From an uncultured Clostridia bacterium (GTDB taxonomy: Bacteria; Bacillota; Clostridia; TANB77; CAG-465), in the NCBI GenBank assembly GCA_944387375.1, contig CALXEQ010000002.1, positions 1 through 64,000 on the forward strand: DNA of 64,000 nt, written 5' to 3'. Positions 1-64,000 of this stretch are shown in pieces (positions within the stretch are counted from its first letter, which is position 1; every line of letters begins with the position of its first letter). The position numbers were made by a program, and so were the translations under genes. Below the pieces are notes generated by a model. The model worked only from the letters and a program-made list of their open reading frames with translations. It was not told the DNA's origin and ran no database searches.

Positions 1-3000
1 GTTCCTACTTGTTTTTCTGTTAATTCATACTTTTCATTTGGTATTTTTACTTGTACGTAGTATTCTCCTTTTGGTAAATTTTCAAATTTATAATATCCAT
101 TTTCATCTGTTTTGATACTTGTTACTTTATTTCCATTTACATCTGTTACTTGCTGTCCTAACTCATCCGTTAAATTTATCTCTACATTACTTAATACTTG
201 CTCTCCTTCATCTTTTACTCCATTTCTATTACTATCTTCCCATGCTATTCCTTCTATTTTTCTTTCCACCACTTGTGACACTACATTACTTGTTACCATT
301 TCTTCTGTTTCTTTATATACTTGGGCTGTTGCACTATTTACATACTTATCTAATCCTTTATTTCCATTTGTCTTTAAATATATATCTACTGTTACACTTC
401 CTTGAGCTCCTATCTCTCCTTTTACTACATATGCTGTTGCTTTTTGTTTTATTGTCTCACTATTTATACTATTCCATCCTTGACCTAAATTTTCATCTTT
501 ACTTGTTATTCCATTTCTTACACTCCCATCATTTGTATATAGTATTTGTAAGTTATCATTTGAAATTTTATCTCCTGCTTCATTTGTTTGTGTTACAACA
601 AGTCTATCTAATGTATAGTCTCCAGTATAATTTGTTCCTCTACTATCCCCGTTATATGGTAAAATATCTAACATCTGAAAATCCGGTATTACTCCATCTG
701 TATTGTTTTTATATACTACTCTAAAATGTATTTCTCCATTTTTTTCTATTACTGGCGTACTTATAGTTTTATATAATCTATGTGCAGATAAGTTTGTTAC
801 TTGAATATCTACAGTGGCTGTTCTTGTAGTAGGTAAAGACGGTCCTATTTTATCTGCAGATACAAGTACAGTATTTGTATACAGTGTACCATTTGTACTT
901 TCTTCATCTATCTTTGCCTTAAATATTATAGGCTCAATATCTTTATTCGTCTGACAATTATATATTTGCCATGTTAAAGTAGTTGTTCCATTACCATTAT
1001 TGGTGATCTCAGGTTCACCATAACTTGAACTATTTTGAACATATGTAAGTCCTTCGGGTAAAGTATCTTGTACAGTAACTGTAACATCCTGTATCTCTCC
1101 AGATGTTGTTTGTATTTTAGTTAATTTAGGTGTTAATTTATATTCTACTTCATATTCATTTCTTCCTAAATCGTAGTTTACCTTAGTTGAACCTGAATCA
1201 GTTTTATCATTAACTTCTTTTAATATTGAAACATTACCTCCAACGATAAGCAAAGATTGTCCTTGAGCATATCCGCCACTATGAGTACCTGTCATAATAT
1301 TTCCACTATCATCATATTTTGTTTTAACATAATTACTTTTCATTTGTACATCTTCATCTGGAAATACTGCATCAGGATTAGATCTAGTTTGAGTAGTTCT
1401 GTCAAGTTTATTATCTTCAAAATATAGTCTTATTACTGATACGAATTGATATACGTCACCAATTTTTGCATTTTCATTCACTTGCAAAGCTAATTCCAAC
1501 GTACATCCGGAACTATATCCAAAACTACCACTTATTGATTCATATAATACTCCAACGCATATAGCATTATCTCCAAGTTGTGCCTTTAATTGTTCTATAC
1601 TGTCAAAAAACAATAAATCTTCTTCTTCTGCCTGCCCCATCTCTTCATCTGAACTCCAATTAGTCCCATCTGGTTTTGCAGCATATAACATTTTAAATTG
1701 CATATCATTACTATTTACAGTATTAGTTGCATTTCCTGGCCTTTCTCTCCACGTTATACCATCAATTTCAGTTACATCAAGTACACTTCCATCAAATTTT
1801 AAAAGTGCATTTGCATCATATACATCACTAGAAATATCATTATTAGTTCCAGAAGCAAAATCTAATCTGCTTACAAATTTTTGTCCAATAGTTGCTTTTG
1901 CATCTCCTCTTGTATAATACGAATATAATCCTGTTGTATTTGAAAAACTTGTTTGTAACCAATGATATCTTGCAAAAGAACCTTCTCTATAGTAGTAATG
2001 TTGTAATCTATCAGAATCATCATTAGTAACCATTTGTTTTGTTACTTTTTGACCACTTAAAGAAGTAGCACTAAAACTTTCATCTGAAACTGTTAAGTAA
2101 TAATTGTATCCAGCTTCTGTACTTTCATCTGTATATGGTACAAAAACTTGAAAATATATTGTACTAAAGAAACCTATATTACTTGTATAGTTATCATATG
2201 CTTGATTAGCTTCTGCAAAACCATTTTTTAAAGGAAATTTACCATCAAACTTATAATCTGACAATTTTAAATTTAACTTATTAGCTTCCTGAGTAATATT
2301 TATATTGCCGGAATCATAACAATATCTTTCTAAAGTATTTGTTGAGGCATTAGCACTTCTATTAGACCATGGAAAAGAACCATAATAGCCAGCATGACGT
2401 GTAACGCTCATATTTCTATTAGGAATAATTCCTTTATCTGCTGTATTATTTAGTTTATAATTATATAACATAGGTGTAGATGATAAAGTTATATCTTCTA
2501 CATCACTTGAATTACCTATTTTAGTTTTTTCAAGTTTTAAATCTACTGTAAGATCAATATCACCTGTTGGATATTCAATTCCTTTTAATCCCTTACTAGA
2601 TGTTTCATTATATAATTGATATCCTATTGCATATCCATAAAGTCTTCCTCTTTGTTTTACTCCATTTTCTTCTATTTCAATCTCCTTATATAATCCAGTA
2701 TTTCTTGCAAGTTTTATATTATATTTTGGCGCTGCACTAACAGTTACTGTATTAAAATTTTTAACTTCTACTTTTTCATTATCTTCATTTCCTTCTATCC
2801 ATACAGTAACCTTAGGAGTTATTTTAGTACCATTAAGAGCACCATCTACTTTCAACACCAATATTAATGTTTGTTTTCCTGGAACTGTTACATTATCCTC
2901 ATTCATTTGATATGAAGCACTAAATTTTATACCATCAGATGAGACTGTACCTGTACCTTCTGTCCAACCCATGGAATTTAAATCCCATCTCATTAAATTT

Positions 3001-3320
3001 GCATATTCTTGAGGCAATTCTGCTTCTATATGAATAATTCCACCATTTATACTTTCAGTTGTACTATCTTTTAATACCATTGTGTTTTCTATTGTCCATG
3101 TTACTTGATCAAATGAACGTACTATATCATTATTTTCACTTGAATCATTTCCTGGCTCATCATTTGCATCAAAAGGCCCTGTTCCTGTCTTTACTTGCGT
3201 TACAACTGAAGATGATATTTTGGCAAAATTTCCTTGATCACTTGCTGCATTTATTTTATCTATATTAAATATAAAAAGAAACATTATTAATATTATTAAT
3301 GTAATTTTTACTTTTTTCAT
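1..3320 (-). CDS. Large secreted surface protein, 3' part cut by window edge
   Basis: This is the first 1,106 codons of a secreted surface protein; the gene leaves the window at base 1 with the frame still open, so any sorting signal is unseen. ATG at 3320 is preceded by GAGGTG. Residues 1-26 are a signal peptide (MKK start, hydrophobic core, NAA near the cut site). A long middle region of adhesin-like beta-rich sequence has no motif I can name. Around residue 832 lies a DUF11-like stretch (RTATVDIQVTN). From about residue 1027 an SdrD-type B domain begins with the calcium-binding signature EDSNRNGVKDEGE and the ending NLPKGEYYVQ. It follows the LPETG adhesin on the same strand but has its own promoter and lies beyond a terminator. 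Likely an adhesin displayed on the wall; its target is unknown. Confidence 0.88.
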   Translation of the reverse strand, partial: MKKVKITLIILIMFLFIFNIDKINAASDQGNFAKISSSVVTQVKTGTGPFDANDEPGNDSSENNDIVRSFDQVTWTIENTMVLKDSTTESINGGIIHIEAELPQEYANLMRWDLNSMGWTEGTGTVSSDGIKFSASYQMNEDNVTVPGKQTLILVLKVDGALNGTKITPKVTVWIEGNEDNEKVEVKNFNTVTVSAAPKYNIKLARNTGLYKEIEIEENGVKQRGRLYGYAIGYQLYNETSSKGLKGIEYPTGDIDLTVDLKLEKTKIGNSSDVEDITLSSTPMLYNYKLNNTADKGIIPNRNMSVTRHAGYYGSFPWSNRSANASTNTLERYCYDSGNINITQEANKLNLKLSDYKFDGKFPLKNGFAEANQAYDNYTSNIGFFSTIYFQVFVPYTDESTEAGYNYYLTVSDESFSATSLSGQKVTKQMVTNDDSDRLQHYYYREGSFARYHWLQTSFSNTTGLYSYYTRGDAKATIGQKFVSRLDFASGTNNDISSDVYDANALLKFDGSVLDVTEIDGITWRERPGNATNTVNSNDMQFKMLYAAKPDGTNWSSDEEMGQAEEEDLLFFDSIEQLKAQLGDNAICVGVLYESISGSFGYSSGCTLELALQVNENAKIGDVYQFVSVIRLYFEDNKLDRTTQTRSNPDAVFPDEDVQMKSNYVKTKYDDSGNIMTGTHSGGYAQGQSLLIVGGNVSILKEVNDKTDSGSTKVNYDLGRNEYEVEYKLTPKLTKIQTTSGEIQDVTVTVQDTLPEGLTYVQNSSSYGEPEITNNGNGTTTLTWQIYNCQTNKDIEPIIFKAKIDEESTNGTLYTNTVLVSADKIGPSLPTTRTATVDIQVTNLSAHRLYKTISTPVIEKNGEIHFRVVYKNNTDGVIPDFQMLDILPYNGDSRGTNYTGDYTLDRLVVTQTNEAGDKISNDNLQILYTNDGSVRNGITSKDENLGQGWNSINSETIKQKATAYVVKGEIGAQGSVTVDIYLKTNGNKGLDKYVNSATAQVYKETEEMVTSNVVSQVVERKIEGIAWEDSNRNGVKDEGEQVLSNVEINLTDELGQQVTDVNGNKVTSIKTDENGYYKFENLPKGEYYVQVKIPNEKYELTEKQVG

Positions 3321-3340
3321 ATAACACCTCTAATAAATAT

Positions 3341-3370
3341 ATTGTATATTATTTTCGTAACTTTTTTCAA
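3341..3370 (-). promoter_or_regulatory. Sigma-A-like promoter of the partial adhesin gene
   Basis: On the minus strand TTGAAA (3365-3370) and TACAAT (3341-3346) are 18 bp apart, just upstream of the GAGGTG ribosome binding site. The stretch TTGAAAAAAGT is also found at the promoter of the giant repeat adhesin (63.05 kb). Confidence 0.5.
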
Positions 3371-3394
3371 TGTTTTTCACTTTTATTTTATTAT

Positions 3395-3435
3395 AAAAAA
3401 AGAGATAACAAACCTTCAATGTCTATTATCTCTTT
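3395..3435 (-). terminator. Rho-independent terminator after the LPETG adhesin
   Basis: A 10-bp perfect stem (AAAGAGATAA at 3426-3435 on the minus strand, pairing with 3399-3408) is followed by a U tract, 12 bases after the adhesin stop codon. Confidence 0.85.
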
Positions 3436-3446
3436 ATTAATATTTG

Positions 3447-6400
3447 CTATTTTTTTATTTTTATTACTTTATTTCTTCTATTTAATATTATTGCTACTAC
3501 TATTATTACAAGTCCAGACATTATAAATATTATATTATTATTTACACCACCTGTTTCTGGTAATACTAGTTTTAATTCATTTTCTGCTGTAAGTCTTATA
3601 TCTCTATTTTCTTTTGTTATTTCTATTTCTATTGACTCTTTCGATAGTTCATATCCTTGTGGTGCTCTTGTCTCTGTTACTCTATATTTTCCTACTTCTA
3701 ATCCTTCAAATTTTACTTTTCCATCTTTATTTGTTGTTAATTCTTGATATGAAAATTCTTCATCTACTTCTCCATTTTCATTTAGCTTTTCTACTCTAAA
3801 TGTTGCTCCTTCTATCAACTTACTATTGTCTTTTTTATCTACCTTTGTTATCTCTATACTTCCTTCTACCTTTTTATATACATATGTTACTGTTATTTGC
3901 TCTACTGTCATTTCTCCTGTCTCATTTCCTATTACTTCTTTTACTTCATATTCTTCAAATTCTTTTGCTTTGGTTTCATACTCATCTCCTACTTTTCCTT
4001 CTATTGTCTCTGGCTCTACTAAATTATTTCCTTCTTCATCTACATGTTTTACTACTACACTTGTTGCTTCTTTTTCAAATTCTACTTCTATATGTTTATC
4101 TTCCCTTACATCTACAAATTTCTCTAGTACATATTCTTCTCCACTTTGGATAAACTCTATCTCTTCTCCATTTATTTTTATACTTGATATTTTATATCCT
4201 TCTTCTGGTGTTATTACTACTTCTTTTTTATTTTCTCCTCCATACGATACTTCCTCATATACTGTATCATTTTGACCACTTATTGTTCCTCCAACACCTA
4301 CTACTTCTGTTGTTATATTATATTTTTTTATACTATTTGTTATTGTATTTCCTTCTACTTTTTTATCATATCCTTCTACTACTTCTTCATCTGCTGTATA
4401 TTCTTTTTCATTTCCATACTCATCATATTTATCTAGTCCTTCTACTAAATATACTTGTTCATCTTGTTCTACTGCTACTTCTTCTCTTTTTATTTCATTT
4501 ACTCCTTCTTTTATTATTAATGTTATATTTTCTGGTCTTACTCCATTTTCATTACTATTATCTTCCCATATTTTTGTTATTTGCATATTTACTTTATCTT
4601 CTGGCACATTAAACGTATTTGTTATTGTATATCCGTTTACCTGTTTTTCATAAAAATCTATACTAGTTTCGTCTATTGTATATCTTATTGTATCTCCTTT
4701 TTCATCATACATTGGAAGTCCATCTATTTGTGCAATCCATACATTTGAAGTACCTGTTACTGGTTGAGTTCTTACTATTTCTTGCCCATTCTTTATTTTT
4801 ATCTCTATACTCTGAGGTCTTTTTTGAGCTACATTATTATTATCTTCCCATACCTTTGTAACTTGAATATTTGTTGTTTCATCTGGTACCCTAAAAGTAT
4901 TTGTTATTGTATATGTTCTATTATCTACTTGCTTTTCATAAAATTTTAAATCATCTGTGTTTACTTCTCTTTCATCTATTGTATATACAATTTCATTTCC
5001 AAGCTCATCATATTTTGCTAGTTCTATAAATTCACAACTCCAATTAGTTGCACTAGTTACCTGTTTACTTTGAACAACTAAATCTCCATCTTTTATGTCT
5101 ATTATTACACTTTGTGGTCTTTTTCTTGCAGAATTATCATTATCATTCCATATTTTATTTGCTTTTATACTTATTTTTTCTTCTGGTACTGTAAATGTAT
5201 TTGTTATTGTATATATATCGTTATCTATACTTTTTGAATAGAAATATAGATCCCCTTCATTTACTTCTTTCTCATCTATTGTATATTTTATTTCTTCTCC
5301 TCTATCATTATATTTTCTTAAATTTTCAAAAGTATAAGTCCAGTTATTTGTACTACTTAATGTTTGAGTTCCTACATTTGCTCCTGTTTCATCTTTTAGC
5401 TCTACAAGTATAGACTGTGGTCTTTTTTGAGCTATATTATTATTATCATCCCAAATTTTAGTTACAGTTACACTTGTTCTATCTTCTGGCACTGTAAAAG
5501 TATTTGTTATTGTATATGTATCATTATTTATACTTTTTGTATAAAAATATAAATCCCCTGCATTTATCTCTTCTTCATCTACTATATATACTATTGGATT
5601 TCCATTATCATCATACTTCCTAACATTTTCAAATAATATAGTTTGACTATTTTGCGTAGTTGTATCAACTTCTTGACTATATTGTGTTGTCTGCCCATTT
5701 TTAAGTACTATTCTTATTTTTTCTGGTCTTGTTTCTTGTTGGTTACTACCACTATCATTCCATATTTTTGTAACATTAATATCCATTGTATTTTCTCTAA
5801 ATGTTACAACTATATTTTTATTCTCTGTTATATTAGTAATATTTTCTAATACATATGGATCGTCTCTTAGTGAATATTCTGGTAATTGTTGTTCTACTCC
5901 ATTTATTTTTATGCTTAATATCTCATATCCCTGTTGTGGTGTTATTACTATATCTTTTTGATTTGTTCCACCTATTACTACTTCCTCATATATTTGTTCG
6001 TCTTGACCACTTATTGTACCACCTACACCTTCTACTTGTGTTGTTATATTATATTTTATTAATTCATTAATTACTTTTTTATTTTCATTGTCTACTTTCT
6101 TTTCATATTTTTCTGGTACATTTTCTTCATCTATTGTATATGTAATTTCATTTCCATTTAAATCGTATGTTGGTATTTTTATATTTGTTTTCCACTCACT
6201 ATCACTATCTACTACTCCTGTATATTCGCTACCATCATTACCTATAAGTTTTAATGTAACATTTTGTGGTCTTAATCCTAATATATTATTATTATCTAAC
6301 CATTCTTTTGTAACAGTAACTTCTTCTACAGGTACAAAAGTTGCTGTTACTCTTATATTACTATTTGTTACTATATCTGTACTTTCTTTATTGTCTACAA

Positions 6401-9400
6401 AAAAGTTAAATATTATATAATCATTTTCTTCATCTTCTACATGTCTTGCTCTTAAAGTTATTTCTATAGGATCTCCTGTAGGATCAATATAATATTCTTT
6501 TGTATCTGTATACTGTTTTACTTGCCAGTTTTGGTTTAAATATGTATATTCTGCCTCATTTGTATTATTTAAGTCTAGTGGTAATGTTGCCCATGCAGCT
6601 CCATCTTTACTTACTTCTACTCTTAGTTCTTTTATTTCATAGCCTTCATCATTTCTCCATCCTGCTACAAGCTGATCATCTACAAACTCTCTTATTTTTA
6701 TTACTTTTTCTACTGTTCCATTACTACTTATTGTTGTCTCTACTCCTCTTTTATCCTCTTCTTCTTTTGTATAATTTGTATTTAAATCTGATATATTTTC
6801 TGTTGCTTGTTTTATATCTGGTGTTATTTGTAATGTACCCTCATTATAATCTTTATCTGCCTTTACTATGTTATTATTTAAAGTTGCTGATACTTCATTT
6901 CCCTTTATTACTACTATTTTACTATCTGTTAAATATCTTCCATCATTTAATCTCCAGTAGTATTTTAGCTCATACCAGCCTGCATCATCTACATCAAAAA
7001 GTTCTTCTCCCCTCCATTTTGCATCATTTAGAGCATCTGCTGTTATTCTTTCCTTTTCGTCATAATTTATTACTGGTACTTCTACACCTTCTTCTACTTC
7101 TCTATATGCTATTCCTAAACTATATACCTCTACTTTTGCAAGTCCTGTATCTTTTGAATTTCCTATTAAAGCTTGATCATACATTTCATCAAATTTTTTA
7201 GTTGTTACACTACTTGCATTCTCATCATCTGGATATCTATTCCATAATGCAAATAAATTTATTGTATTTGGATCTTTTGTTACTATTTGTCCAGGATATA
7301 TTATTTTATTATCTCCAAGATTTTCTGAGTCTGTTATTACATACATTGTATCTTGTGCATGTTTATATGTAGTTTCGTCTATTTTCTCTCCATTTATCTC
7401 TATATTATTTTCTATTACTCTTCCCTCATCTGTATTATCTGTTACCAAAGTTATTTCTGCATACTCTCCTGCATCTATATATGCAGTTGGTAATAATCTT
7501 AATTTTCTTGTTCCTACCACATTATTTCCAAGTGTGTTTTCTACAGTTATTTTTACCCAAGATTTTCCTGGTGCAAAATCATAACAACTATATACATCTT
7601 TTGAATCAAGTCCAAAGTTTGCTCCTTCTCCTCTATTTTTTACTGGATTTTGTATAGATAACACTGGTACTGTTTTTACAGCTCCATCTTCTTGTGTTAT
7701 TTTTAATTCTTCTACATATCCTTTTGTTGCATTAGTTTCACTATCTACTTGCCAAGTTAGATCATAACCTGAAGAACTTGAATTCTCATTACTTGTAAAT
7801 TCAAATGTTGATGTTATATCCCTTATTGTATCATATATTTCTTTTGCATCTTTTCCTTCTTGTATTTGACCATCTTGTGTCATTATCTCATCCCAATGGT
7901 TTAAAAATACTGTTGCAGTTGATGCCGTTGAATAACTTTGTACAAGCTCGCTATTTGTAAAATAATCTTGCGCATTATCTGTAAATACTCTAAGCTGTGG
8001 ATAATATCCTTCTTTATATACCCACGCACTTCCATCTTGCATATCTACATTTATTAATCCTTTTACTCCTTTTATAGTAGATTCTTGGGTATATACTCCT
8101 GTTACTCCATTAAGTTGACATGCTTCTTCTCCATTACCCTGCATTCCAACAGCAACCTCTCTCATTGCAGTTGTTTGCATGTCATAAAAACAGTTATATA
8201 TATTAGAAATAGATGCTGTATTTGTATTATATCCTCCCATAAATCCACCTATTTTATTATTTTTAGCTTTATCTATGTCAGTTATTGTATCTATATTTCC
8301 AACCTCACCTGCAGAGTAGCAATTTATATATAATGATCCTGTGAAAGTGCCATATCCATCTATAGTTATATTTGGTGTTATATTATTTGCGATTCCAACA
8401 AAACCTCCTACATATGTTCCTGAATAGTCCATACCTGTCATTGTTGTAGAATAACAATTCTTAAATATTGCAGCTCCACCTATTTCTCCTCTATTAATTT
8501 GAGCATCATTTCCAACAAATCCACCAATTTCTCTTTTTCCTTCAACTACCCCTGAAGAATAACAATTTTCAAAATATGCTGATATATTAGAAACTCCTGC
8601 ATCATCTGTTTGATTTCCATGCGAACTTCCTTCACTTTCTCTACAACTTATTTGTGACCCTATAAATCCACCAGTTTGCGACTCACCATACATAGAGTTA
8701 TTTGTAAAGCAATTTCTTACTATTATCCCTCCACCATCACAAGACATAAATCCACCAGAGTGACCTGAAGTAGAAAAAATTTCTGAATCTATAGAATATG
8801 AATTTTCAATTATAATTGGATATCTAACGTTTGAACCAGCTATAGTCGAAGTATTTCCAAAAGTTGCTTCTGGTTCACTTGGAATTATAGCATCATATTT
8901 AACTGCACTATCAAGACCTGAACATGATATAGATACAAAACCTCCTATATGTCCTGTACCTCTTGTATACGCATTTTTAACACTACAATCTTTTATATAT
9001 GCATTACTTGCATATACTGTTCCTGTTAATACTGCAGTATTACCAGAAGAAGTTTGTACAAATGCACCATCAATATTTACATTATCTAAAAATAATCCAT
9101 AATATGTATTACTTATTGTTCCTAATACTCCACATGCACCGCTTCCAACTAATTTTACAGATTCAAAATTTAAATTTTTTACAATTAATCCACTGCTTAC
9201 TGTTCCAAAAAGACCAGCTGTTGCATTTAAATTATATATAGTATGATTATTTCCTTCTATATATACATTATAATTTTTATTATTTACATTATATTTAGAT
9301 AAAACTCTATTAGATACGCCACCCATATCTATATCATTTGTAATATTTATTTTTATATTTTCTGTTTTTCCTGAACATTTAGTACTAATTAAATAAAAAA

Positions 9401-9896
9401 GTTTTTCTGCTGTATCAACATTATACACATTATATGTAACATTTTTAGTATCTGTATATCCACCGTCAACCTCTGTTGAATAGTTATATTCTTCTGTTGG
9501 CAAAACACCATTTTCATTATAAAAATCACTATCTGTAATACGAGTACCATCTTCTTTATTAGAAGTTCCATTCCAAGGAACAATATTAAGATTGCTTGTA
9601 TCTACCCAATTAAAATATGAATTTCCATTAATTACATTTGCTGTAGATAATTTAGTATCTGTTACAGATGATGCAACCCCTTCACCAAATATATTATTTT
9701 GTATTTCTGTCCATCTTGCTTTTGTAAAATCTGTTACAGTATCATAATTTGTCTCCATTGCATTTTCATCTTTTAAATTATTAAAATTATATATTATATC
9801 ATTTCTATTTATAATAAATACTGTTAATACCAACATTGTTAATACAAATATTATATTCTTTTTGTTTTCTTTAAAAATACTTAGGTCCACTCTCAT
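3447..9896 (-). CDS. Giant LPETG-anchored adhesin with GLUG, Cna-B, InlB-like and MucBP domains
   Basis: A 2149-residue wall-anchored surface protein. It starts at ATG 9896 behind GAGGAG. Residues 14-30 are a hydrophobic N-terminal export segment. Residues about 205-565 carry GLUG-type repeats (several GGFVG and NCYS motifs), probably a beta-helix, as in M26 protease and adhesin N termini. After an unassigned region come six Cna-B repeats (VTKIWxDNNN...RPQS, ending YTITNTF) between about 1190 and 1855, and two InlB-like repeats (YNITT...VGGTISGQ) near 1282-1370 and 1855-1940. A MucBP domain (about 1945-2010) and a SpaA-type domain with the E-box ETRAPQGY (about 2015-2105) follow. The C terminus is LPETG (2112-2116), a membrane span and a basic tail. 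It lies downstream of two class C sortases, so it may be a pilus tip or an independent wall protein. Confidence 0.95.
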   Translation of the reverse strand: MRVDLSIFKENKKNIIFVLTMLVLTVFIINRNDIIYNFNNLKDENAMETNYDTVTDFTKARWTEIQNNIFGEGVASSVTDTKLSTANVINGNSYFNWVDTSNLNIVPWNGTSNKEDGTRITDSDFYNENGVLPTEEYNYSTEVDGGYTDTKNVTYNVYNVDTAEKLFYLISTKCSGKTENIKINITNDIDMGGVSNRVLSKYNVNNKNYNVYIEGNNHTIYNLNATAGLFGTVSSGLIVKNLNFESVKLVGSGACGVLGTISNTYYGLFLDNVNIDGAFVQTSSGNTAVLTGTVYASNAYIKDCSVKNAYTRGTGHIGGFVSISCSGLDSAVKYDAIIPSEPEATFGNTSTIAGSNVRYPIIIENSYSIDSEIFSTSGHSGGFMSCDGGGIIVRNCFTNNSMYGESQTGGFIGSQISCRESEGSSHGNQTDDAGVSNISAYFENCYSSGVVEGKREIGGFVGNDAQINRGEIGGAAIFKNCYSTTMTGMDYSGTYVGGFVGIANNITPNITIDGYGTFTGSLYINCYSAGEVGNIDTITDIDKAKNNKIGGFMGGYNTNTASISNIYNCFYDMQTTAMREVAVGMQGNGEEACQLNGVTGVYTQESTIKGVKGLINVDMQDGSAWVYKEGYYPQLRVFTDNAQDYFTNSELVQSYSTASTATVFLNHWDEIMTQDGQIQEGKDAKEIYDTIRDITSTFEFTSNENSSSSGYDLTWQVDSETNATKGYVEELKITQEDGAVKTVPVLSIQNPVKNRGEGANFGLDSKDVYSCYDFAPGKSWVKITVENTLGNNVVGTRKLRLLPTAYIDAGEYAEITLVTDNTDEGRVIENNIEINGEKIDETTYKHAQDTMYVITDSENLGDNKIIYPGQIVTKDPNTINLFALWNRYPDDENASSVTTKKFDEMYDQALIGNSKDTGLAKVEVYSLGIAYREVEEGVEVPVINYDEKERITADALNDAKWRGEELFDVDDAGWYELKYYWRLNDGRYLTDSKIVVIKGNEVSATLNNNIVKADKDYNEGTLQITPDIKQATENISDLNTNYTKEEEDKRGVETTISSNGTVEKVIKIREFVDDQLVAGWRNDEGYEIKELRVEVSKDGAAWATLPLDLNNTNEAEYTYLNQNWQVKQYTDTKEYYIDPTGDPIEITLRARHVEDEENDYIIFNFFVDNKESTDIVTNSNIRVTATFVPVEEVTVTKEWLDNNNILGLRPQNVTLKLIGNDGSEYTGVVDSDSEWKTNIKIPTYDLNGNEITYTIDEENVPEKYEKKVDNENKKVINELIKYNITTQVEGVGGTISGQDEQIYEEVVIGGTNQKDIVITPQQGYEILSIKINGVEQQLPEYSLRDDPYVLENITNITENKNIVVTFRENTMDINVTKIWNDSGSNQQETRPEKIRIVLKNGQTTQYSQEVDTTTQNSQTILFENVRKYDDNGNPIVYIVDEEEINAGDLYFYTKSINNDTYTITNTFTVPEDRTSVTVTKIWDDNNNIAQKRPQSILVELKDETGANVGTQTLSSTNNWTYTFENLRKYNDRGEEIKYTIDEKEVNEGDLYFYSKSIDNDIYTITNTFTVPEEKISIKANKIWNDNDNSARKRPQSVIIDIKDGDLVVQSKQVTSATNWSCEFIELAKYDELGNEIVYTIDEREVNTDDLKFYEKQVDNRTYTITNTFRVPDETTNIQVTKVWEDNNNVAQKRPQSIEIKIKNGQEIVRTQPVTGTSNVWIAQIDGLPMYDEKGDTIRYTIDETSIDFYEKQVNGYTITNTFNVPEDKVNMQITKIWEDNSNENGVRPENITLIIKEGVNEIKREEVAVEQDEQVYLVEGLDKYDEYGNEKEYTADEEVVEGYDKKVEGNTITNSIKKYNITTEVVGVGGTISGQNDTVYEEVSYGGENKKEVVITPEEGYKISSIKINGEEIEFIQSGEEYVLEKFVDVREDKHIEVEFEKEATSVVVKHVDEEGNNLVEPETIEGKVGDEYETKAKEFEEYEVKEVIGNETGEMTVEQITVTYVYKKVEGSIEITKVDKKDNSKLIEGATFRVEKLNENGEVDEEFSYQELTTNKDGKVKFEGLEVGKYRVTETRAPQGYELSKESIEIEITKENRDIRLTAENELKLVLPETGGVNNNIIFIMSGLVIIVVAIILNRRNKVIKIKK

Positions 9897-9928
9897 ATAT
9901 TTCTCCTCTAAATTAAATATAATTTTTC

Positions 9929-9957
9929 ATGATAATTTTATCATTAATGATAAAATT
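9929..9957. promoter_or_regulatory. 24-bp perfect palindrome with three alternating ATGATAA boxes
   Basis: Bases 9934-9957 form a perfect palindrome with half-site AATTTTATCATT. The heptamer ATGATAA occurs at 9929-9935, inverted at 9938-9944 and again direct at 9947-9953, each starting 9 bases after the last. The position over the promoter suggests a repressor site. No regulator gene is adjacent. Confidence 0.45.
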
Positions 9958-9963
9958 CCTCAA
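9935..9963 (-). promoter_or_regulatory. Promoter of the LPETG adhesin, overlapped by an operator-like palindrome
   Basis: On the minus strand TTGAGG (9958-9963) and TAAAAT (9935-9940) are 17 bp apart, with a TGn extended -10. The whole spacer and part of the -10 lie inside a perfect 24-bp palindrome. Confidence 0.5.
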
Positions 9964-9986
9964 TATTTGTAATATTTTTGTAATAG

Positions 9987-10016
9987 AAAAAAAAACTACC
10001 TTAATAGGTAGTTTTC
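9987..10016 (-). terminator. Terminator after the second sortase
   Basis: A 9-bp perfect stem (minus strand AAAACTACC, loop of six, GGTAGTTTT) followed by a run of U, 10 bases after the sortase stop. It separates the sortase genes from the adhesin promoter. Confidence 0.82.
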
Positions 10017-10025
10017 TCATTATTT

Positions 10026-10919
10026 TTACTCTTTATTTATATTATTTTCTTTACTATTTATATCTTCATTCTTTTCATTTTCTTGTATTTTATTATCTTT
10101 TACTTTTTTGCCTTTTTTTCTCTCTTTTAAAAATATTATTAAGCATATTACAAATATAATAAATAAAATAATATATATATAATTTAATTTTATAAACTGA
10201 ACTATATAATCCCATGTGCTTAGAGTTTCCTCTTGTGGTATTATATCTGTAAGCCTTCCTGTAACAAGAAGTCTATGACTATTTATATTTTTAGGTGTAC
10301 ATGTTACAAGTGTTACCAATGTATCATCTTGTTTAATTCTTAAGCTTTCTGTTTCTTCTGGTAAAACTATTTGAATATCTACTACTACATAGTTATGTGT
10401 TGTATTTAAATAATCTATTTGAAAATAGTCACCAATTTGTACTTTATCTAAATCATCTAAAATTTTTGCTCTTGATAGTCCACTATGTCCAGCAAGTACA
10501 CAGTGTGTACTTTTTTCTCCTGTAGGATATGAGGTATTATCTAGATGTGCTATTCCCTTTTGCAAATTTAGATTTGTTACTCCATCAAATATTGGTAAAT
10601 TAACATTAATGCTAGGAATAATAAGTGAACCTATTGCGTCATCACTATTTAAAAAATCATATGTGCTTTGACTTTCATCAACGTTAAAATCATTCTCTCC
10701 CATTTCAACAATAGGATTTTCATCTGCAAGCTCCTCATTATATTTATTATAATGATTTTTTTGTTCATTTAACTCCTCTTCAGATAAATTTTTAGTTGTA
10801 CTTTTATAATTATATATAGCTGTTGTTTGATTAAAATACGATATCGTTCTCATTACAAATGGAAATAGAAAAATGAGAAGACCTATAACAAATAATATTT
10901 TTACTCCTATTTTTTTCAT
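10026..10919 (-). CDS. Class C (pilin-polymerising) sortase, second copy
   Basis: A 297-residue membrane transpeptidase. Class C sortases cut pilin sorting signals between T and G and join the pilin to the lysine of the next subunit. The catalytic triad is visible as H145 (AGHSGL), C207 (TLVTCTP) and R216 (HRLLVTG). There is an N-terminal span (about 6-25) and a C-terminal span (about 236-260) with a lysine-rich tail, as expected for class C. The DP[FW] lid motif usually present before the catalytic domain is not seen in residues 70-95. Start ATG 10919 is preceded by GAGGGGG. It lies 11 bases after the other sortase, clearly co-transcribed. The two copies have identical spacing of catalytic residues, so they arose by duplication. 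Confidence 0.95.
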   Translation of the reverse strand: MKKIGVKILFVIGLLIFLFPFVMRTISYFNQTTAIYNYKSTTKNLSEEELNEQKNHYNKYNEELADENPIVEMGENDFNVDESQSTYDFLNSDDAIGSLIIPSINVNLPIFDGVTNLNLQKGIAHLDNTSYPTGEKSTHCVLAGHSGLSRAKILDDLDKVQIGDYFQIDYLNTTHNYVVVDIQIVLPEETESLRIKQDDTLVTLVTCTPKNINSHRLLVTGRLTDIIPQEETLSTWDYIVQFIKLNYIYIILFIIFVICLIIFLKERKKGKKVKDNKIQENEKNEDINSKENNINKE

Positions 10920-10930
10920 CTTATCCCCCT

Positions 10931-11785
10931 CTATTCTCTTTCCTTTTTCCTATTTCTTATTATAACAAATATTAACAATAATACCATTATTATTAATATA
11001 ATTGGTATATATATATTATTTTTTATAAAGTTAATAAATATATCCATCTCACTAATACTTGTATCTTCTACTACTTGAGGCTCTAATTCTTCTTGCACTT
11101 GCTCTTGTTTTTCTATCTTTTCACCTGTAATTAATAGTCTATGTGAATTTACAGTCTTAGGTGTACATGTTACAAGTGTTACTAAACATTTTCCATCCTC
11201 TATTTTTAAGTTACTAGTATCATCTGGTACTACTATATCTTTACTTATAACTTTATATTCATCTTCTTTTTCTAAAAAAGTAATGTTAAATGTATCACCT
11301 ATCTCTAATCTATCTATATTATCAAAAATCTCTGCTTGAGATATTCCAGTATGACCTGCAAGTACACTATGAGTATTTATCTCTCCATTTGGAAGTGATG
11401 TGTTTTCTAAATGTGCTACACCTCTTAATAAATTGTTATTATCTACTCCCTCATATATTGGAAGTTCAACATTAATTTTAGGAATAAAAATATAACCTAT
11501 CATCTCTCCAACTTTTAAAAAGTTATATCTATGTGTACTCGTTGTCTCTTGATCTGCCTCTGTTACATCTATAACTCTTGAATCTGTAGCAAGATTATCA
11601 TTAAAATTTTGTGCTTTTTCATAAAAATCTTCATAGTATTCTTCATTATTTTTTGCTACTTGTTCTTTATAATCATATATTGTTGTTGTTTGATTTCTAT
11701 ATGAAATATATTTAGAAGTTATAGGATACGCTATACATAAAAAACCTATAATATATAAAATTATTTTTAAAATTTTCTTGTTCAT
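10931..11785 (-). CDS. Class C (pilin-polymerising) sortase, first copy
   Basis: A 284-residue sortase with H145 (AGHTGI), C207 (TLVTCTP) and R216 (HRLLITG), an N-terminal membrane span and a C-terminal span followed by a basic tail. ATG 11785 is chosen because AGGTG lies seven bases upstream. A longer frame opening at 11836 would start inside the pilin terminator hairpin. It follows the major pilin gene across that hairpin, so its transcript probably arises by partial read-through. As in its sister copy, no DP[FW] lid is present. Its likely substrate is the adjacent LPLTG pilin; whether the LPETG adhesin is also a substrate cannot be told from sequence. Confidence 0.95.
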   Translation of the reverse strand: MNKKILKIILYIIGFLCIAYPITSKYISYRNQTTTIYDYKEQVAKNNEEYYEDFYEKAQNFNDNLATDSRVIDVTEADQETTSTHRYNFLKVGEMIGYIFIPKINVELPIYEGVDNNNLLRGVAHLENTSLPNGEINTHSVLAGHTGISQAEIFDNIDRLEIGDTFNITFLEKEDEYKVISKDIVVPDDTSNLKIEDGKCLVTLVTCTPKTVNSHRLLITGEKIEKQEQVQEELEPQVVEDTSISEMDIFINFIKNNIYIPIILIIMVLLLIFVIIRNRKKERE

Positions 11786-11813
11786 AATAACACCTAATGC
11801 TATTATACAACAT

Positions 11814-11850
11814 AAAAAAAAGAATAACCAGTCCATACTAGTTATTCTTT
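11814..11850 (-). terminator. Hairpin terminator between pilin and sortase genes
   Basis: On the minus strand AAAGAATAAC pairs with GGTTATTCTTT and is followed by a U run, 16 bases after the pilin stop. Placed inside an apparent operon, it would make pilin mRNA far more abundant than sortase mRNA. Confidence 0.8.
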
Positions 11851-11865
11851 GTATAAAATTTATTA

Positions 11866-13602
11866 TTATTCTTTTACTTCATCTTTTTTGATACGTTTAG
11901 CTATAACAATTATTGCTATACCAACTGCTGTAAATAATACTGTTCCAATTCCACCAGTAAGTGGTAATGAGAATGGTTTTCTATTTACAACTTCTACTGC
12001 AACGGTATGAGAATCTCCATCAACTGCAACTTTTAATGGTTCACCAAGTAAAGTATAAGCTTTTGTTTCTCCATTTTCCTCATAAGTTGGTGCTTGCGTT
12101 TCAACTAACCAATAATCTCTTGCTGTTTCATCATCATTGTATGCTAATCCTTCTATTGTAGCCATTCCATCAGCACCAGTAGTAACTTCAATTATACCAT
12201 TTTCATCTGATAAGAATGTTCCATTTTTAGCATTTGTTTCTGATGTAGCTATTTTAAATTTAGCACCTTGTAAAACTGTACCTTGTGTATCTACTTTTTT
12301 AATTTGGATACCACCAGTAACAACTTTTGTAGTATCTTCATCTGTTGTAGTGTCTTGTTCTGTTCCATCTGTATCTACATTTGTTGTATATTCAAAAGAA
12401 ACATTATTTACATTTCCAGCTTCACCTATAACAACATTATCTTTATCTAAAGTTACATCATATGTAATAATTATAGTTGTATATTTTGTTATTTTTTCTG
12501 TATCAAAAGCTAATGTAAAGTTATCTGTTTTAGTATATGCATCAGTAGCTACAGTCTCTTCTGCACCACCTTGTTCAATTAAACCTTTAACTTCCATTGT
12601 ACCAAGTACAAATCCTTCTGGCATATCATCTGTTATTGTATAAGTTGTTAAATCTTCTACATAAGTTGGTACATCTACTGTTACTTTAAATGTAACTGTG
12701 TCTGTCATATTAGCACTTGCTACATCGCCAAAAGTACCATCTTGTTTTTTAACCTCTTTTACAACTCCAGGATTTTCATTTACTACAGTTATTTCTCCAA
12801 GTTGAGCTGCAGTAGCTGCCTCTCCTGTTCTTGTATCTGTTATAACAACAGTACCATTTGCTTGTACTTGTATTTCAGCTGGATATTTATTATCTACAAT
12901 ATATCCTTCTGGAGCACTCATTTCTATAAGTCTAAATTTTGCTCTTTCTTCATTTACAGAATATGGTAAGTTTTCTAAAGAAATTTTACCTTCAGCATTT
13001 GTTGAAACAACTAAAGCCTCATCTGCACCTTCTGGTACATAGTCTACCCATACATCTTCTTGTGTACTTACTTGTACTTTAAATTCAACACCTTGCATAG
13101 GAGCATCTGCTAGATCTGTTTTAGTTAATTCAACATTTCCTAAAGCTGTTTGAATTTTTGGCATTACTGTTATGTCATATATCCAAGCAGTTCCATCTTC
13201 ATTTACCATAGGTACATCTACTAAGAATGATTCTGGTATTTCACTAGTAGCTGTAGGATATGCTGTAACTTTAGCATAATATCTTCCTAAATTTAAATTT
13301 TCAAATTTTACTTTTCCATTTTCCCCAGTTGTTAATGAATTTACTGGATCTTCATCTACAATAGCTTCTTCTGCTGCATCAATATCTAAAACAGTATCAG
13401 CTACTGCATATAATGAATAAGTTACACCAGCAATTGGCGTATTGTTATTAACATTTAAGTTTTCTTGATTTAATGCTGTTATTTCAAGAGAACCTTTTCT
13501 TGTAGTATCAATTACAGCATCAGTAACAGCTGATACACTATTAACCACAGTAATTAATACTAGCATAAAAACCATAAAGAAACTAATTTTACTTTTTTTC
13601 AT
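11866..13602 (-). CDS. Major pilin (backbone subunit), LPLTG-anchored
   Basis: A 578-residue SpaA/FimA-type backbone pilin. Residues 1-26 are a signal peptide ending SVSA-V. The pilin motif is W140-x3-I-x-V-x-P148-K149 (AWIYDITVMPK), a close match to WxxxVxVYPK, so K149 is the predicted nucleophile for sortase-made isopeptide bonds. SpaA-like domains follow: one at about 155-280, an isopeptide D2-type domain at about 285-430 (VVKEVKKQ...FKVTVDVPTY) and a last Cna-B domain with E-box WLVETQAP. The sorting signal is LPLTG (546-550), a membrane span and KRIKKDEVKE. Two class C sortases lie just downstream. AAAGGA is 10 bases before ATG 13602. I found no convincing promoter in the 98 bases upstream. 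Confidence 0.96.
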   Translation of the reverse strand: MKKSKISFFMVFMLVLITVVNSVSAVTDAVIDTTRKGSLEITALNQENLNVNNNTPIAGVTYSLYAVADTVLDIDAAEEAIVDEDPVNSLTTGENGKVKFENLNLGRYYAKVTAYPTATSEIPESFLVDVPMVNEDGTAWIYDITVMPKIQTALGNVELTKTDLADAPMQGVEFKVQVSTQEDVWVDYVPEGADEALVVSTNAEGKISLENLPYSVNEERAKFRLIEMSAPEGYIVDNKYPAEIQVQANGTVVITDTRTGEAATAAQLGEITVVNENPGVVKEVKKQDGTFGDVASANMTDTVTFKVTVDVPTYVEDLTTYTITDDMPEGFVLGTMEVKGLIEQGGAEETVATDAYTKTDNFTLAFDTEKITKYTTIIITYDVTLDKDNVVIGEAGNVNNVSFEYTTNVDTDGTEQDTTTDEDTTKVVTGGIQIKKVDTQGTVLQGAKFKIATSETNAKNGTFLSDENGIIEVTTGADGMATIEGLAYNDDETARDYWLVETQAPTYEENGETKAYTLLGEPLKVAVDGDSHTVAVEVVNRKPFSLPLTGGIGTVLFTAVGIAIIVIAKRIKKDEVKE

Positions 13603-13700
13603 ATCTAACTATCCTTTCCTCTTATAACTTTATACATTTATATATTACCAATATTTTAAAAAATAATAAACTGTTTTAACAAAAATGTAACATTTTTTTA

Positions 13701-13737
13701 ATAAAAAGAAACAGTATTTTATACTGCTTCTTTTTAT
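13701..13737 (-). terminator. Terminator after the ABC transporter
   Basis: A near-perfect stem of 17 bp (GAAGCAGTAT pairing with ATACTGTTTC, flanked by A and U runs) lies 50 bases after the transporter stop and separates it from the pilin gene. Confidence 0.8.
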
Positions 13738-13786
13738 ATTATTTACAATTATATAAATTTAATTACATATAAATTAAATTATTTTT

Positions 13787-16372
13787 TTATTCAGTTCTTA
13801 AAGCTATTACAGGATCTTTTTTACTTGCCATTTTAGATGGAATAAGTCCAGATATAACAGTAAGTATCATACTTATACAAACTAGTACTAATGCTGGTAT
13901 CCATGGGACTTGAACGAGTCCTGATACATTAACAACTGCTTTTAATATAGCATTTGCTGGGAAAGTTAATAAATATGTACATACTATTCCTAAAACGCCA
14001 GCACAAAAGCCTATGATTAATGTTTCAGCATTAAATACACGTGATATATCTTTTTTAGATGCACCTATACTTCTTAATATACCAATTTCTTTTGTTCTTT
14101 CAAGTACAGAAATATATGTAATTATTCCTATCATAATAGAAGAAACAACAAGCGAAATTGATACAAATGCTATAAGTACATAACTTATTATGTTTACAAT
14201 AGATGTTACAGATGACATTATAAGTCCTACCGTATCTGTATAATTTATTGTATCTGATTCATTTCCTTCATTTTCTACAATAGTATTATATTCACTAATA
14301 AAGTTTTCAATGTTTTCTTTTGCCTCAAAATCTTTTGGATATATATTTATTGTTGAAGGCTCTTCTATATTTACATATCCCATTTTATCTAATGTAGTTT
14401 CATATGTTGCATTAGCATTTTCAGAATATGCTGCAATTACTTGTGCAAGTTCTTCTTGAGATAAGCTCATTAAATATGCTCTTTGCTCATCAGATAAAGA
14501 ATTAATATCAAATTCTTTTGATGTACTTTCTTCATTAAATTCTAAACCTGTAAATACATTTATTTTATCATTTGCAAGTTGTTCTTTTACAATTTCCGAG
14601 TTAGACACTTTATCTATTATATGCTCTTCTAGTTCTTTTGTATATAATATAACACCTGATGTAGTATTAGCTATTGCCTCTTCATTAATTTGTATTATAC
14701 CTACAACTTTTAATGTTTCTGCATTTTCTAGTTTTTGTTCAATATATTCTTCATCTTCTGATTTATCTATCCACACATTTCCTTCTTTTTCATAATAATC
14801 TGTTTGTGGTAAAACTTTAAATTCTAAATTTAATATATCATCATAAGTATATGATGTTTGTTCATCGCTTTCTACCTCTTCACCAGATAAAATTTTATTA
14901 TATTTTGCTTCTAATTCATCTTGATCTTTTAGCCCTAAACTATATAGTGTATAATCACTTACCTGATTATTTTTATCTACAAGTAATACTACTTCGTTAT
15001 AATTTTGTGGCCAATTTCCAGCAAGTAAATTATATTGAGAATGTACAAGCTCCTCATTATCTAATTGTTTTAAAAATACATCTGTTGATGTAAACTGAGA
15101 CATCATAGCATTAGCTCCACCAAAATCCATACCTATCTTTTCAAATACAGTGCTTGGATTTGATTTTACAGTTTTTCCATCTTTTTGAGAGTAAATATTT
15201 AAATTCAAATCATAATTATATTCTATTGCAGTAAGACTATCATTTATTTTTTCTCTATTAGTATCTAAATATTCTTTAAATCTTTTTAAATTATTTTTTT
15301 CAATTTTTGAAGACATTGTACTCATAACTTCATTCATTATATCATTTGAATATACTTTATTTTCTTCTTGTGTTGATGTATCAATATCATTTTGTCCCAT
15401 CATAAGCTCAATCATTGCAGATGCATCTATTGTGTTTTCTTGAATAGTTAAAGGATATGATGACAAAGTCTCTTCTTGCGTTCTATTAATATAATTTTGA
15501 ACACCATTAGATAAAGACATAATTGTAGCAATCCCTATAATTCCGATACTTCCTGCAAATGCTGTAAGTATTGTTCTTCCCTTTTTAGTCTTTAAATTAT
15601 TTATACTTAATGACAAAGCTGTTAAAAAGCTCATAGAAGTTTTTCTAGACTTTTTTGAATCTTTTTTTGCATCTTCTCTTTCTTTTTTTGTTGGATTATA
15701 TGGCATAGTATCATCTATTATTTTACTATCTAAAAGTCGTATTATTCTTGATGAATATTTTTGTGCAAGTTCAGGATTATGTGTAACCATAATAACTAGT
15801 TTATCTTTTGATATTTCTTTTATTAGCTCCATTATCTGTATTGATGTGTTACTATCAAGTGCTCCTGTTGGCTCATCTGCAAGTATGATGTCCGGATTAT
15901 TCACTAAAGCTCTTGCAATAGCTACTCTTTGCATTTGTCCACCAGAAAGTTCATTAGGCTTTTTATATGCGTGATCTTTAAGCCCAACTTTTTCTAATAC
16001 TTCAAGTGCTCTTCTTCTTTTTTCTTTACTTCCAACACCACTTAAAGTCATACTCATTTCAACATTACTTAAAACATTAATATGTCCGATTAAATTATAA
16101 CTTTGAAAAATAAACCCTACTGAATTATTTCTATACTCATCCCAATCTCTATCTTTAAAATCTTTTGTAGACTTTCCATTTATAATTAGATCTCCACTAT
16201 CATACCTATCAAGGCCACCTATTATATTAAGTAATGTAGTTTTTCCACTTCCACTAGGTCCAAGTATTGATACAAATTCGCTTTTTCTAAACTCTAAATT
16301 TATATTATCTAATGCTACCTGTGTAAAATCTGCTGTTTTATAGCTTTTCTTTATGTTTTTTAATTCTAGCAT
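13787..16372 (-). CDS. MacB-like ABC transporter, fused ATPase and FtsX-type permease
   Basis: An 861-residue single-chain half transporter. The ATPase is residues 1-225: Walker A GPSGSGKTT (38-46), signature LSGGQ (142-146), Walker B ILADEP (163-168) and H-loop H198. A first membrane span at about 262-285 leads into a large extracytoplasmic domain (about 290-720), and three spans in residues 735-855 with the FtsX-type motif ERTKEIGILRSIGAS complete the permease. The MacB family couples ATP hydrolysis to mechanical work outside the membrane (export of peptides, or stress sensing). The separate permease subunit typical of two-gene systems is absent; the fused form probably works as a homodimer. 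Its place just upstream of the pilin gene may be chance, because a terminator divides them. Confidence 0.95.
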   Translation of the reverse strand: MLELKNIKKSYKTADFTQVALDNINLEFRKSEFVSILGPSGSGKTTLLNIIGGLDRYDSGDLIINGKSTKDFKDRDWDEYRNNSVGFIFQSYNLIGHINVLSNVEMSMTLSGVGSKEKRRRALEVLEKVGLKDHAYKKPNELSGGQMQRVAIARALVNNPDIILADEPTGALDSNTSIQIMELIKEISKDKLVIMVTHNPELAQKYSSRIIRLLDSKIIDDTMPYNPTKKEREDAKKDSKKSRKTSMSFLTALSLSINNLKTKKGRTILTAFAGSIGIIGIATIMSLSNGVQNYINRTQEETLSSYPLTIQENTIDASAMIELMMGQNDIDTSTQEENKVYSNDIMNEVMSTMSSKIEKNNLKRFKEYLDTNREKINDSLTAIEYNYDLNLNIYSQKDGKTVKSNPSTVFEKIGMDFGGANAMMSQFTSTDVFLKQLDNEELVHSQYNLLAGNWPQNYNEVVLLVDKNNQVSDYTLYSLGLKDQDELEAKYNKILSGEEVESDEQTSYTYDDILNLEFKVLPQTDYYEKEGNVWIDKSEDEEYIEQKLENAETLKVVGIIQINEEAIANTTSGVILYTKELEEHIIDKVSNSEIVKEQLANDKINVFTGLEFNEESTSKEFDINSLSDEQRAYLMSLSQEELAQVIAAYSENANATYETTLDKMGYVNIEEPSTINIYPKDFEAKENIENFISEYNTIVENEGNESDTINYTDTVGLIMSSVTSIVNIISYVLIAFVSISLVVSSIMIGIITYISVLERTKEIGILRSIGASKKDISRVFNAETLIIGFCAGVLGIVCTYLLTFPANAILKAVVNVSGLVQVPWIPALVLVCISMILTVISGLIPSKMASKKDPVIALRTE

Positions 16373-16445
16373 TTCTACCTCCTATATTTTCTATTACTAT
16401 AATATTTATAATCTCTAACAATTACTTATATACAAATATATTATT

Positions 16446-17297
16446 TTATACATAGTTATTTTTCAAAATTGAATCAAAATCTTTTATATAAATATTTTGT
16501 GCTTGTTGTTTATCCATTATTATAAATGCAAAAGCAGTGGTAGAAGCTTCAGCTTGTTCATCATCTTTAATATAAATATATATGTTTTCATCAACACCAT
16601 ATGCAACAAATGGAATAACTTCCTTTAACACTTCATAACTTACTGCTATTATTTCCTGGTCTATAAAGAAATCTTTATCATATTCATCTAAAGTTAAATT
16701 ATATTTTTCCTCAAATGCATTCATATCATCTTCACTTTTTAAATACTCAACTATTCTCTCATCTGCATTTAGACCATTACATTCGACTATTCTTTTAGTT
16801 GACTCTATTCCATATAAATCTACCTCATCTGGAAAAACTCTTTTATTAAATTTAATAACATCTGGTATATCCTGCTCATATGAATAATTAGTAGAGCTTC
16901 TATTCATATATTCTTCTATTGCTGCATCTCTACTTATGAAAAAAGGATTAATATATAAAAAATATTTTTTAATATCATTATTTACATCTACACTCATGAC
17001 AAATTTTTTGCCATTTCTTTCTAAAACATGTACATTTGCATTAATATTTATTAAAGTTAAAAAAATCATAAATACTATTACAACTTCTACTTGAACAAGT
17101 ATAATATTTGCAACTAGTTTTTTCTTATCTTTAAAATTATCCTTATATTTCAAAAAGATAACCATCCCAAAAATAAATAACAATATACTTATCATCACTT
17201 TACTAATCCATATTTGTGGCTGTACTCCAAACATTAATACAATTACAAGTAATGCAATAATTATAATACCAATTGTTATCAATACTTTTTTTAACAT
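16446..17297 (-). CDS. Membrane protein of unknown function, 283 aa
   Basis: I do not recognise the family. Three hydrophobic segments lie in residues 5-24, 33-49 and 62-85. The rest (about 90-283) is a soluble, acidic domain that should face outside if the N terminus is inside. There are no catalytic motifs and only one cysteine (in VECNGLNADERIVEY). ATG 17297 has a GAGGAGA site upstream. It starts 18 bases after the CDF transporter and lies 73 bases before the MacB-like transporter, so the three may be read together. Confidence 0.8.
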   Translation of the reverse strand: MLKKVLITIGIIIIALLVIVLMFGVQPQIWISKVMISILLFIFGMVIFLKYKDNFKDKKKLVANIILVQVEVVIVFMIFLTLININANVHVLERNGKKFVMSVDVNNDIKKYFLYINPFFISRDAAIEEYMNRSSTNYSYEQDIPDVIKFNKRVFPDEVDLYGIESTKRIVECNGLNADERIVEYLKSEDDMNAFEEKYNLTLDEYDKDFFIDQEIIAVSYEVLKEVIPFVAYGVDENIYIYIKDDEQAEASTTAFAFIIMDKQQAQNIYIKDFDSILKNNYV

Positions 17298-17315
17298 ATC
17301 ATCTCTCCTCTTTTG

Positions 17316-18179
17316 TCATTTTAATGGCTCAACATGTACTATTACTCTATCTATAACATCGAATTTATCTTCAATTTCTTTTTGTAATTTATCTGCGATA
17401 CTATGACTCTTAAAAGTCTCCATTTTTCCATCTACCCCTATAGTCAACACCAAAATATATTTATATCCTGTAGGAATTGTATGCATTCCAATAATTTCTT
17501 TTACTCCATTAAATTTAACTATAATTGCATATATTTTCTCTTTAATTTGTGGATTTATTGACTTATCCATTAATACATTGTAACTTTCAATAAAAATTTT
17601 CATACCAGTATAAAAAATCCACACAGATATTCCTATACCCACTACACCATCAACCCAATACACACCAAACAAACTAAGAATTATTGAAATGGTAGTAAAA
17701 CTAGTTACAATACAGTCATTTCTGTGATCTTTCATGTTCGATTCAAGTAAAATATTATTAAATTTTTTAAGTGCATTCTTAGAATATAAATAAAGAGTTA
17801 ATTTTGTTACTATAGTTATTATACATACAATTATTAGCCACCAAGAAAATATAATTTCATTTTTATATATTATTGAAAGTGCTGAATCATATAGTATTTT
17901 AAGTGATACTACTATCATTGAAATACTAATGAATAATGAAAAAATATATTCTGCTTTTCCATGTCCAAAATTATGATCTTCATCACTTGGCTCACTTGCT
18001 ATTTTATTACCAATAAAAGTCATAAGGGAAGCAAATATATCACTTGCACTATTTGCAGCATCTGCAATCATAGATTGGCTCTTTGCAAATATACCAACTA
18101 TTATTTTTATAATTAATAAAAATATATTTCCTACTATGCCAAGTATCCCTACTCTTCTTGTTGTCTCAAATCTATTCAA
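17316..18179 (-). CDS. Cation diffusion facilitator (CDF) metal exporter
   Basis: A 287-residue proton-driven divalent-metal exporter of the inner membrane, with about six spans in residues 10-190 and a cytoplasmic ferredoxin-like C-terminal domain (about 200-287, HSIADKLQKEIEDKF...VHVEP). By alignment with YiiP the transport-site residues are N43 and D47 (DAANSASD) and D151 and D155 (DHRND). An N-D-D-D set differs from the D-D-H-D of zinc exporters and resembles manganese-type CDFs; that is inference. The first codon is TTG at 18179 with GGAGTG nine bases upstream; no in-frame ATG occurs before residue 37, which would delete the first span. Confidence 0.93.
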   Translation of the reverse strand: MNRFETTRRVGILGIVGNIFLLIIKIIVGIFAKSQSMIADAANSASDIFASLMTFIGNKIASEPSDEDHNFGHGKAEYIFSLFISISMIVVSLKILYDSALSIIYKNEIIFSWWLIIVCIITIVTKLTLYLYSKNALKKFNNILLESNMKDHRNDCIVTSFTTISIILSLFGVYWVDGVVGIGISVWIFYTGMKIFIESYNVLMDKSINPQIKEKIYAIIVKFNGVKEIIGMHTIPTGYKYILVLTIGVDGKMETFKSHSIADKLQKEIEDKFDVIDRVIVHVEPLK

Positions 18180-18258
18180 TTTTATTCACTCCAAAATAAT
18201 TAAAATAAAGTATTACTACTTTAATATATTTTATTCATATATCTTATACTAGTGATTT

Positions 18259-18287
18259 ATTATATCATTGAATAACATAAAAAGCAA
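18259..18287 (-). promoter_or_regulatory. Promoter of the CDF transporter
   Basis: Minus strand TTGCTT (18282-18287), 17-bp spacer, TATAAT (18259-18264) with TGA extended -10. Confidence 0.6.
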
Positions 18288-18329
18288 TAAAGAAGTTTTG
18301 TAGAAATTGCAGTTTTTTTTATCATTTAT

Positions 18330-18358
18330 TTGAAGTATATACTATTTTGTGGTATATT
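18330..18358 (+). promoter_or_regulatory. Promoter of the GT2-GtrA gene
   Basis: TTGAAG (18330-18335), 17-bp spacer, TATATT (18353-18358). It overlaps an upstream in-frame ATG at 18349, which supports the later start at 18385. Confidence 0.55.
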
Positions 18359-18384
18359 ATTTTTGTACAAATGAGGATAAGTTT

Positions 18385-19467
18385 ATGAAAGAAAAAAATA
18401 TTGTAATACTAATTCCAGCATATAACCCAACAAAAGATCTAATACCTCTTACTGATGAACTTATAAAAAATAAGTTTAAAGTGGTTGTTGTAAATGATGG
18501 AAGTAAAAATGAAACACAAAAAATTTTTAAAAAACTTAATAAAAACGTAATACTTTTGAAACATAGCAAGAATATGGGAAAAGGACAAGCTTTAAAAACA
18601 GGATTTAAATATATTTTAGAAAATATTAAATGTCAAGGAGTAATAACAGCAGATGCTGATGGTCAACATTTATTTTGTGATATAGTAAACATCGCAAATT
18701 ATATGGAAAATGATTTATCTTGTGTTGTTCTTGGTATAAGACTTCAAAATAAAGAAATGCTTCTTAAAAGTAGACTTGGAAATTCTATAACTAGAATGGT
18801 TTTTAAAGCTGCTACAGGAAAAAAAGTCTATGATACTCAAACAGGTCTTAGAGGAATTCCTTTTAAGTATTTGCAAGACTTTATAAGTATTGAAGGTCAA
18901 AGATATGAATATGAAATAAATATGTTATTATATTGTGCTAGAAATAACATAGATTTTAAAGAAATTAAAATACATACTGTATATATAGATAATAATAAAG
19001 CATCAAGCTTTAATGCTGTAAAAGATTCTTTTAAAATATATAAATGTATACTAAAAAATTCAGATTTACTAATTGGAATACTATTTGTTATATCTGCTAT
19101 TATATCTTTTGTTATTGATTTTTTACTAGTAATAATATTTAATAAGCTGACATCTCAAATGCCAAATAGAGATTTAGCTTTACTAATAGATGTAGTTTTA
19201 GCAAGAATAATAAGCTCTGCCTTTAATTTTGCTATTAATAGAAATGTTGTATTTAAAAATAGAGCAAACATTTTCAAATCATTGCTGCAATACTATCTTC
19301 TTGCTACATTTACTCTTTTACTAAACTATACACTACTAGAATTACTTACTGTAAGACTATTTTCATTTAATTTAGTTATATCTAAAATTTTTGTAGAAAT
19401 AGTATTATTTATTGTAAATTATCTAATACAAAAATTTATTATATTTAAAAATAACACGCTAAAATAA
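18385..19467 (+). CDS. Family 2 glycosyltransferase fused to a GtrA-like membrane domain
   Basis: A 360-residue protein. Residues 1-215 are a GT2 domain of the dolichol/undecaprenyl-phosphate sugar synthase type: VLIPAYNP at the start, VVVNDGSK, and DADGQH as the metal-binding DxD region. Residues about 225-360 are a GtrA-like domain with four hydrophobic spans (family hallmark RIISSAFNFAINRNVVF). Such fusions are thought to make a lipid-linked sugar and move it across the membrane for wall polymer or surface glycan decoration; the sugar is unknown. ATG 18385 follows GAGG with a good gap; the in-frame ATG at 18349 lies within the promoter. It is a single-gene unit with a terminator at its 3' end. 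Confidence 0.93.
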   Translation: MKEKNIVILIPAYNPTKDLIPLTDELIKNKFKVVVVNDGSKNETQKIFKKLNKNVILLKHSKNMGKGQALKTGFKYILENIKCQGVITADADGQHLFCDIVNIANYMENDLSCVVLGIRLQNKEMLLKSRLGNSITRMVFKAATGKKVYDTQTGLRGIPFKYLQDFISIEGQRYEYEINMLLYCARNNIDFKEIKIHTVYIDNNKASSFNAVKDSFKIYKCILKNSDLLIGILFVISAIISFVIDFLLVIIFNKLTSQMPNRDLALLIDVVLARIISSAFNFAINRNVVFKNRANIFKSLLQYYLLATFTLLLNYTLLELLTVRLFSFNLVISKIFVEIVLFIVNYLIQKFIIFKNNTLK

Positions 19468-19484
19468 AGCGTGTTATTTTATAA
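19449..19484. terminator. Bidirectional terminator between convergent genes
   Basis: The arms AAATAACACGCT and AGCGTGTTATTT enclose a short loop and contain both stop codons of the converging GT2-GtrA and SDR genes. Confidence 0.8.
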
Positions 19485-20460
19485 TACCTTCTTCTTTTAA
19501 CCAATTTATTGTGTCTTCCATAGTCTCTTTAATAGGTCTAGGATTATATCCAAGTTCTTTTTGTGCTTTTTGTATAGAAAAATTACTATTAGTACCTGTA
19601 GTATACACTGAATATGATGTAAATAATGGCTTTTGTTTCATTATTTTATAATATATCTCAGATAAAAATCCTGTAGCATATGCAAACCATCTAGCAATTT
19701 TAAATTTAGGAGCTGGTACATGAGTTATCTCTTCTACATATTTCATGAGTTCTTTTATACTTACATAATGTCCAGCTAAAATATAACATTGACCGGGTCT
19801 TCCCTTTTCTAAAGCAAGTACTAATCCGTCTGCTACATCTCTTACATCAACAAAATTATATCCCCCATCAAGATAAGCTTTCATTTTCTTATAATAGCAA
19901 TCTATTATAAGCTGTCCTAAATTTGAACGTTTATACTCATATGGACCAATTACACCAGATGGATGTGTAACTATTACATCTAATTTTTCATCTTGTGCTT
20001 TAAGTACATATTTTGTAGCTTCTGCTTTAGTTTTTGCATATGTTCCTTTTACAAGCTTACTTGAAAACTCATCAGTTTCAGTAATAACTTTTCCTTTAGG
20101 CTGTTCTTTAATAGCATGCACAGAACTAGTATAAACTAATTTTTTTACTCCAACTTTTTTACATACATCTACCACATTTTTAGTTCCCTCTACATTTACT
20201 TTATACATTCTAGATTTGTTTCCATTACCTATTTCTATAATTCCGGCTAAATGAAATACTACATCTGCACCCAAAAATGCATTTTCTAAACTTTCTATAT
20301 CATTTACATCTCCATATTTATACTCTATATTTAATCCCTTAAATATATCTATATTATCATTTTTAAGTACAAACGCTACAACTTCATATCCCTTTTTATA
20401 TAATTTTCTTACCAAAACATTTCCAATATGTCCCGTAGCCCCAGTTACAACACATCTCAT
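19474..20460 (-). CDS. NAD(P)-dependent epimerase/dehydratase, extended SDR
   Basis: A 328-residue extended short-chain dehydrogenase/reductase. The Rossmann motif GATGHIG is at 7-13, and the active-site Y-x3-K is YAKTK near 150. HLAG (about residue 70) and the HPSGVIGPYEYKRSN segment match the 3-beta-HSD/dihydroflavonol reductase-like group. The substrate cannot be told from sequence; nucleotide sugars or small ketones are possible. ATG 20460 has AAGGGGGAAA upstream. It is a single-gene unit between its own promoter and a shared terminator. Confidence 0.93.
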   Translation of the reverse strand: MRCVVTGATGHIGNVLVRKLYKKGYEVVAFVLKNDNIDIFKGLNIEYKYGDVNDIESLENAFLGADVVFHLAGIIEIGNGNKSRMYKVNVEGTKNVVDVCKKVGVKKLVYTSSVHAIKEQPKGKVITETDEFSSKLVKGTYAKTKAEATKYVLKAQDEKLDVIVTHPSGVIGPYEYKRSNLGQLIIDCYYKKMKAYLDGGYNFVDVRDVADGLVLALEKGRPGQCYILAGHYVSIKELMKYVEEITHVPAPKFKIARWFAYATGFLSEIYYKIMKQKPLFTSYSVYTTGTNSNFSIQKAQKELGYNPRPIKETMEDTINWLKEEGIIK

Positions 20461-20504
20461 ATAGTTTCCCCCTTATGAAATAATGTAAACTTTTTATTAA
20501 CTCA

Positions 20505-20533
20505 ATTATATTCTGAAAAAATATTATTTTCAA
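20505..20533 (-). promoter_or_regulatory. Promoter of the SDR gene
   Basis: Minus strand TTGAAA (20528-20533), 17-bp spacer, TATAAT (20505-20510). Confidence 0.65.
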
Positions 20534-20571
20534 TGTATTTTTTAATAATATTACTTTTTTTATAAAAATAC

Positions 20572-20600
20572 TTGAAAATAAATAAAAAAAATGCTAAAAT
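20572..20600 (+). promoter_or_regulatory. Promoter of tRNA-Trp
   Basis: TTGAAA (20572-20577), 17-bp spacer, TAAAAT (20595-20600) with TGC extended -10, 15 bases before the mature tRNA 5' end. Confidence 0.6.
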
Positions 20601-20615
20601 TAACATTGTTAATAT

Positions 20616-20689
20616 AGGGGCATAGTTCATCGGTAGAATAAGAGTCTCCAAAACTCCAGAGCTGGGTTCGATTCCTAGTGCCCCTGCCA
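20616..20689 (+). tRNA. tRNA-Trp (CCA anticodon)
   Basis: The acceptor AGGGGCA pairs with TGCCCCT, followed by discriminator G and an encoded CCA. The anticodon loop is CT-CCA-AA, the T arm CTGGG-TTCGATT-CCTAG. The outermost anticodon-stem pair is A/C. It may be co-transcribed with the pyrophosphohydrolase gene 42 bases downstream, since no terminator intervenes. Confidence 0.97.
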
Positions 20690-20731
20690 TAATACTCCAA
20701 TTTTTTGGAGTTATTTTTTTAAGGTGATATT

Positions 20732-21028
20732 ATGGGAAAATTAGTACGTGATAACATTCCACAAATAATCAAAAATAATGGTCAATTACCTATTACTAAA
20801 ATATTAAATGATGATGAATACTGGCAAGCATTACTTGAAAAAGACAATGAGGAATTACTAGAAGTAAAAAATGCAAATTCTCTTTTAGAAAGAAAAGAAG
20901 AACTTGCAGATAAATTAGAATTAATCATTGCTATGGCAAAATATAACGGATTTAGTCTTCAAGATATTATTGATGAATCAAATAAAAAAAGAGAAAAAAT
21001 GGTGGATTTGAAAAAAGAATATTTTTAG
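20732..21028 (+). CDS. MazG-like/PRA-PH-type nucleotide pyrophosphohydrolase
   Basis: A 98-residue protein of the all-alpha NTP pyrophosphatase superfamily. KLVRDNIPQII at the start and the helix with EELADKLELIIAMA, carrying the Mg-binding acidic residues, are typical of the short phosphoribosyl-ATP pyrophosphohydrolase-like house-cleaning enzymes. They split nucleoside triphosphates into monophosphate and pyrophosphate; substrate choice is unknown. No histidine biosynthesis genes are near, so a HisE role is unlikely. AAGGTG precedes the ATG. It sits directly after tRNA-Trp and ends in a strong terminator. Confidence 0.9.
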   Translation: MGKLVRDNIPQIIKNNGQLPITKILNDDEYWQALLEKDNEELLEVKNANSLLERKEELADKLELIIAMAKYNGFSLQDIIDESNKKREKMVDLKKEYF

Positions 21029-21046
21029 AAAAAGTCATAAAAAAAT

Positions 21047-21075
21047 GATACAAGAAAAAACTTGTATCTTTTTTT
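21047..21075. terminator. Terminator between the convergent pyrophosphohydrolase and phosphoesterase genes
   Basis: GATACAAG, loop of six A, CTTGTATC, then a T run. An A run on the left side lets it also act on the minus strand. Confidence 0.85.
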
Positions 21076-21781
21076 ATCCTATTTTTACTAACTTAAAACC
21101 AGTATAATCGCAACCTACCATTTTATACTCAATACCATCAATTACTCCTTCTTTTACAAGCATATGTCCATATCCATGTAAATGTCCATATACACACTTT
21201 TTAACATTATATTCTTTCATAATGTTAGTAAAATTAGATATAAATGGTGGAAAATGTAAAGCTACAATTATATCTTTTTCTATACCATTTTTTCTTAATT
21301 CTTCTTGTATTTTCTTTCCTTCTTCTAATGAATTTATAAGTCTATTTTCTTCTCTTGCTATAATTTTTTCATCTTGCAAAGCATTATTATTTTCTGTTTT
21401 TCCCCAACCACGTGTTCCACATATTATATAATCTTCTACTTCATATGCATTATTGTGGAGTATATAAAAATTTTTAAATCCATGTTCATTAAAAAAGTTA
21501 TTCATTTTTGTCTTGGTTGAAAAATAATAATCATGATTTCCCCTTAATATAATTTTTTTACCTGGTAATTTATCTATATATTCAAAGTCTTTAACACTTT
21601 CATTAAGTGTCATAGCCCACGATATATCTCCAGGAATAATTACAGTATCTTCTTCTTTTACTGCAGTAATCCAATTTTTCTTTACTATCTCTTCATAATT
21701 ATCCCAAATTTTTCCAAATATATTCATAGGCTTATCTACACCAAAAGATAAGTGTAGATCAGATATAGCAAATATTGACAT
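21074..21781 (-). CDS. Calcineurin-like metallophosphoesterase
   Basis: A 235-residue cytoplasmic phosphoesterase with all five motifs of the dinuclear-metal fold: DLH (8-10), GDISW (about 51), RGNHDYY (about 79), HFPP (about 177) and GHLHGYGH (about 200). Only the family can be named; natural substrate unknown. It starts 8 bases after the tsaD stop with AGGTGATG as ribosome binding site, so it is the third gene of an operon with the M50 protease and tsaD. Confidence 0.93.
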   Translation of the reverse strand: MSIFAISDLHLSFGVDKPMNIFGKIWDNYEEIVKKNWITAVKEEDTVIIPGDISWAMTLNESVKDFEYIDKLPGKKIILRGNHDYYFSTKTKMNNFFNEHGFKNFYILHNNAYEVEDYIICGTRGWGKTENNNALQDEKIIAREENRLINSLEEGKKIQEELRKNGIEKDIIVALHFPPFISNFTNIMKEYNVKKCVYGHLHGYGHMLVKEGVIDGIEYKMVGCDYTGFKLVKIG

Positions 21782-21789
21782 TGCATCAC

Positions 21790-22791
21790 CTACTCCCCAA
21801 TTTTTAAATTAGCGATTGCATTTAAATCTAGTTTATCTTTTATATCAAAACTCTTTCCACAAATATAATTGTAATGTGCTGCACTTGCTATCATAGCTGC
21901 ATTATCTGTACAATATTTTAAATCTGGTAAAAAACATTCGTAATTTCTTTGTTTACTTGCTTTTAAAAGTTTTTCCCTTAAAACTAAATTTGCAGAAACC
22001 CCTCCTGCTAAAACTACCTTATTAATTTTTAAATCTTTCATCGCTCTTAAGCAGTTATCTACCAATTCATCAGTTACTGTCTCCTCAAAAGAACAAGCTA
22101 AATCTTCTCGTTTTAACTTTTCTTCTTCTTTATGTGCAATATTTATAACTGCTGTCTTTATACCACTAAAACTAAAATCATAATTATCAAACTTAGTTTT
22201 AGGCAATTTATATGTAAATTCTCCATCTCTTGCAAGTTTACTTACCTCAGGTCCACCTGGATATGGAAGTCCAAGTACTCTTGCAACTTTATCAAAAGCT
22301 TCTCCTACTGCATCATCACGTGTTTTTCCAACTATTTCAAAATCAGTATAATCTTTTACATATATTAAATGAGTATGTCCACCAGAAACAACAAGTGCCA
22401 TAAAAGGTGGCTTTAAATTTTCATAAGTTAAATAGTTTGCAGCTATATGACCTTCTATGTGATGTGTAGGGACAATAGGAATATTTAGTGCATATGCTAA
22501 AGATTTAGCATATGCTACTCCAACAAGCAATGCTCCTATTAATCCTGGTCCATGAGTTACTCCTATATAATCTATGTCCTTGAAATCTAAATTTGCATTA
22601 TCCAAAGCCTCTTTAACAACAAATGCTATATTAGTCAAATGTTTTCTTGATGCAATTTCTGGAACAACTCCTCCAAATTTTTTATGTATTGGTATTTGAG
22701 TTGACACTACATTTGCCAGTACTTCTCTTCCATTTTTTACTATTGCAACTGATGTTTCATCACAACTACTTTCTATTCCTAAACAAATCAT
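21790..22791 (-). CDS. tsaD: tRNA N6-threonylcarbamoyladenosine transferase TsaD
   Basis: A 333-residue essential enzyme that transfers threonylcarbamoyl from its adenylate to A37 of ANN-decoding tRNAs, with TsaB and TsaE. It opens with the ASKHA-fold phosphate loop GIESSCDET; the iron ligands are in HHIEGH (H111, H115). Further marks are GGVVPEIASRKH, VSGGHTHL and GGVSANLVLREKL. Length and order match bacterial TsaD. It lies 14 bases after the M50 peptidase gene. Confidence 0.98.
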   Translation of the reverse strand: MICLGIESSCDETSVAIVKNGREVLANVVSTQIPIHKKFGGVVPEIASRKHLTNIAFVVKEALDNANLDFKDIDYIGVTHGPGLIGALLVGVAYAKSLAYALNIPIVPTHHIEGHIAANYLTYENLKPPFMALVVSGGHTHLIYVKDYTDFEIVGKTRDDAVGEAFDKVARVLGLPYPGGPEVSKLARDGEFTYKLPKTKFDNYDFSFSGIKTAVINIAHKEEEKLKREDLACSFEETVTDELVDNCLRAMKDLKINKVVLAGGVSANLVLREKLLKASKQRNYECFLPDLKYCTDNAAMIASAAHYNYICGKSFDIKDKLDLNAIANLKIGE

Positions 22792-22805
22792 TTTATTCCT
22801 CTTTT

Positions 22806-23459
22806 CTATAATCCCAATATAAAATTTAAAAACTTAAGTATTAACGAATATGCTGGTGAGATCACAAATGATGCTATATTAGTACAAAATATAACTAATA
22901 TTATAATAAAAGAATATCTTTCTAATGTATACATTATTCCTCTAAACCTTTGAGGTAAAAAGTAAAATAATACTTTTGAGCCATCAAATGGTGGTAAAGG
23001 TATCATATTAAATATTCCAAATATAACATTAAATTGTATAGTTATCATAAGCATATTAACAAGAAGCCCAACTATTTGATTAGTTGTATTATCACTTAAT
23101 AAGCCTGTTACAAGTAATATTTTTAATACAATAGTTAAAAATATTGCAAGCAAAATATTAGAAACAGGTCCTGCAAGAGCAGTAAGCATAGTTCCTTTTG
23201 CTCTATCTTTAAAGTTTCTATCATCAATCATTACAGGTCTTCCCCAGCCTACACCAAATAATGCAATGCATAAAAATCCAAATGGATCAATATGTTTGAA
23301 AGGGTCAAGTGTTAATCTACCTCTTAATTTTTGTGAAATATCTCCAAGTTTATACGCTACCCATGCATGAGCATACTCATGTATAGAAAGTGAAATTAAA
23401 AGTGCTGGTAAGGTATATATGAATGCTATTAATCCTTCTTTTGTAAATATATCTAACAA
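22806..23459 (-). CDS. Site-2 protease family (M50) membrane metallopeptidase
   Basis: A 217-residue intramembrane zinc protease, short form without PDZ. The zinc site HEYAH is at 27-31 in the first membrane span; the third ligand region is NMIPLPPFDGSKVL (about 160). Four to five spans overall. YwhC/RseP-like relatives cut membrane-bound regulators or clear signal peptides; the target here is unknown. The first codon is TTG at 23459 with AGGAG eight bases upstream and a matching promoter. First gene of the protease-tsaD-phosphoesterase operon. Confidence 0.93.
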   Translation of the reverse strand: MLDIFTKEGLIAFIYTLPALLISLSIHEYAHAWVAYKLGDISQKLRGRLTLDPFKHIDPFGFLCIALFGVGWGRPVMIDDRNFKDRAKGTMLTALAGPVSNILLAIFLTIVLKILLVTGLLSDNTTNQIVGLLVNMLMITIQFNVIFGIFNMIPLPPFDGSKVLFYFLPQRFRGIMYTLERYSFIIILVIFCTNIASFVISPAYSLILKFLNFILGL

Positions 23460-23489
23460 ATTATCATCTCCTAATTAAAACTATATAAT

Positions 23490-23518
23490 ATTTTACTATA
23501 TTATATGTATTTTTGCAA
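23490..23518 (-). promoter_or_regulatory. Promoter of the M50-tsaD-phosphoesterase operon
   Basis: Minus strand TTGCAA (23513-23518), 17-bp spacer, TAAAAT (23490-23495). Confidence 0.6.
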
Positions 23519-23551
23519 GAAAAAAAGATAGAATCAAAACTGACTCTATCT
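23518..23551 (-). terminator. Terminator after the DUF2752 gene
   Basis: Stem GATAGAGTCA / TGATTCTATC followed by a U run; it overlaps the DUF2752 stop codon. Confidence 0.82.
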
Positions 23552-23923
23552 AATTTGTGTGGGTGCTAAAAAACTAAATATAGGTATATTTCTTATCACA
23601 CCAAAAATAATTGTTATTGTTGCTAAAAAAATAATTATAACATCTGTAATTTTCTTAATATTTTTATTATTTTTTAAAAAAATATTCAAAACAAATAATA
23701 TAAATAAAATTGGTAAATCTATAAAAATTATAGGATTATACCTAAAAGCTTGATATATATCTCCTTCAAACAAAGATAAACAAAGTCTAGTTATCCCACA
23801 TCCAGGGCAATATAATCCTGTAATTTCATAAAATACACATGGTATACCTATATCAAAACTTATTATTAAAACTGTATATATTAAAAAAATTACAATTAAA
23901 ACTATAATATCTCTTATTTTCAT
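23546..23923 (-). CDS. DUF2752 membrane protein
   Basis: A 125-residue membrane protein with three to four hydrophobic spans. The DUF2752 signature is YCPGCGITR (about 37-45), a Cys-x2-Cys next to a membrane span, followed by a short loop and the FRYNPI segment. The family has no assigned function. It begins 3 bases after the DUF4234 gene, so the two are translationally coupled. Confidence 0.88.
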   Translation of the reverse strand: MKIRDIIVLIVIFLIYTVLIISFDIGIPCVFYEITGLYCPGCGITRLCLSLFEGDIYQAFRYNPIIFIDLPILFILFVLNIFLKNNKNIKKITDVIIIFLATITIIFGVIRNIPIFSFLAPTQIR

Positions 23924-23926
23924 AAA

Positions 23927-24286
23927 CTAGGCTACTGTTGTAGAATTTTTAGCTATAGCATTTAATTCATTTTGCATAATACAATAATTAACTATTCCAA
24001 GTCCAAAAATACCTAATAACAAATATAAAACAGAATTATCACTAGCACTTATTCCAGCTTGATCATTTGCTATCTTTAAAGTTTTACCCATTTTGTAATA
24101 CCAGTAAAATCCATAAATACCACATGTAATAATGGTAAACAATAGTGACATTCCTCCACTAAAATTTGTATCTTTTGCTGCTCTAGCAGCATCATTAGTT
24201 AAACATACAAACCAATAAATTGCATATATTCCACATGTTACTAATGATAGTAAAATACAAACAATAATATTTTTTTCTTGAACCAT
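23927..24286 (-). CDS. DUF4234 membrane protein
   Basis: A 119-residue membrane protein with the repeated TCGIYxxYW(F/Y) pattern of DUF4234 (TCGIYAIYWFV and TCGIYGFYWYY) and a last span at about 85-103. No enzymatic motif. The family is common in Firmicutes beside DUF2752, as here, but its job is unknown. ATG 24286 has AGGAGGT upstream. Confidence 0.88.
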   Translation of the reverse strand: MVQEKNIIVCILLSLVTCGIYAIYWFVCLTNDAARAAKDTNFSGGMSLLFTIITCGIYGFYWYYKMGKTLKIANDQAGISASDNSVLYLLLGIFGLGIVNYCIMQNELNAIAKNSTTVA

Positions 24287-24315
24287 AACTATACCTCCTA
24301 TACATTTATATTTAT

Positions 24316-24344
24316 ATATTACAATATTTTATTTAAATTTTCAA
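24316..24344 (-). promoter_or_regulatory. Possible promoter of the DUF4234-DUF2752 pair
   Basis: Minus strand TTGAAA (24339-24344), 17-bp spacer, TAATAT (24316-24321). The -10 is weak. Confidence 0.35.
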
Positions 24345-24445
24345 TACAAAAATATCAAACTATATTTTTGATTATTTTTTATGTATCCACAAAAGATTTA
24401 AATAATGTAAAAACCTCTTACAACACATATGCCTAATTAACCCAA

Positions 24446-24486
24446 TAACTCCTCTCTATGTTTTTTAATTATCATAGAAGGAGTTA
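24446..24486 (-). terminator. Long imperfect hairpin after the Rpn-type nuclease gene
   Basis: TAACTCCTTCTATG pairs with CATAGAGAGGAGTTA with one bulge, 10 bases past the stop codon. No U run follows on the minus strand, so it is not a standard intrinsic terminator and may be an mRNA 3'-end structure. Confidence 0.45.
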
Positions 24487-24495
24487 CTTAATAAT

Positions 24496-25419
24496 TTATT
24501 GTATATTTAAATTTTCAATTTCTACTCTTTTAAGTCCAGTTATATCTTGTATTTCCTCTATATTCATTTTTCTTTTTAACATTTTTTTAGCAATTTCTAT
24601 TTTTTCTTCTTTTATTCCTTCTATTTTACCTTCTATTTTACCTTCTTTTCTGCCTTCTTTCCTGCCTTCTTTTATTCCCTGTTCTCTGCCTTCTTCTCTT
24701 CCTCTATTATATCCAAAAGCCCTTACTGCGTTTTGATCTCTTATTGCTCTTTCTCTTCTATATGCTAATTCTCTTTCATCTTCATCTTGACTTATTCTCT
24801 CCAATATTTCTTTTGCTTTCTCTATACTTTTGTTTTCTTTCATTACTTTTTCCTCCAAAGTTTGTGGAGATGCTATAAATTTACACCAATTTATTAACTC
24901 TTTTTCTTGATCTTTTTCACATCTCTTTTCTAACTTTTCTAAATTTATTATATGAAACTCAAGTTTATCTGTCAATATTATTTTTGTATATTCTTCTTCC
25001 CTTATATTCCATTTACTATGTATTTTATCTACTTGCTTTATTTGTTTCATGTCAAAACAAGTTATTAATATACATATTGTTCTTTTTGCAACTGAATAAT
25101 CATTTCCTCTTTTAAATTCTTCAGAATACTTTTTTGCCCAATATTCCAATATTCTCTCAGCCATATATTCATATTCTAATACCTGCATTTCTATATTTAT
25201 ATTTTCCTTTTCTTCTGCATTTATTATTACATCTAATACTCCCCCCTTATTTTCAATTGCATCGGGTAACAATATTGGATTTTTAGACAAATCTATCTTT
25301 GTATATTTTTTATTTAATATTTTCTCTAATAAATCTCTTGTTATATCCTCATTACCAACACTTCCAAATATTCTTCTAAATACATAATCATTTGTTACTT
25401 TTAATAGTTTATTACTCAT
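24496..25419 (-). CDS. Rpn-family PD-(D/E)XK nuclease / putative transposase
   Basis: A 307-residue protein of the PDDEXK_2 (Rpn/COG5464) family. The nuclease core is D63 (GGVLDVIINAE) and E77-x-Q79 (NIEMQVLEYEY); the opening NDYVFRRIFG is typical. E. coli Rpn proteins are DNA endonucleases that promote RecA-independent recombination; older annotations call them transposases, but no terminal inverted repeats are visible here. Residues about 232-270 are a run of tetrapeptide-like RKEG/KIEG units, a charged repeat helix seen in many family members. The C terminus (MNIEEIQDITGLKRVEIENL) resembles a small helix-turn-helix. Confidence 0.92.
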   Translation of the reverse strand: MSNKLLKVTNDYVFRRIFGSVGNEDITRDLLEKILNKKYTKIDLSKNPILLPDAIENKGGVLDVIINAEEKENINIEMQVLEYEYMAERILEYWAKKYSEEFKRGNDYSVAKRTICILITCFDMKQIKQVDKIHSKWNIREEEYTKIILTDKLEFHIINLEKLEKRCEKDQEKELINWCKFIASPQTLEEKVMKENKSIEKAKEILERISQDEDERELAYRRERAIRDQNAVRAFGYNRGREEGREQGIKEGRKEGRKEGKIEGKIEGIKEEKIEIAKKMLKRKMNIEEIQDITGLKRVEIENLNIQ

Positions 25420-25463
25420 TTTTTTTGCTCCTTTTTTTATTTAATTTCACTAGTGATACATGT

Positions 25464-25492
25464 ATTATAATTTTCTTTTTATACATTGTAAA
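25464..25492 (-). promoter_or_regulatory. Promoter of the Rpn-type gene
   Basis: Minus strand TTTACA (25487-25492), 17-bp spacer, TATAAT (25464-25469). Confidence 0.6.
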
Positions 25493-25609
25493 TATTTTAA
25501 TCTTCACCTTTTAAAAGTAGATTTTTCTTGTTTTAATTACTGTTTAAAAATAGAACTTCAATTTGAAATGCTATCTTTATATCTATACTATATATTTTTT
25601 AGTTTAGTT

Positions 25610-27285
<1,676 letters not shown>

Positions 27286-27350
27286 TATAATGTAAAAATT
27301 TAACAACTTTTTTTCTTATTTTATATCATTTTGTCATATTATTAATTTGC

Positions 27351-27379
27351 TTGACTTTGTATATTATTTACAGTAGAAT
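27351..27379 (+). promoter_or_regulatory. Promoter of the J-domain gene
   Basis: TTGACT (27351-27356), 17-bp spacer, TAGAAT (27374-27379). Confidence 0.6.
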
Positions 27380-27409
27380 ATATTTATACAGATAATTTGA
27401 GGTATTTAA

Positions 27410-28018
27410 ATGAAAGATTATTACGAAATTTTAGAAGTGAGTAGAAATGCTTCTAAAGATACTATAAATAAAATATTTAAAATTCATATGAAAGCTTGTC
27501 ATCCAGATCTTTTCCAAGGCGAAGAAAAACAAAAAGCAGAAGAAAAATCTAAAGAATATACTGAAGCATATAATGTTCTATCTGATGATAATGAAAGAGC
27601 AAAATATGATGAACAATTAAAAGCTGAAGAATTACAAAACAATTCTAAGCTTCAAACAATAATTGAAGAAAATGAATATTTAAAACAAGTAATTGCAAAA
27701 AAAGATGACTTAATAAAAAGATTAAGTAATATTGTATATGACGAGCCAGAATACTCTGAGCACTCTTATTCAAATGTAAAAAATCAATATTCAAATCCCT
27801 ATCAAAATGGATTTAACAATTTTGATCCGCCAAAGAAAAATCCATATGAGGGAATGTCTCTTGAAGAACTTCAAAAGCTAAAAAAAGAAGAAACTAAACA
27901 ATATTATAAAAATATATTTAAAGATGTTGGTATAAAATTAATTATACTTATATTACTTGTTATTGTTTTGTTAATTAGTATTTACACTTCTTTTAAAGAT
28001 TTAGCTCAAATGTTTTAA
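27410..28018 (+). CDS. J-domain protein with C-terminal membrane anchor
   Basis: A 202-residue protein with an N-terminal J domain (residues 3-67; HPD at 31-33, the DnaK-stimulating tripeptide). A coiled-coil, polar stretch follows (about 70-115), then a linker rich in Asn, Tyr and Pro, and one membrane span at about 174-193. It lacks the Gly/Phe region, zinc fingers and client domains of DnaJ, so it is a specialised co-chaperone that could recruit DnaK to the membrane. GAGG lies 10 bases before the ATG. Single-gene unit. Confidence 0.92.
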   Translation: MKDYYEILEVSRNASKDTINKIFKIHMKACHPDLFQGEEKQKAEEKSKEYTEAYNVLSDDNERAKYDEQLKAEELQNNSKLQTIIEENEYLKQVIAKKDDLIKRLSNIVYDEPEYSEHSYSNVKNQYSNPYQNGFNNFDPPKKNPYEGMSLEELQKLKKEETKQYYKNIFKDVGIKLIILILLVIVLLISIYTSFKDLAQMF

Positions 28019-28051
28019 AAGCACATAAGTATTTTTCTTATGTGCTCTCTT
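28019..28051. terminator. Bidirectional terminator between convergent genes
   Basis: AGCACATAAG, loop of seven, CTTATGTGCT, followed by CTCTTTT. It overlaps the 3' end of the minus-strand gene. Confidence 0.82.
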
Positions 28052-28961
28052 TTATAAAATCAAACGTAATATTTTTTAATGAATTTATTTTTTCATCTGC
28101 TTTAGTATAATCTGTTATATCTTCTAATTTGTCACTGTTTAAATTTACAACTCTATCTATAAGCCCGTATTCATTTATCATCTCTATTTTATAATTATCA
28201 TCATTTTCTTCATCTAATATAATATGAATATTTTTATCAAATATGATAGATAATTTTATTGCATCATTACAATTAGTTATAACGTCTTGTGAATTTTTAA
28301 TTAAATTTACCAAATCATAAGGCATAATATTCTTTAATCTTTTACCATTAAACAATGTAAATTGCATCTTATCCGCTAATATATATAATTTTTGATCCCT
28401 AGCAACTTTTCTACTATACTCTAAAATATCTTTAGTTACATTATTACAATAAACTAATATATAATTTTTATCTAATTTTAAATTACTTTTTTGAGAAAAT
28501 TCATCCCATTGATTTTTATCCAGTAAAAACATTGGATCTAAGCATCTAGTAACATTTTTATCTTTAATATCAAATAATGTAGATACTTTTTCATATTTTT
28601 GTTCTATTTTCTCTATCTCATCTTTATTTATATCCTTAATACCATATGCTATACATTTATCTTTATCAAGTGCACAAATATTAAGTTGTGAAAAATCTCC
28701 ATTAACAAAAATATATCTATCTGCAAGTGGTGGATACTCCCTTATTTCATTTATATCATTATATCTTACAGATGTAAGTATTGTATTATCATCTAAAAAA
28801 TTATACAAAAAATTTTTCTTGTTTTGATTGTATAAATTATAGTCAATTATTTGTACTTGACAACCAAGTCTTTTTACATATTCAAATAAAGAATAAATTT
28901 GTAATGTATCTTGATACTGTATTTTTTCTCCATTATTAAAAAACGATATTGCTACTTCCAT
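28038..28961 (-). CDS. Divergent polysaccharide pyruvyl transferase-like protein
   Basis: A 307-residue protein that resembles the polysaccharide pyruvyl transferase family (CsaB/WcaK fold). The opening has the LQIYSLFEYVKRLG...IIDYN pattern, and near the middle RCLDPMFLLDKNQWDEF...YILVYCN matches the family core. The usual N-terminal glycine-rich loop and C-terminal histidine motif are not evident, so catalysis is uncertain. Family members add ketal pyruvate to wall glycans, or act in spore-coat glycan synthesis. Start ATG 28961 is preferred over ATG 28967 because AGAGGG abuts the latter. It lies beside spoIVA but has its own promoter. Confidence 0.72.
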   Translation of the reverse strand: MEVAISFFNNGEKIQYQDTLQIYSLFEYVKRLGCQVQIIDYNLYNQNKKNFLYNFLDDNTILTSVRYNDINEIREYPPLADRYIFVNGDFSQLNICALDKDKCIAYGIKDINKDEIEKIEQKYEKVSTLFDIKDKNVTRCLDPMFLLDKNQWDEFSQKSNLKLDKNYILVYCNNVTKDILEYSRKVARDQKLYILADKMQFTLFNGKRLKNIMPYDLVNLIKNSQDVITNCNDAIKLSIIFDKNIHIILDEENDDNYKIEMINEYGLIDRVVNLNSDKLEDITDYTKADEKINSLKNITFDFIKEST

Positions 28962-28983
28962 ATTCATCCCTCTTTTTTATTAC

Positions 28984-29011
28984 ATTTTACCATTTATTTA
29001 TTAATTGTCAA
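28984..29011 (-). promoter_or_regulatory. Promoter of the pyruvyl transferase-like gene
   Basis: Minus strand TTGACA (29006-29011), 16-bp spacer, TAAAAT (28984-28989) with TGG extended -10. Confidence 0.6.
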
Positions 29012-29038
29012 TATACATCAAAAAAAATTCTTATATCA

Positions 29039-29075
29039 AAAAAAGATGAATTTTGTAAAAATACATAATTCATCA
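29039..29075 (-). terminator. Terminator after spoIVA
   Basis: Minus strand GATGAATT pairs with AATTCATC around a 14-base loop, followed by a U run, 10 bases past the spoIVA stop. Confidence 0.75.
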
Positions 29076-29084
29076 TCTTCTTTT

Positions 29085-30563
29085 TTATAATATAATACAA
29101 ATTAAACCGCCACTACCTTCATTTATAATCTTTTGTAATGTCTCTTGCAATTTCATTTGAGCTTCGTCTGGCATTCTATATAACTTATTATGAAGCCCTT
29201 CATTAACAAGCTCATGTAATGATTTTCCAAATATATTAGACTCCCATATTTTAGCTGGATCATTTTCAAATTCAGATAATAAGTATTTAACTAGATCCTC
29301 AGACTGTTTTTCGCTGCCTACTATTGGCGAAACTTCAGTTTCTATATCTGCTCTAATCATATGAATTGATGGAGCCGAAGCCTTTAATTTTACGCCATAT
29401 TTATTTCCCTGTTTTACAATTTCTGGTTCTTCTAACTTTAATTCATCAATTCCTGGTGTTATTATTCCATAACCTTTAATTTTTACCTCTTCCATAGCCA
29501 TAGCTATTTTATCATAATCTGACTTTACTTGAGCAAAATTTCTAAGTAACTTAAATATATCCGCATCAGATTTTACTTCAAAATTTGACTCTTCTGTAAG
29601 TATTCTATAAAATACATTTGGTGTAATATCCATCTCTACTTTCACTTTTCCATCTTCCATATTTGCATCTTTTAAAAATACCTTATCAAATACATCATTT
29701 GTGTTTATATCTGATAAAATATCATTTATTTCTCTTATAGAATAATTTTCATCAAATTTTTCTTTTACTAAATTAATAATATCTTGTTTTAGCCAATGAT
29801 CTAAATCTAAAATACTAAACCAATCAGGAAGATCAAAACCAATTTCACTTACAGGAAATTCTTCCAATACACGTTCAAATACATTAGTAAAATCTTCTTC
29901 TTGCATATTCTCTATATCAACGCTAATTACTCTAGAATTATATTTTTCAGACAACTCTTTTTCTAGCTCTTTTGCCTCTTTTCCATTAGGTCTTATAGAA
30001 TTTAAAAGAACAACATAAGGCTTATTTATTTGCTTTAATTCTCTTATTACCCTTTCTTCTGCCTCAATATAATTTTCTCTTGGAATATCTGTAATACTTC
30101 CATCTGTAGTTACCACAATTCCTATTGTAGAATGATCATTTATTACTTTTTTTGTACCAATTTCTGCTGCTTTAGAAAAAGGAATTTCCTCTTGAGACCA
30201 AGGAGTTCTAACCATTCTTGGCATATCATTTTCTAAATGTCCAACCGCTCCCTCTACTAGATATCCTACACAATCAACAAGTCTTGTTTTAAACCTTACA
30301 TTATTATCTAAACATATCTCAACCGATTCATTTGGAACAAATTTAGGTTCTGTAGTCATTATTGTCTTTCCTGATGCACTTTGTGGTAACTCATCCATTG
30401 CCCTATCTTTTTTATATTCATTTTCAATATTTGGAATAACAAAATTTTCCATAAATTTTTTTATAAAAGTAGATTTTCCTGTTCTTACTGGTCCAACAAC
30501 ACCAATATATATATCACCATTTGTTCTTTTTGATATATCTTTATATATTTCTATATCCTTCAT
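29085..30563 (-). CDS. spoIVA: Stage IV sporulation protein A, spore coat scaffold ATPase
   Basis: A 492-residue protein, the same length as B. subtilis SpoIVA. It polymerises on the forespore surface by ATP hydrolysis, forming the basement layer of the coat; in Bacillus it is held to the membrane by the SpoVM peptide. Walker A GPVRTGKST is at 24-32. The TRAFAC-type switch region includes TRLVDCVGYLVEGAVGH and the sensor-like TTDGSITDIPRENY. The C terminus (EGSGGLICIIL) is the membrane-proximal end. It marks the organism as a spore former. GGAGG precedes the ATG, and a sigma-E-like promoter lies upstream. Confidence 0.98.
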   Translation of the reverse strand: MKDIEIYKDISKRTNGDIYIGVVGPVRTGKSTFIKKFMENFVIPNIENEYKKDRAMDELPQSASGKTIMTTEPKFVPNESVEICLDNNVRFKTRLVDCVGYLVEGAVGHLENDMPRMVRTPWSQEEIPFSKAAEIGTKKVINDHSTIGIVVTTDGSITDIPRENYIEAEERVIRELKQINKPYVVLLNSIRPNGKEAKELEKELSEKYNSRVISVDIENMQEEDFTNVFERVLEEFPVSEIGFDLPDWFSILDLDHWLKQDIINLVKEKFDENYSIREINDILSDINTNDVFDKVFLKDANMEDGKVKVEMDITPNVFYRILTEESNFEVKSDADIFKLLRNFAQVKSDYDKIAMAMEEVKIKGYGIITPGIDELKLEEPEIVKQGNKYGVKLKASAPSIHMIRADIETEVSPIVGSEKQSEDLVKYLLSEFENDPAKIWESNIFGKSLHELVNEGLHNKLYRMPDEAQMKLQETLQKIINEGSGGLICIIL

Positions 30564-30611
30564 TTTTTACCTCCAAAGATAACTTTAATACAAATATATT
30601 CTTGTATATTA

Positions 30612-30637
30612 CTTTTATGATAAAATATAAAGAATAT
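30612..30637 (-). promoter_or_regulatory. Possible sigma-E promoter of spoIVA
   Basis: Minus strand ATATT (30633-30637), 13-bp spacer, CATAAAAG (30612-30619), compared with the B. subtilis sigma-E pattern kmATATT-(13-15)-CATACAnT. No good sigma-A promoter competes. spoIVA is a sigma-E gene in Bacillus. Confidence 0.4.
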
Positions 30638-30750
30638 CTTTTATTTGTAACAATACAGTAATAAAAATCACTTAATAATTAATTTAATAAAAAAGTTATA
30701 TTAATTATTTTTTTACTTTAATACTAATTACTAAAATATATTTTAAATTA

Positions 30751-30778
30751 TTGATATGTTTATTGTTTTTGGTATAAT
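30751..30778 (+). promoter_or_regulatory. Promoter of the HipA-like pseudogene
   Basis: TTGATA (30751-30756), 16-bp spacer, TATAAT (30773-30778) with TGG extended -10, followed by AAGGAGG. Confidence 0.6.
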
Positions 30779-30800
30779 ATTTTTGTAAAGGAGGAACAAT

Positions 30801-31672
30801 ATGGATTTTTCAAATTGCAAAAATGATGACTTTCATACATATTCAGGAAAAAGTAAAAAAACGCAAATAATATATAACAATAAATCATATCTTGTTAAAT
30901 ATAGAAAAAAAAAGAAAATGGAAAAGATATTTTTTATGACATTTCTGAGTACATATCTTGTAAAATATTTCAAAATTTTGGATTTGAAACGCAAAATGTT
31001 ATTTTAGGAGAAATTAAAGGAAAAGATTGCGTAGCATGTGAAAATTTTTTAAAAGATAATGAAGTATTACAAAAGTTTTCTAACTTTATTAATAATTCTG
31101 CTTATGGCAAAGAATATTCTTTTGAAAAAATACTAAACACTATAGATACTCATCCAAATATTTTTAATAGAGAAGATATAAAAGAAAAATTTTGGAAAAT
31201 GTATATTTTAGACTCTTTTTTAGGAAATTCTAATAGAAGTAGTAACAATTGGGGATTTGTTGTAAATGCAAAAGAAAAATACTCTAAATTCTCACCTATT
31301 TATAGCTGTGGTCTTTGTTTGTATCCTCAAATATCTGACAAAGAAATAGATAAAATACTTAGTGATAAAAAAGAAATGGAAACAAATATACTTTTATTTC
31401 CTGCATCAAAAATCATGAAAGACGATGAAAATGCCAAAAATTCAAACTATGCTCAAACAATCAATAGTTTAAATTATGAGGGATGTGATAATGCCATTAA
31501 ATGGTTTGGCGATAATTTAAACTTTCAAAAAATAGATAATATAATCAATAATACAGAAAAAATAAGCGATAAAAGAAAAAAATTCTATTCTATAATATTA
31601 AGAGAAAGATTTAATTATATAATTAAACCTGCATATGAAAAATTGAAGATACTAAATGAAGAAAAAGGTTGA
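30801..31672 (+). pseudogene. HipA-like kinase-fold gene broken by a frameshift in an A9 run
   Basis: Two reading frames together make one protein of about 290 residues. The first opens at ATG 30801 behind AAGGAGG. At the nine-A run 30905-30913 the frame must shift (one A more, or two fewer) to continue as ENGKDIFYDISEYISCK...; that frame stays open to the TGA at 31670-31672. The second part resembles HipA/CtkA-type kinases: FWKMYILDSFLGNSNRSSNNWGF and FSPIYSCGLCLYPQ. In active relatives the matching positions read GNxDRHxxNWGF and APxYDxGSxLYP, so the catalytic Asp, the neighbouring His and the metal-binding Asp look replaced by Asn, Ser and Ser. It is probably decayed or a pseudokinase; slippage on the A run could still yield full-length protein. 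Confidence 0.75.
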
Positions 31673-31689
31673 TTTTATTCAACCTTTTT
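31662..31689. terminator. Bidirectional terminator between the pseudogene and mnmA
   Basis: AAAAAGGTTGA, loop of six, TCAACCTTTTT. It contains the pseudogene stop codon and serves the convergent mnmA operon from the other side. Confidence 0.82.
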
Positions 31690-31713
31690 GTGTTACTTTA
31701 AACAAACTATATC

Positions 31714-32766
31714 TTATTTTGTAATTATCATTCCACCACCTAATAAAATATCGCCCATATAAAAAACTATAGCTTGTCCTGGTGTCACTGCCCTTACTTT
31801 TTCTTTAAATTTAACAACTAATGTATTATCTTTATTTAAATAAATTATAGCATCCTTAGGCTCAGATGAGTATCTAATTTTAGCTTGTACTTCCATTTTA
31901 TCTTTAAAATTATCAAAAAGAATACAATTTACTTCATTTACGTAAACGATATCTGTATAAAGTTCTTCTTCTTTTCCAACAACAAGCTCATTTTTTTCTT
32001 TATTAAGTTTTAATACATATAAAGGTGTAGCACTAGATATTCCCATACCTCTTCTTTGACCAATTGTATATCTATGTAATCCTTTATGTTTTCCTAAAAC
32101 TTCACCATTTGTATTTACAATCTTTCCATATTTCATTCCTTGTATATTATGTCTTTCTAAAAAAGTAACATAATCATTATTTGGCACAAAACATATTTCT
32201 TGACTATCAGGCTTATTTGCAGTGATAAGTCCATTTTCTTGTGCCATTTTTCTTATTTCCTCTTTAGATGAAAATTCAGATAAAGGAAATATTATATGTG
32301 ATAGCAATTCACTTGGTATACTATAGAGCACATAAGTCTGATCCTTTTTTCCTGCATTAGACTTTTTAATTACATATCTGTTATATTCTTTGCTATATTC
32401 TACTCTCGCATAATGTCCTGTGGCTATATATTCACAATTAAGCTCTTTTGCTTTTTTATACATATATCCAAATTTCATATATTTATTACATTTTATACAA
32501 GGATTTGGAGTTAAGCAATTTTCATATTTTTTTATAAAATCATCTATTACATTTTCTTTAAATTCCTTTTGCAAATCATAAACATAATGTTCAATGTTTA
32601 ACTTCTTACAAATATTTTTCGCATCTTTTATTGCTTCCGTATCTTCACCTGAACATAAAAGCATTGTTATACCTACTACTTCATATCCTTGTTTTTTTAA
32701 AAGTAGAGCAGATACGCTACTATCCACTCCACCACTCATTCCAAGTAATACTCTATTATTTTTCAT
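31714..32766 (-). CDS. mnmA: tRNA-specific 2-thiouridylase MnmA
   Basis: A 350-residue enzyme that thiolates U34 in the wobble position of Lys, Glu and Gln tRNAs with sulfur relayed from a cysteine desulfurase. The PP-loop is GMSGGVDSS near the start. The first catalytic cysteine is in NPCIKCNKYMKFG, the second in QEICFVP; GIGQRRGMGIS belongs to the central domain. ATG 32766 has AAGGAG at six bases; the in-frame GTG at 32772 would touch the ribosome binding site. That site overlaps the stop of the upstream gene, so the two are coupled. Confidence 0.98.
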   Translation of the reverse strand: MKNNRVLLGMSGGVDSSVSALLLKKQGYEVVGITMLLCSGEDTEAIKDAKNICKKLNIEHYVYDLQKEFKENVIDDFIKKYENCLTPNPCIKCNKYMKFGYMYKKAKELNCEYIATGHYARVEYSKEYNRYVIKKSNAGKKDQTYVLYSIPSELLSHIIFPLSEFSSKEEIRKMAQENGLITANKPDSQEICFVPNNDYVTFLERHNIQGMKYGKIVNTNGEVLGKHKGLHRYTIGQRRGMGISSATPLYVLKLNKEKNELVVGKEEELYTDIVYVNEVNCILFDNFKDKMEVQAKIRYSSEPKDAIIYLNKDNTLVVKFKEKVRAVTPGQAIVFYMGDILLGGGMIITK

Positions 32767-32775
32767 GACCACTCC

Positions 32776-34356
32776 TTAAACATTTTCATATACAGCGTCA
32801 TAATATCCCTTTTTAAAAATATGTATTACATCACAAATTTTATTTTCAAAGTCATCACATTCTTTAGGATCAACAGAAATACCATATTTTAAAGATATTA
32901 TTCCATCTTCGTCTTCTATTGTATTAAAATCATATTTTTTAAGTAGCTTAACTATTTGAGAATATGTCATTGTAATTAAATTTTCGCCTTCAAAATATAA
33001 AGCTACTTTATCTTTATAGAAATCCTGATTGTATATTCCTATACCTGTACATAAATCTTCCTCATCATAATATGTATAAAAAACATCATAAATTTCCATT
33101 TCATCATATTCTCTAATTTCTTTTGGCATACCACCAAAATACTTTCTTATATCATTCTTACTTTGTCCAAAATATACACATAGTTCACTTTTTCCTTTTT
33201 CTTTAATCCCTTTATAACTTTCTATTTCATATGCATTATAGTTTTCAGGCTCTGTTACACTTACAGTTTGTACTTGCATATTTTCTACTACTTTTTCTAT
33301 TTCTTCTTTTTGTTCAATTTTATTTTTTAATTCCTCAAGTTTTGCTTTAATTCTTTTTTCTAATATTTCCTGTTGCTTTTTTTCTTGTTCAAATAATTTT
33401 TCTAATTCTTTAATTTCATCTTTATCTTTTTGCTCAATTATAATTTCTTCATTATTTATAGTCTTTTTTACTTTTTCATCTTTAATTTTATCTTTGATTT
33501 TATTTTCTTGCTTTACTTCATCATTTTTTGATATATTATCTAACTCTTTTCGTTCATTTAATTCTTCTTGTGGAATTTCTATAACAATTTCTGGTTCTTT
33601 TATTTTATTTTCTTCTCTTCTTTCTTCACTTTTCTTTTCGTTTTTTTCAAAATTATTATTTATCTCTACTTTGCTATTATTTTCTACTTCAATGTTTTCA
33701 CTAAAACTCATAGGAATATTTACATCGTATTTTTCTTCTTGTTTTTTTTCTTCTTCAAAATGAAACTCTTTAAAAAACTCTTCCTTATTATATATATCTA
33801 TACTATATACCAATTCATTTTCTAAAATCTTTCCCTTTTCATCTGTTTTTGCATTTATTTTTATACCATATTGTTTAAAACAGATTTGACCATTTAAATC
33901 TATATAGCCATTTTTACCTTTTCTATCACTTATATTTACCAAGAATTCTTTTGCTTTTTTATATGTCATTGCAAACAAATCTAGTGCAACATAATCTATA
34001 GTTACACTAATACTTTTTAAAACATCTTTTTTATTATACAAAGTAACTTTTCCACAAACAACATCCAGTTGTAACTCTAAGTCTGAAGATTTTATAGTAT
34101 CAAAAGGATATATAACTACTCCTTTATATTTCACATATGATGGTTCTACTACAACTCTAAAACTTCCTTCTTTAGGGTCTACCATTTTAAATGTTACTTT
34201 AACTTTATCCTTTATACCAATCCTATTTGCTTCATTATATATTATTTTTATTATATCTTTTTCATTTAATTCTTCATCTTTTGCAAATTTTGTTAAGTTC
34301 TTATCTCCTTTTTTCTCCAAAAAATTAAGATCTAAAAAAAATACTTTATCCTCCAT
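32776..34356 (-). CDS. Uncharacterised three-part protein with charged coiled-coil centre
   Basis: A 526-residue protein I do not recognise. Residues 1-210 are a globular, lysine-rich domain (VEPSYVKYKGVVIYPFDTIK, LDLFAMTYKKAKEFLV). Residues about 210-370 are extremely rich in Glu and Lys and predicted coiled coil. Residues about 375-526 form a second globular domain (YFGQSKNDIRKYFGGMPKEI...YFEGENLITMTYSQIVKLLKKY...DVIHIFKKGYYDAVYENV). No signal peptide or membrane span, so it is cytoplasmic. It lies between a DtxR-like regulator (16-base gap) and mnmA, whose ribosome binding site overlaps its stop. The context hints at metal or stress control but proves nothing. Confidence 0.82.
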   Translation of the reverse strand: MEDKVFFLDLNFLEKKGDKNLTKFAKDEELNEKDIIKIIYNEANRIGIKDKVKVTFKMVDPKEGSFRVVVEPSYVKYKGVVIYPFDTIKSSDLELQLDVVCGKVTLYNKKDVLKSISVTIDYVALDLFAMTYKKAKEFLVNISDRKGKNGYIDLNGQICFKQYGIKINAKTDEKGKILENELVYSIDIYNKEEFFKEFHFEEEKKQEEKYDVNIPMSFSENIEVENNSKVEINNNFEKNEKKSEERREENKIKEPEIVIEIPQEELNERKELDNISKNDEVKQENKIKDKIKDEKVKKTINNEEIIIEQKDKDEIKELEKLFEQEKKQQEILEKRIKAKLEELKNKIEQKEEIEKVVENMQVQTVSVTEPENYNAYEIESYKGIKEKGKSELCVYFGQSKNDIRKYFGGMPKEIREYDEMEIYDVFYTYYDEEDLCTGIGIYNQDFYKDKVALYFEGENLITMTYSQIVKLLKKYDFNTIEDEDGIISLKYGISVDPKECDDFENKICDVIHIFKKGYYDAVYENV

Positions 34357-34372
34357 TTTTACACCTCTGTAT

Positions 34373-34822
34373 CTAACTACTTATTTTCTTACGTTTTTTA
34401 CAATTTATACATTTTTTATTTTGTGGATCGTATAAACTACATTCTTTTTCATTTATATCAATAAATTTCTTTACGTATTCTTCAAACCTCTTTATCGTAT
34501 TTTCAGAAACAGCATATCTCATAATTTTAGCTTCTTGCTTTGCTGTATTTTTATTCACTTTTAATATATCTGTCAAAAAAGACTCAATAGCAATTTGTGA
34601 TCTTATTATCTTTTTTGCTTGTTTTTCTCCTTTTAAAGTAAGATTTATACTACCATAAGCTTTATAATCTATATATTCTTCTTCTTTTAAAACTTTAAGC
34701 GCTCTATTTACACTAGGTTTTGAGCAATTCATCTCTAATGCTATATCTGTCACACGAGCAACTCCATTTTTATTATATAAAACATAAATAGTTTTTAAAT
34801 ATTCCTCTAAAGAAGCTGTCAT
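34373..34822 (-). CDS. DtxR/MntR-like regulator lacking the usual metal ligands
   Basis: A 149-residue winged-helix protein of the DtxR/MntR type: SLEEYLKTIYVLYNKNGVARVTDIALEMNCSKPSV is the DNA-binding domain, and GEKQAKKIIRSQIAIESFL the start of the dimerisation domain. By-eye alignment with B. subtilis MntR shows the metal ligands replaced: D8 by E, E11 by K, H77 by S, E99 by K, E102 by R and H103 by Y. Instead it ends in CSLYDPQNKKCINCKK, three cysteines that could bind a metal or cluster. ATG 34822 is chosen because GGAGAG lies eight bases upstream; the longer frame from 34861 would start at the -10 region. First gene of a three-gene operon with mnmA. Confidence 0.88.
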   Translation of the reverse strand: MTASLEEYLKTIYVLYNKNGVARVTDIALEMNCSKPSVNRALKVLKEEEYIDYKAYGSINLTLKGEKQAKKIIRSQIAIESFLTDILKVNKNTAKQEAKIMRYAVSENTIKRFEEYVKKFIDINEKECSLYDPQNKKCINCKKRKKISS

Positions 34823-34852
34823 CTTTACTCTCCTTTTTATATTATGTTTAAT

Positions 34853-34881
34853 ATTATACATTATTTATGTTAATTTTTCAA
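34853..34881 (-). promoter_or_regulatory. Promoter of the regulator-hypothetical-mnmA operon
   Basis: Minus strand TTGAAA (34876-34881), 17-bp spacer, TATAAT (34853-34858). Confidence 0.68.
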
Positions 34882-34933
34882 GTTATATAATAATTAAGAT
34901 TGCCTTATTTTTCCATTTTTTGCACGATTAATA

Positions 34934-34962
34934 TTGACTTTTACCTTTTTAAAATGTATACT
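34934..34962 (+). promoter_or_regulatory. Promoter of pyk
   Basis: TTGACT (34934-34939), 17-bp spacer, TATACT (34957-34962). The leader is about 70 bases and ends in AAGGAGATG. Confidence 0.65.
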
Positions 34963-35037
34963 AATAATTGCATTAGACAAAATATTTAGTATAAAATTTA
35001 ATATTTTGCAAATTTTATTTTTAAGGAGATGTAAAGA

Positions 35038-36492
35038 ATGAAAAAAACTAAAATTGTATGTACAATTGGACCAGCTAGTGAGAACAAAGAAGTTCTAACT
35101 TCTCTTATTAAAGCTGGAATGAACGTTATGAGATTAAACTTTTCTCATGGTGATCATGCTGAACATTTAGCAAAAGTTAAAACATTAAGAGAAATTAATG
35201 CAGAACTTGGAACAAATGTAGCTTTTATGCTAGACACTAAAGGACCAGAAATAAGAACTGGATCTTTTGGAAGCGATCAAAACACTCGTATGAGCTTTAC
35301 TAAAGGAGATAAGATTACTCTTACAACTAAAGAAGTTGAAGGAACAAAAGATCTTCTATATGTAAACTATGCAGGTCTACCTCAAGACGTTGAAGTTGGT
35401 GGACATATTTTAATAGATGACGGTCTAGTAGATTTATTAATTGATGAAATTTCAGGAGATGAAATAAAATGTACATTCCAAAATTCAGCTGTATTAAAAG
35501 GAAGACGTGGTGTTAATGTTCCTGGAGCTAAATTACAACTTAAAGCTATGACTGAAAAAGATAAAGCAGATTTAAAATTTGCCGTAGAAAATGATTTTGA
35601 TTTTATAGCTGCATCATTTATTAGAAAACCTCAAGATGTTATTGATATGAGAGAATATCTTGATTCTTGTGGAAAAAATTCAATAAAAATTATTTCTAAA
35701 ATTGAAAATCAAGAAGGATTAGATAATTTTGATGAAATATTAAAAGTTACAGATGGTATAATGGTTGCTCGTGGTGATTTAGGAGTTGAAATTCCTGAAG
35801 AAAATGTACCAGCTGCACAAAAAATGATGATTAAAAAATGTATAAAAGCTGGTAAACCAGTTGTTACTGCTACTCAAATGTTAGAGTCTATGCAAAAAAA
35901 TCCAAGACCTACAAGAGCCGAAGTATCAGATGTTGCAAATGCTATATATGATGGTACATCTGCAATTATGCTTTCTGGAGAATCTGCACAAGGAGATTAT
36001 CCTTTAAATTGCGTAAAAACTATGACAAAAATAGCAAATGCTACTGAAAAAGATATTCATTATTGGAAAAGATTCAAAAAGAATAATTTAAATAAAGCTT
36101 GTTCTTCAAATGAGAAAATTGAAGAATCAGATCTAAAAAGACAAGCAAACTTCTCAGTTTGTTGCTCTGCCCTATTTTCTGATGCCGCTGCTGTAGTAGC
36201 TGTATCTGAAAATGGTGAAACTGCTTCAATTTTATCTAGCTTTAGAATTGAATGTCCTATATATGCAATAACACCAAGTGTTAAAGCTTATAGACATATG
36301 GCAATTGAACAAAATGTTACTCCTATTCTTATTGAAGGAGAAACTGATCTTAATACTTTATTAAATAAAGGTATTGAAGTACTAAAAGAAAAAGAATATT
36401 TAAAAGCTAACGATACAGTTGTATTAAGCGGTGGATTTTTAAATGGTACATCTTTACAAGATCAAATTACTGGTAAAATAGTAAAAATATAA
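35038..36492 (+). CDS. pyk: Pyruvate kinase
   Basis: A 484-residue glycolytic enzyme that makes pyruvate and ATP from phosphoenolpyruvate and ADP. Seen are KIVCTIGPAS (start), MRLNFSHGD with the ADP/K+ site, LDTKGPEIRTG, KIENQEGLDN with the catalytic Lys/Glu pair, MVARGDLGVE, and ATQMLESM. The C-terminal allosteric domain is complete; the extra PEP-utiliser-like domain found in Bacillus enzymes (about 585 residues) is absent. Single-gene unit with strong promoter, AAGGAG and terminator; codon use looks like a highly expressed gene. Confidence 0.98.
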   Translation: MKKTKIVCTIGPASENKEVLTSLIKAGMNVMRLNFSHGDHAEHLAKVKTLREINAELGTNVAFMLDTKGPEIRTGSFGSDQNTRMSFTKGDKITLTTKEVEGTKDLLYVNYAGLPQDVEVGGHILIDDGLVDLLIDEISGDEIKCTFQNSAVLKGRRGVNVPGAKLQLKAMTEKDKADLKFAVENDFDFIAASFIRKPQDVIDMREYLDSCGKNSIKIISKIENQEGLDNFDEILKVTDGIMVARGDLGVEIPEENVPAAQKMMIKKCIKAGKPVVTATQMLESMQKNPRPTRAEVSDVANAIYDGTSAIMLSGESAQGDYPLNCVKTMTKIANATEKDIHYWKRFKKNNLNKACSSNEKIEESDLKRQANFSVCCSALFSDAAAVVAVSENGETASILSSFRIECPIYAITPSVKAYRHMAIEQNVTPILIEGETDLNTLLNKGIEVLKEKEYLKANDTVVLSGGFLNGTSLQDQITGKIVKI

Positions 36493-36505
36493 TTTTATAT
36501 AATTG

Positions 36506-36536
36506 GTAAGGTATTCTTTAATACCTTACTTTTTTT
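36506..36536 (+). terminator. Terminator after pyk
   Basis: GTAAGGTATT, loop CTTT, AATACCTTAC, then seven T. Confidence 0.9.
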
Positions 36537-36556
36537 GTAAAAAGTTAATTTATATC

Positions 36557-36585
36557 TTGATTATTTAAAATAATTATGTTAAAAT
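36557..36585 (+). promoter_or_regulatory. Promoter of rpmB
   Basis: TTGATT (36557-36562), 17-bp spacer, TAAAAT (36580-36585) with TGT extended -10. Confidence 0.6.
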
Positions 36586-36626
36586 ATACTAGTAATTGAT
36601 TTATTTTAGATAAAGGGGGCTTCAAA

Positions 36627-36812
36627 ATGGCAAAATGCGAAATTTGTGATAAAGACGTAACATATTCACTACAAGTGAGTCACTCTCACAGAAGAACAGC
36701 TAGAACATTTAAACCTAACGTTCAATCAGTAAGAGTTAATATCGACGGAACACCTAAAAAAATGAATGTTTGTACTAGATGTTTAAGAAGTGGAAAAGTA
36801 GAAAGAGTATAA
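36627..36812 (+). CDS. rpmB: 50S ribosomal protein L28
   Basis: A 61-residue large-subunit protein, typical bacterial L28: SHSHRRTARTFKPN...VRV. It is the zinc-binding (C+) form, with CEIC near the start and CTRC near the end. AAAGGGGGC precedes the ATG. Monocistronic, between its own promoter and terminator. Confidence 0.97.
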   Translation: MAKCEICDKDVTYSLQVSHSHRRTARTFKPNVQSVRVNIDGTPKKMNVCTRCLRSGKVERV

Positions 36813-36824
36813 TAATATATAGAT

Positions 36825-36857
36825 AAAGGATGTTTTATTTTAAAGCATTCTTTTTTT
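36825..36857 (+). terminator. Terminator after rpmB
   Basis: A 13-bp stem with two G-U pairs (AAAGGATGTTTTA, loop TTT, TAAAGCATTCTTT) and a T run. Confidence 0.75.
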
Positions 36858-36861
36858 ATGC

Positions 36862-36889
36862 AAAAAAGAAGAGATTTATTCTCTTCTTA
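36862..36889 (-). terminator. Terminator of the micropeptide unit
   Basis: Minus strand AAGAAGAGA, loop of five, TCTCTTCTT, then a U run, 35 bases past the stop of the 22-residue gene. A proper terminator supports this stretch being a real minus-strand transcript. Confidence 0.82.
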
Positions 36890-36923
36890 CTATTTACACC
36901 TCTTAAACTATATTACTTAATAT

Positions 36924-36992
36924 TTATATTTTAAATATAGTTTTTAATATCATTTTCATAAATCTTCCAGGTTTATATATTACTACTTTCAT
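36924..36992 (-). CDS. spoVM: SpoVM-like 22-residue amphipathic micropeptide
   Basis: Reading the minus strand between rpmB and nth gives an ATG at 36992 with a perfect AGGAGG eight bases upstream and a TAA at 36924-36926. The 22-residue product starts MKVVIYKPGRF and continues MKMILKTIFKI. Against B. subtilis SpoVM (MKFYTIKLPKF..., 26 residues) it keeps M1-K2, K7, a basic residue at 10, F11, I15 and a basic residue at 17; the proline is at 8 instead of 9. SpoVM is the curvature-sensing helix that holds SpoIVA on the forespore, and spoIVA is present 6.4 kb away. Orthology is inferred, not proven; an unrelated amphipathic peptide is the alternative. Confidence 0.68.
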   Translation of the reverse strand: MKVVIYKPGRFMKMILKTIFKI

Positions 36993-37006
36993 ATATTATT
37001 CCTCCT

Positions 37007-37159
37007 TTAACAAAATAGCCATGTTATTCCAAAAATAGCTATTGCTATAGCACATATTGCTACCCAGCCCCAAAAAGGAAGAATAATACTTACCCCTACT
37101 CCTATTCCAAAAGCTAATAAAAATAATCCTATTGTCTTTCTAAAACCACTTGTAAACAT
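37007..37159 (-). CDS. 50-residue membrane peptide upstream of the SpoVM-like gene
   Basis: ATG 37159 lies behind GGGAGG (minus strand) and the frame ends at TAA 37007-37009, whose bases overlap the AAGGAGG site of the next gene. The product (MFTSGFRKTIGLFLLAFGIG..., ending ITWLFC) has two hydrophobic spans at about 10-27 and 33-49, separated by PFWGW, with a basic N terminus, so a hairpin membrane protein is likely. I do not recognise the family by name. The strong ribosome binding sites, tight coupling and shared terminator argue for a real two-gene unit. Confidence 0.68.
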   Translation of the reverse strand: MFTSGFRKTIGLFLLAFGIGVGVSIILPFWGWVAICAIAIAIFGITWLFC

Positions 37160-37173
37160 ATTTATCCTCCCTT

Positions 37174-37202
37174 TTGACAAACAACAGAAAATGTTGTAAA
37201 AT
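37174..37202 (+). promoter_or_regulatory. Promoter of nth
   Basis: TTGACA (37174-37179), 17-bp spacer, TAAAAT (37197-37202). Confidence 0.68.
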
Positions 37203-37211
37203 GACTACTAT

Positions 37212-37239
37212 ATACTATGATTTGGGTGAATTAATGTGA
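37212..37239 (-). promoter_or_regulatory. Possible sigma-E promoter of the micropeptide unit
   Basis: Minus strand TCACATT (37233-37239), 13-bp spacer, CATAGTAT (37212-37219), close to kmATATT-(13-15)-CATACAnT. It overlaps the divergent nth start region. Confidence 0.35.
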
Positions 37240-37883
37240 TTAAAAAATACAAAAAGCAAACAAAAAAACAAAGTGAAGAAATAATTAAAATATTAATAAA
37301 TGAATATAAAGATGCTAAATGTGGACTAGATTATACTACTCCTTTTTCTCTTGTTGTAGCCTTAATTCTTGCTGCTCAATGTACAGACAAAAGAGTAAAT
37401 GAAATAACTCCTATTTTCTTTAGCAAATTTAAAACAATTGAAGATGTAAAAAATTCTAATATAAATGATGTAATTAATATTATTAGACCATGTGGATTTT
37501 TTAAAAATAAAGCTCATTCAATTATTGAAAGTGCAAGAATTATTTGTGACGATTTTAATGGTATTGTACCAGATACTATGGATGAATTAACTAAATTATG
37601 TGGAATTGGTAGAAAATCTGCAAATATAATATTGCAGGAATGCTTTGGTAAAGTAGTTGGAATCGCTGTTGATACACACGTTACTAGAATATCTAGGAAA
37701 ATTGGATTTTCAAATGGAAAAAGTCAATTAGAAATTGAGAACGAACTTTTGAAACGTTTTGATAAAAAATACTGGGGAAAAATAAACCATGTACTTGTAC
37801 TTCATGGAAGAGCAGTATGTATTGCAAATAGACCAAAATGTGATATATGCCCAATAAATAATTTATGCAATAAGAACGACTAA
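37236..37883 (+). CDS. nth: Endonuclease III
   Basis: A 215-residue base-excision repair glycosylase/AP lyase that removes oxidised pyrimidines. The helix-hairpin-helix is LCGIGRKSAN with the catalytic Lys; the catalytic Asp is in VDTHVTR. The [4Fe-4S] loop C-x6-C-x2-C-x5-C (CIANRPKCDICPINNLC) is intact. The first codon is GTG at 37236 with a weak GGGTGA site; the ATG two bases earlier is in another frame and meets TGA at once. Confidence 0.97.
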   Translation: MIKKYKKQTKKQSEEIIKILINEYKDAKCGLDYTTPFSLVVALILAAQCTDKRVNEITPIFFSKFKTIEDVKNSNINDVINIIRPCGFFKNKAHSIIESARIICDDFNGIVPDTMDELTKLCGIGRKSANIILQECFGKVVGIAVDTHVTRISRKIGFSNGKSQLEIENELLKRFDKKYWGKINHVLVLHGRAVCIANRPKCDICPINNLCNKND

Positions 37884-37900
37884 TTGTCGTTCTTATTTTA
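37871..37900. terminator. Bidirectional terminator between nth and the HAD-like gene
   Basis: AAGAACGAC, short loop, GTCGTTCTT, then ATTTTA; both stop codons lie in or beside the stem. Confidence 0.78.
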
Positions 37901-38375
37901 TGTTTTCTTTTTTCTTTACATCTTCAATTACCTTTTTTAAATAATCCATTGGAGCATTTGAGGGTATATAATACAAATTATGAATTTTACTATTTATTTT
38001 AGACTTATACGGCTCTTGTTCTATTATAGGTAATTCATCTGTTAAAAGTCCAAGACTATAAAAATAATCATACTTTAACTCATCATCAAATATATAAAAA
38101 GATCTTGAAAAATCTAATATTTCATATTTTGAATATTCGAATTCTTTATATTTTACTTTACTATTTAACTCTTCTCCAGCTATTTTTTTAAACCCATTTA
38201 AACAAAATTTCTTGTTTGTACTAAACCAATATACATTCTTAAAATTATTTACTAAAAATCTTATAAATTCTACCATATCCTCACGTATACCAACACCTAT
38301 GCTATCATCACAAAAAGTATTTCTTATTAAAGTTCCATCAACATCTAAATAAATATCTTTATCCCTTTTATACAT
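37893..38375 (-). CDS. Small HAD-like hydrolase
   Basis: A 160-residue protein with the HAD nucleophile motif DVDGTL at residues 11-16 and a second motif candidate FSTNKK (about 52, Ser/Thr of motif II). FDDELKYDY at about 95-103 is the likely acidic motif IV. There is no cap domain, so it may act on a macromolecule or be a phosphatase of unknown substrate. Upstream are AGGAGG and a consensus promoter. Confidence 0.8.
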   Translation of the reverse strand: MYKRDKDIYLDVDGTLIRNTFCDDSIGVGIREDMVEFIRFLVNNFKNVYWFSTNKKFCLNGFKKIAGEELNSKVKYKEFEYSKYEILDFSRSFYIFDDELKYDYFYSLGLLTDELPIIEQEPYKSKINSKIHNLYYIPSNAPMDYLKKVIEDVKKKENIK

Positions 38376-38427
38376 ACTATCGCCTCCTAAAATTATTTGT
38401 TAGCTAACTAAAACGCTACAGTCGTAT

Positions 38428-38456
38428 ATTATACCATAAAATGTAGTAAGAGACAA
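38428..38456 (-). promoter_or_regulatory. Promoter of the HAD-like gene
   Basis: Minus strand TTGTCT (38451-38456), 17-bp spacer, TATAAT (38428-38433) with TGG extended -10. The 10-bp palindrome GTTAGCTAAC lies in the leader at 38399-38408. Confidence 0.6.
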
Positions 38457-38501
38457 AACAAAATTATAATAAATTTATTTTTTTTAATAATAACAATTAA
38501 T

Positions 38502-38535
38502 AAAAAATTAAGCCTATTATACTAAATAAGCTTAA
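38502..38535 (-). terminator. Terminator after the 251-residue membrane protein gene
   Basis: Minus strand TTAAGCTTATT, loop TAGTAT, AATAGGCTTAA (one G-U), then a U run. Confidence 0.78.
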
Positions 38536-38548
38536 CTTAAATAATTAT

Positions 38549-39304
38549 TTATTTTATTTCTGTTCCTCCCCACTCTACTACTGTAAAACCTTCTCTATTT
38601 ACTTGTGTTAATTCTTGCTCTTGTACTTCTACATATTTATCTAAGCCTTTCCATTCCATCATAACTCTTATCATTGTATCTGGTTTTGGACTAATTATTA
38701 ATGGCATATTCTCTTCTATTTCTTCTATTGTTTGAAATCTAAAGTAAACATATTCATTTTGTTGTAATTTTGGTAACCAATAAATAATAAATTCTTCTGC
38801 TTCTTTATCATTTAATCCAAGTATTGAAAGTTTTTCTTCTAAAAATTTAACTATATCTTCGTTTTTTACAACAAACCCATCTTTAAGTCCATCATATTCC
38901 TTTGTATTTTCACTTTCATAATATAATGAATAATATTCTCTTCCAGTTTTTTCATCAATTAAAGTTCCATCAGGATAAGCAATCATCTTCCATATATCAT
39001 TATATTCAGGATATATAGTTGTAAGTTTATCTTTATTTGCTAATTTAACTGTTACTTCAGTTTTTTCTTCTGGATATAAATATATTACAGGTTTATCTAT
39101 TGATGGTATGCCATATTTATTATATACATCATTTAATACATTATTATTTAATATATTTTCTTCAGGATTTTTAATCAACAAATTAATAAATATAATTGCT
39201 ATAAATAGTATAGTTACTATTAAAACTCCTAGCAATATTCTCCCCTTTATTTTATCTTCCTCCAATTTTGATTCATTTTTTTCATTGATTTCATTTTTCT
39301 CCAT
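38549..39304 (-). CDS. Conserved membrane-anchored protein of unknown function
   Basis: A 251-residue protein with a charged cytoplasmic N terminus (about 1-22), one membrane span (about 24-46) and an exported domain. The domain begins with the recognisable but uncharacterised pattern KPVIYLYPEEKTEVTVKL, then TIYPEYNDIWKMIAYPDGTL, and ends TQVNREGFTVVEWGG. I know of similar proteins in many bacteria but no assigned activity. ATG 39304 has AGAGGTG at six bases; the GTG at 39313 lies within that site. It lies downstream of tRNA-Leu, separated by a terminator. Confidence 0.83.
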   Translation of the reverse strand: MEKNEINEKNESKLEEDKIKGRILLGVLIVTILFIAIIFINLLIKNPEENILNNNVLNDVYNKYGIPSIDKPVIYLYPEEKTEVTVKLANKDKLTTIYPEYNDIWKMIAYPDGTLIDEKTGREYYSLYYESENTKEYDGLKDGFVVKNEDIVKFLEEKLSILGLNDKEAEEFIIYWLPKLQQNEYVYFRFQTIEEIEENMPLIISPKPDTMIRVMMEWKGLDKYVEVQEQELTQVNREGFTVVEWGGTEIK

Positions 39305-39323
39305 ACATTTCACCTCTAATTTT

Positions 39324-39352
39324 ATATTACCATTTTAACTAAAATTATTCAA
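39324..39352 (-). promoter_or_regulatory. Possible promoter of the 251-residue protein gene
   Basis: Minus strand TTGAAT (39347-39352), 17-bp spacer, TAATAT (39324-39329) with TGG extended -10, just past the tRNA terminator. Confidence 0.4.
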
Positions 39353-39404
39353 CAAAAAAAATAATCTCTATAAACTTGTTATTCCAAGTATTACAGAGAT
39401 TATC
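39353..39404 (-). terminator. Terminator after tRNA-Leu
   Basis: Minus strand ATAATCTCT pairs with AGAGATTAT around a long loop and is followed by seven U. Confidence 0.7.
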
Positions 39405-39409
39405 ATTTG

Positions 39410-39494
39410 TGGTGCGGGTAAAAGGACTTGAACCTTCACGCCTCGCGGCATCGGCTTCTAAGACCGACGTGTCTGCCAATTCCACCATACCCGC
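39410..39494 (-). tRNA. tRNA-Leu (TAG anticodon)
   Basis: The 85-base cloverleaf has acceptor GCGGGTA / TACCCGC, discriminator A and encoded CCA. The anticodon stem is TCGGT/GCCGA with loop CT-TAG-AA, a long variable arm (GCCGCGAGGC) typical of Leu, and T loop TTCAAGT. Confidence 0.97.
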
Positions 39495-39507
39495 AACTAC
39501 GCTTATT

Positions 39508-39536
39508 ATAATAACACACGTCACTATTTTTGTCAA
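39508..39536 (-). promoter_or_regulatory. Promoter of tRNA-Leu
   Basis: Minus strand TTGACA (39531-39536), 17-bp spacer, TATTAT (39508-39513) with TGT extended -10. Confidence 0.62.
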
Positions 39537-39588
39537 TACTTTTAGTAGAATTTAATAATAAATTTACATTATATTATAATTAATTTAA

Positions 39589-39617
39589 TTGACAAACTTT
39601 TGTTTGTTTGATATAAT
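39589..39617 (+). promoter_or_regulatory. Full-consensus promoter of rmuC
   Basis: TTGACA (39589-39594), 17-bp spacer, TATAAT (39612-39617). Confidence 0.75.
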
Positions 39618-39645
39618 TTTCTTTGTATAGAAATGAGGGAAATAT

Positions 39646-40947
39646 ATGAATTTAACAACAATTTTATGTGTCGTAATACTACTATTATTAATAGTAATAA
39701 TAGCACTACTTATAAACTTAAAAAACAAAAATAACAATTCTGATTCATTAAGACAAGAAATATCTACAATGCTTATGCATACACGTGAAGAACTTTTAAA
39801 TAATATAAGTACTAAAATATCTGAAAATGGAAACACACAACAACTTCAACTAGCAAATCTAACTAATATAAATGAACAAAAGTTAGAAAATACACGTAAA
39901 AATATGGAAGAAAAATTAGAACTAATTCGTAGAACAGTTGAGGATAGACTTCTTTATATGCAAAAAGATAATGCAGATAAACTTGAAAAAATGAGAGTAA
40001 CAGTTGATGAAAAGCTTCAAGGTACACTTGAACAAAGACTTGGAGAATCATTTAAAGTTGTAAATGATAGACTTGAATCTGTATATAAAGGTCTTGGAGA
40101 AATGCAATCTTTAGCACAAGGAGTTGGAGATTTAAAGAAAATATTTACAAATGTTAAAGCTCGTGGTACTTGGGGAGAAATTGAACTTGGAAATATATTA
40201 CAAGAATACTTAACACCAGATCAATATATTTGCAGTGCAAAAACAAAGCCAAATGCTACTGAATTTGTAGAATTTGCTATAAAACTTCCTGGAAAAACAG
40301 ATGGTCAAAATGTATTGCTTCCTGTTGATTCTAAATTTCCTGTTGAAGATTATAAAAGGCTTGTTGATGCTCAAGAAGCTGGCGATGTTGCTCAAATTAA
40401 TGACGCTAGAAAAAGTCTTGAAAATTCAATTAAACTTTTTGCAAAAGATATTCATGATAAATATATTGAAACACCATTTACAACAGATTTTGGTATAATG
40501 TTCTTGCCTACAGAAAGTCTATATTGTGAAGTAGTTAAAAACACAGTACTTGTTGAAGTATTAGCTCAAAAATTTAGAGTAATAGTATCTGGTCCTAATA
40601 CATTTGTTGCTCTTTTAAATAGTTTACAAATGGGATTTAGAACTTTAGCTATTGAAAAAAGATCAAGTGAAGTTTGGACACTTCTTGGTGGCGTAAAATC
40701 TGAATTTGAAAAATTTGGTGATCTATTAGATAAAACAAATAAAAAATTACAAGAAATTAGTAATACTATGGAAAGAGCTAGTGCTAAAACAAGAACTATA
40801 CAAAGAAAGTTAAAAAATGTTGAAGCTTTACCTGTAACTGACGAAGATGAATTTTATGGGAAAGATTTAATGGACGCTCTACCCTCTTCTGATGATACAT
40901 TTGAAAATGAAAATTATACTATAAATTCTGATGAAGATAAAGACTAG
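39646..40947 (+). CDS. rmuC: DNA recombination protein RmuC
   Basis: A 433-residue protein with an N-terminal membrane span (about 5-25), a long coiled coil (about 30-165) and the RmuC nuclease-like core. Core marks are ARGTWGEIELGNILQEYLTPDQY, LPVDSKFPVEDYKRL and FLPTESLYCEV, a PD-(D/E)XK-type fold. RmuC lowers inversion rates at short inverted repeats in E. coli; the mechanism is unsettled. The acidic C-terminal tail is typical. GAGGG lies before the ATG. Monocistronic. Confidence 0.96.
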   Translation: MNLTTILCVVILLLLIVIIALLINLKNKNNNSDSLRQEISTMLMHTREELLNNISTKISENGNTQQLQLANLTNINEQKLENTRKNMEEKLELIRRTVEDRLLYMQKDNADKLEKMRVTVDEKLQGTLEQRLGESFKVVNDRLESVYKGLGEMQSLAQGVGDLKKIFTNVKARGTWGEIELGNILQEYLTPDQYICSAKTKPNATEFVEFAIKLPGKTDGQNVLLPVDSKFPVEDYKRLVDAQEAGDVAQINDARKSLENSIKLFAKDIHDKYIETPFTTDFGIMFLPTESLYCEVVKNTVLVEVLAQKFRVIVSGPNTFVALLNSLQMGFRTLAIEKRSSEVWTLLGGVKSEFEKFGDLLDKTNKKLQEISNTMERASAKTRTIQRKLKNVEALPVTDEDEFYGKDLMDALPSSDDTFENENYTINSDEDKD

Positions 40948-40966
40948 ATTTTTCTAGTCTTTTATT
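40940..40966 (+). terminator. Terminator after rmuC
   Basis: AGACTAGA, loop of four, TCTAGTCT, followed by TTTTATTTATTT. Confidence 0.78.
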
Positions 40967-40969
40967 TAT

Positions 40970-40998
40970 TTGACAATTACTTCTTACTATGATAAAAT
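40970..40998 (+). promoter_or_regulatory. Promoter of the short glmU gene
   Basis: TTGACA (40970-40975), 17-bp spacer, TAAAAT (40993-40998). Confidence 0.68.
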
Positions 40999-41003
40999 GA
41001 TTT

Positions 41004-41030
41004 TGCTATATTTTAGGATAAAATATAGCA
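41004..41030 (+). promoter_or_regulatory. Perfect 12-bp stem-loop at the 5' end of the glmU transcript
   Basis: TGCTATATTTTA, loop GGA, TAAAATATAGCA. It begins at the predicted transcription start and ends five bases before AAGGAG. It may stabilise the mRNA 5' end or control access to the ribosome binding site. Confidence 0.55.
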
Positions 41031-41052
41031 TTATTAAGGAGAAGTGATATTA

Positions 41053-42117
41053 ATGAAAAAAATAAAAGCTATTATCTTAGCTGCAGGAAAAGGTACTAGA
41101 ATGAAGTCTAATTTACCTAAAGTACTTCATAAAGTATATGATAGATGTATAATAGATTATGTTTGTGATGCTTGTGAAAATGCAAATATTGATGATATCT
41201 ATGTGATTGTAGGGCATAAACACGAACAGGTTGAAGAACAGTTAAAATCAAGAGAAAATGTAAAATGTATTTACCAAAAAGAACAACTTGGTACAGGACA
41301 CGCTGTTATGCAAGCTAATGAATATATAGATGATGATGACTTAGTTCTAATTTTAAATGGCGATATGCCACTTATCTCACCTTATACAATAACATCATTT
41401 ATTTCATTTTTAGAATTAGGTAACTTTGATGGTGCATTAGTTTCAGCTGTTTTTGATAAGACACCTGCGTATGGAAGAATTATTAGAAACTCATATGGTA
41501 ATTTATCTAAAATTGTTGAACAAAAAGATTGTAATGAAGAAGAACTTGCAATAAAAGAAGTTAATATGGGACTTTATTGCTTTAAAGGTAAAAATTTAAA
41601 AGAAAGTTTTTCTAAATTAAATAATAATAATGCACAAAAAGAATACTATATAACTGATGTTCCATATTACATCATAAACAATGGTGGTAAAGTTGGTGTT
41701 TATGTTATTCAAAATTCAGATGAGGCACAAGGAGTAAATTCTAGAAATGACTTATCTATAGTAACAAAGACACTACTACATGATAATCGTATAAAACATA
41801 TGGATAATGGTGTTACTCTAATAGATCCAGACAATACTTATATATCTTTAGATGTAGAAATTGGAAAAGATACAATTATTTATCCTGGAACAAATATTCA
41901 AGGTGAAACAATAATTGGTGAAAACTGTACTATAGGGCCAAACTCTACTATTATTTCCTCTTCTATTGGAAATAATACAATAATTGAAACATCAAAAGTA
42001 GATAGAGCATCTATCGGAAATGATTGTAAAATTGGACCTTTTAATAATATTTTACCAAATACATACATAAAAGATAATACTAATATTCCATCTGTAAAAG
42101 AAATTAAAAATAACTAA
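41053..42117 (+). CDS. glmU: Short GlmU-type nucleotidyltransferase, acetyltransferase active site missing
   Basis: A 354-residue protein. Residues 1-225 are a complete GlmU uridyltransferase domain: IILAAGKGTRMKS (nucleotide loop), EQLGTGHAV, LNGDMPL (metal Asp) and NMGLYCF. Residues about 245-345 are the first turns of the left-handed beta helix (GVTLIDPDNTYI...TIGPNSTI...CKIGPFNNILP). The gene stops close to E. coli residue 340, before the acetyltransferase catalytic residues (K351, H363 and later), whereas full GlmU has about 456. It can be expected to make UDP-GlcNAc from GlcNAc-1-P but not to acetylate GlcN-1-P. ATG 41053 is chosen; the GTG at 41044 is too close to AAGGAG. A clean terminator follows, so the short form is not an obvious frameshift. 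Confidence 0.9.
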   Translation: MKKIKAIILAAGKGTRMKSNLPKVLHKVYDRCIIDYVCDACENANIDDIYVIVGHKHEQVEEQLKSRENVKCIYQKEQLGTGHAVMQANEYIDDDDLVLILNGDMPLISPYTITSFISFLELGNFDGALVSAVFDKTPAYGRIIRNSYGNLSKIVEQKDCNEEELAIKEVNMGLYCFKGKNLKESFSKLNNNNAQKEYYITDVPYYIINNGGKVGVYVIQNSDEAQGVNSRNDLSIVTKTLLHDNRIKHMDNGVTLIDPDNTYISLDVEIGKDTIIYPGTNIQGETIIGENCTIGPNSTIISSSIGNNTIIETSKVDRASIGNDCKIGPFNNILPNTYIKDNTNIPSVKEIKNN

Positions 42118-42125
42118 TAACTAAT

Positions 42126-42159
42126 AGCAAATTAAGATATATTCTTAATTTGCTTTTTT
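42126..42159 (+). terminator. Terminator after the short glmU gene
   Basis: AGCAAATTAAGA, loop of five, TCTTAATTTGCT, then six T. Confidence 0.9.
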
Positions 42160-42193
42160 ATTATCTTATTTATGTTTCTTTTTGTCAATAAGC

Positions 42194-42222
42194 TTGTATA
42201 TTTTACTCCTTTATTATAAAAT
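42194..42222 (+). promoter_or_regulatory. Promoter of the 560-residue hypothetical gene
   Basis: TTGTAT (42194-42199), 17-bp spacer, TAAAAT (42217-42222). Confidence 0.55.
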
Positions 42223-42247
42223 CATAATATAATCACTGGAGGTTTAT

Positions 42248-43930
42248 ATGAATTATTTAGAAAAATTTAAAGAAAAATGTAAATTAGATGATAAGTTTAT
42301 TGAAAAAATAAATTTCTTATTTGAAAAACTAGTAGATTTTGGATATTTAGATAATTTAAATATATCTAAACTTTCTAAAAAATTATATAATAACGTAGAT
42401 GCTGTTTTTCTAAGTTCAGACAAAACTCACGATTATAAAACAGGATATTATGATGCTATAAAAAAAGAATTATATATAAAAGATTCAAATGACTTAGAAT
42501 CAATGTTCTTACGTATAATCTATGCTATAACCACAACTCAAAAAGACGATAACACTTTTTATGTTGGATATTCAAAAACTTCTTTATCTAAATCTAGCTA
42601 TAAACAAGTACACACAAATTTTGGACTTAATAGAGCTGTTGTATCAAATCTTGTTTGTAGACTACTTTATACTGAACCTACAACTCTTAGTATTGTTCCA
42701 ACATATAGAACTTATACAAATGATTTTTTAGGAAATGGCATAACTACAGATAATAATATATATTTTTTAGAAGGACAAATTTTAAAGCAAATATGCTATA
42801 CTTTGAATATTGAAGAAGAGGATCTTTACTATCATTTATTTTTAAATCCTTCTACATATTTTAATAAAATATTAAAAAAGAATAAAGTACATGATCCTGA
42901 AAAATTATTAAAACTTTTTGATAAAGCAAGTAAAAATTATTCAAATTATAACAAACTACTCTATTATAATAAACTACTAGATGAAAACTTTATCTCTTCT
43001 AAAAAAACTTTACCCGATGAGAAAGTAAACGACCAAATTATCAAAGAAAAAGAAAATTTAATATACCAAATATCTAGAGAAATATATAAGATAAGGCCTG
43101 AATTAGAAGATGATGATAATGAAGATTTACAATTGAGTCTTTCTGAAACAATGAATCAATTAGAAGAAAAAATAATAAAAAACGTTGTAGATATACAAAA
43201 TACATTGGTAAAAACATTGTTAGACTCAGAAATTAAATATTCGCCTATTGAATTTACAATAAAGCAAAAGCAACTTTCAAAAATGTTAATATTTACAAAT
43301 AAAAAGTTAGAAGATAGTATTTTTAATACAATTTCATATAAAGTTTTAAATACATTTGAAAATAGCTCTTCAAATTTAATAGAAAAAATAAAATATAGTA
43401 TTGCTTCTGAAGTTCTTTCATCAGAAAAATATACTAAGATATATAATAAAATGGATTTTAATAGATTGGATGGACTTAATTTGCCCTATAATACTGAAAT
43501 AATAGCTTTATCTGTAGATGGAACATTCTTACAACTATTAAAAATAAAAGACCTTGATTTGTCTTTTAAAAAGCTTAAAGATAATACAGAAATAATTAAA
43601 ATAGATAATCTTAAATTTTTACTAAATAGTCCAATTTCTATTAAGAGTACACAAGATATTGAAAAAATATATACTTACTTAAAAAATAACAAATATAAAA
43701 GCTTAAATATTGAAAATACATTTATAACTAATATAAATAATACTACTTTAGTTATCGTAATATTAGATGAGACTTTTGAAATATATAAAATGGATATAAT
43801 AAATGATAAAGTAAAATGTAACACTCTTAAAATGTCTGAAAAATATGAAGTATTTAATACATCAAATATTTCTTATTCAGATAAAAAATATAAAAATCAA
43901 ACAACAAATAATCAAAAAGTTTTTGGATAG
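42248..43930 (+). CDS. Uncharacterised 560-residue cytoplasmic protein
   Basis: I do not recognise this protein. It has no signal peptide or membrane span. Residues 1-220 look globular (YKTGYYDAIKKELYIKDSNDLESMFLRIIYAITTTQKDD, then FGLNRAVVSNLVCRLLYTEPTTL). Residues about 260-400 are helical and charged, with an acidic stretch ELEDDDNEDLQ near 290. The last 150 residues again look globular with repeated short strands. There are almost no cysteines and no enzyme motif. GGAGG precedes the ATG; it is monocistronic with a strong terminator, so it is expressed on its own. Confidence 0.82.
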   Translation: MNYLEKFKEKCKLDDKFIEKINFLFEKLVDFGYLDNLNISKLSKKLYNNVDAVFLSSDKTHDYKTGYYDAIKKELYIKDSNDLESMFLRIIYAITTTQKDDNTFYVGYSKTSLSKSSYKQVHTNFGLNRAVVSNLVCRLLYTEPTTLSIVPTYRTYTNDFLGNGITTDNNIYFLEGQILKQICYTLNIEEEDLYYHLFLNPSTYFNKILKKNKVHDPEKLLKLFDKASKNYSNYNKLLYYNKLLDENFISSKKTLPDEKVNDQIIKEKENLIYQISREIYKIRPELEDDDNEDLQLSLSETMNQLEEKIIKNVVDIQNTLVKTLLDSEIKYSPIEFTIKQKQLSKMLIFTNKKLEDSIFNTISYKVLNTFENSSSNLIEKIKYSIASEVLSSEKYTKIYNKMDFNRLDGLNLPYNTEIIALSVDGTFLQLLKIKDLDLSFKKLKDNTEIIKIDNLKFLLNSPISIKSTQDIEKIYTYLKNNKYKSLNIENTFITNINNTTLVIVILDETFEIYKMDIINDKVKCNTLKMSEKYEVFNTSNISYSDKKYKNQTTNNQKVFG

Positions 43931-43932
43931 TA

Positions 43933-43960
43933 AAAAAGTTGAGGGATACCTCAACTTTTT
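43933..43960. terminator. Bidirectional terminator between convergent genes
   Basis: AAAAAGTTGAGG, loop GATA, CCTCAACTTTTT; it serves both the 560-residue gene and the rsgA operon. Confidence 0.9.
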
Positions 43961-44987
43961 ATTTACTTAATTCATTAACTATTCTAATATAGCTTTCATA
44001 TCTATTTTTATTAATCCTTCCTGCCTCTACTGCTTGTTTAATAGCACATGTATCAATAGGCTCCATAAAATGTAAACAATCTTTATACTTACATTTACCA
44101 TTATATTCTCTAAACTCATAAAAATATTCTTTTATTTCATCAATGTCAAATGATGAAACATCAAGACTTCTTATTCCAGGTGTATCTATAATAGAAGATT
44201 TTTCATCCCATACATAATATTTAGATGATGTAGTAGTATGACATCCTCTTTTACTTTTTTGACTTACCTCTCCTGTTTTTATACTATCTAAATTCATAAG
44301 TGCATTAGTCAAAGATGATTTTCCAACTCCACTATTTCCTACAAAAATTGCCTGTTTTCCTTTAAGAATTTTTTGCAATTCTTCTATTCCAACATTATTA
44401 TATGTAGACGTTTCTATAATCTTAATACCAATTTTTCTGTAAATTTCTAATATTTCTTCCTCTTCTTTACTTTTTTGCTCACATTTATTTAGACAAATTA
44501 CACTATCAATATTACTACTTTGTAAAATTAAAAGATATCTATCTATAAATTTAGCATGCAAAGGTGGCTCTTTAGCAGATACTACTATAACTGCTAAATC
44601 TACATTTGCTGCAATATTTTTTACGCTTGCACTTCCCTGCCTTGTACTATCTACTTTTATTCTAGATAAAAGTGATTTTCTTTTAATCAAATTTTTTATA
44701 ATATAATTGTTATTTTTATTTTCTAAAATCACTTTATCTCCAGGAAATAGAATCTTATTACAAATAGCATTTAAATCTTTTCTTAATTTTGCAACTATAA
44801 CTTCTCCATTATATAAAACATATGCATTATTATATTTAACTTCCATTACTATTGCATAATCCTGTTTACTATCTATAATAAAATTTTCGTCTATGTTTAT
44901 TTTTTCTAAAGACTTATTTTTAGCTTTATTCTTTTTTTCTTTACTCTTTTTGGTTTGAAAACTATCAAAACTATTATAGTGTGGCAA
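43959..44987 (-). CDS. rsgA: Ribosome small subunit-dependent GTPase RsgA
   Basis: A 342-residue circularly permuted GTPase that checks late 30S maturation. After a basic N-terminal extension of about 40 residues (KKSKEKKNKAKNKS) comes the OB fold, then the permuted G motifs: NKCE (G4), GNSGVGKSSL (G1), and DTPG (G3). The zinc site is CKYKDCLHFMEPIDTC. The likely start is TTG 44987, eight bases after GGAG; the GTG at 44996 lies within the ribosome binding site. Last gene of the asnS operon, 3 to 12 bases after the methyltransferase gene. Confidence 0.95.
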   Translation of the reverse strand: MPHYNSFDSFQTKKSKEKKNKAKNKSLEKINIDENFIIDSKQDYAIVMEVKYNNAYVLYNGEVIVAKLRKDLNAICNKILFPGDKVILENKNNNYIIKNLIKRKSLLSRIKVDSTRQGSASVKNIAANVDLAVIVVSAKEPPLHAKFIDRYLLILQSSNIDSVICLNKCEQKSKEEEEILEIYRKIGIKIIETSTYNNVGIEELQKILKGKQAIFVGNSGVGKSSLTNALMNLDSIKTGEVSQKSKRGCHTTTSSKYYVWDEKSSIIDTPGIRSLDVSSFDIDEIKEYFYEFREYNGKCKYKDCLHFMEPIDTCAIKQAVEAGRINKNRYESYIRIVNELSK

Positions 44988-44999
44988 ATACTTCACTCC

Positions 45000-45599
45000 T
45001 TATTTACTTTTTAATACACTTATTGCAAGACCATCTCCAACTTTTATTAAAGTAGAATCCAATCTTTTATCTTCTTTCATTTGAACTAAATATTCTCTTA
45101 GTCTATTAGTAGCAGTCCTATGTTTATGTTCATTATAGTCAGATAAAGTTCTACCTCTATATAACATATTATCTGCTATTATTATTCCACCTATCTTGCA
45201 TAATCTAATTGCTTCTTCTAAGAAAACTAAGTATTGACCTTTTGCAGCATCTATAAATACAACATCAAATTGTTCATTAATGTTTTTTAAATATTTAGTA
45301 GCATCTGCATTTATTACCTCTATTTTATCTTGCAAGCCCATTAAAGTAATATTTTGAATCGCCTTTTCATACATTTGCTCTTTAATTTCAATAGTTAATA
45401 CCTTAGCTCCTTCTCCTACCAAATATTTAGAAAAATTTATAGCTGAATACCCAACTGCAGTTCCTATTTCTAGGATTTTATTTGGCTTTTTTTCTTTTAA
45501 TATATTAGCTATATACTCTAATGAATCATCTTCTATTATAGGTACATGATTTTTTAAAGCTTCTTCTTTTATATTAAAAAGAATTTCTTCTTTTTCCAT
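45000..45599 (-). CDS. Class I SAM O-methyltransferase, YrrM/TrmR-like
   Basis: A 199-residue catechol-type O-methyltransferase. The SAM site is KILEIGTAVGYSAI, the acidic ribose loop VLTIEIKEQM, and FIDAAKGQY with GGIIIADNMLYRG the metal-binding catalytic region. The B. subtilis relative YrrM (TrmR) methylates 5-hydroxyuridine at tRNA position 34; with tRNA synthetase genes in the same operon that role is plausible but inferred. ATG 45599 has AGGAG eight bases upstream. Confidence 0.92.
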   Translation of the reverse strand: MEKEEILFNIKEEALKNHVPIIEDDSLEYIANILKEKKPNKILEIGTAVGYSAINFSKYLVGEGAKVLTIEIKEQMYEKAIQNITLMGLQDKIEVINADATKYLKNINEQFDVVFIDAAKGQYLVFLEEAIRLCKIGGIIIADNMLYRGRTLSDYNEHKHRTATNRLREYLVQMKEDKRLDSTLIKVGDGLAISVLKSK

Positions 45600-45610
45600 C
45601 AAAACATCTC

Positions 45611-46582
45611 CTACATTCTTATCTTATCTAATAAATTATCTTTTGAATCATTATTATATAATATTCCATATAATACTTCTAACGATTTTATTTTAAAATT
45701 TTTACTTTGCATTAAATCTGTTATTGTACTTAGTGTATATATTCCCTCAACAGTTTTAACAGACATTGTCTCAAATGCATTTTGCATTGAATATCCTCTT
45801 CCTATATATGTTCCAAAAGTAAAATTTCTACTTTTTGAACTCATACAAGTAAGAAGCATATCTCCAAGACCTGCATATGTAAATATAGTCTCTCTTTTTC
45901 CACCAAGTGCTACTATTACCTCGCCCAAATCTCTTACTAAGCATGCAAGACAACTTGCTTTATATGAATCTGTCATATCCATTCCTGTAAGCATTCCCAT
46001 AAATATGGCAAATACATTCTTTATTGATGCAGCTACCTGCACTCCAATAATATCATCACACGTACTTACAACAAGTCCATTTTCAAATTGTTCTTTTACA
46101 ATGTTTGCAATCTCAATATTTTTACATGCTATATTAAATCCTGTTTTTGCTCCCTTTGCTATCTCTATTGCAAAAGAAGGACCAGATATCATACATATAT
46201 TTTCATTTTTAGTTGCTTGATATAATATCTCACTCATAAACATATTAGTCTTAGGTTCTATTCCTTTTGAGACTACGCATAAAATTTGATCTTTTTTTGC
46301 ATATACACTAACTTCTTCAGATACTTGTCTTACAGCTACAGCAGGAACAGCAAGTATAACAATACTTGCTCCTTCCATACATGCTCCCAAATTCATTGTT
46401 ATTTTTATATTGTCTGGTATTTTTACACCTGGTAATACACTAGGATTTTCTCTTTTTTTAATAACTACTGATGCTTCTTCTTTAAATTTTGCCCACATCA
46501 TTACTTCATTATCTTTATTTTTGTTAAATACTCTTGCAAGAGCTATTGCATAAGCTCCAACTCCAAGAATCGCTATTTTCAT
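45611..46582 (-). CDS. gpsA: Glycerol-3-phosphate dehydrogenase [NAD(P)+]
   Basis: A 323-residue enzyme that reduces dihydroxyacetone phosphate to sn-glycerol-3-phosphate for phospholipid synthesis. Marks are ILGVGAYAIALA (dinucleotide fold), ISGPSFAIEIAKG, the catalytic Lys in ASIKNVFAI, and AGLGDMLLTCMS. ATG 46582 lies 4 bases after the aspS stop, and its GAGGAA site covers the last codons of aspS, so translation is coupled. Confidence 0.97.
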   Translation of the reverse strand: MKIAILGVGAYAIALARVFNKNKDNEVMMWAKFKEEASVVIKKRENPSVLPGVKIPDNIKITMNLGACMEGASIVILAVPAVAVRQVSEEVSVYAKKDQILCVVSKGIEPKTNMFMSEILYQATKNENICMISGPSFAIEIAKGAKTGFNIACKNIEIANIVKEQFENGLVVSTCDDIIGVQVAASIKNVFAIFMGMLTGMDMTDSYKASCLACLVRDLGEVIVALGGKRETIFTYAGLGDMLLTCMSSKSRNFTFGTYIGRGYSMQNAFETMSVKTVEGIYTLSTITDLMQSKNFKIKSLEVLYGILYNNDSKDNLLDKIRM

Positions 46583-46586
46583 ATAT

Positions 46587-48365
46587 CTATTCCTCACTTT
46601 TGCTTTTATCTTTATCTTTTACATCTATTTTTATATGCACATCATTTAATTGCTCTTGTGTTACATAGTTTGGTGCTTGCATTAAAAGATCTCTTGCTTT
46701 ACTATTTTTAGGAAAAGCAATAATTTCTCTAATATTTGTTTCTCCTAAAAGTACCATGATCATTCTATCTATTCCCGGAGCAGCACCTGCATGTGGTGGT
46801 GCTCCATATTTAAATGCATTATATAAAGCTCCAAATTTATTTTTAACAGTCTCCTCACTATATCCTGCAATTTCAAAAGCTTTAGTCATAATAGCAGTAT
46901 CATGATTTCTAACTGCACCTGAAGCAAGTTCATATCCATTTCCAACCATATCAAATTGATATGCTAAAATATCTAGTGGATTTTTTGTTTCTAAAGCTTC
47001 TAGACCACCTTGTGGCATAGAAAATGGGTTGTGTCCAAAATCTATCTTTCCATCATCTGTTTCCTCATAAAATGGAAAATCTACTATAAAACAGAATTTA
47101 TATAAGTTTTCATCTATTAATCCTAATCTTTTACCAAGTTCATTTCTTACATTTCCTGCATCTTTACAAGCTTTTAAATATTCATCTGCAATAAAGAAAA
47201 TACCATAGTTTTCTTTTGCACCAGTTTTTTCAAACATATCTTTTAAAACATCTTCAGATAAATATTTAGCTATTGGTCCTACAACAGATGAGTCTTCATT
47301 TATTTTTATCCATGCAAGACCTTTCATTCCAAGCTCAGACTTTGCAAAATCTGTCATTTCGTCAAAAAATCTTCTTGTTACACAACTACTATCAATAGCA
47401 ATTGCTTTTACAGTTTTATTTTTAAAAGCATTAAATCCAGAATTTTCAAAACACTCTGTTACATCAACAAGTTTTAATGGATTTCTTAAATCTGGTTTAT
47501 CTGTTCCATATTTATCCATTGCCTCTTTAAAAGGTATTTCAACAAATGATCCTTCTGCTATTTTTCCTTTTCCATACTTTGTAAATACATGTGTTGTTAC
47601 TTCTTTTAGCACTTCTAAAACATCTTTTTGACTAACAAAAGACATTTCAAAGTCTAGTTGATAAAATTCACCTGGTGATCTATCAGCTCTTGGATCTTCA
47701 TCTCTAAAACATGGAGCTATTTGATAATATTTATCAAAACCTGAAATCATTAGTAGTTGTTTAAATTGTTGTGGTGCTTGCGGTAAAGCATAAAATTCAC
47801 CTGGATGTAATCTTGATGGTATTAAATAATCTCTTGCACCTTCTGGTGATGAAGATGTAAGTATTGGAGTTTGTACTTCAACAAATCCCATACTATCCAT
47901 TTTATCTCTTAAACATTTTAATACTTTACTTCTAAACACAATTTTTTTATGTATAGATTCATTTCTTAAATCTAAAAATCTATATTGTAATCTTAAATCT
48001 TCTTTTACATCATGACTTTTTTCTACTTCAAAAGGCATAGGTAATTCCACATTATTTTGTATAACTATATTTTTAAGTTCTATCTCTACCTTTCCTGTTT
48101 CTAACTTTTCATTAATATTTTCTTCAGGTCTTTTTACAACTGTTCCTTCTACTGTTATTGCTGCTTCTACATTTATATCTTTTATTTGTTCTAGTAACTT
48201 AGGATCTTCTGTTGTAAGTTGTGTAATACCATAATGATCTCTTAAATCTATAAACACACATCCGCCTAAGTCTCTTATTGTTTTAACAAATCCTGATAAT
48301 TTTACTTCTTTTCCAACATCTTCTTCTCTTAATTCATTACATGTATGCGTTCTATATTCACTCAT
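46587..48365 (-). CDS. aspS: Aspartyl-tRNA synthetase
   Basis: A 592-residue class IIb synthetase of the bacterial type, with N-terminal OB anticodon-binding domain (VKLSGFVKTIRDLGGCVFIDLRD), catalytic core and GAD insertion domain. Motif 2 is FRDEDPRADRSPGEFYQLDFEMSF, motif 3 GIDRMIMVLLG. ATG 48365 has AAGGAG upstream, a site that overlaps the asnS stop. With asnS present, it need only charge tRNA-Asp; I saw no GatCAB genes here. Confidence 0.98.
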   Translation of the reverse strand: MSEYRTHTCNELREEDVGKEVKLSGFVKTIRDLGGCVFIDLRDHYGITQLTTEDPKLLEQIKDINVEAAITVEGTVVKRPEENINEKLETGKVEIELKNIVIQNNVELPMPFEVEKSHDVKEDLRLQYRFLDLRNESIHKKIVFRSKVLKCLRDKMDSMGFVEVQTPILTSSSPEGARDYLIPSRLHPGEFYALPQAPQQFKQLLMISGFDKYYQIAPCFRDEDPRADRSPGEFYQLDFEMSFVSQKDVLEVLKEVTTHVFTKYGKGKIAEGSFVEIPFKEAMDKYGTDKPDLRNPLKLVDVTECFENSGFNAFKNKTVKAIAIDSSCVTRRFFDEMTDFAKSELGMKGLAWIKINEDSSVVGPIAKYLSEDVLKDMFEKTGAKENYGIFFIADEYLKACKDAGNVRNELGKRLGLIDENLYKFCFIVDFPFYEETDDGKIDFGHNPFSMPQGGLEALETKNPLDILAYQFDMVGNGYELASGAVRNHDTAIMTKAFEIAGYSEETVKNKFGALYNAFKYGAPPHAGAAPGIDRMIMVLLGETNIREIIAFPKNSKARDLLMQAPNYVTQEQLNDVHIKIDVKDKDKSKSEE

Positions 48366-48379
48366 ATCTTTATCTCTCC

Positions 48380-49762
48380 TTAATATAAACAATTTCCTGG
48401 TGTTCTTGGAAATGGTATAACATCTCTTATATTTGACATTCCTGTCATATACATAACCAATCTTTCAAAACCAAGACCAAATCCAGAATGAATGACAGTT
48501 CCATATTTTCTTGTATCTAAATACCAAGAATATTCATTTTTATCTAGTCCTAATTCATTCATTCTATTTACCAGCTTATTATAATCTTCTTCTCTTTGTG
48601 AACCACCAATTATTTCTCCTATTCCAGGGACAAGCATATCTACTGCTCTTACAGTTTTATTATCATCATTTAATTTCATATAAAATGCTTTTATTTCTTT
48701 TGGATAATCAGTAACAAAAACAGGCTTTTTAAATATTTTTTCTGTTAAATATCTTTCATGCTCTGTTTGCAAATCTGTTCCCCATTCTACTTTATATTCA
48801 AATTCATTATTATGCTCTTTTAAAAGTTCTACTGCATCTGTATATGTAATTCTTACAAAATCTGAATTATATATGTGATTTAATCTTTCAATTAATCCTT
48901 TATCGAAAAATTTATTGAAAAATTCTACTTCTTCCTTGCACTCTGTAAGTACTTTATTAATTATATATTTTATTAAAGCTTCTGCAAGTTCCATATCTCC
49001 ATCTAAATCACAAAAAGCCATCTCAGGCTCTACCATCCAAAACTCAGCAGCATGTCTTGCAGTATGAGAATCTTCTGCTCTAAATGTAGGTCCAAATGTA
49101 TAAACATTTGAAAAAGCCATTGACATACATTCTGCAGATAACTGCCCTGAAACAGTTAAACTTGTTTTCTTTCCAAAAAAGTCTTCTTCTGGATTATGCG
49201 GTTTATCATCATCTAAAGTTGTTACTCTAAACATTTCACCCGCTCCCTCACAATCAGATGAAGTTATTATTGGTGTATTTACATATACAAATCCATTATT
49301 ATGGAAAAATTCATGTATAGCTTGAGCAATAACACTTCTTACCTTAAATACAGCTAAAAATGTATTAGTTCTAGGTCTTAGATGTGCTACCTCTCTTAAA
49401 AACTCCATAGAATGTCTTTTGTTTTGTAATGGATAATCTGGTGATGATTTTCCAGATATCTCTACTTTTTCTGCTACAATTTCAAAAGGTTGTTTAGCAT
49501 CTGGTGTAACTTTTACTTTTCCGTATACAACTATACTAGAACCTATATTTAAAGAAACTATATCCTTATAATTTTCAATTCCTTCTTCTAGTACAACTTG
49601 AGTTGATTTAAAGTGAGATCCATCATTTAATTCTATAAATGCTATTTTTTTAGAATCTCTTAAATTTCTTATCCATCCACATACTTCTACTTCTTTTCCG
49701 TCAAAATTATTAAAATTATTATTAATTTCTGATAATTTTATTCTTTCATTAAATTTACTCAT
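48380..49762 (-). CDS. asnS: Asparaginyl-tRNA synthetase
   Basis: A 460-residue class IIb synthetase charging tRNA-Asn directly. The OB domain is [25 protein letters not shown]; motif 2 lies in [24 protein letters not shown] and motif 3 in [15 protein letters not shown]. It leads a five-gene operon (asnS-aspS-gpsA-methyltransferase-rsgA) with gaps of 3 to 14 bases. Its leader is only about 50 bases, too short for a T-box riboswitch. AGGTGG lies 11 bases before the ATG. Confidence 0.98.
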
Positions 49763-49816
49763 ACTCTGATTACCACCTTCATATAAAAGCTATTTTAGCC
49801 TACAATCAACGTTAAA

Positions 49817-49845
49817 ATTATAACATAAAAAACCAATATATGCAA
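49817..49845 (-). promoter_or_regulatory. Promoter of the asnS operon
   Basis: Minus strand TTGCAT (49840-49845), 17-bp spacer, TATAAT (49817-49822) with TGT extended -10. Confidence 0.66.
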
Positions 49846-49862
49846 TTATATATTAGCTTTTT

Positions 49863-49910
49863 CAAAAACAAAAATGAGGATAATTTAGATAATTCCAAAC
49901 TAATCCTCAT
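49863..49910 (-). terminator. Terminator after the 1625-residue surface protein
   Basis: Minus strand ATGAGGAT and ATCCTCAT close a longer imperfect hairpin followed by TTTTTGTTTTTG, 34 bases past the stop. Confidence 0.75.
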
Positions 49911-49944
49911 CTATATTTAAATACTGATATTGGGGTGACATTAT

Positions 49945-52900
49945 TTAAATCTGTTTTTGTTTTTTATTTTTTATTACTACATAAGTAATTCCTAGTATAC
50001 TAATTAAAGCTATACATACAGTAGCAACTAATGCTATATCTCCTGTATTAACTATTTCAAAGATTGTTTCTTTTGCCTTTACATCAAATACTGCACCAAC
50101 ACTACCTTCTTCTATTTCATATCCTTCTGGCGCTTGTATTTCTGTAAATACATATCTACCATATGGTACATTTTCTATTATATACTCACCATTTTCATTA
50201 GTTACTGCATTTTCAACTAAAACTTCCCCTGTTATTGCATCTTTTATTGTAAATGTACATCCAGGTAATAATTTACCAGTTTCTGAATCTTTTTTAATAA
50301 TTGTTAATTTATCTCCAACAAGTCTTCTATAATAATATATAATTATTTGCTCTTCTTCTTTGTAAACACCTTCTTTGTTATATGGTATTTTTTCTTCTAC
50401 AAGCTCATATATATCAAAGTCTTCTGTATATCTGTCATTAATTTCTTCTAACCTATCTGTAGTATCATATGGTTCACCAATATCATCTTCATATTCTTCA
50501 TTATCATAGATAATCTCATCTGTATCAATATCTTTGTGTATTACTATTATTTTTCCTTGAATTTTTGGATCTCCAACTATAGCTACATTTAACTTTTCTG
50601 TTACATTAACTTCAATATAATTTGGATCAATTTCATGATCTTGAGGTGCTTCTATTTCTTTTAAATAATATGTTCCATATGGCAAATCAATATCATCTAT
50701 ACCATTTTGTCCTGTTGTAAATATAATATCCTCATATTCATCTGTTCCTATAGCTTTTTGCTGTAATGGAATATATTCGCCATTATTATTTTTATAATAT
50801 ACTTGATATTTTGCACCACTTAATCCATATTCTTGAGCAAATTTGTTAAATTCTTCAACATTATTCTCTTCTACTATTTTATCTATATATTCTTTATTAG
50901 CCTCATAAATTTTTTGAGTAACTTTTAATAAATTTAAATTTCCCATCTTTATTGGATTGTCAATAGCCTGTCCATTGTTGATAGTTATTATTTCTTTATC
51001 TACATTTGATGATGGACTAAAAGTAAATTCATACTTATTAGTATCTATTTCAAAAGGTAAATTTTCAACCTCTATTTCTTTTACATAATAATCTCCCACT
51101 GGAATATCTGCATCAATAATTACCTTTCCATCATTTACTGATACTACTTGTAATAATGAATCTTTTTTAATCACTACATTTCCTGTAGTATATGATTTGA
51201 TATCTTCATTTGCATATAATCCAAATTTTACTCTAGATTTAGTATCATCTCCTATATTAGAAAATTCACTTTTCCCAAACGTTTTATTAAATGTTAACTC
51301 ATATGGTACTCTTTCATTTTTATAATTTAAATCTACAGTGTAATCATCTAATACTATTAGTTTTCCTTCTGAATCTGTTCCATTAGTTCTATAATCTAAA
51401 GTTACATCTTCAACATTGTCACTTAATTTGTATCCTGTTGGTACACTTATTTCTTTTACTGTATATTCTCCTAAATATAAATAATCTGTTGAAGCAACAC
51501 CATTTTCATCTGTAGTTATATCTACATATTGATCTTTATACATTCTAATTGTTCCATCAGCTGTAGTTATGTTTTCTTTTGCTGTTACTCTATATGTAAC
51601 TCCTTTTAAGCCTCTTTCTTCATAAACTGGTGTAAATATCTCAAGTCCTGTTGTAGGATCTGTTGATTGACTTACACCTGTAACAACTTCCGCCATTTTT
51701 GTAATCCTTATTTTTGCCTTTTGTGGATCATCATATTGTAATTGTGTTACTACTGGTTCTTCTTCATCATTTTCAAATACTGCATCCTCTAGTTCAAACT
51801 CTAAGTCATTCAAATGATATCCATTAGGTGGTGTAATCTCTACCAATTTATATTTTCCTATAGGCAATGGTTCAGGTGTTGTAAACTCACCATTTTCACT
51901 TGTTTTAAATTCGGATATTTCTCCTTGTGGATAGGTCATCATAGTTACGTAATCATTATCCTCATAACTCCAAATTTTGTATGTAGTATTTGCAACTGGT
52001 ATTGTTTTTAAAGTCTCTGCATCCTTTTTTACAACCCTAACATGGTATTCAATTGGATTTTCTTCAGTTATAAAATATAAATTTAATTCATTTTCATAAA
52101 TATATAATGGGACCGGATCTATTAACTTATATCCTGCCTCTCTTGCTTCTTCTGACTCTGTTATTGTATACCAACCATATGGTATATCCTCAAAGCAAGC
52201 ATGTCCATTTTCATCTATTGTAGCTTCATATACTGTCTTTCCATTTGATGAATCTAAAGTTAGATATAATAAGCAACCTTCTGCTGGATCTGAGTCTGTA
52301 CTATCATCACTATGTAATGATTTTATTATATCTACTCTTCCTTTCATAACCAATTCTTTTGAAGTTATTGTATGACTTGTTCTTTCAACAGTTTGCTCTT
52401 TTGGATCTTGCGAAACTGTATAAACATTTTCGTCTATTAAGTATCCTTCTGGTGCTTTTGTCTCTTTTACATAGTATGTTCCTACTAAATACCATCCACT
52501 TGTTGCAAGCCATGTACCATTTGCTTCATTTTTTGCAATTGTTACAGTTTCTACTGCATCAGTACAAGCTTCATCTCTATAAATTGTATATTCTGCACCT
52601 GCAAGTGTTGCATCTCCTTGTGTTGTTGTTCCTGTTTCAATATCTTCTTTATATATAGTTATTTGCATCTTTTTAGCTACATCTGTCAAATTATATGTAT
52701 AAGGTTCTCTTTGAGTCTTATCTATTTGAATATACTCATCAAAAGTTGTTTTTCTTACTGTTTCATCTTCAACATAAAATTCTCCGTTATATGCTGTATC
52801 TGGTATCTGTACTTCTTGTACTCTATATTTACCATAAGGTAAGTTTTCTATTATACAATATCCATTTTCATCTGTAACTGTTGAATAATATACTTCTGGT

Positions 52901-54822
52901 TCTTCATCATTAATTGTAGATATTAATGTTGCACTAAACATAGCTCCTGCTAAATTTTGTTTTAGTGTTGAATCAGTTTGTTCCAAATATTTAGTAATTT
53001 CTATACTATTTCTTATAACTGTCTCTTTTACTATTCTTTCTATTTGCACCAAATTAGCATTTACATCTACAATCTCGTCTTTATCAACACTAACATGATA
53101 AACAGTATCATCAAGTAAATATCCCTCTGGTGCTTTTGTTTCCTTTATATAAAAATCTTCTCTATATGTATACACATTATTTTTATAATCTACTACATTA
53201 TATGTCTTTGATGTAGCATTACCATTTTCATCTAATACTAAAGTCTCAAGTAAATTAGTACAAGCACTATCTAAATATATTGAATATTCTGCACCTTTAA
53301 AAGTAGCATCTCCTTGTGTTATTTTACCTGTTTCTACATCCTCTTTATTAACGGTAATATTTACTTTTTTGTAATGTGGAATAACATTAACAGGTGTATT
53401 AGTTAAATCTACTCCATTAATTACAGTATGAGGTTGGTTTTGAAACACTTGTCCTTCAACAGAATCACTATCAACAATACAATCTATAATTAAACTATAT
53501 GTTTCACCATGATATTTCATAACATTTGCTAAATAATTACTAGAGAAATTAAATTTAACGGTATGTGATGAGCTGTCATAGCTTAAGCTACCTTGTCTTG
53601 TAATATCATTTCCATCTTGATCTACTACGCGAGCTGAAACATACTCTACTTCTTTTGGCAATTTATCTACAAATCCAAAAGAAGAATATTTCATATATCC
53701 ATTTCCACCTTGTCTTCTATCTTGAACTTGTTGATCTACTTTATATTGTATTTTGTCTCCTACAAATACTTCTATTCCATCTGACCAAACTGAGTCGTTT
53801 TGCTCTTTAACATATTTAACCGGATTTGGTGCAGTTGCTCCAATAGGTCCTATAAATGGGCAAAACCAAAAGTCATGACTTAGAGTTCTAAATTTAAATA
53901 TTCCATTACTTGAATATTCTTTTGTTGATATAAATGTTTTTTCAAAATCACCTACGTTCCATGTATCTGAACAATTTTGAGAATCTAGACCTACACCCCA
54001 CATATATGAAGTGGTACTATTCCAGTTTTCCCAAAGTGAACGAGCTGCTTTATCTGCTCCATTATTTCCACCAGCAAAATTAGTAAATGTAGTTTGAGCA
54101 CCATTTACTAAATAATATGCACGTGTTGTATTAGCTGAAGAAATGCCTTCATAACTATTTGTTGATCCCCAAGACCAATACATTTCTTTTTTGCCAATAT
54201 TAGTATTTGTTCCACTATATACAAAATTATATGTAATATCTGAACCACCAGTATCAAATAAAGTAAGTCCTTTATAAAAGTTATTATGAAAAGCTATCGC
54301 ACCATATTCTGTATAGTTTACAGACAATTCTCCTACTGCACTATTTCTAGGATTTCCTTCTATTGTATTAGGTGCTTTATGTATAGTAATATTTACTAAA
54401 CAGTCTACAGCTCTATCATTATATGTTGCTACATTTTTATATCTAACAGTAAAAGATTCTCCACCATTAAATCTTTTATTATAATTATATCTAGCATCTC
54501 CTGTATTATGTGTATTGTACCTTTCATCAGGTTTTATATATACAGTATATCCAGGTAAATAATTGTTATTAAAAGAATCTAATTTACCGTTACCATAAAA
54601 CACAAAATCATTTGTATTTTTAGATTCTAACACTATTTCATGCTTAACAGGATTTCCATCTTTATCATATGCATTCTGCTCAAACGAATGATCAAAATCT
54701 TTGAAAAATGTATTACTATCAACATAAGTTATAGCTGGTTGCGCAGCATTTACATTTTTTCCAAAAATTGCCATCAAGCATAATAAAAAAAAGCATGAAA
54801 TAAGCAATTTCAATTTTTTCAT
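49945..54822 (-). CDS. Giant SpaA-domain surface protein with NTGD-type tail
   Basis: A 1625-residue exported protein. Residues 1-26 are a signal peptide ending NVNA-A. A unique head (about 30-335) is followed by an isopeptide D2-like domain (about 336-480, PVKYVKEQ...VGDKIQYKV). About ten SpaA/Cna-B-type domains follow (about 492-1420), with E-box motifs such as YYVKETKAPEGYLI. Next are a MucBP-like segment (about 1424-1504) and a last SpaA domain. Many E-box domains self-lock by Lys-Asn/Asp isopeptide bonds; that is expected here. The tail is NTGD (1592-1595), a hydrophobic span and KNKKQKQI: arranged like a sorting signal but without LPxTG. ATG 54822 has AGGAGGG upstream; the in-frame ATG at 54849 precedes that site. 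Paralog of the next upstream gene. Confidence 0.95.
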   Translation of the reverse strand: MKKLKLLISCFFLLCLMAIFGKNVNAAQPAITYVDSNTFFKDFDHSFEQNAYDKDGNPVKHEIVLESKNTNDFVFYGNGKLDSFNNNYLPGYTVYIKPDERYNTHNTGDARYNYNKRFNGGESFTVRYKNVATYNDRAVDCLVNITIHKAPNTIEGNPRNSAVGELSVNYTEYGAIAFHNNFYKGLTLFDTGGSDITYNFVYSGTNTNIGKKEMYWSWGSTNSYEGISSANTTRAYYLVNGAQTTFTNFAGGNNGADKAARSLWENWNSTTSYMWGVGLDSQNCSDTWNVGDFEKTFISTKEYSSNGIFKFRTLSHDFWFCPFIGPIGATAPNPVKYVKEQNDSVWSDGIEVFVGDKIQYKVDQQVQDRRQGGNGYMKYSSFGFVDKLPKEVEYVSARVVDQDGNDITRQGSLSYDSSSHTVKFNFSSNYLANVMKYHGETYSLIIDCIVDSDSVEGQVFQNQPHTVINGVDLTNTPVNVIPHYKKVNITVNKEDVETGKITQGDATFKGAEYSIYLDSACTNLLETLVLDENGNATSKTYNVVDYKNNVYTYREDFYIKETKAPEGYLLDDTVYHVSVDKDEIVDVNANLVQIERIVKETVIRNSIEITKYLEQTDSTLKQNLAGAMFSATLISTINDEEPEVYYSTVTDENGYCIIENLPYGKYRVQEVQIPDTAYNGEFYVEDETVRKTTFDEYIQIDKTQREPYTYNLTDVAKKMQITIYKEDIETGTTTQGDATLAGAEYTIYRDEACTDAVETVTIAKNEANGTWLATSGWYLVGTYYVKETKAPEGYLIDENVYTVSQDPKEQTVERTSHTITSKELVMKGRVDIIKSLHSDDSTDSDPAEGCLLYLTLDSSNGKTVYEATIDENGHACFEDIPYGWYTITESEEAREAGYKLIDPVPLYIYENELNLYFITEENPIEYHVRVVKKDAETLKTIPVANTTYKIWSYEDNDYVTMMTYPQGEISEFKTSENGEFTTPEPLPIGKYKLVEITPPNGYHLNDLEFELEDAVFENDEEEPVVTQLQYDDPQKAKIRITKMAEVVTGVSQSTDPTTGLEIFTPVYEERGLKGVTYRVTAKENITTADGTIRMYKDQYVDITTDENGVASTDYLYLGEYTVKEISVPTGYKLSDNVEDVTLDYRTNGTDSEGKLIVLDDYTVDLNYKNERVPYELTFNKTFGKSEFSNIGDDTKSRVKFGLYANEDIKSYTTGNVVIKKDSLLQVVSVNDGKVIIDADIPVGDYYVKEIEVENLPFEIDTNKYEFTFSPSSNVDKEIITINNGQAIDNPIKMGNLNLLKVTQKIYEANKEYIDKIVEENNVEEFNKFAQEYGLSGAKYQVYYKNNNGEYIPLQQKAIGTDEYEDIIFTTGQNGIDDIDLPYGTYYLKEIEAPQDHEIDPNYIEVNVTEKLNVAIVGDPKIQGKIIVIHKDIDTDEIIYDNEEYEDDIGEPYDTTDRLEEINDRYTEDFDIYELVEEKIPYNKEGVYKEEEQIIIYYYRRLVGDKLTIIKKDSETGKLLPGCTFTIKDAITGEVLVENAVTNENGEYIIENVPYGRYVFTEIQAPEGYEIEEGSVGAVFDVKAKETIFEIVNTGDIALVATVCIALISILGITYVVIKNKKQKQI

Positions 54823-54855
54823 ATATAACCCTCCTACAAAATATTTCATATTTTA

Positions 54856-54861
54856 ATTATA
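54856..54861 (-). promoter_or_regulatory. Likely -10 box of the 1625-residue surface protein gene
   Basis: Minus strand TATAAT. The -35 match (AATACA, 17 bp upstream) is poor. Confidence 0.35.
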
Positions 54862-54953
54862 TCCTCTAAAATATAATTTGTATTATTTGGTTATATATTT
54901 TAAATTAAAATAAAGAGTTTATTAACTTTACTTTTCTTTTATGTTACATAATC

Positions 54954-54968
54954 AAAAAAAAAAAAAAA
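54954..54968. repeat. Homopolymer of 15 A (T on the minus strand)
   Basis: An uninterrupted A15 tract in the intergenic space between the two giant surface protein genes, about 95 bases upstream of the -10 box of the 1625-residue gene. Tracts of this length slip readily. Confidence 0.9.
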
Positions 54969-55032
54969 CATTTATGTTTCAAAACAATGTAAACATACTT
55001 ATTAAAGCCTTTAAATTTAATTTTTAAAATAT

Positions 55033-55061
55033 AAAAAAAGAAGAGATTTTACTCTCTTCTT
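55033..55061 (-). terminator. Terminator after the 2648-residue surface protein
   Basis: Minus strand AAGAAGAGA, loop of six, TCTCTTCTT, then a U run; it overlaps the stop codon. Confidence 0.85.
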
Positions 55062-58000
55062 ACATTATTGAATTTACTTTTTTTCTTTTTAAAACATATA
55101 TAATTCCAATAACACTCACTACTGCTATACTAGCTATTGCCACTACTGCTATATCTCCTGTATTTGTTACTTCAAATATTAATGTATCTCCACTTTTCTC
55201 ATCTACTGTAAATTCTAACCCTGTTATGTCTTCATCTAATTCATATCCTTCTGGTGGTGTTATCTCTACAAATCTATATGTTCCATATGGCACGTCTTTT
55301 ATTACATATTCTCCTTCTTCATTTGTTACTCCTTTTTCTACTAAATATATCTTCTCTCCATATTGATTTACATACTCTTCTCCATTTTCATCTAATAATA
55401 CTATTGTAAATTCACATCCTTGTAATGGCTCTCCTGTTTCTCTATCTGTTTTTCTTAGTATCACTCTGTCTATTGTTTTTCTATCATTTCCTACTTCTAT
55501 TAACTCTAATGTCCACTCACATTTTTCTTCATCATATTCTGCTATAAACTCTTTTGCTTCTTCATCTACTTGGTACATTTTTGGTGCAGATACTTCTTTA
55601 TAATAATATTTTCCTCCATTTTCAAAATATATTATTGGTATTTGTACTTTTCCATTATTATCTGTTTTTGCACTGTATATCATTCTTCCGTCGTCATTAT
55701 ATATTTCAAATTCACATCCACTTACAACATCTTTTGTAAAGGTATCTATTTTTTGTAATAAATCTGCTTTTTTTAGTGGGTCATTTACTACTATAAATAC
55801 ACCTAAATTAGAATTCTCATCGTTTATTTTTACTTCTATTATTTCATCAGATAATTCATATCCATATGGTGCTTCTACTTCTTTAAAATAATATGTTCCA
55901 TATGGCATGTCTGATAATTTTATTGTACCATTTTCATCTGTAATAAATTCTGCTTCTTTATTATCTATTGTTATTACTGGATTTGTACATTCTTTATCAT
56001 TATATACTTTATATACTGCTCCCTCAACACCATATTCACTTGCTAAAATTCTAATTTTTTCTTTATCATTTATCTCTTCTATATTTAATTTTTCATAATC
56101 AGCATCTGAAAATTTAATCATTTCAAGTTCTGCTGTTTGAGCTATATTTTCTATCTTACCATTATTTACTGTTACCTCTATTGGTTGATTATCTGTATTT
56201 GTATATTCTACTTTAAATTCATATGTATCATCTTCAAGTCCATATGGATTTGATACATACAGTTCTTTTACGTAATATTCACCTTCAGGTAATTCAACAT
56301 TATTTTTTAACATATTATTTTCATCAGTTTCTAATATATCTACAAGTTGATTTTCGCCTAATGCAATACTACCATCATATCCATACATTGGTGTCTTAGT
56401 GTAAACTCCAAACACTGCAAATGTCTCATCAAATTTAAATTTAGATTCCTCTAATTGTTTATATATTTTTTCAAACTCTAAGTTAACTTCTTGTTTTTTG
56501 TTTTCAACTTTTTGTTTTACAATTTGTACTTTTTCATACTGGTTTGTATATTGAATATTTATTTCAATAGGGTCACTATTTAATACATAACCATTTTGAG
56601 TAGAAGTTTCTTTTAGTAAATACTTTCCTAAATAAACCTCTTGAGATCTTCCTATTCCTTGATTATTAGTTGTTATATTAGATACAACTTGTCCTTTATT
56701 ATATCTTGTAGTACCATCTGGTGTTACAATATCTTCAGCTGCAACTAATTGGAATGTTACATTTTCTAATCCTTTTTTATCATATTGCAAAACATTTAAT
56801 TTTCCATACTCTGTATCTTGTTCTTGTACACCTACTACTTGATCTGCAAGTTTTTCTACTTCAACTATTGCTTTTTGTGGTATATCATTTACTTTTGCTG
56901 TATATTTATACATTTTTGTTGGCACATTATCATAATCTACCATTTCATATTCTAATACTTGCTCTTCTCCATTATGTGTTACTACAACATCTCCAGCTTT
57001 ATTTACTTGTACTGTAAACTCATATCCTGCTGAACCTTCTCTTAAATCATCATCTAAATAATATCCCTCTGGCGCCTTTGTCTCATATAATATATATCTT
57101 CCGGCTTCCAAATGTCTATTTAATGTTAATGAGCCTGTACTATTTGTTGTAAATTCAGATATATATTCTCCTGATGGATATGACATTTCTTCATACCATT
57201 TATTATTATTTACATCCCATATTTTAAATGTTGCACCTGTTGGGATTTTATTACCTGTTTCTCCATCATATTTTTCTATTGTAAGAGACATTCTTACATA
57301 TTCATCACTTAAAATATACTCTTGTATTTGTTTATCATATACTATTTCTGTAGGTTGTTCTTCTATAAATACATGTGCTCCTGAATCACTAGCTTTTACT
57401 TCAGAAATTGTATATTTTCCATATGGTATTGTATATGGATAACAAGTATCTTTACATGAGTCATCCACAAACTCTAAATATCCATATTCATTTACTGTTG
57501 CCTCATAATATATATCTTCATTTGAATTTAATGTAAGTCTAAGTACTGCACCTGTTGCTGGTCCTTCATCAGTTGATGAACTACTATTATTATATTTTAT
57601 AACTTTTACTATACCTTCTATTACTTTATCTTTAGATAATACTGTATGTGTTGAAAATTCTTCTTTCTGTTCTGATGGTACTTGTACTACTGGATATACT
57701 TTTTCATCTATTAAATATCCTTCTGGTGCTTTTGTCTCTTTTACATAGTATGTTCCTACCATGTACCAGCCACTTGTTGCACTGTATGTTCCATCATCAT
57801 TTTTTGCAATTGTTACTGTTTCTACTGCGTCACTACATTGCTCATCTCTATAAATTGTATATTCTGCTCCCTCTAATTTAGCATCTCCTTGTGTTGTATT
57901 TCCTGTCTCACTATCTTCTTTATATATTACTATTTGCATTTTCTTTGCTACATCTGTTATATCTCCATATCTATATGGTTCATTTGTACTATCATCTAGC

Positions 58001-61000
58001 TCTATAAATTGTTCAAATGCTGTTACTCTATCTGTAGAGTCTCCTATATAAAACTCTCCATTATATGCTGTATCTGGTATTGTTGACTCTCTTACTGTAT
58101 ATGTTCCATATGGTAAATCTTCTATTATACAATATCCACTCTCATCAGTTTGTGTTGAATAATATACTTTACTTGTATCGCTATTTAGTGTTGCACTAAA
58201 TATTGCACCTGCTAAGCTTTGTTTTTGTGTTGAGTCTGTCTCCTCTATATTTTTTACTATTTCTATATCATTTCTTATTACTTCATCTTTTGATACTACT
58301 GTATGTGTAGAAAACTCTTCTGTCTGCTCTGATGGTACTTGTACTACTGGATATACTTTTTCATCTATTAAATATCCTTCTGGTGCTTTTGTCTCTTTTA
58401 CATAGTATGTTCCTACCATGTACCAGCCACTTGTTGCACTGTATGTTCCATCATCATTTTTTGCAATTGTTACTGTTTCTACTGCGTCACTACATTGCTC
58501 ATCTCTATAAATTGTATATTCTGCTCCCTCTAATTTAGCATCTCCTTGTGTTGTATTTCCTGTCTCACTATCTTCTTTATATATTACTATTTGCATTTTC
58601 TTTGCTACATCTGTTATATCTCCATATCTATATGGTTCATTTGTACTATCATCTAGCTCTATAAATTGTTCAAATGCTGTTACTCTATCTGTAGAGTCTC
58701 CTATATAAAACTCTCCATTATATGCTGTATCTGGTATTGTTGACTCTCTTACTGTATATGTTCCATATGGTAAATCTTCTATTATACAATATCCACTCTC
58801 ATCAGTTTGTGTTGAATAATATACTTTACTTGTATCGCTATTTAGTGTTGCACTAAATATTGCACCTGCTAAGCTTTGTTTTTGTGTTGAGTCTGTCTCC
58901 TCTATATTTTTTACTATTTCTATATCATTTCTTATTACTTCATCTTTTGATACTACTGTATGTGTAGAAAACTCTTCTGTTTGTTCTGATGGCACTTGTA
59001 CTACTGGATATACTTTTTCATCTATTAAATATCCTTCTGGTGCTTTTGTCTCTTTTACATAGTATGTTCCTACCATGTACCAGCCACTTGTTGCACTGTA
59101 TGTTCCATCATCATTTTTTGCAATTGTTACTGTTTCTACTGCGTCACTACATTGCTCATCTCTATAAATTGTATATTCTGCTCCCTCTAATTTAGCATCT
59201 CCTTGTGTTGTATTTCCTGTCTCACTATCTTCTTTATATATTACTATTTGCATTTTCTTTGCTACATCTGTTATATCTCCATATCTATATGGTTCATTTG
59301 TACTATCATCTAGCTCTATAAATTGTTCAAATGTTGTTACTCTATCTGTAGAGTCTCCTATATAAAATTCACCATTATATGCTGTATCTGGTATTGTACT
59401 TTCTCTTACTGTATATGTTCCATATGGTAAATCTTCTATTATACAATATCCATTTTCATCAGTTTCTGTTGAATAATATACTTTACTTGTATCGCTATTT
59501 AGTGTTGCACTAAATATTGCTCCTGCTAAACTTTGTTTTTGTGTTGAGTCTGTCTCTTCTATATTTTTTACTATCTCTATATCGTTTCTTATTACTTCAT
59601 CTTTTGATACTACTGTATGTGTAGAGAATTCTTCTGTTTGTTCTGATGGCACTTGTACTACTGGATATACTTTTTCATCTATTAAATATCCTTCTGGTGC
59701 TTTTGTCTCTTTTACATAGTATGTTCCTACCATGTACCAGCCACTTGTTGCACTGTATGTTCCATCATCATTTTTTGCAATTGTTACTGTTTCTACTGCG
59801 TCACTACATTGCTCATCTCTATAAATTGTATATTCTGCTCCCTCTAATTTAGCATCTCCTTGTGTTGTATTTCCTGTCTCACTATCTTCTTTATATATTA
59901 CTATTTGCATTTTCTTTGCTACATCTGTTATATCTCCATATCTATATGGTTCATTTGTACTATCATCTAGCTCTATAAATTGTTCAAATGTTGTTACTCT
60001 ATCTGTAGAGTCTCCTATATAAAATTCACCATTATATGCTGTATCTGGTATTGTACTTTCTCTTACTGTATATGTTCCATATGGTAAATCTTCTATTATA
60101 CAATATCCACTCTCATCAGTTTGTGTTGAATAATATACTTTACTTGTATCACTATTTAGTGTTGCACTAAATATGGCTCCTGCTAAACTTTGTTTTTGTG
60201 TTGAGTCTGTCTCTTCTATATTTTTTACTATCTCTATATCGTTTCTTATTACTTCATCTTTTGATACTACTGTATGTGTAGAGAATTCTTCTGTTTGTTC
60301 TGATGGCACTTGTACTACTGGATATACTTTTTCATCTATTAAATATCCTTCTGGTGCTTTTGTCTCTTTTACATAGTATGTTCCTACCATGTACCAGCCA
60401 CTTGTTGCACTGTATGTTCCATCATCATTTTTTGCAATTGTTACTGTTTCTACTGCGTCACTACATTGCTCATCTCTATAAATTGTATATTCTGCTCCCT
60501 CTAATTTAGCATCTCCTTGTGTTGTATTTCCTGTCTCACTATCTTCTTTATATATTACTATTTGCATTTTCTTTGCTACATCTGTTATATCTCCATATCT
60601 ATATGGTTCATTTGTACTATCATCTAGCTCTATAAATTGTTCAAATGTTGTTACTCTATCTGTAGAGTCTCCTATATAAAATTCACCATTATATGCTGTA
60701 TCTGGTATTGTACTTTCTCTTACTGTATATGTTCCATATGGTAAATCTTCTATTATACAATATCCATTTTCATCAGTTTCTGTTGAATAATATACTTTAC
60801 TTGTATCGCTATTTAGTGTTGCACTAAATATTGCTCCTGCTAAACTTTGTTTTTGTGTTGAGTCTGTCTCTTCTATATTTTTTACTATTTCTATATCGTT
60901 TCTTATTACTTCATCTTTTGATACTACTGTATGTGTAGAAAACTCTTCTGTTTGTTCTGATGGTACTTGTACTACTGGATATACTGTATTGTCTATTAAA

Positions 61001-63006
61001 TATCCTTCTGGAGCTTTTGTCTCTTTTACATAGTATGTTCCTGACATGTACCAGCCACTTGTTGCACTATATTTACCTTGTGCATCCTTTTGTATTGTTA
61101 CTGTTTCTATCGCATCACTACATTGTTCATCTCTATAAATTGTATATTCTGCTCCCTCTAGTTTTGCATCTCCTTGTGTAGCACTTCCTGTCTCACTATC
61201 TTCTTTGTATATTACTATTTGCATTTTCTTTGCCACATCTTCTATTGAATATTCATATGAACTTTCTTGTGATATTTCCACATTAAATGTATTTATAACA
61301 TCGGTACCATCATTTAAATAGAATTTACCATTATATGCTATGTCTGGTACAGTTGACTCTGTTATTTTATATGTTCCATATGGCAATCCATCTATAACAC
61401 AGTGTCCATTCTCATCTGTTTGTGTTGAATAATATACTGTATCTGGTTGTGCGAGTTCAACACCTTGTGCAAAATTTATTACTTCAGCTTTAAATACTGC
61501 ACCAGCTAAGTTTTGCTTTTGTGTTGAATCTGTCTCTTCTATAGTTTTATCTATTTGAATACTAGATCTTACAATGTCATAAGTATATGTAACATTTATC
61601 TCATTTTCTGTCATAGTACCTTGTGTATTTCCAGTGTCACGTATTAACTTATATCCATTAATATTCTTTGAGCTTGTACTATAAGGATCTAATATATTTC
61701 CATTAATTACCTCATCTTCTGCTATTTTTACTCCTTGCATATTCACATAATGCACATTAACTTTAGATTTTAATGTGGTTGTAACTGTATTAGAATTTAA
61801 CTCGTGCTGATTGTTAATATTTACAGAAGATGAATTATTTATTATAGCTGAATTTACAGAATGCTTAACATTTGCACTTATAACAAATTTATAACTTTGT
61901 CCATTATAATTCATGTTATTTTGTAAATATCCTGAATTAAAAGTATAAGTTAATCTTTGAGTTGTACTATCATATGATGTTGTACCTGCAGAGCTTGTAA
62001 CATCATTTCCATTTTCATTATATACTCTTAAAGAATTATATGTTAAATTTTTATCTATAATATCTGTAAATACTAAACTTGAATAATGAAAAGAATCATC
62101 AAAACGAGTTGAAATTTGTTGTTCAACTGTATAAGTTAAAGTATCTCCAAGCTGTGCTTGTGTCTTAGATACTGTCTTTACAGGATTACTTGGTACAACA
62201 GCTGTAAGTGGTGTATATTGAAGATGATAACCAATACTTGTACCATAATTTAATCCATATAACTCTATATTCAAATGATCTTTATTATTATATCTAAATG
62301 ATACACAGTTTAAAGAACCTGCTTCTGTACTACCACTAGTAGTTCCGTAGTACACATCATAATATACTCTTGAACCATTAACAGATGTTCTATTATCTAC
62401 ATGAGCCATATTTGTTGTTGTATATAAATATGCCTCTGATATTTGTGAACTACCTGACCCCTCATTAGTATCTTCTGAAAATATAGATAAATATGCTGTA
62501 TCTATATTAATTGGTGTTGTTTCTCCATGATAATAAAAATACACATCTACATCTACATGCTCTATGTGTTGATACCACCACTCATTAGATGACATCATTT
62601 GACTTCCAAAAGCAGACCAATATAAATATGGACCATCTCCATTAGTTACTATATCTGAATAAATTAATTTCATATCAATTGGTCTACCTAATAAAGTTCC
62701 ACAATTACTAAAATTAACTGTAACTGTACTATCTAATGTCTGACCTGTAGAAGCATTATCATAATACACACCTCTTGTTGGGGCACCAGAACTTGTAGTT
62801 CCTTCTCCTAAATGATATGCCTGACTACCTGAAACACTTACTGTAGGAAGTGTAGTATAGTTTAATACTAATGTATCAAATGTACTTGGTGTAAATAACG
62901 TTTGTGAATTTATTGTTGTATAAGCATATATATTATTAACATTTCCTCCAACTATATAAATAAAAGTCAATAATATAAAGCAAAAAACAAATTTTAACTT
63001 TTTCAT
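55060..63006 (-). CDS. Giant repeat surface protein (SpaA-type stalk) with NTGD-type tail
   Basis: A 2648-residue exported protein. Residues 1-29 are a signal peptide (MKKLKFVFCFILLTF...). A head domain (about 30-270) precedes an isopeptide D2-like domain (about 274-392) and a MucBP domain (about 414-480). Residues about 479-1789 are six copies of a 219-residue unit, each made of two SpaA domains (IEETDSTQKQ...LPYGTYTVRES and KKMQIVIYKEDSETG...YYVKETKAPEGYLID). Further SpaA-type domains follow to about 2610. The tail is NTGD (2615-2618), a hydrophobic span and KRKKVNSIM. ATG 63006 has GAGGG six bases upstream. Likely a long self-crosslinked fibre holding the head away from the cell; ligand unknown. 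Confidence 0.95.
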   Translation of the reverse strand: MKKLKFVFCFILLTFIYIVGGNVNNIYAYTTINSQTLFTPSTFDTLVLNYTTLPTVSVSGSQAYHLGEGTTSSGAPTRGVYYDNASTGQTLDSTVTVNFSNCGTLLGRPIDMKLIYSDIVTNGDGPYLYWSAFGSQMMSSNEWWYQHIEHVDVDVYFYYHGETTPINIDTAYLSIFSEDTNEGSGSSQISEAYLYTTTNMAHVDNRTSVNGSRVYYDVYYGTTSGSTEAGSLNCVSFRYNNKDHLNIELYGLNYGTSIGYHLQYTPLTAVVPSNPVKTVSKTQAQLGDTLTYTVEQQISTRFDDSFHYSSLVFTDIIDKNLTYNSLRVYNENGNDVTSSAGTTSYDSTTQRLTYTFNSGYLQNNMNYNGQSYKFVISANVKHSVNSAIINNSSSVNINNQHELNSNTVTTTLKSKVNVHYVNMQGVKIAEDEVINGNILDPYSTSSKNINGYKLIRDTGNTQGTMTENEINVTYTYDIVRSSIQIDKTIEETDSTQKQNLAGAVFKAEVINFAQGVELAQPDTVYYSTQTDENGHCVIDGLPYGTYKITESTVPDIAYNGKFYLNDGTDVINTFNVEISQESSYEYSIEDVAKKMQIVIYKEDSETGSATQGDAKLEGAEYTIYRDEQCSDAIETVTIQKDAQGKYSATSGWYMSGTYYVKETKAPEGYLIDNTVYPVVQVPSEQTEEFSTHTVVSKDEVIRNDIEIVKNIEETDSTQKQSLAGAIFSATLNSDTSKVYYSTETDENGYCIIEDLPYGTYTVRESTIPDTAYNGEFYIGDSTDRVTTFEQFIELDDSTNEPYRYGDITDVAKKMQIVIYKEDSETGNTTQGDAKLEGAEYTIYRDEQCSDAVETVTIAKNDDGTYSATSGWYMVGTYYVKETKAPEGYLIDEKVYPVVQVPSEQTEEFSTHTVVSKDEVIRNDIEIVKNIEETDSTQKQSLAGAIFSATLNSDTSKVYYSTQTDESGYCIIEDLPYGTYTVRESTIPDTAYNGEFYIGDSTDRVTTFEQFIELDDSTNEPYRYGDITDVAKKMQIVIYKEDSETGNTTQGDAKLEGAEYTIYRDEQCSDAVETVTIAKNDDGTYSATSGWYMVGTYYVKETKAPEGYLIDEKVYPVVQVPSEQTEEFSTHTVVSKDEVIRNDIEIVKNIEETDSTQKQSLAGAIFSATLNSDTSKVYYSTETDENGYCIIEDLPYGTYTVRESTIPDTAYNGEFYIGDSTDRVTTFEQFIELDDSTNEPYRYGDITDVAKKMQIVIYKEDSETGNTTQGDAKLEGAEYTIYRDEQCSDAVETVTIAKNDDGTYSATSGWYMVGTYYVKETKAPEGYLIDEKVYPVVQVPSEQTEEFSTHTVVSKDEVIRNDIEIVKNIEETDSTQKQSLAGAIFSATLNSDTSKVYYSTQTDESGYCIIEDLPYGTYTVRESTIPDTAYNGEFYIGDSTDRVTAFEQFIELDDSTNEPYRYGDITDVAKKMQIVIYKEDSETGNTTQGDAKLEGAEYTIYRDEQCSDAVETVTIAKNDDGTYSATSGWYMVGTYYVKETKAPEGYLIDEKVYPVVQVPSEQTEEFSTHTVVSKDEVIRNDIEIVKNIEETDSTQKQSLAGAIFSATLNSDTSKVYYSTQTDESGYCIIEDLPYGTYTVRESTIPDTAYNGEFYIGDSTDRVTAFEQFIELDDSTNEPYRYGDITDVAKKMQIVIYKEDSETGNTTQGDAKLEGAEYTIYRDEQCSDAVETVTIAKNDDGTYSATSGWYMVGTYYVKETKAPEGYLIDEKVYPVVQVPSEQKEEFSTHTVLSKDKVIEGIVKVIKYNNSSSSTDEGPATGAVLRLTLNSNEDIYYEATVNEYGYLEFVDDSCKDTCYPYTIPYGKYTISEVKASDSGAHVFIEEQPTEIVYDKQIQEYILSDEYVRMSLTIEKYDGETGNKIPTGATFKIWDVNNNKWYEEMSYPSGEYISEFTTNSTGSLTLNRHLEAGRYILYETKAPEGYYLDDDLREGSAGYEFTVQVNKAGDVVVTHNGEEQVLEYEMVDYDNVPTKMYKYTAKVNDIPQKAIVEVEKLADQVVGVQEQDTEYGKLNVLQYDKKGLENVTFQLVAAEDIVTPDGTTRYNKGQVVSNITTNNQGIGRSQEVYLGKYLLKETSTQNGYVLNSDPIEINIQYTNQYEKVQIVKQKVENKKQEVNLEFEKIYKQLEESKFKFDETFAVFGVYTKTPMYGYDGSIALGENQLVDILETDENNMLKNNVELPEGEYYVKELYVSNPYGLEDDTYEFKVEYTNTDNQPIEVTVNNGKIENIAQTAELEMIKFSDADYEKLNIEEINDKEKIRILASEYGVEGAVYKVYNDKECTNPVITIDNKEAEFITDENGTIKLSDMPYGTYYFKEVEAPYGYELSDEIIEVKINDENSNLGVFIVVNDPLKKADLLQKIDTFTKDVVSGCEFEIYNDDGRMIYSAKTDNNGKVQIPIIYFENGGKYYYKEVSAPKMYQVDEEAKEFIAEYDEEKCEWTLELIEVGNDRKTIDRVILRKTDRETGEPLQGCEFTIVLLDENGEEYVNQYGEKIYLVEKGVTNEEGEYVIKDVPYGTYRFVEITPPEGYELDEDITGLEFTVDEKSGDTLIFEVTNTGDIAVVAIASIAVVSVIGIIYVLKRKKVNSIM
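57640..61580 (-). repeat. 657-bp tandem repeat, six units, inside the giant surface protein
   Basis: Corresponding positions recur at 57675, 58332, 58989, 59646, 60303 and 60960, exactly 657 bp (219 codons) apart. The five units from about 57640 to 60920 are nearly identical even at silent positions; the first-translated unit (about 60925-61580) is diverged. Units carry one of two alleles (STETDENGYC or STQTDESGYC), in translated order E, Q, E, Q, Q. This points to recent unequal exchange, partly in two-unit steps. Copy number in the assembly may be unreliable. Confidence 0.95.
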
Positions 63007-63039
63007 ATACTTCCCTCTTTCTTTCAATTTTATATAACA

Positions 63040-63068
63040 ATTTTATAACAAAAAACGACTTTTTTCAA
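63040..63068 (-). promoter_or_regulatory. Promoter of the 2648-residue surface protein gene
   Basis: Minus strand TTGAAA (63063-63068), 17-bp spacer, TAAAAT (63040-63045). The surrounding TTGAAAAAAGT is shared with the promoter at 3.35 kb. Confidence 0.58.
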
Positions 63069-63159
63069 TTAATAACAGCACTTCAAAAGTTTATGTAATA
63101 TATAAAAAATATTAATGTAACATATGTGAAATTGTGTACTCTTTTAGTACAAAAAAGCA

Positions 63160-63190
63160 TAAAAAAAAGATGAGGGTTTTCCTCATCTTC
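63160..63190 (-). terminator. Terminator after rpsO
   Basis: Minus strand AAGATGAGG, loop of five, CCTCATCTT, followed by six or more U. Confidence 0.88.
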
Positions 63191-63201
63191 AACACCAAAT
63201 A

Positions 63202-63465
63202 TTATTTTCTTAAATTTAATTTTGCAATAATATCTCTATATCTTTCAACATCTTTAGTTTCAAGATATCTTAAAAGTCTTTTTCTTTTTCCAACCATAAT
63301 TAAAAGACCACGTCTAGAATGATTATCTTTTTTGTGAACTTTTAAATGCTCTGTTAATTCATTGATTCTTTCAGTAAGAAGTGCGATTTGTACTTCTGCA
63401 GAACCAGTGTCTTTTTCTTTTCTAGCATAAGTTGTTAAAATTTCAGCTTTTCTTTCTTTAGTCAT
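63202..63465 (-). CDS. rpsO: 30S ribosomal protein S15
   Basis: An 87-residue small-subunit protein that binds 16S rRNA early in assembly. The full family pattern is present: [35 protein letters not shown] and [16 protein letters not shown] precedes the ATG. The 115-base leader might hold an S15 autoregulatory structure, but I could not assign a known fold. Confidence 0.98.
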
Positions 63466-63580
63466 TTTCTTATCCTCCTTCTTCTTCCTTGCCTAAAGCT
63501 AAGATATACGAGGTTTTAATGTAATATCTGAGCAATAGGTGATATATAATAAATTACATTATGTAATCTATTTTTGAATT

Positions 63581-64000
63581 TTAAACTCCATTTAAATATG
63601 TCCATGGATTTACTGGTACACCATTTACCCTAGTTTCAAAGTGTAAGTGGTTACCTGTTGCCCAACCAGTTTGACCAACGCCAGCAATTGTTTGACCAGC
63701 ACTAACTTGCTGACCAGCACTAACATATAATGCACTACAGTGTGCATATATAGCTACTAATCCATTACCATGGTTTATTTTAACACAGTATCCATAACCT
63801 GTTGAATCCCAACCAGAAAATATTACTGTACCTGCCATATATGCATATATATCAGCACCAGAAGCTCCGCCTATATCCACACCATTATGTCCATAATATC
63901 CCCAATAATCACAGTTTATTCTTCTACTAACTGTAGGCCATACAGCAGTACCATCAACTGGTGTTGCAACTGCTCCTGTATAAACTGTTGTCGGATATTG
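63581..64000 (-). CDS. M23 (LytM-type) peptidase domain protein, 5' part outside window
   Basis: The last 139 codons of a peptidoglycan hydrolase-like protein; the frame continues past base 64000, so start and N-terminal domains are unseen. The zinc site is H-x3-D in YYGHNGVDIGG and the HxH in GNHLHFETR near the C terminus, both intact, so the enzyme should be active. M23 enzymes cut peptide cross-bridges of the wall or, as in SpoIIQ relatives, serve in sporulation. An internal GTG at 63880 is not the start: coding sequence with the first zinc ligand continues upstream. Only a weak hairpin (ATTACATAATGTAAT) follows the stop. Confidence 0.93.
   Translation of the reverse strand, partial: QYPTTVYTGAVATPVDGTAVWPTVSRRINCDYWGYYGHNGVDIGGASGADIYAYMAGTVIFSGWDSTGYGYCVKINHGNGLVAIYAHCSALYVSAGQQVSAGQTIAGVGQTGWATGNHLHFETRVNGVPVNPWTYLNGV

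Follow-up and report, generated by a model that had tools for sequence, protein, structure and literature searches.

SpoVM of Bacillus subtilis (PF08183; structure 2MVH) is a short basic amphipathic peptide by which the spore coat is anchored. Whether clostridia without detectable SpoVM encode distant versions was left open by Galperin et al. 2012 (PMC3533761). In C. difficile, spoVM lies beside rpmB and shares a sigma-E-controlled transcript with the gene directly upstream, CD25622, which encodes a 50-aa protein (Ribis et al. 2017, PMC5607322). CD25622 was reported to be conserved exclusively or mainly in Peptostreptococcaceae, and a polar CD25622 insertion caused only the same mild 3–5-fold loss of heat resistance as a spoVM mutation (PMC5607322). 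The same work described Pro9 as the one SpoVM residue with full conservation and as being needed for the recognition of curved membranes.

In this study, a locus of this kind was analysed in the window, the whole 64,000-nt stretch of DNA from an uncultured Clostridia bacterium, a putative spore former of the gut. A preliminary description had proposed two unlisted micropeptide genes here, the shorter one SpoVM-like, and had suggested that the pair could be a new forespore-anchoring module. The genes were upheld but the novelty was not, as C. difficile was already reported to have this arrangement in 2017 (CD25622–spoVM, PMC5607322). The pair is thus already known in kind; what is new is that the upstream partner is spread class-wide and persists in a family that lacks SpoVM, and that Pro9 is not universal. 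The window locus resembles CD25622–spoVM in its membrane-type gene of about 50 codons directly upstream of spoVM, the adjoining rpmB, the lack of annotation of the small genes and the presence of spoIVA in the genome, and differs in that its SpoVM has Pro8-Gly9 whereas the C. difficile type has Pro9. The 50-residue product (50-mer) is likened to CD25622 by size, position and neighbours, while its sequence homology extends to the partners in 15 Clostridium records. The 22-residue product (22-mer) shares with B. subtilis SpoVM the M-K start, K7, a proline at position 8 or 9, basic 10, F11, I15 and basic 17, as well as a nearby rpmB and a spoIVA gene in the genome; this residue pattern, with the proline one place early, had been read correctly from the start. 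It differs in its length (22 versus 26 residues, without the C-terminal tail) and in having Pro8-Gly9 instead of Leu8-Pro9. The window gene, unlike that of B. subtilis, is convergent with rpmB, is preceded by a membrane protein gene and falls below PF08183 detection.

Organisation and conservation of the gene pair

Table 1. Coordinates of the spoVM unit, its signals and related genes in the window
Feature	Position	Strand	Remark
50-codon gene	37010..37159, stop 37007-37009	-	MFTSGFRKTIGLFLLAFGIGVGVSIILPFWGWVAICAIAIAIFGITWLFC; small membrane protein, CD25622-like by size and position
22-codon gene	36927..36992, stop 36924-36926	-	MKVVIYKPGRFMKMILKTIFKI; divergent SpoVM
Shine-Dalgarno GGGAGG of 50-codon gene	37166..37171	-	kept in relatives
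Shine-Dalgarno AGGAGG of spoVM	37001..37006	-	kept in relatives
Intrinsic terminator 3' of spoVM	36866..36888	-	9-pair stem and T tail
Candidate sigma-E-type -10, CATAGTAT	37212..37219	-	promoter function inferred
rpmB (ribosomal protein L28)	36627..36812	+	convergent neighbour, as is usual for spoVM; 112 bp from 22-codon gene
nth (endonuclease III)	37236..37883	+	divergent neighbour
spoIVA (coat ATPase, expected SpoVM partner)	29085..30563	-	TIGR02836, 752 bits

The two minus-strand frames lie between rpmB and nth as first described, and each has a strong Shine-Dalgarno sequence (Table 1). The TAA of the 50-codon gene directly abuts the AGGAGG of spoVM (TAAAGGAGGA), in agreement with the proposed stop/RBS coupling, and the strong terminator expected to close the unit was recovered, with one stem–T-tail structure found against 0.1 in shuffled sequences. 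An alternative TTG start seven codons upstream of the 50-codon gene is possible; the alignment of relatives begins at the ATG.

The element CATANTAT was present 59–69 nt before the start of the 50-codon gene in 29/30 aligned loci from the window's genus and family, and CATACAAT was present 43–47 nt before the start in two genomes of family f5. Both elements are consistent with candidate sigma-E -10 sequences. A conserved block separates the candidate -10 from the start of the 50-codon gene. Its reading as a regulator site was rejected, as it is the reverse complement of the sigma-A-type promoter facing nth. This strong promoter (TTGACA-17-TAAAAT, window 37174-37202, plus strand) overlaps, on the opposite strand, the 50-codon gene in its leader and the region of its ribosome site.

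Separate searches of the 57 nearest genomes with each product recovered the 50-mer from 47 and the 22-mer from 40 of them. Both frames were intact and adjacent in 26 of the 27 same-genus genomes, with a gap of 9–26 nt and the ribosome sites kept, and close pairs gave a pN/pS of 0.27–0.29, a rough ratio with fairly high pS. This degree of preservation is beyond chance, and both frames are, as judged from comparative evidence, real genes under protein-level purifying selection, kept as a pair in close relatives. The pair was present in all five families of the window's order; the sole genus member without it (G015) retains spoIVA. Neither product was named by any Pfam or NCBIfam model, so that calling them unlisted micropeptide genes was fair. 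Matches of the products or of a 17-member partner alignment to DUF3784, SepX/GlpR, YtaF and daptide models in Pfam and NCBIfam were marginal and inconsistent (E 0.003–0.1) and were rejected. A reading of the pair as a toxin or RiPP was likewise ruled out by conservation and locus. Two irregular cases were observed: in G014 (L002) the partner is identical to that of the window, with a different upstream region and nth further off, and in two relatives (L092 and L093) the partner is read in another frame beyond residue 43 and continues into the spoVM start, through an indel or a sequencing error.

Identity of the 22-residue product and its proline

The homology of the 22-mer to SpoVM rests on intermediates, as the peptide alone gave no match to PF08183 and no pairwise match to 2MVH. 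Profile A7 was constructed from 37 clostridial SpoVM-like peptides of a class-wide search, with the window's order and B. subtilis SpoVM excluded; it has an element of circularity in that its members were first retrieved with an order profile. Against 177,635 PDB sequences, A7 placed B. subtilis SpoVM 2MVH on top (E 8e-4, colinear 1-20:1-20), followed by a P9A-type variant of SpoVM. Against the window's 1.54-Mb genome, the 22-mer was the sole good match (E 1e-5; next 0.89). A7 therefore bridges 2MVH and the 22-mer, the first SpoVM call proved right, and no better spoVM was found elsewhere in this genome. In the sister family f3 of the same order, the syntenic peptide MTVVVKKVPKFLRGIVKLIFGIKD lies behind the same 50-mer, mostly beside rpmB, and its only PDB match was 2MVH (E 0.3, colinear). 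Peptides of the KAPKF and KMPGM types were found in two further families of the order, also behind the partner.

PF08183 gave no match in the window's genome and none over its cut-off in the 57 relatives. The SpoVM of Clostridium liquoris (L199), which has the same arrangement, was matched by PF08183 (E 0.003) but likewise stayed below that cut-off (18.0 against 20.6), and the miss is thus a limit of a too-narrow model. The order-only SpoVM profile A3 missed 2MVH in the PDB and gave a weak match to piscidin (E 2). K2, I15 and K17, which are functional residues in B. subtilis, are present in the 22-mer; position 6 is Tyr and is variable in clostridia. The adjacency of spoVM and rpmB was found in many relatives and in the 15 Clostridium records.

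The presence of spoIVA in the window, claimed earlier, was confirmed with TIGR02836, and the gene was found in 53/57 relatives. In G029, G042 and G054, spoIVA and SpoVM are both missing. A spoIVA in two pieces, from a frameshift or an assembly break, was seen in G037, G046 and G051. The window's genome also encodes spo0A (336 bits, over the cut-off) and a SigE-like factor (326 bits, just below the cut-off of 348.6), and contains a sporulation-sigma-like frame with one in-frame TAG (G000:C3:212280-212960).

Based on the colinear A7 match, the neighbouring rpmB and the spoIVA of the window, the 22-mer is assigned as a divergent SpoVM. Short basic amphipathic helices are common, and an unrelated peptide of the toxin or phenol-soluble-modulin-like type could resemble SpoVM by chance, as the weak piscidin match of the order-only profile might suggest. 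This explanation is extremely improbable and is largely refuted by the colinear series that leads, at a single syntenic spot by rpmB, from KPGRF in the window through KAPKF and KVPKF in sister families to B. subtilis SpoVM, by the single copy of the 22-mer per genome and by the joint absence of SpoVM and SpoIVA from the three genomes named above.

The 22-mer has Pro8-Gly9 and hence no Pro9, as do the SpoVMs of the window's family and the majority of those in f5; the swap also occurs in several other clostridial families. Among 89 clostridial SpoVM sites outside the order, Pro9 was present in 75, Pro8 only in 10 and neither in 4, and 20 of the sites have Pro8 and Pro9 together. All four cases with neither proline belong to family f22 (L216, L228, L242 and L265), whose SpoVM-like peptides are of the MKVVVVKASKFWQKILKSIFKI type. 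Pro9 is therefore, on the peptides aligned here, not universal among clostridial SpoVMs. As 20 sites have both residues, the loss of one proline from a Pro-Pro pair would be a simple route to the shift, a step that we infer. With Pro9 reported to be essential for curvature recognition (PMC5607322), the Gly9 that the window's family shares with most of f5, together with a partner in these genomes, may suggest that the window peptide is a SpoVM by descent that lost curvature sensing and serves only as a SpoIVA tether, with the 50-mer supplying localisation. We consider this quite unlikely, since Pro8 may give the same kink, most Pro9 SpoVMs have the partner too and some SpoVMs without Pro9 (G131) have none.

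Sequence and distribution of the partner

The invariant residues of the partner across the order are K8, T9, G18, G20, L27, P28, W32 and G44, and its hydrophobic halves flank a conserved P-x-W-G-W. These halves suggest a hairpin topology, and the two-span hairpin first proposed is plausible in this respect; AlphaFold2, however, gave one long continuous helix (residues 3-49, pLDDT 82) with a low pTM of 0.36. CmpA of B. subtilis is a short, soluble sporulation checkpoint protein in SpoVM/SpoIVA quality control. The 50-mer was compared with CmpA by general description and was rejected as its equivalent, being almost wholly hydrophobic.

To describe the distribution of the partner, an upstream partner was defined as a 36–100-aa frame with two hydrophobic halves that ends within -30 to 130 nt upstream of SpoVM, and 88 SpoVM sites were used, comprising all outside-order matches at E up to 0.0065, plus G328. 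The partner lay directly upstream at 70/88 of these sites compared with 38/1,392 random positions (2.7%); at a stricter threshold the figures were 60/88 and 1/1,391. The iterated order profile, run on 6,484 frames from SpoVM loci, recruited 59 frames, every one an upstream frame, and took up nothing from about 6,300 others or from shuffled copies, which argues that the partners are not just any hydrophobic frames. The partner, canonical SpoVM and convergent rpmB were found together in the 15 Clostridium records, including C. ljungdahlii, C. tyrobutyricum and C. magnum, whereas none of the eight SpoVM sites of family f11 had the partner. In contrast to the distribution reported for CD25622, partners of this kind occur in 23 of the 28 other clostridial families sampled, in addition to the window's order. 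By profile and position, the partner is near class-wide in Clostridia rather than family-specific, and the spoVM locus of clostridia usually includes this neighbour, which had been regarded as restricted to Peptostreptococcaceae. The profiles used here also recover distant SpoVM versions in many clostridial families.

The order's partner profile matched 28 genomes outside the order, with SpoVM directly downstream in 21 and absent in 7, all of which belong to family f25 (L180-L186). In f25 the partner gene is still convergent to rpmB. The partner–rpmB interval was read directly and contained no SpoVM frame after the partner, though several of these genomes are incomplete drafts. The SpoVM profile found nothing convincing elsewhere in the f25 genomes, with the best match at E 0.019 and carrying an internal stop. 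spoIVA was present in 6/7 of them. Family f25 is, on this reading of its draft genomes, a natural case of SpoVM loss, and its retention of the partner indicates that selection acts on the partner itself.

This retention beside rpmB also weighs against the view that the 50-mer lacks a function and is only a leader, keeping SpoVM expression low through translational coupling. Such a view would be in line with the close coupling in the window and relatives and with the mild phenotype shared by the polar CD25622 mutant and the spoVM mutant of C. difficile (PMC5607322). The protein-level purifying selection on the 50-mer (pN/pS about 0.27) and its order-wide invariant residues also count against it, and we regard it as highly improbable.

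Proposed role of the pair in sporulation

The unit is very probably a small sporulation operon, in which a CD25622-type membrane protein gene is followed by spoVM, acting by the following mechanism. Sigma-E in the mother cell would transcribe both genes during sporulation. The amphipathic helix of SpoVM, with its proline near position 8/9, would sit at shallow depth in the convex outer membrane of the forespore, where it would hold SpoIVA and thereby start coat assembly, as is established for B. subtilis and would apply here by analogy. The partner would be placed in the same membrane via one or two hydrophobic spans that meet at P-x-W-G-W and would most likely assist or stabilise the base layer formed by SpoVM and SpoIVA. 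This accessory role is deduced from the co-transcription in C. difficile, the gene pairing and the retention with SpoIVA, and the family that keeps the partner without SpoVM indicates that the partner has some function of its own. The partner may also matter little, as the defect caused in C. difficile by the polar CD25622 insertion did not exceed that of the spoVM insertion.

The membrane protease FtsH is often modulated by small membrane proteins, and SpoVM of B. subtilis is one of its substrates and inhibitors. From this background, the partner might be an FtsH-facing or quality-control factor that protects or delivers SpoVM rather than an aid to SpoIVA anchoring, and the translational coupling, with the TAA abutting the AGGAGG, suggests matched stoichiometry. 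However, f25 has the 50-mer without SpoVM and mostly with SpoIVA, so that the 50-mer cannot serve SpoVM alone; we hold this alternative to be unlikely. A further-reaching proposal is that the partner is an unrecognised, near class-wide sporulation protein that acts with SpoVM at the outer membrane of the forespore and, in the SpoVM-less family, takes over the tethering of SpoIVA, which is possible but rather doubtful. Several coat-anchoring proteins of Bacillus are missing from Clostridia, and SpoVM is almost dispensable in C. difficile; the partner of the preferred operon model is therefore a natural candidate for the missing redundancy. Family f25, with the partner and spoIVA but no spoVM, makes the redundancy idea directly testable. 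Elsewhere in the window, a 1634-aa SpaH/EbpB-type pilin-like surface protein is encoded at 49945-54849 on the minus strand (NF033902, over the cut-off).
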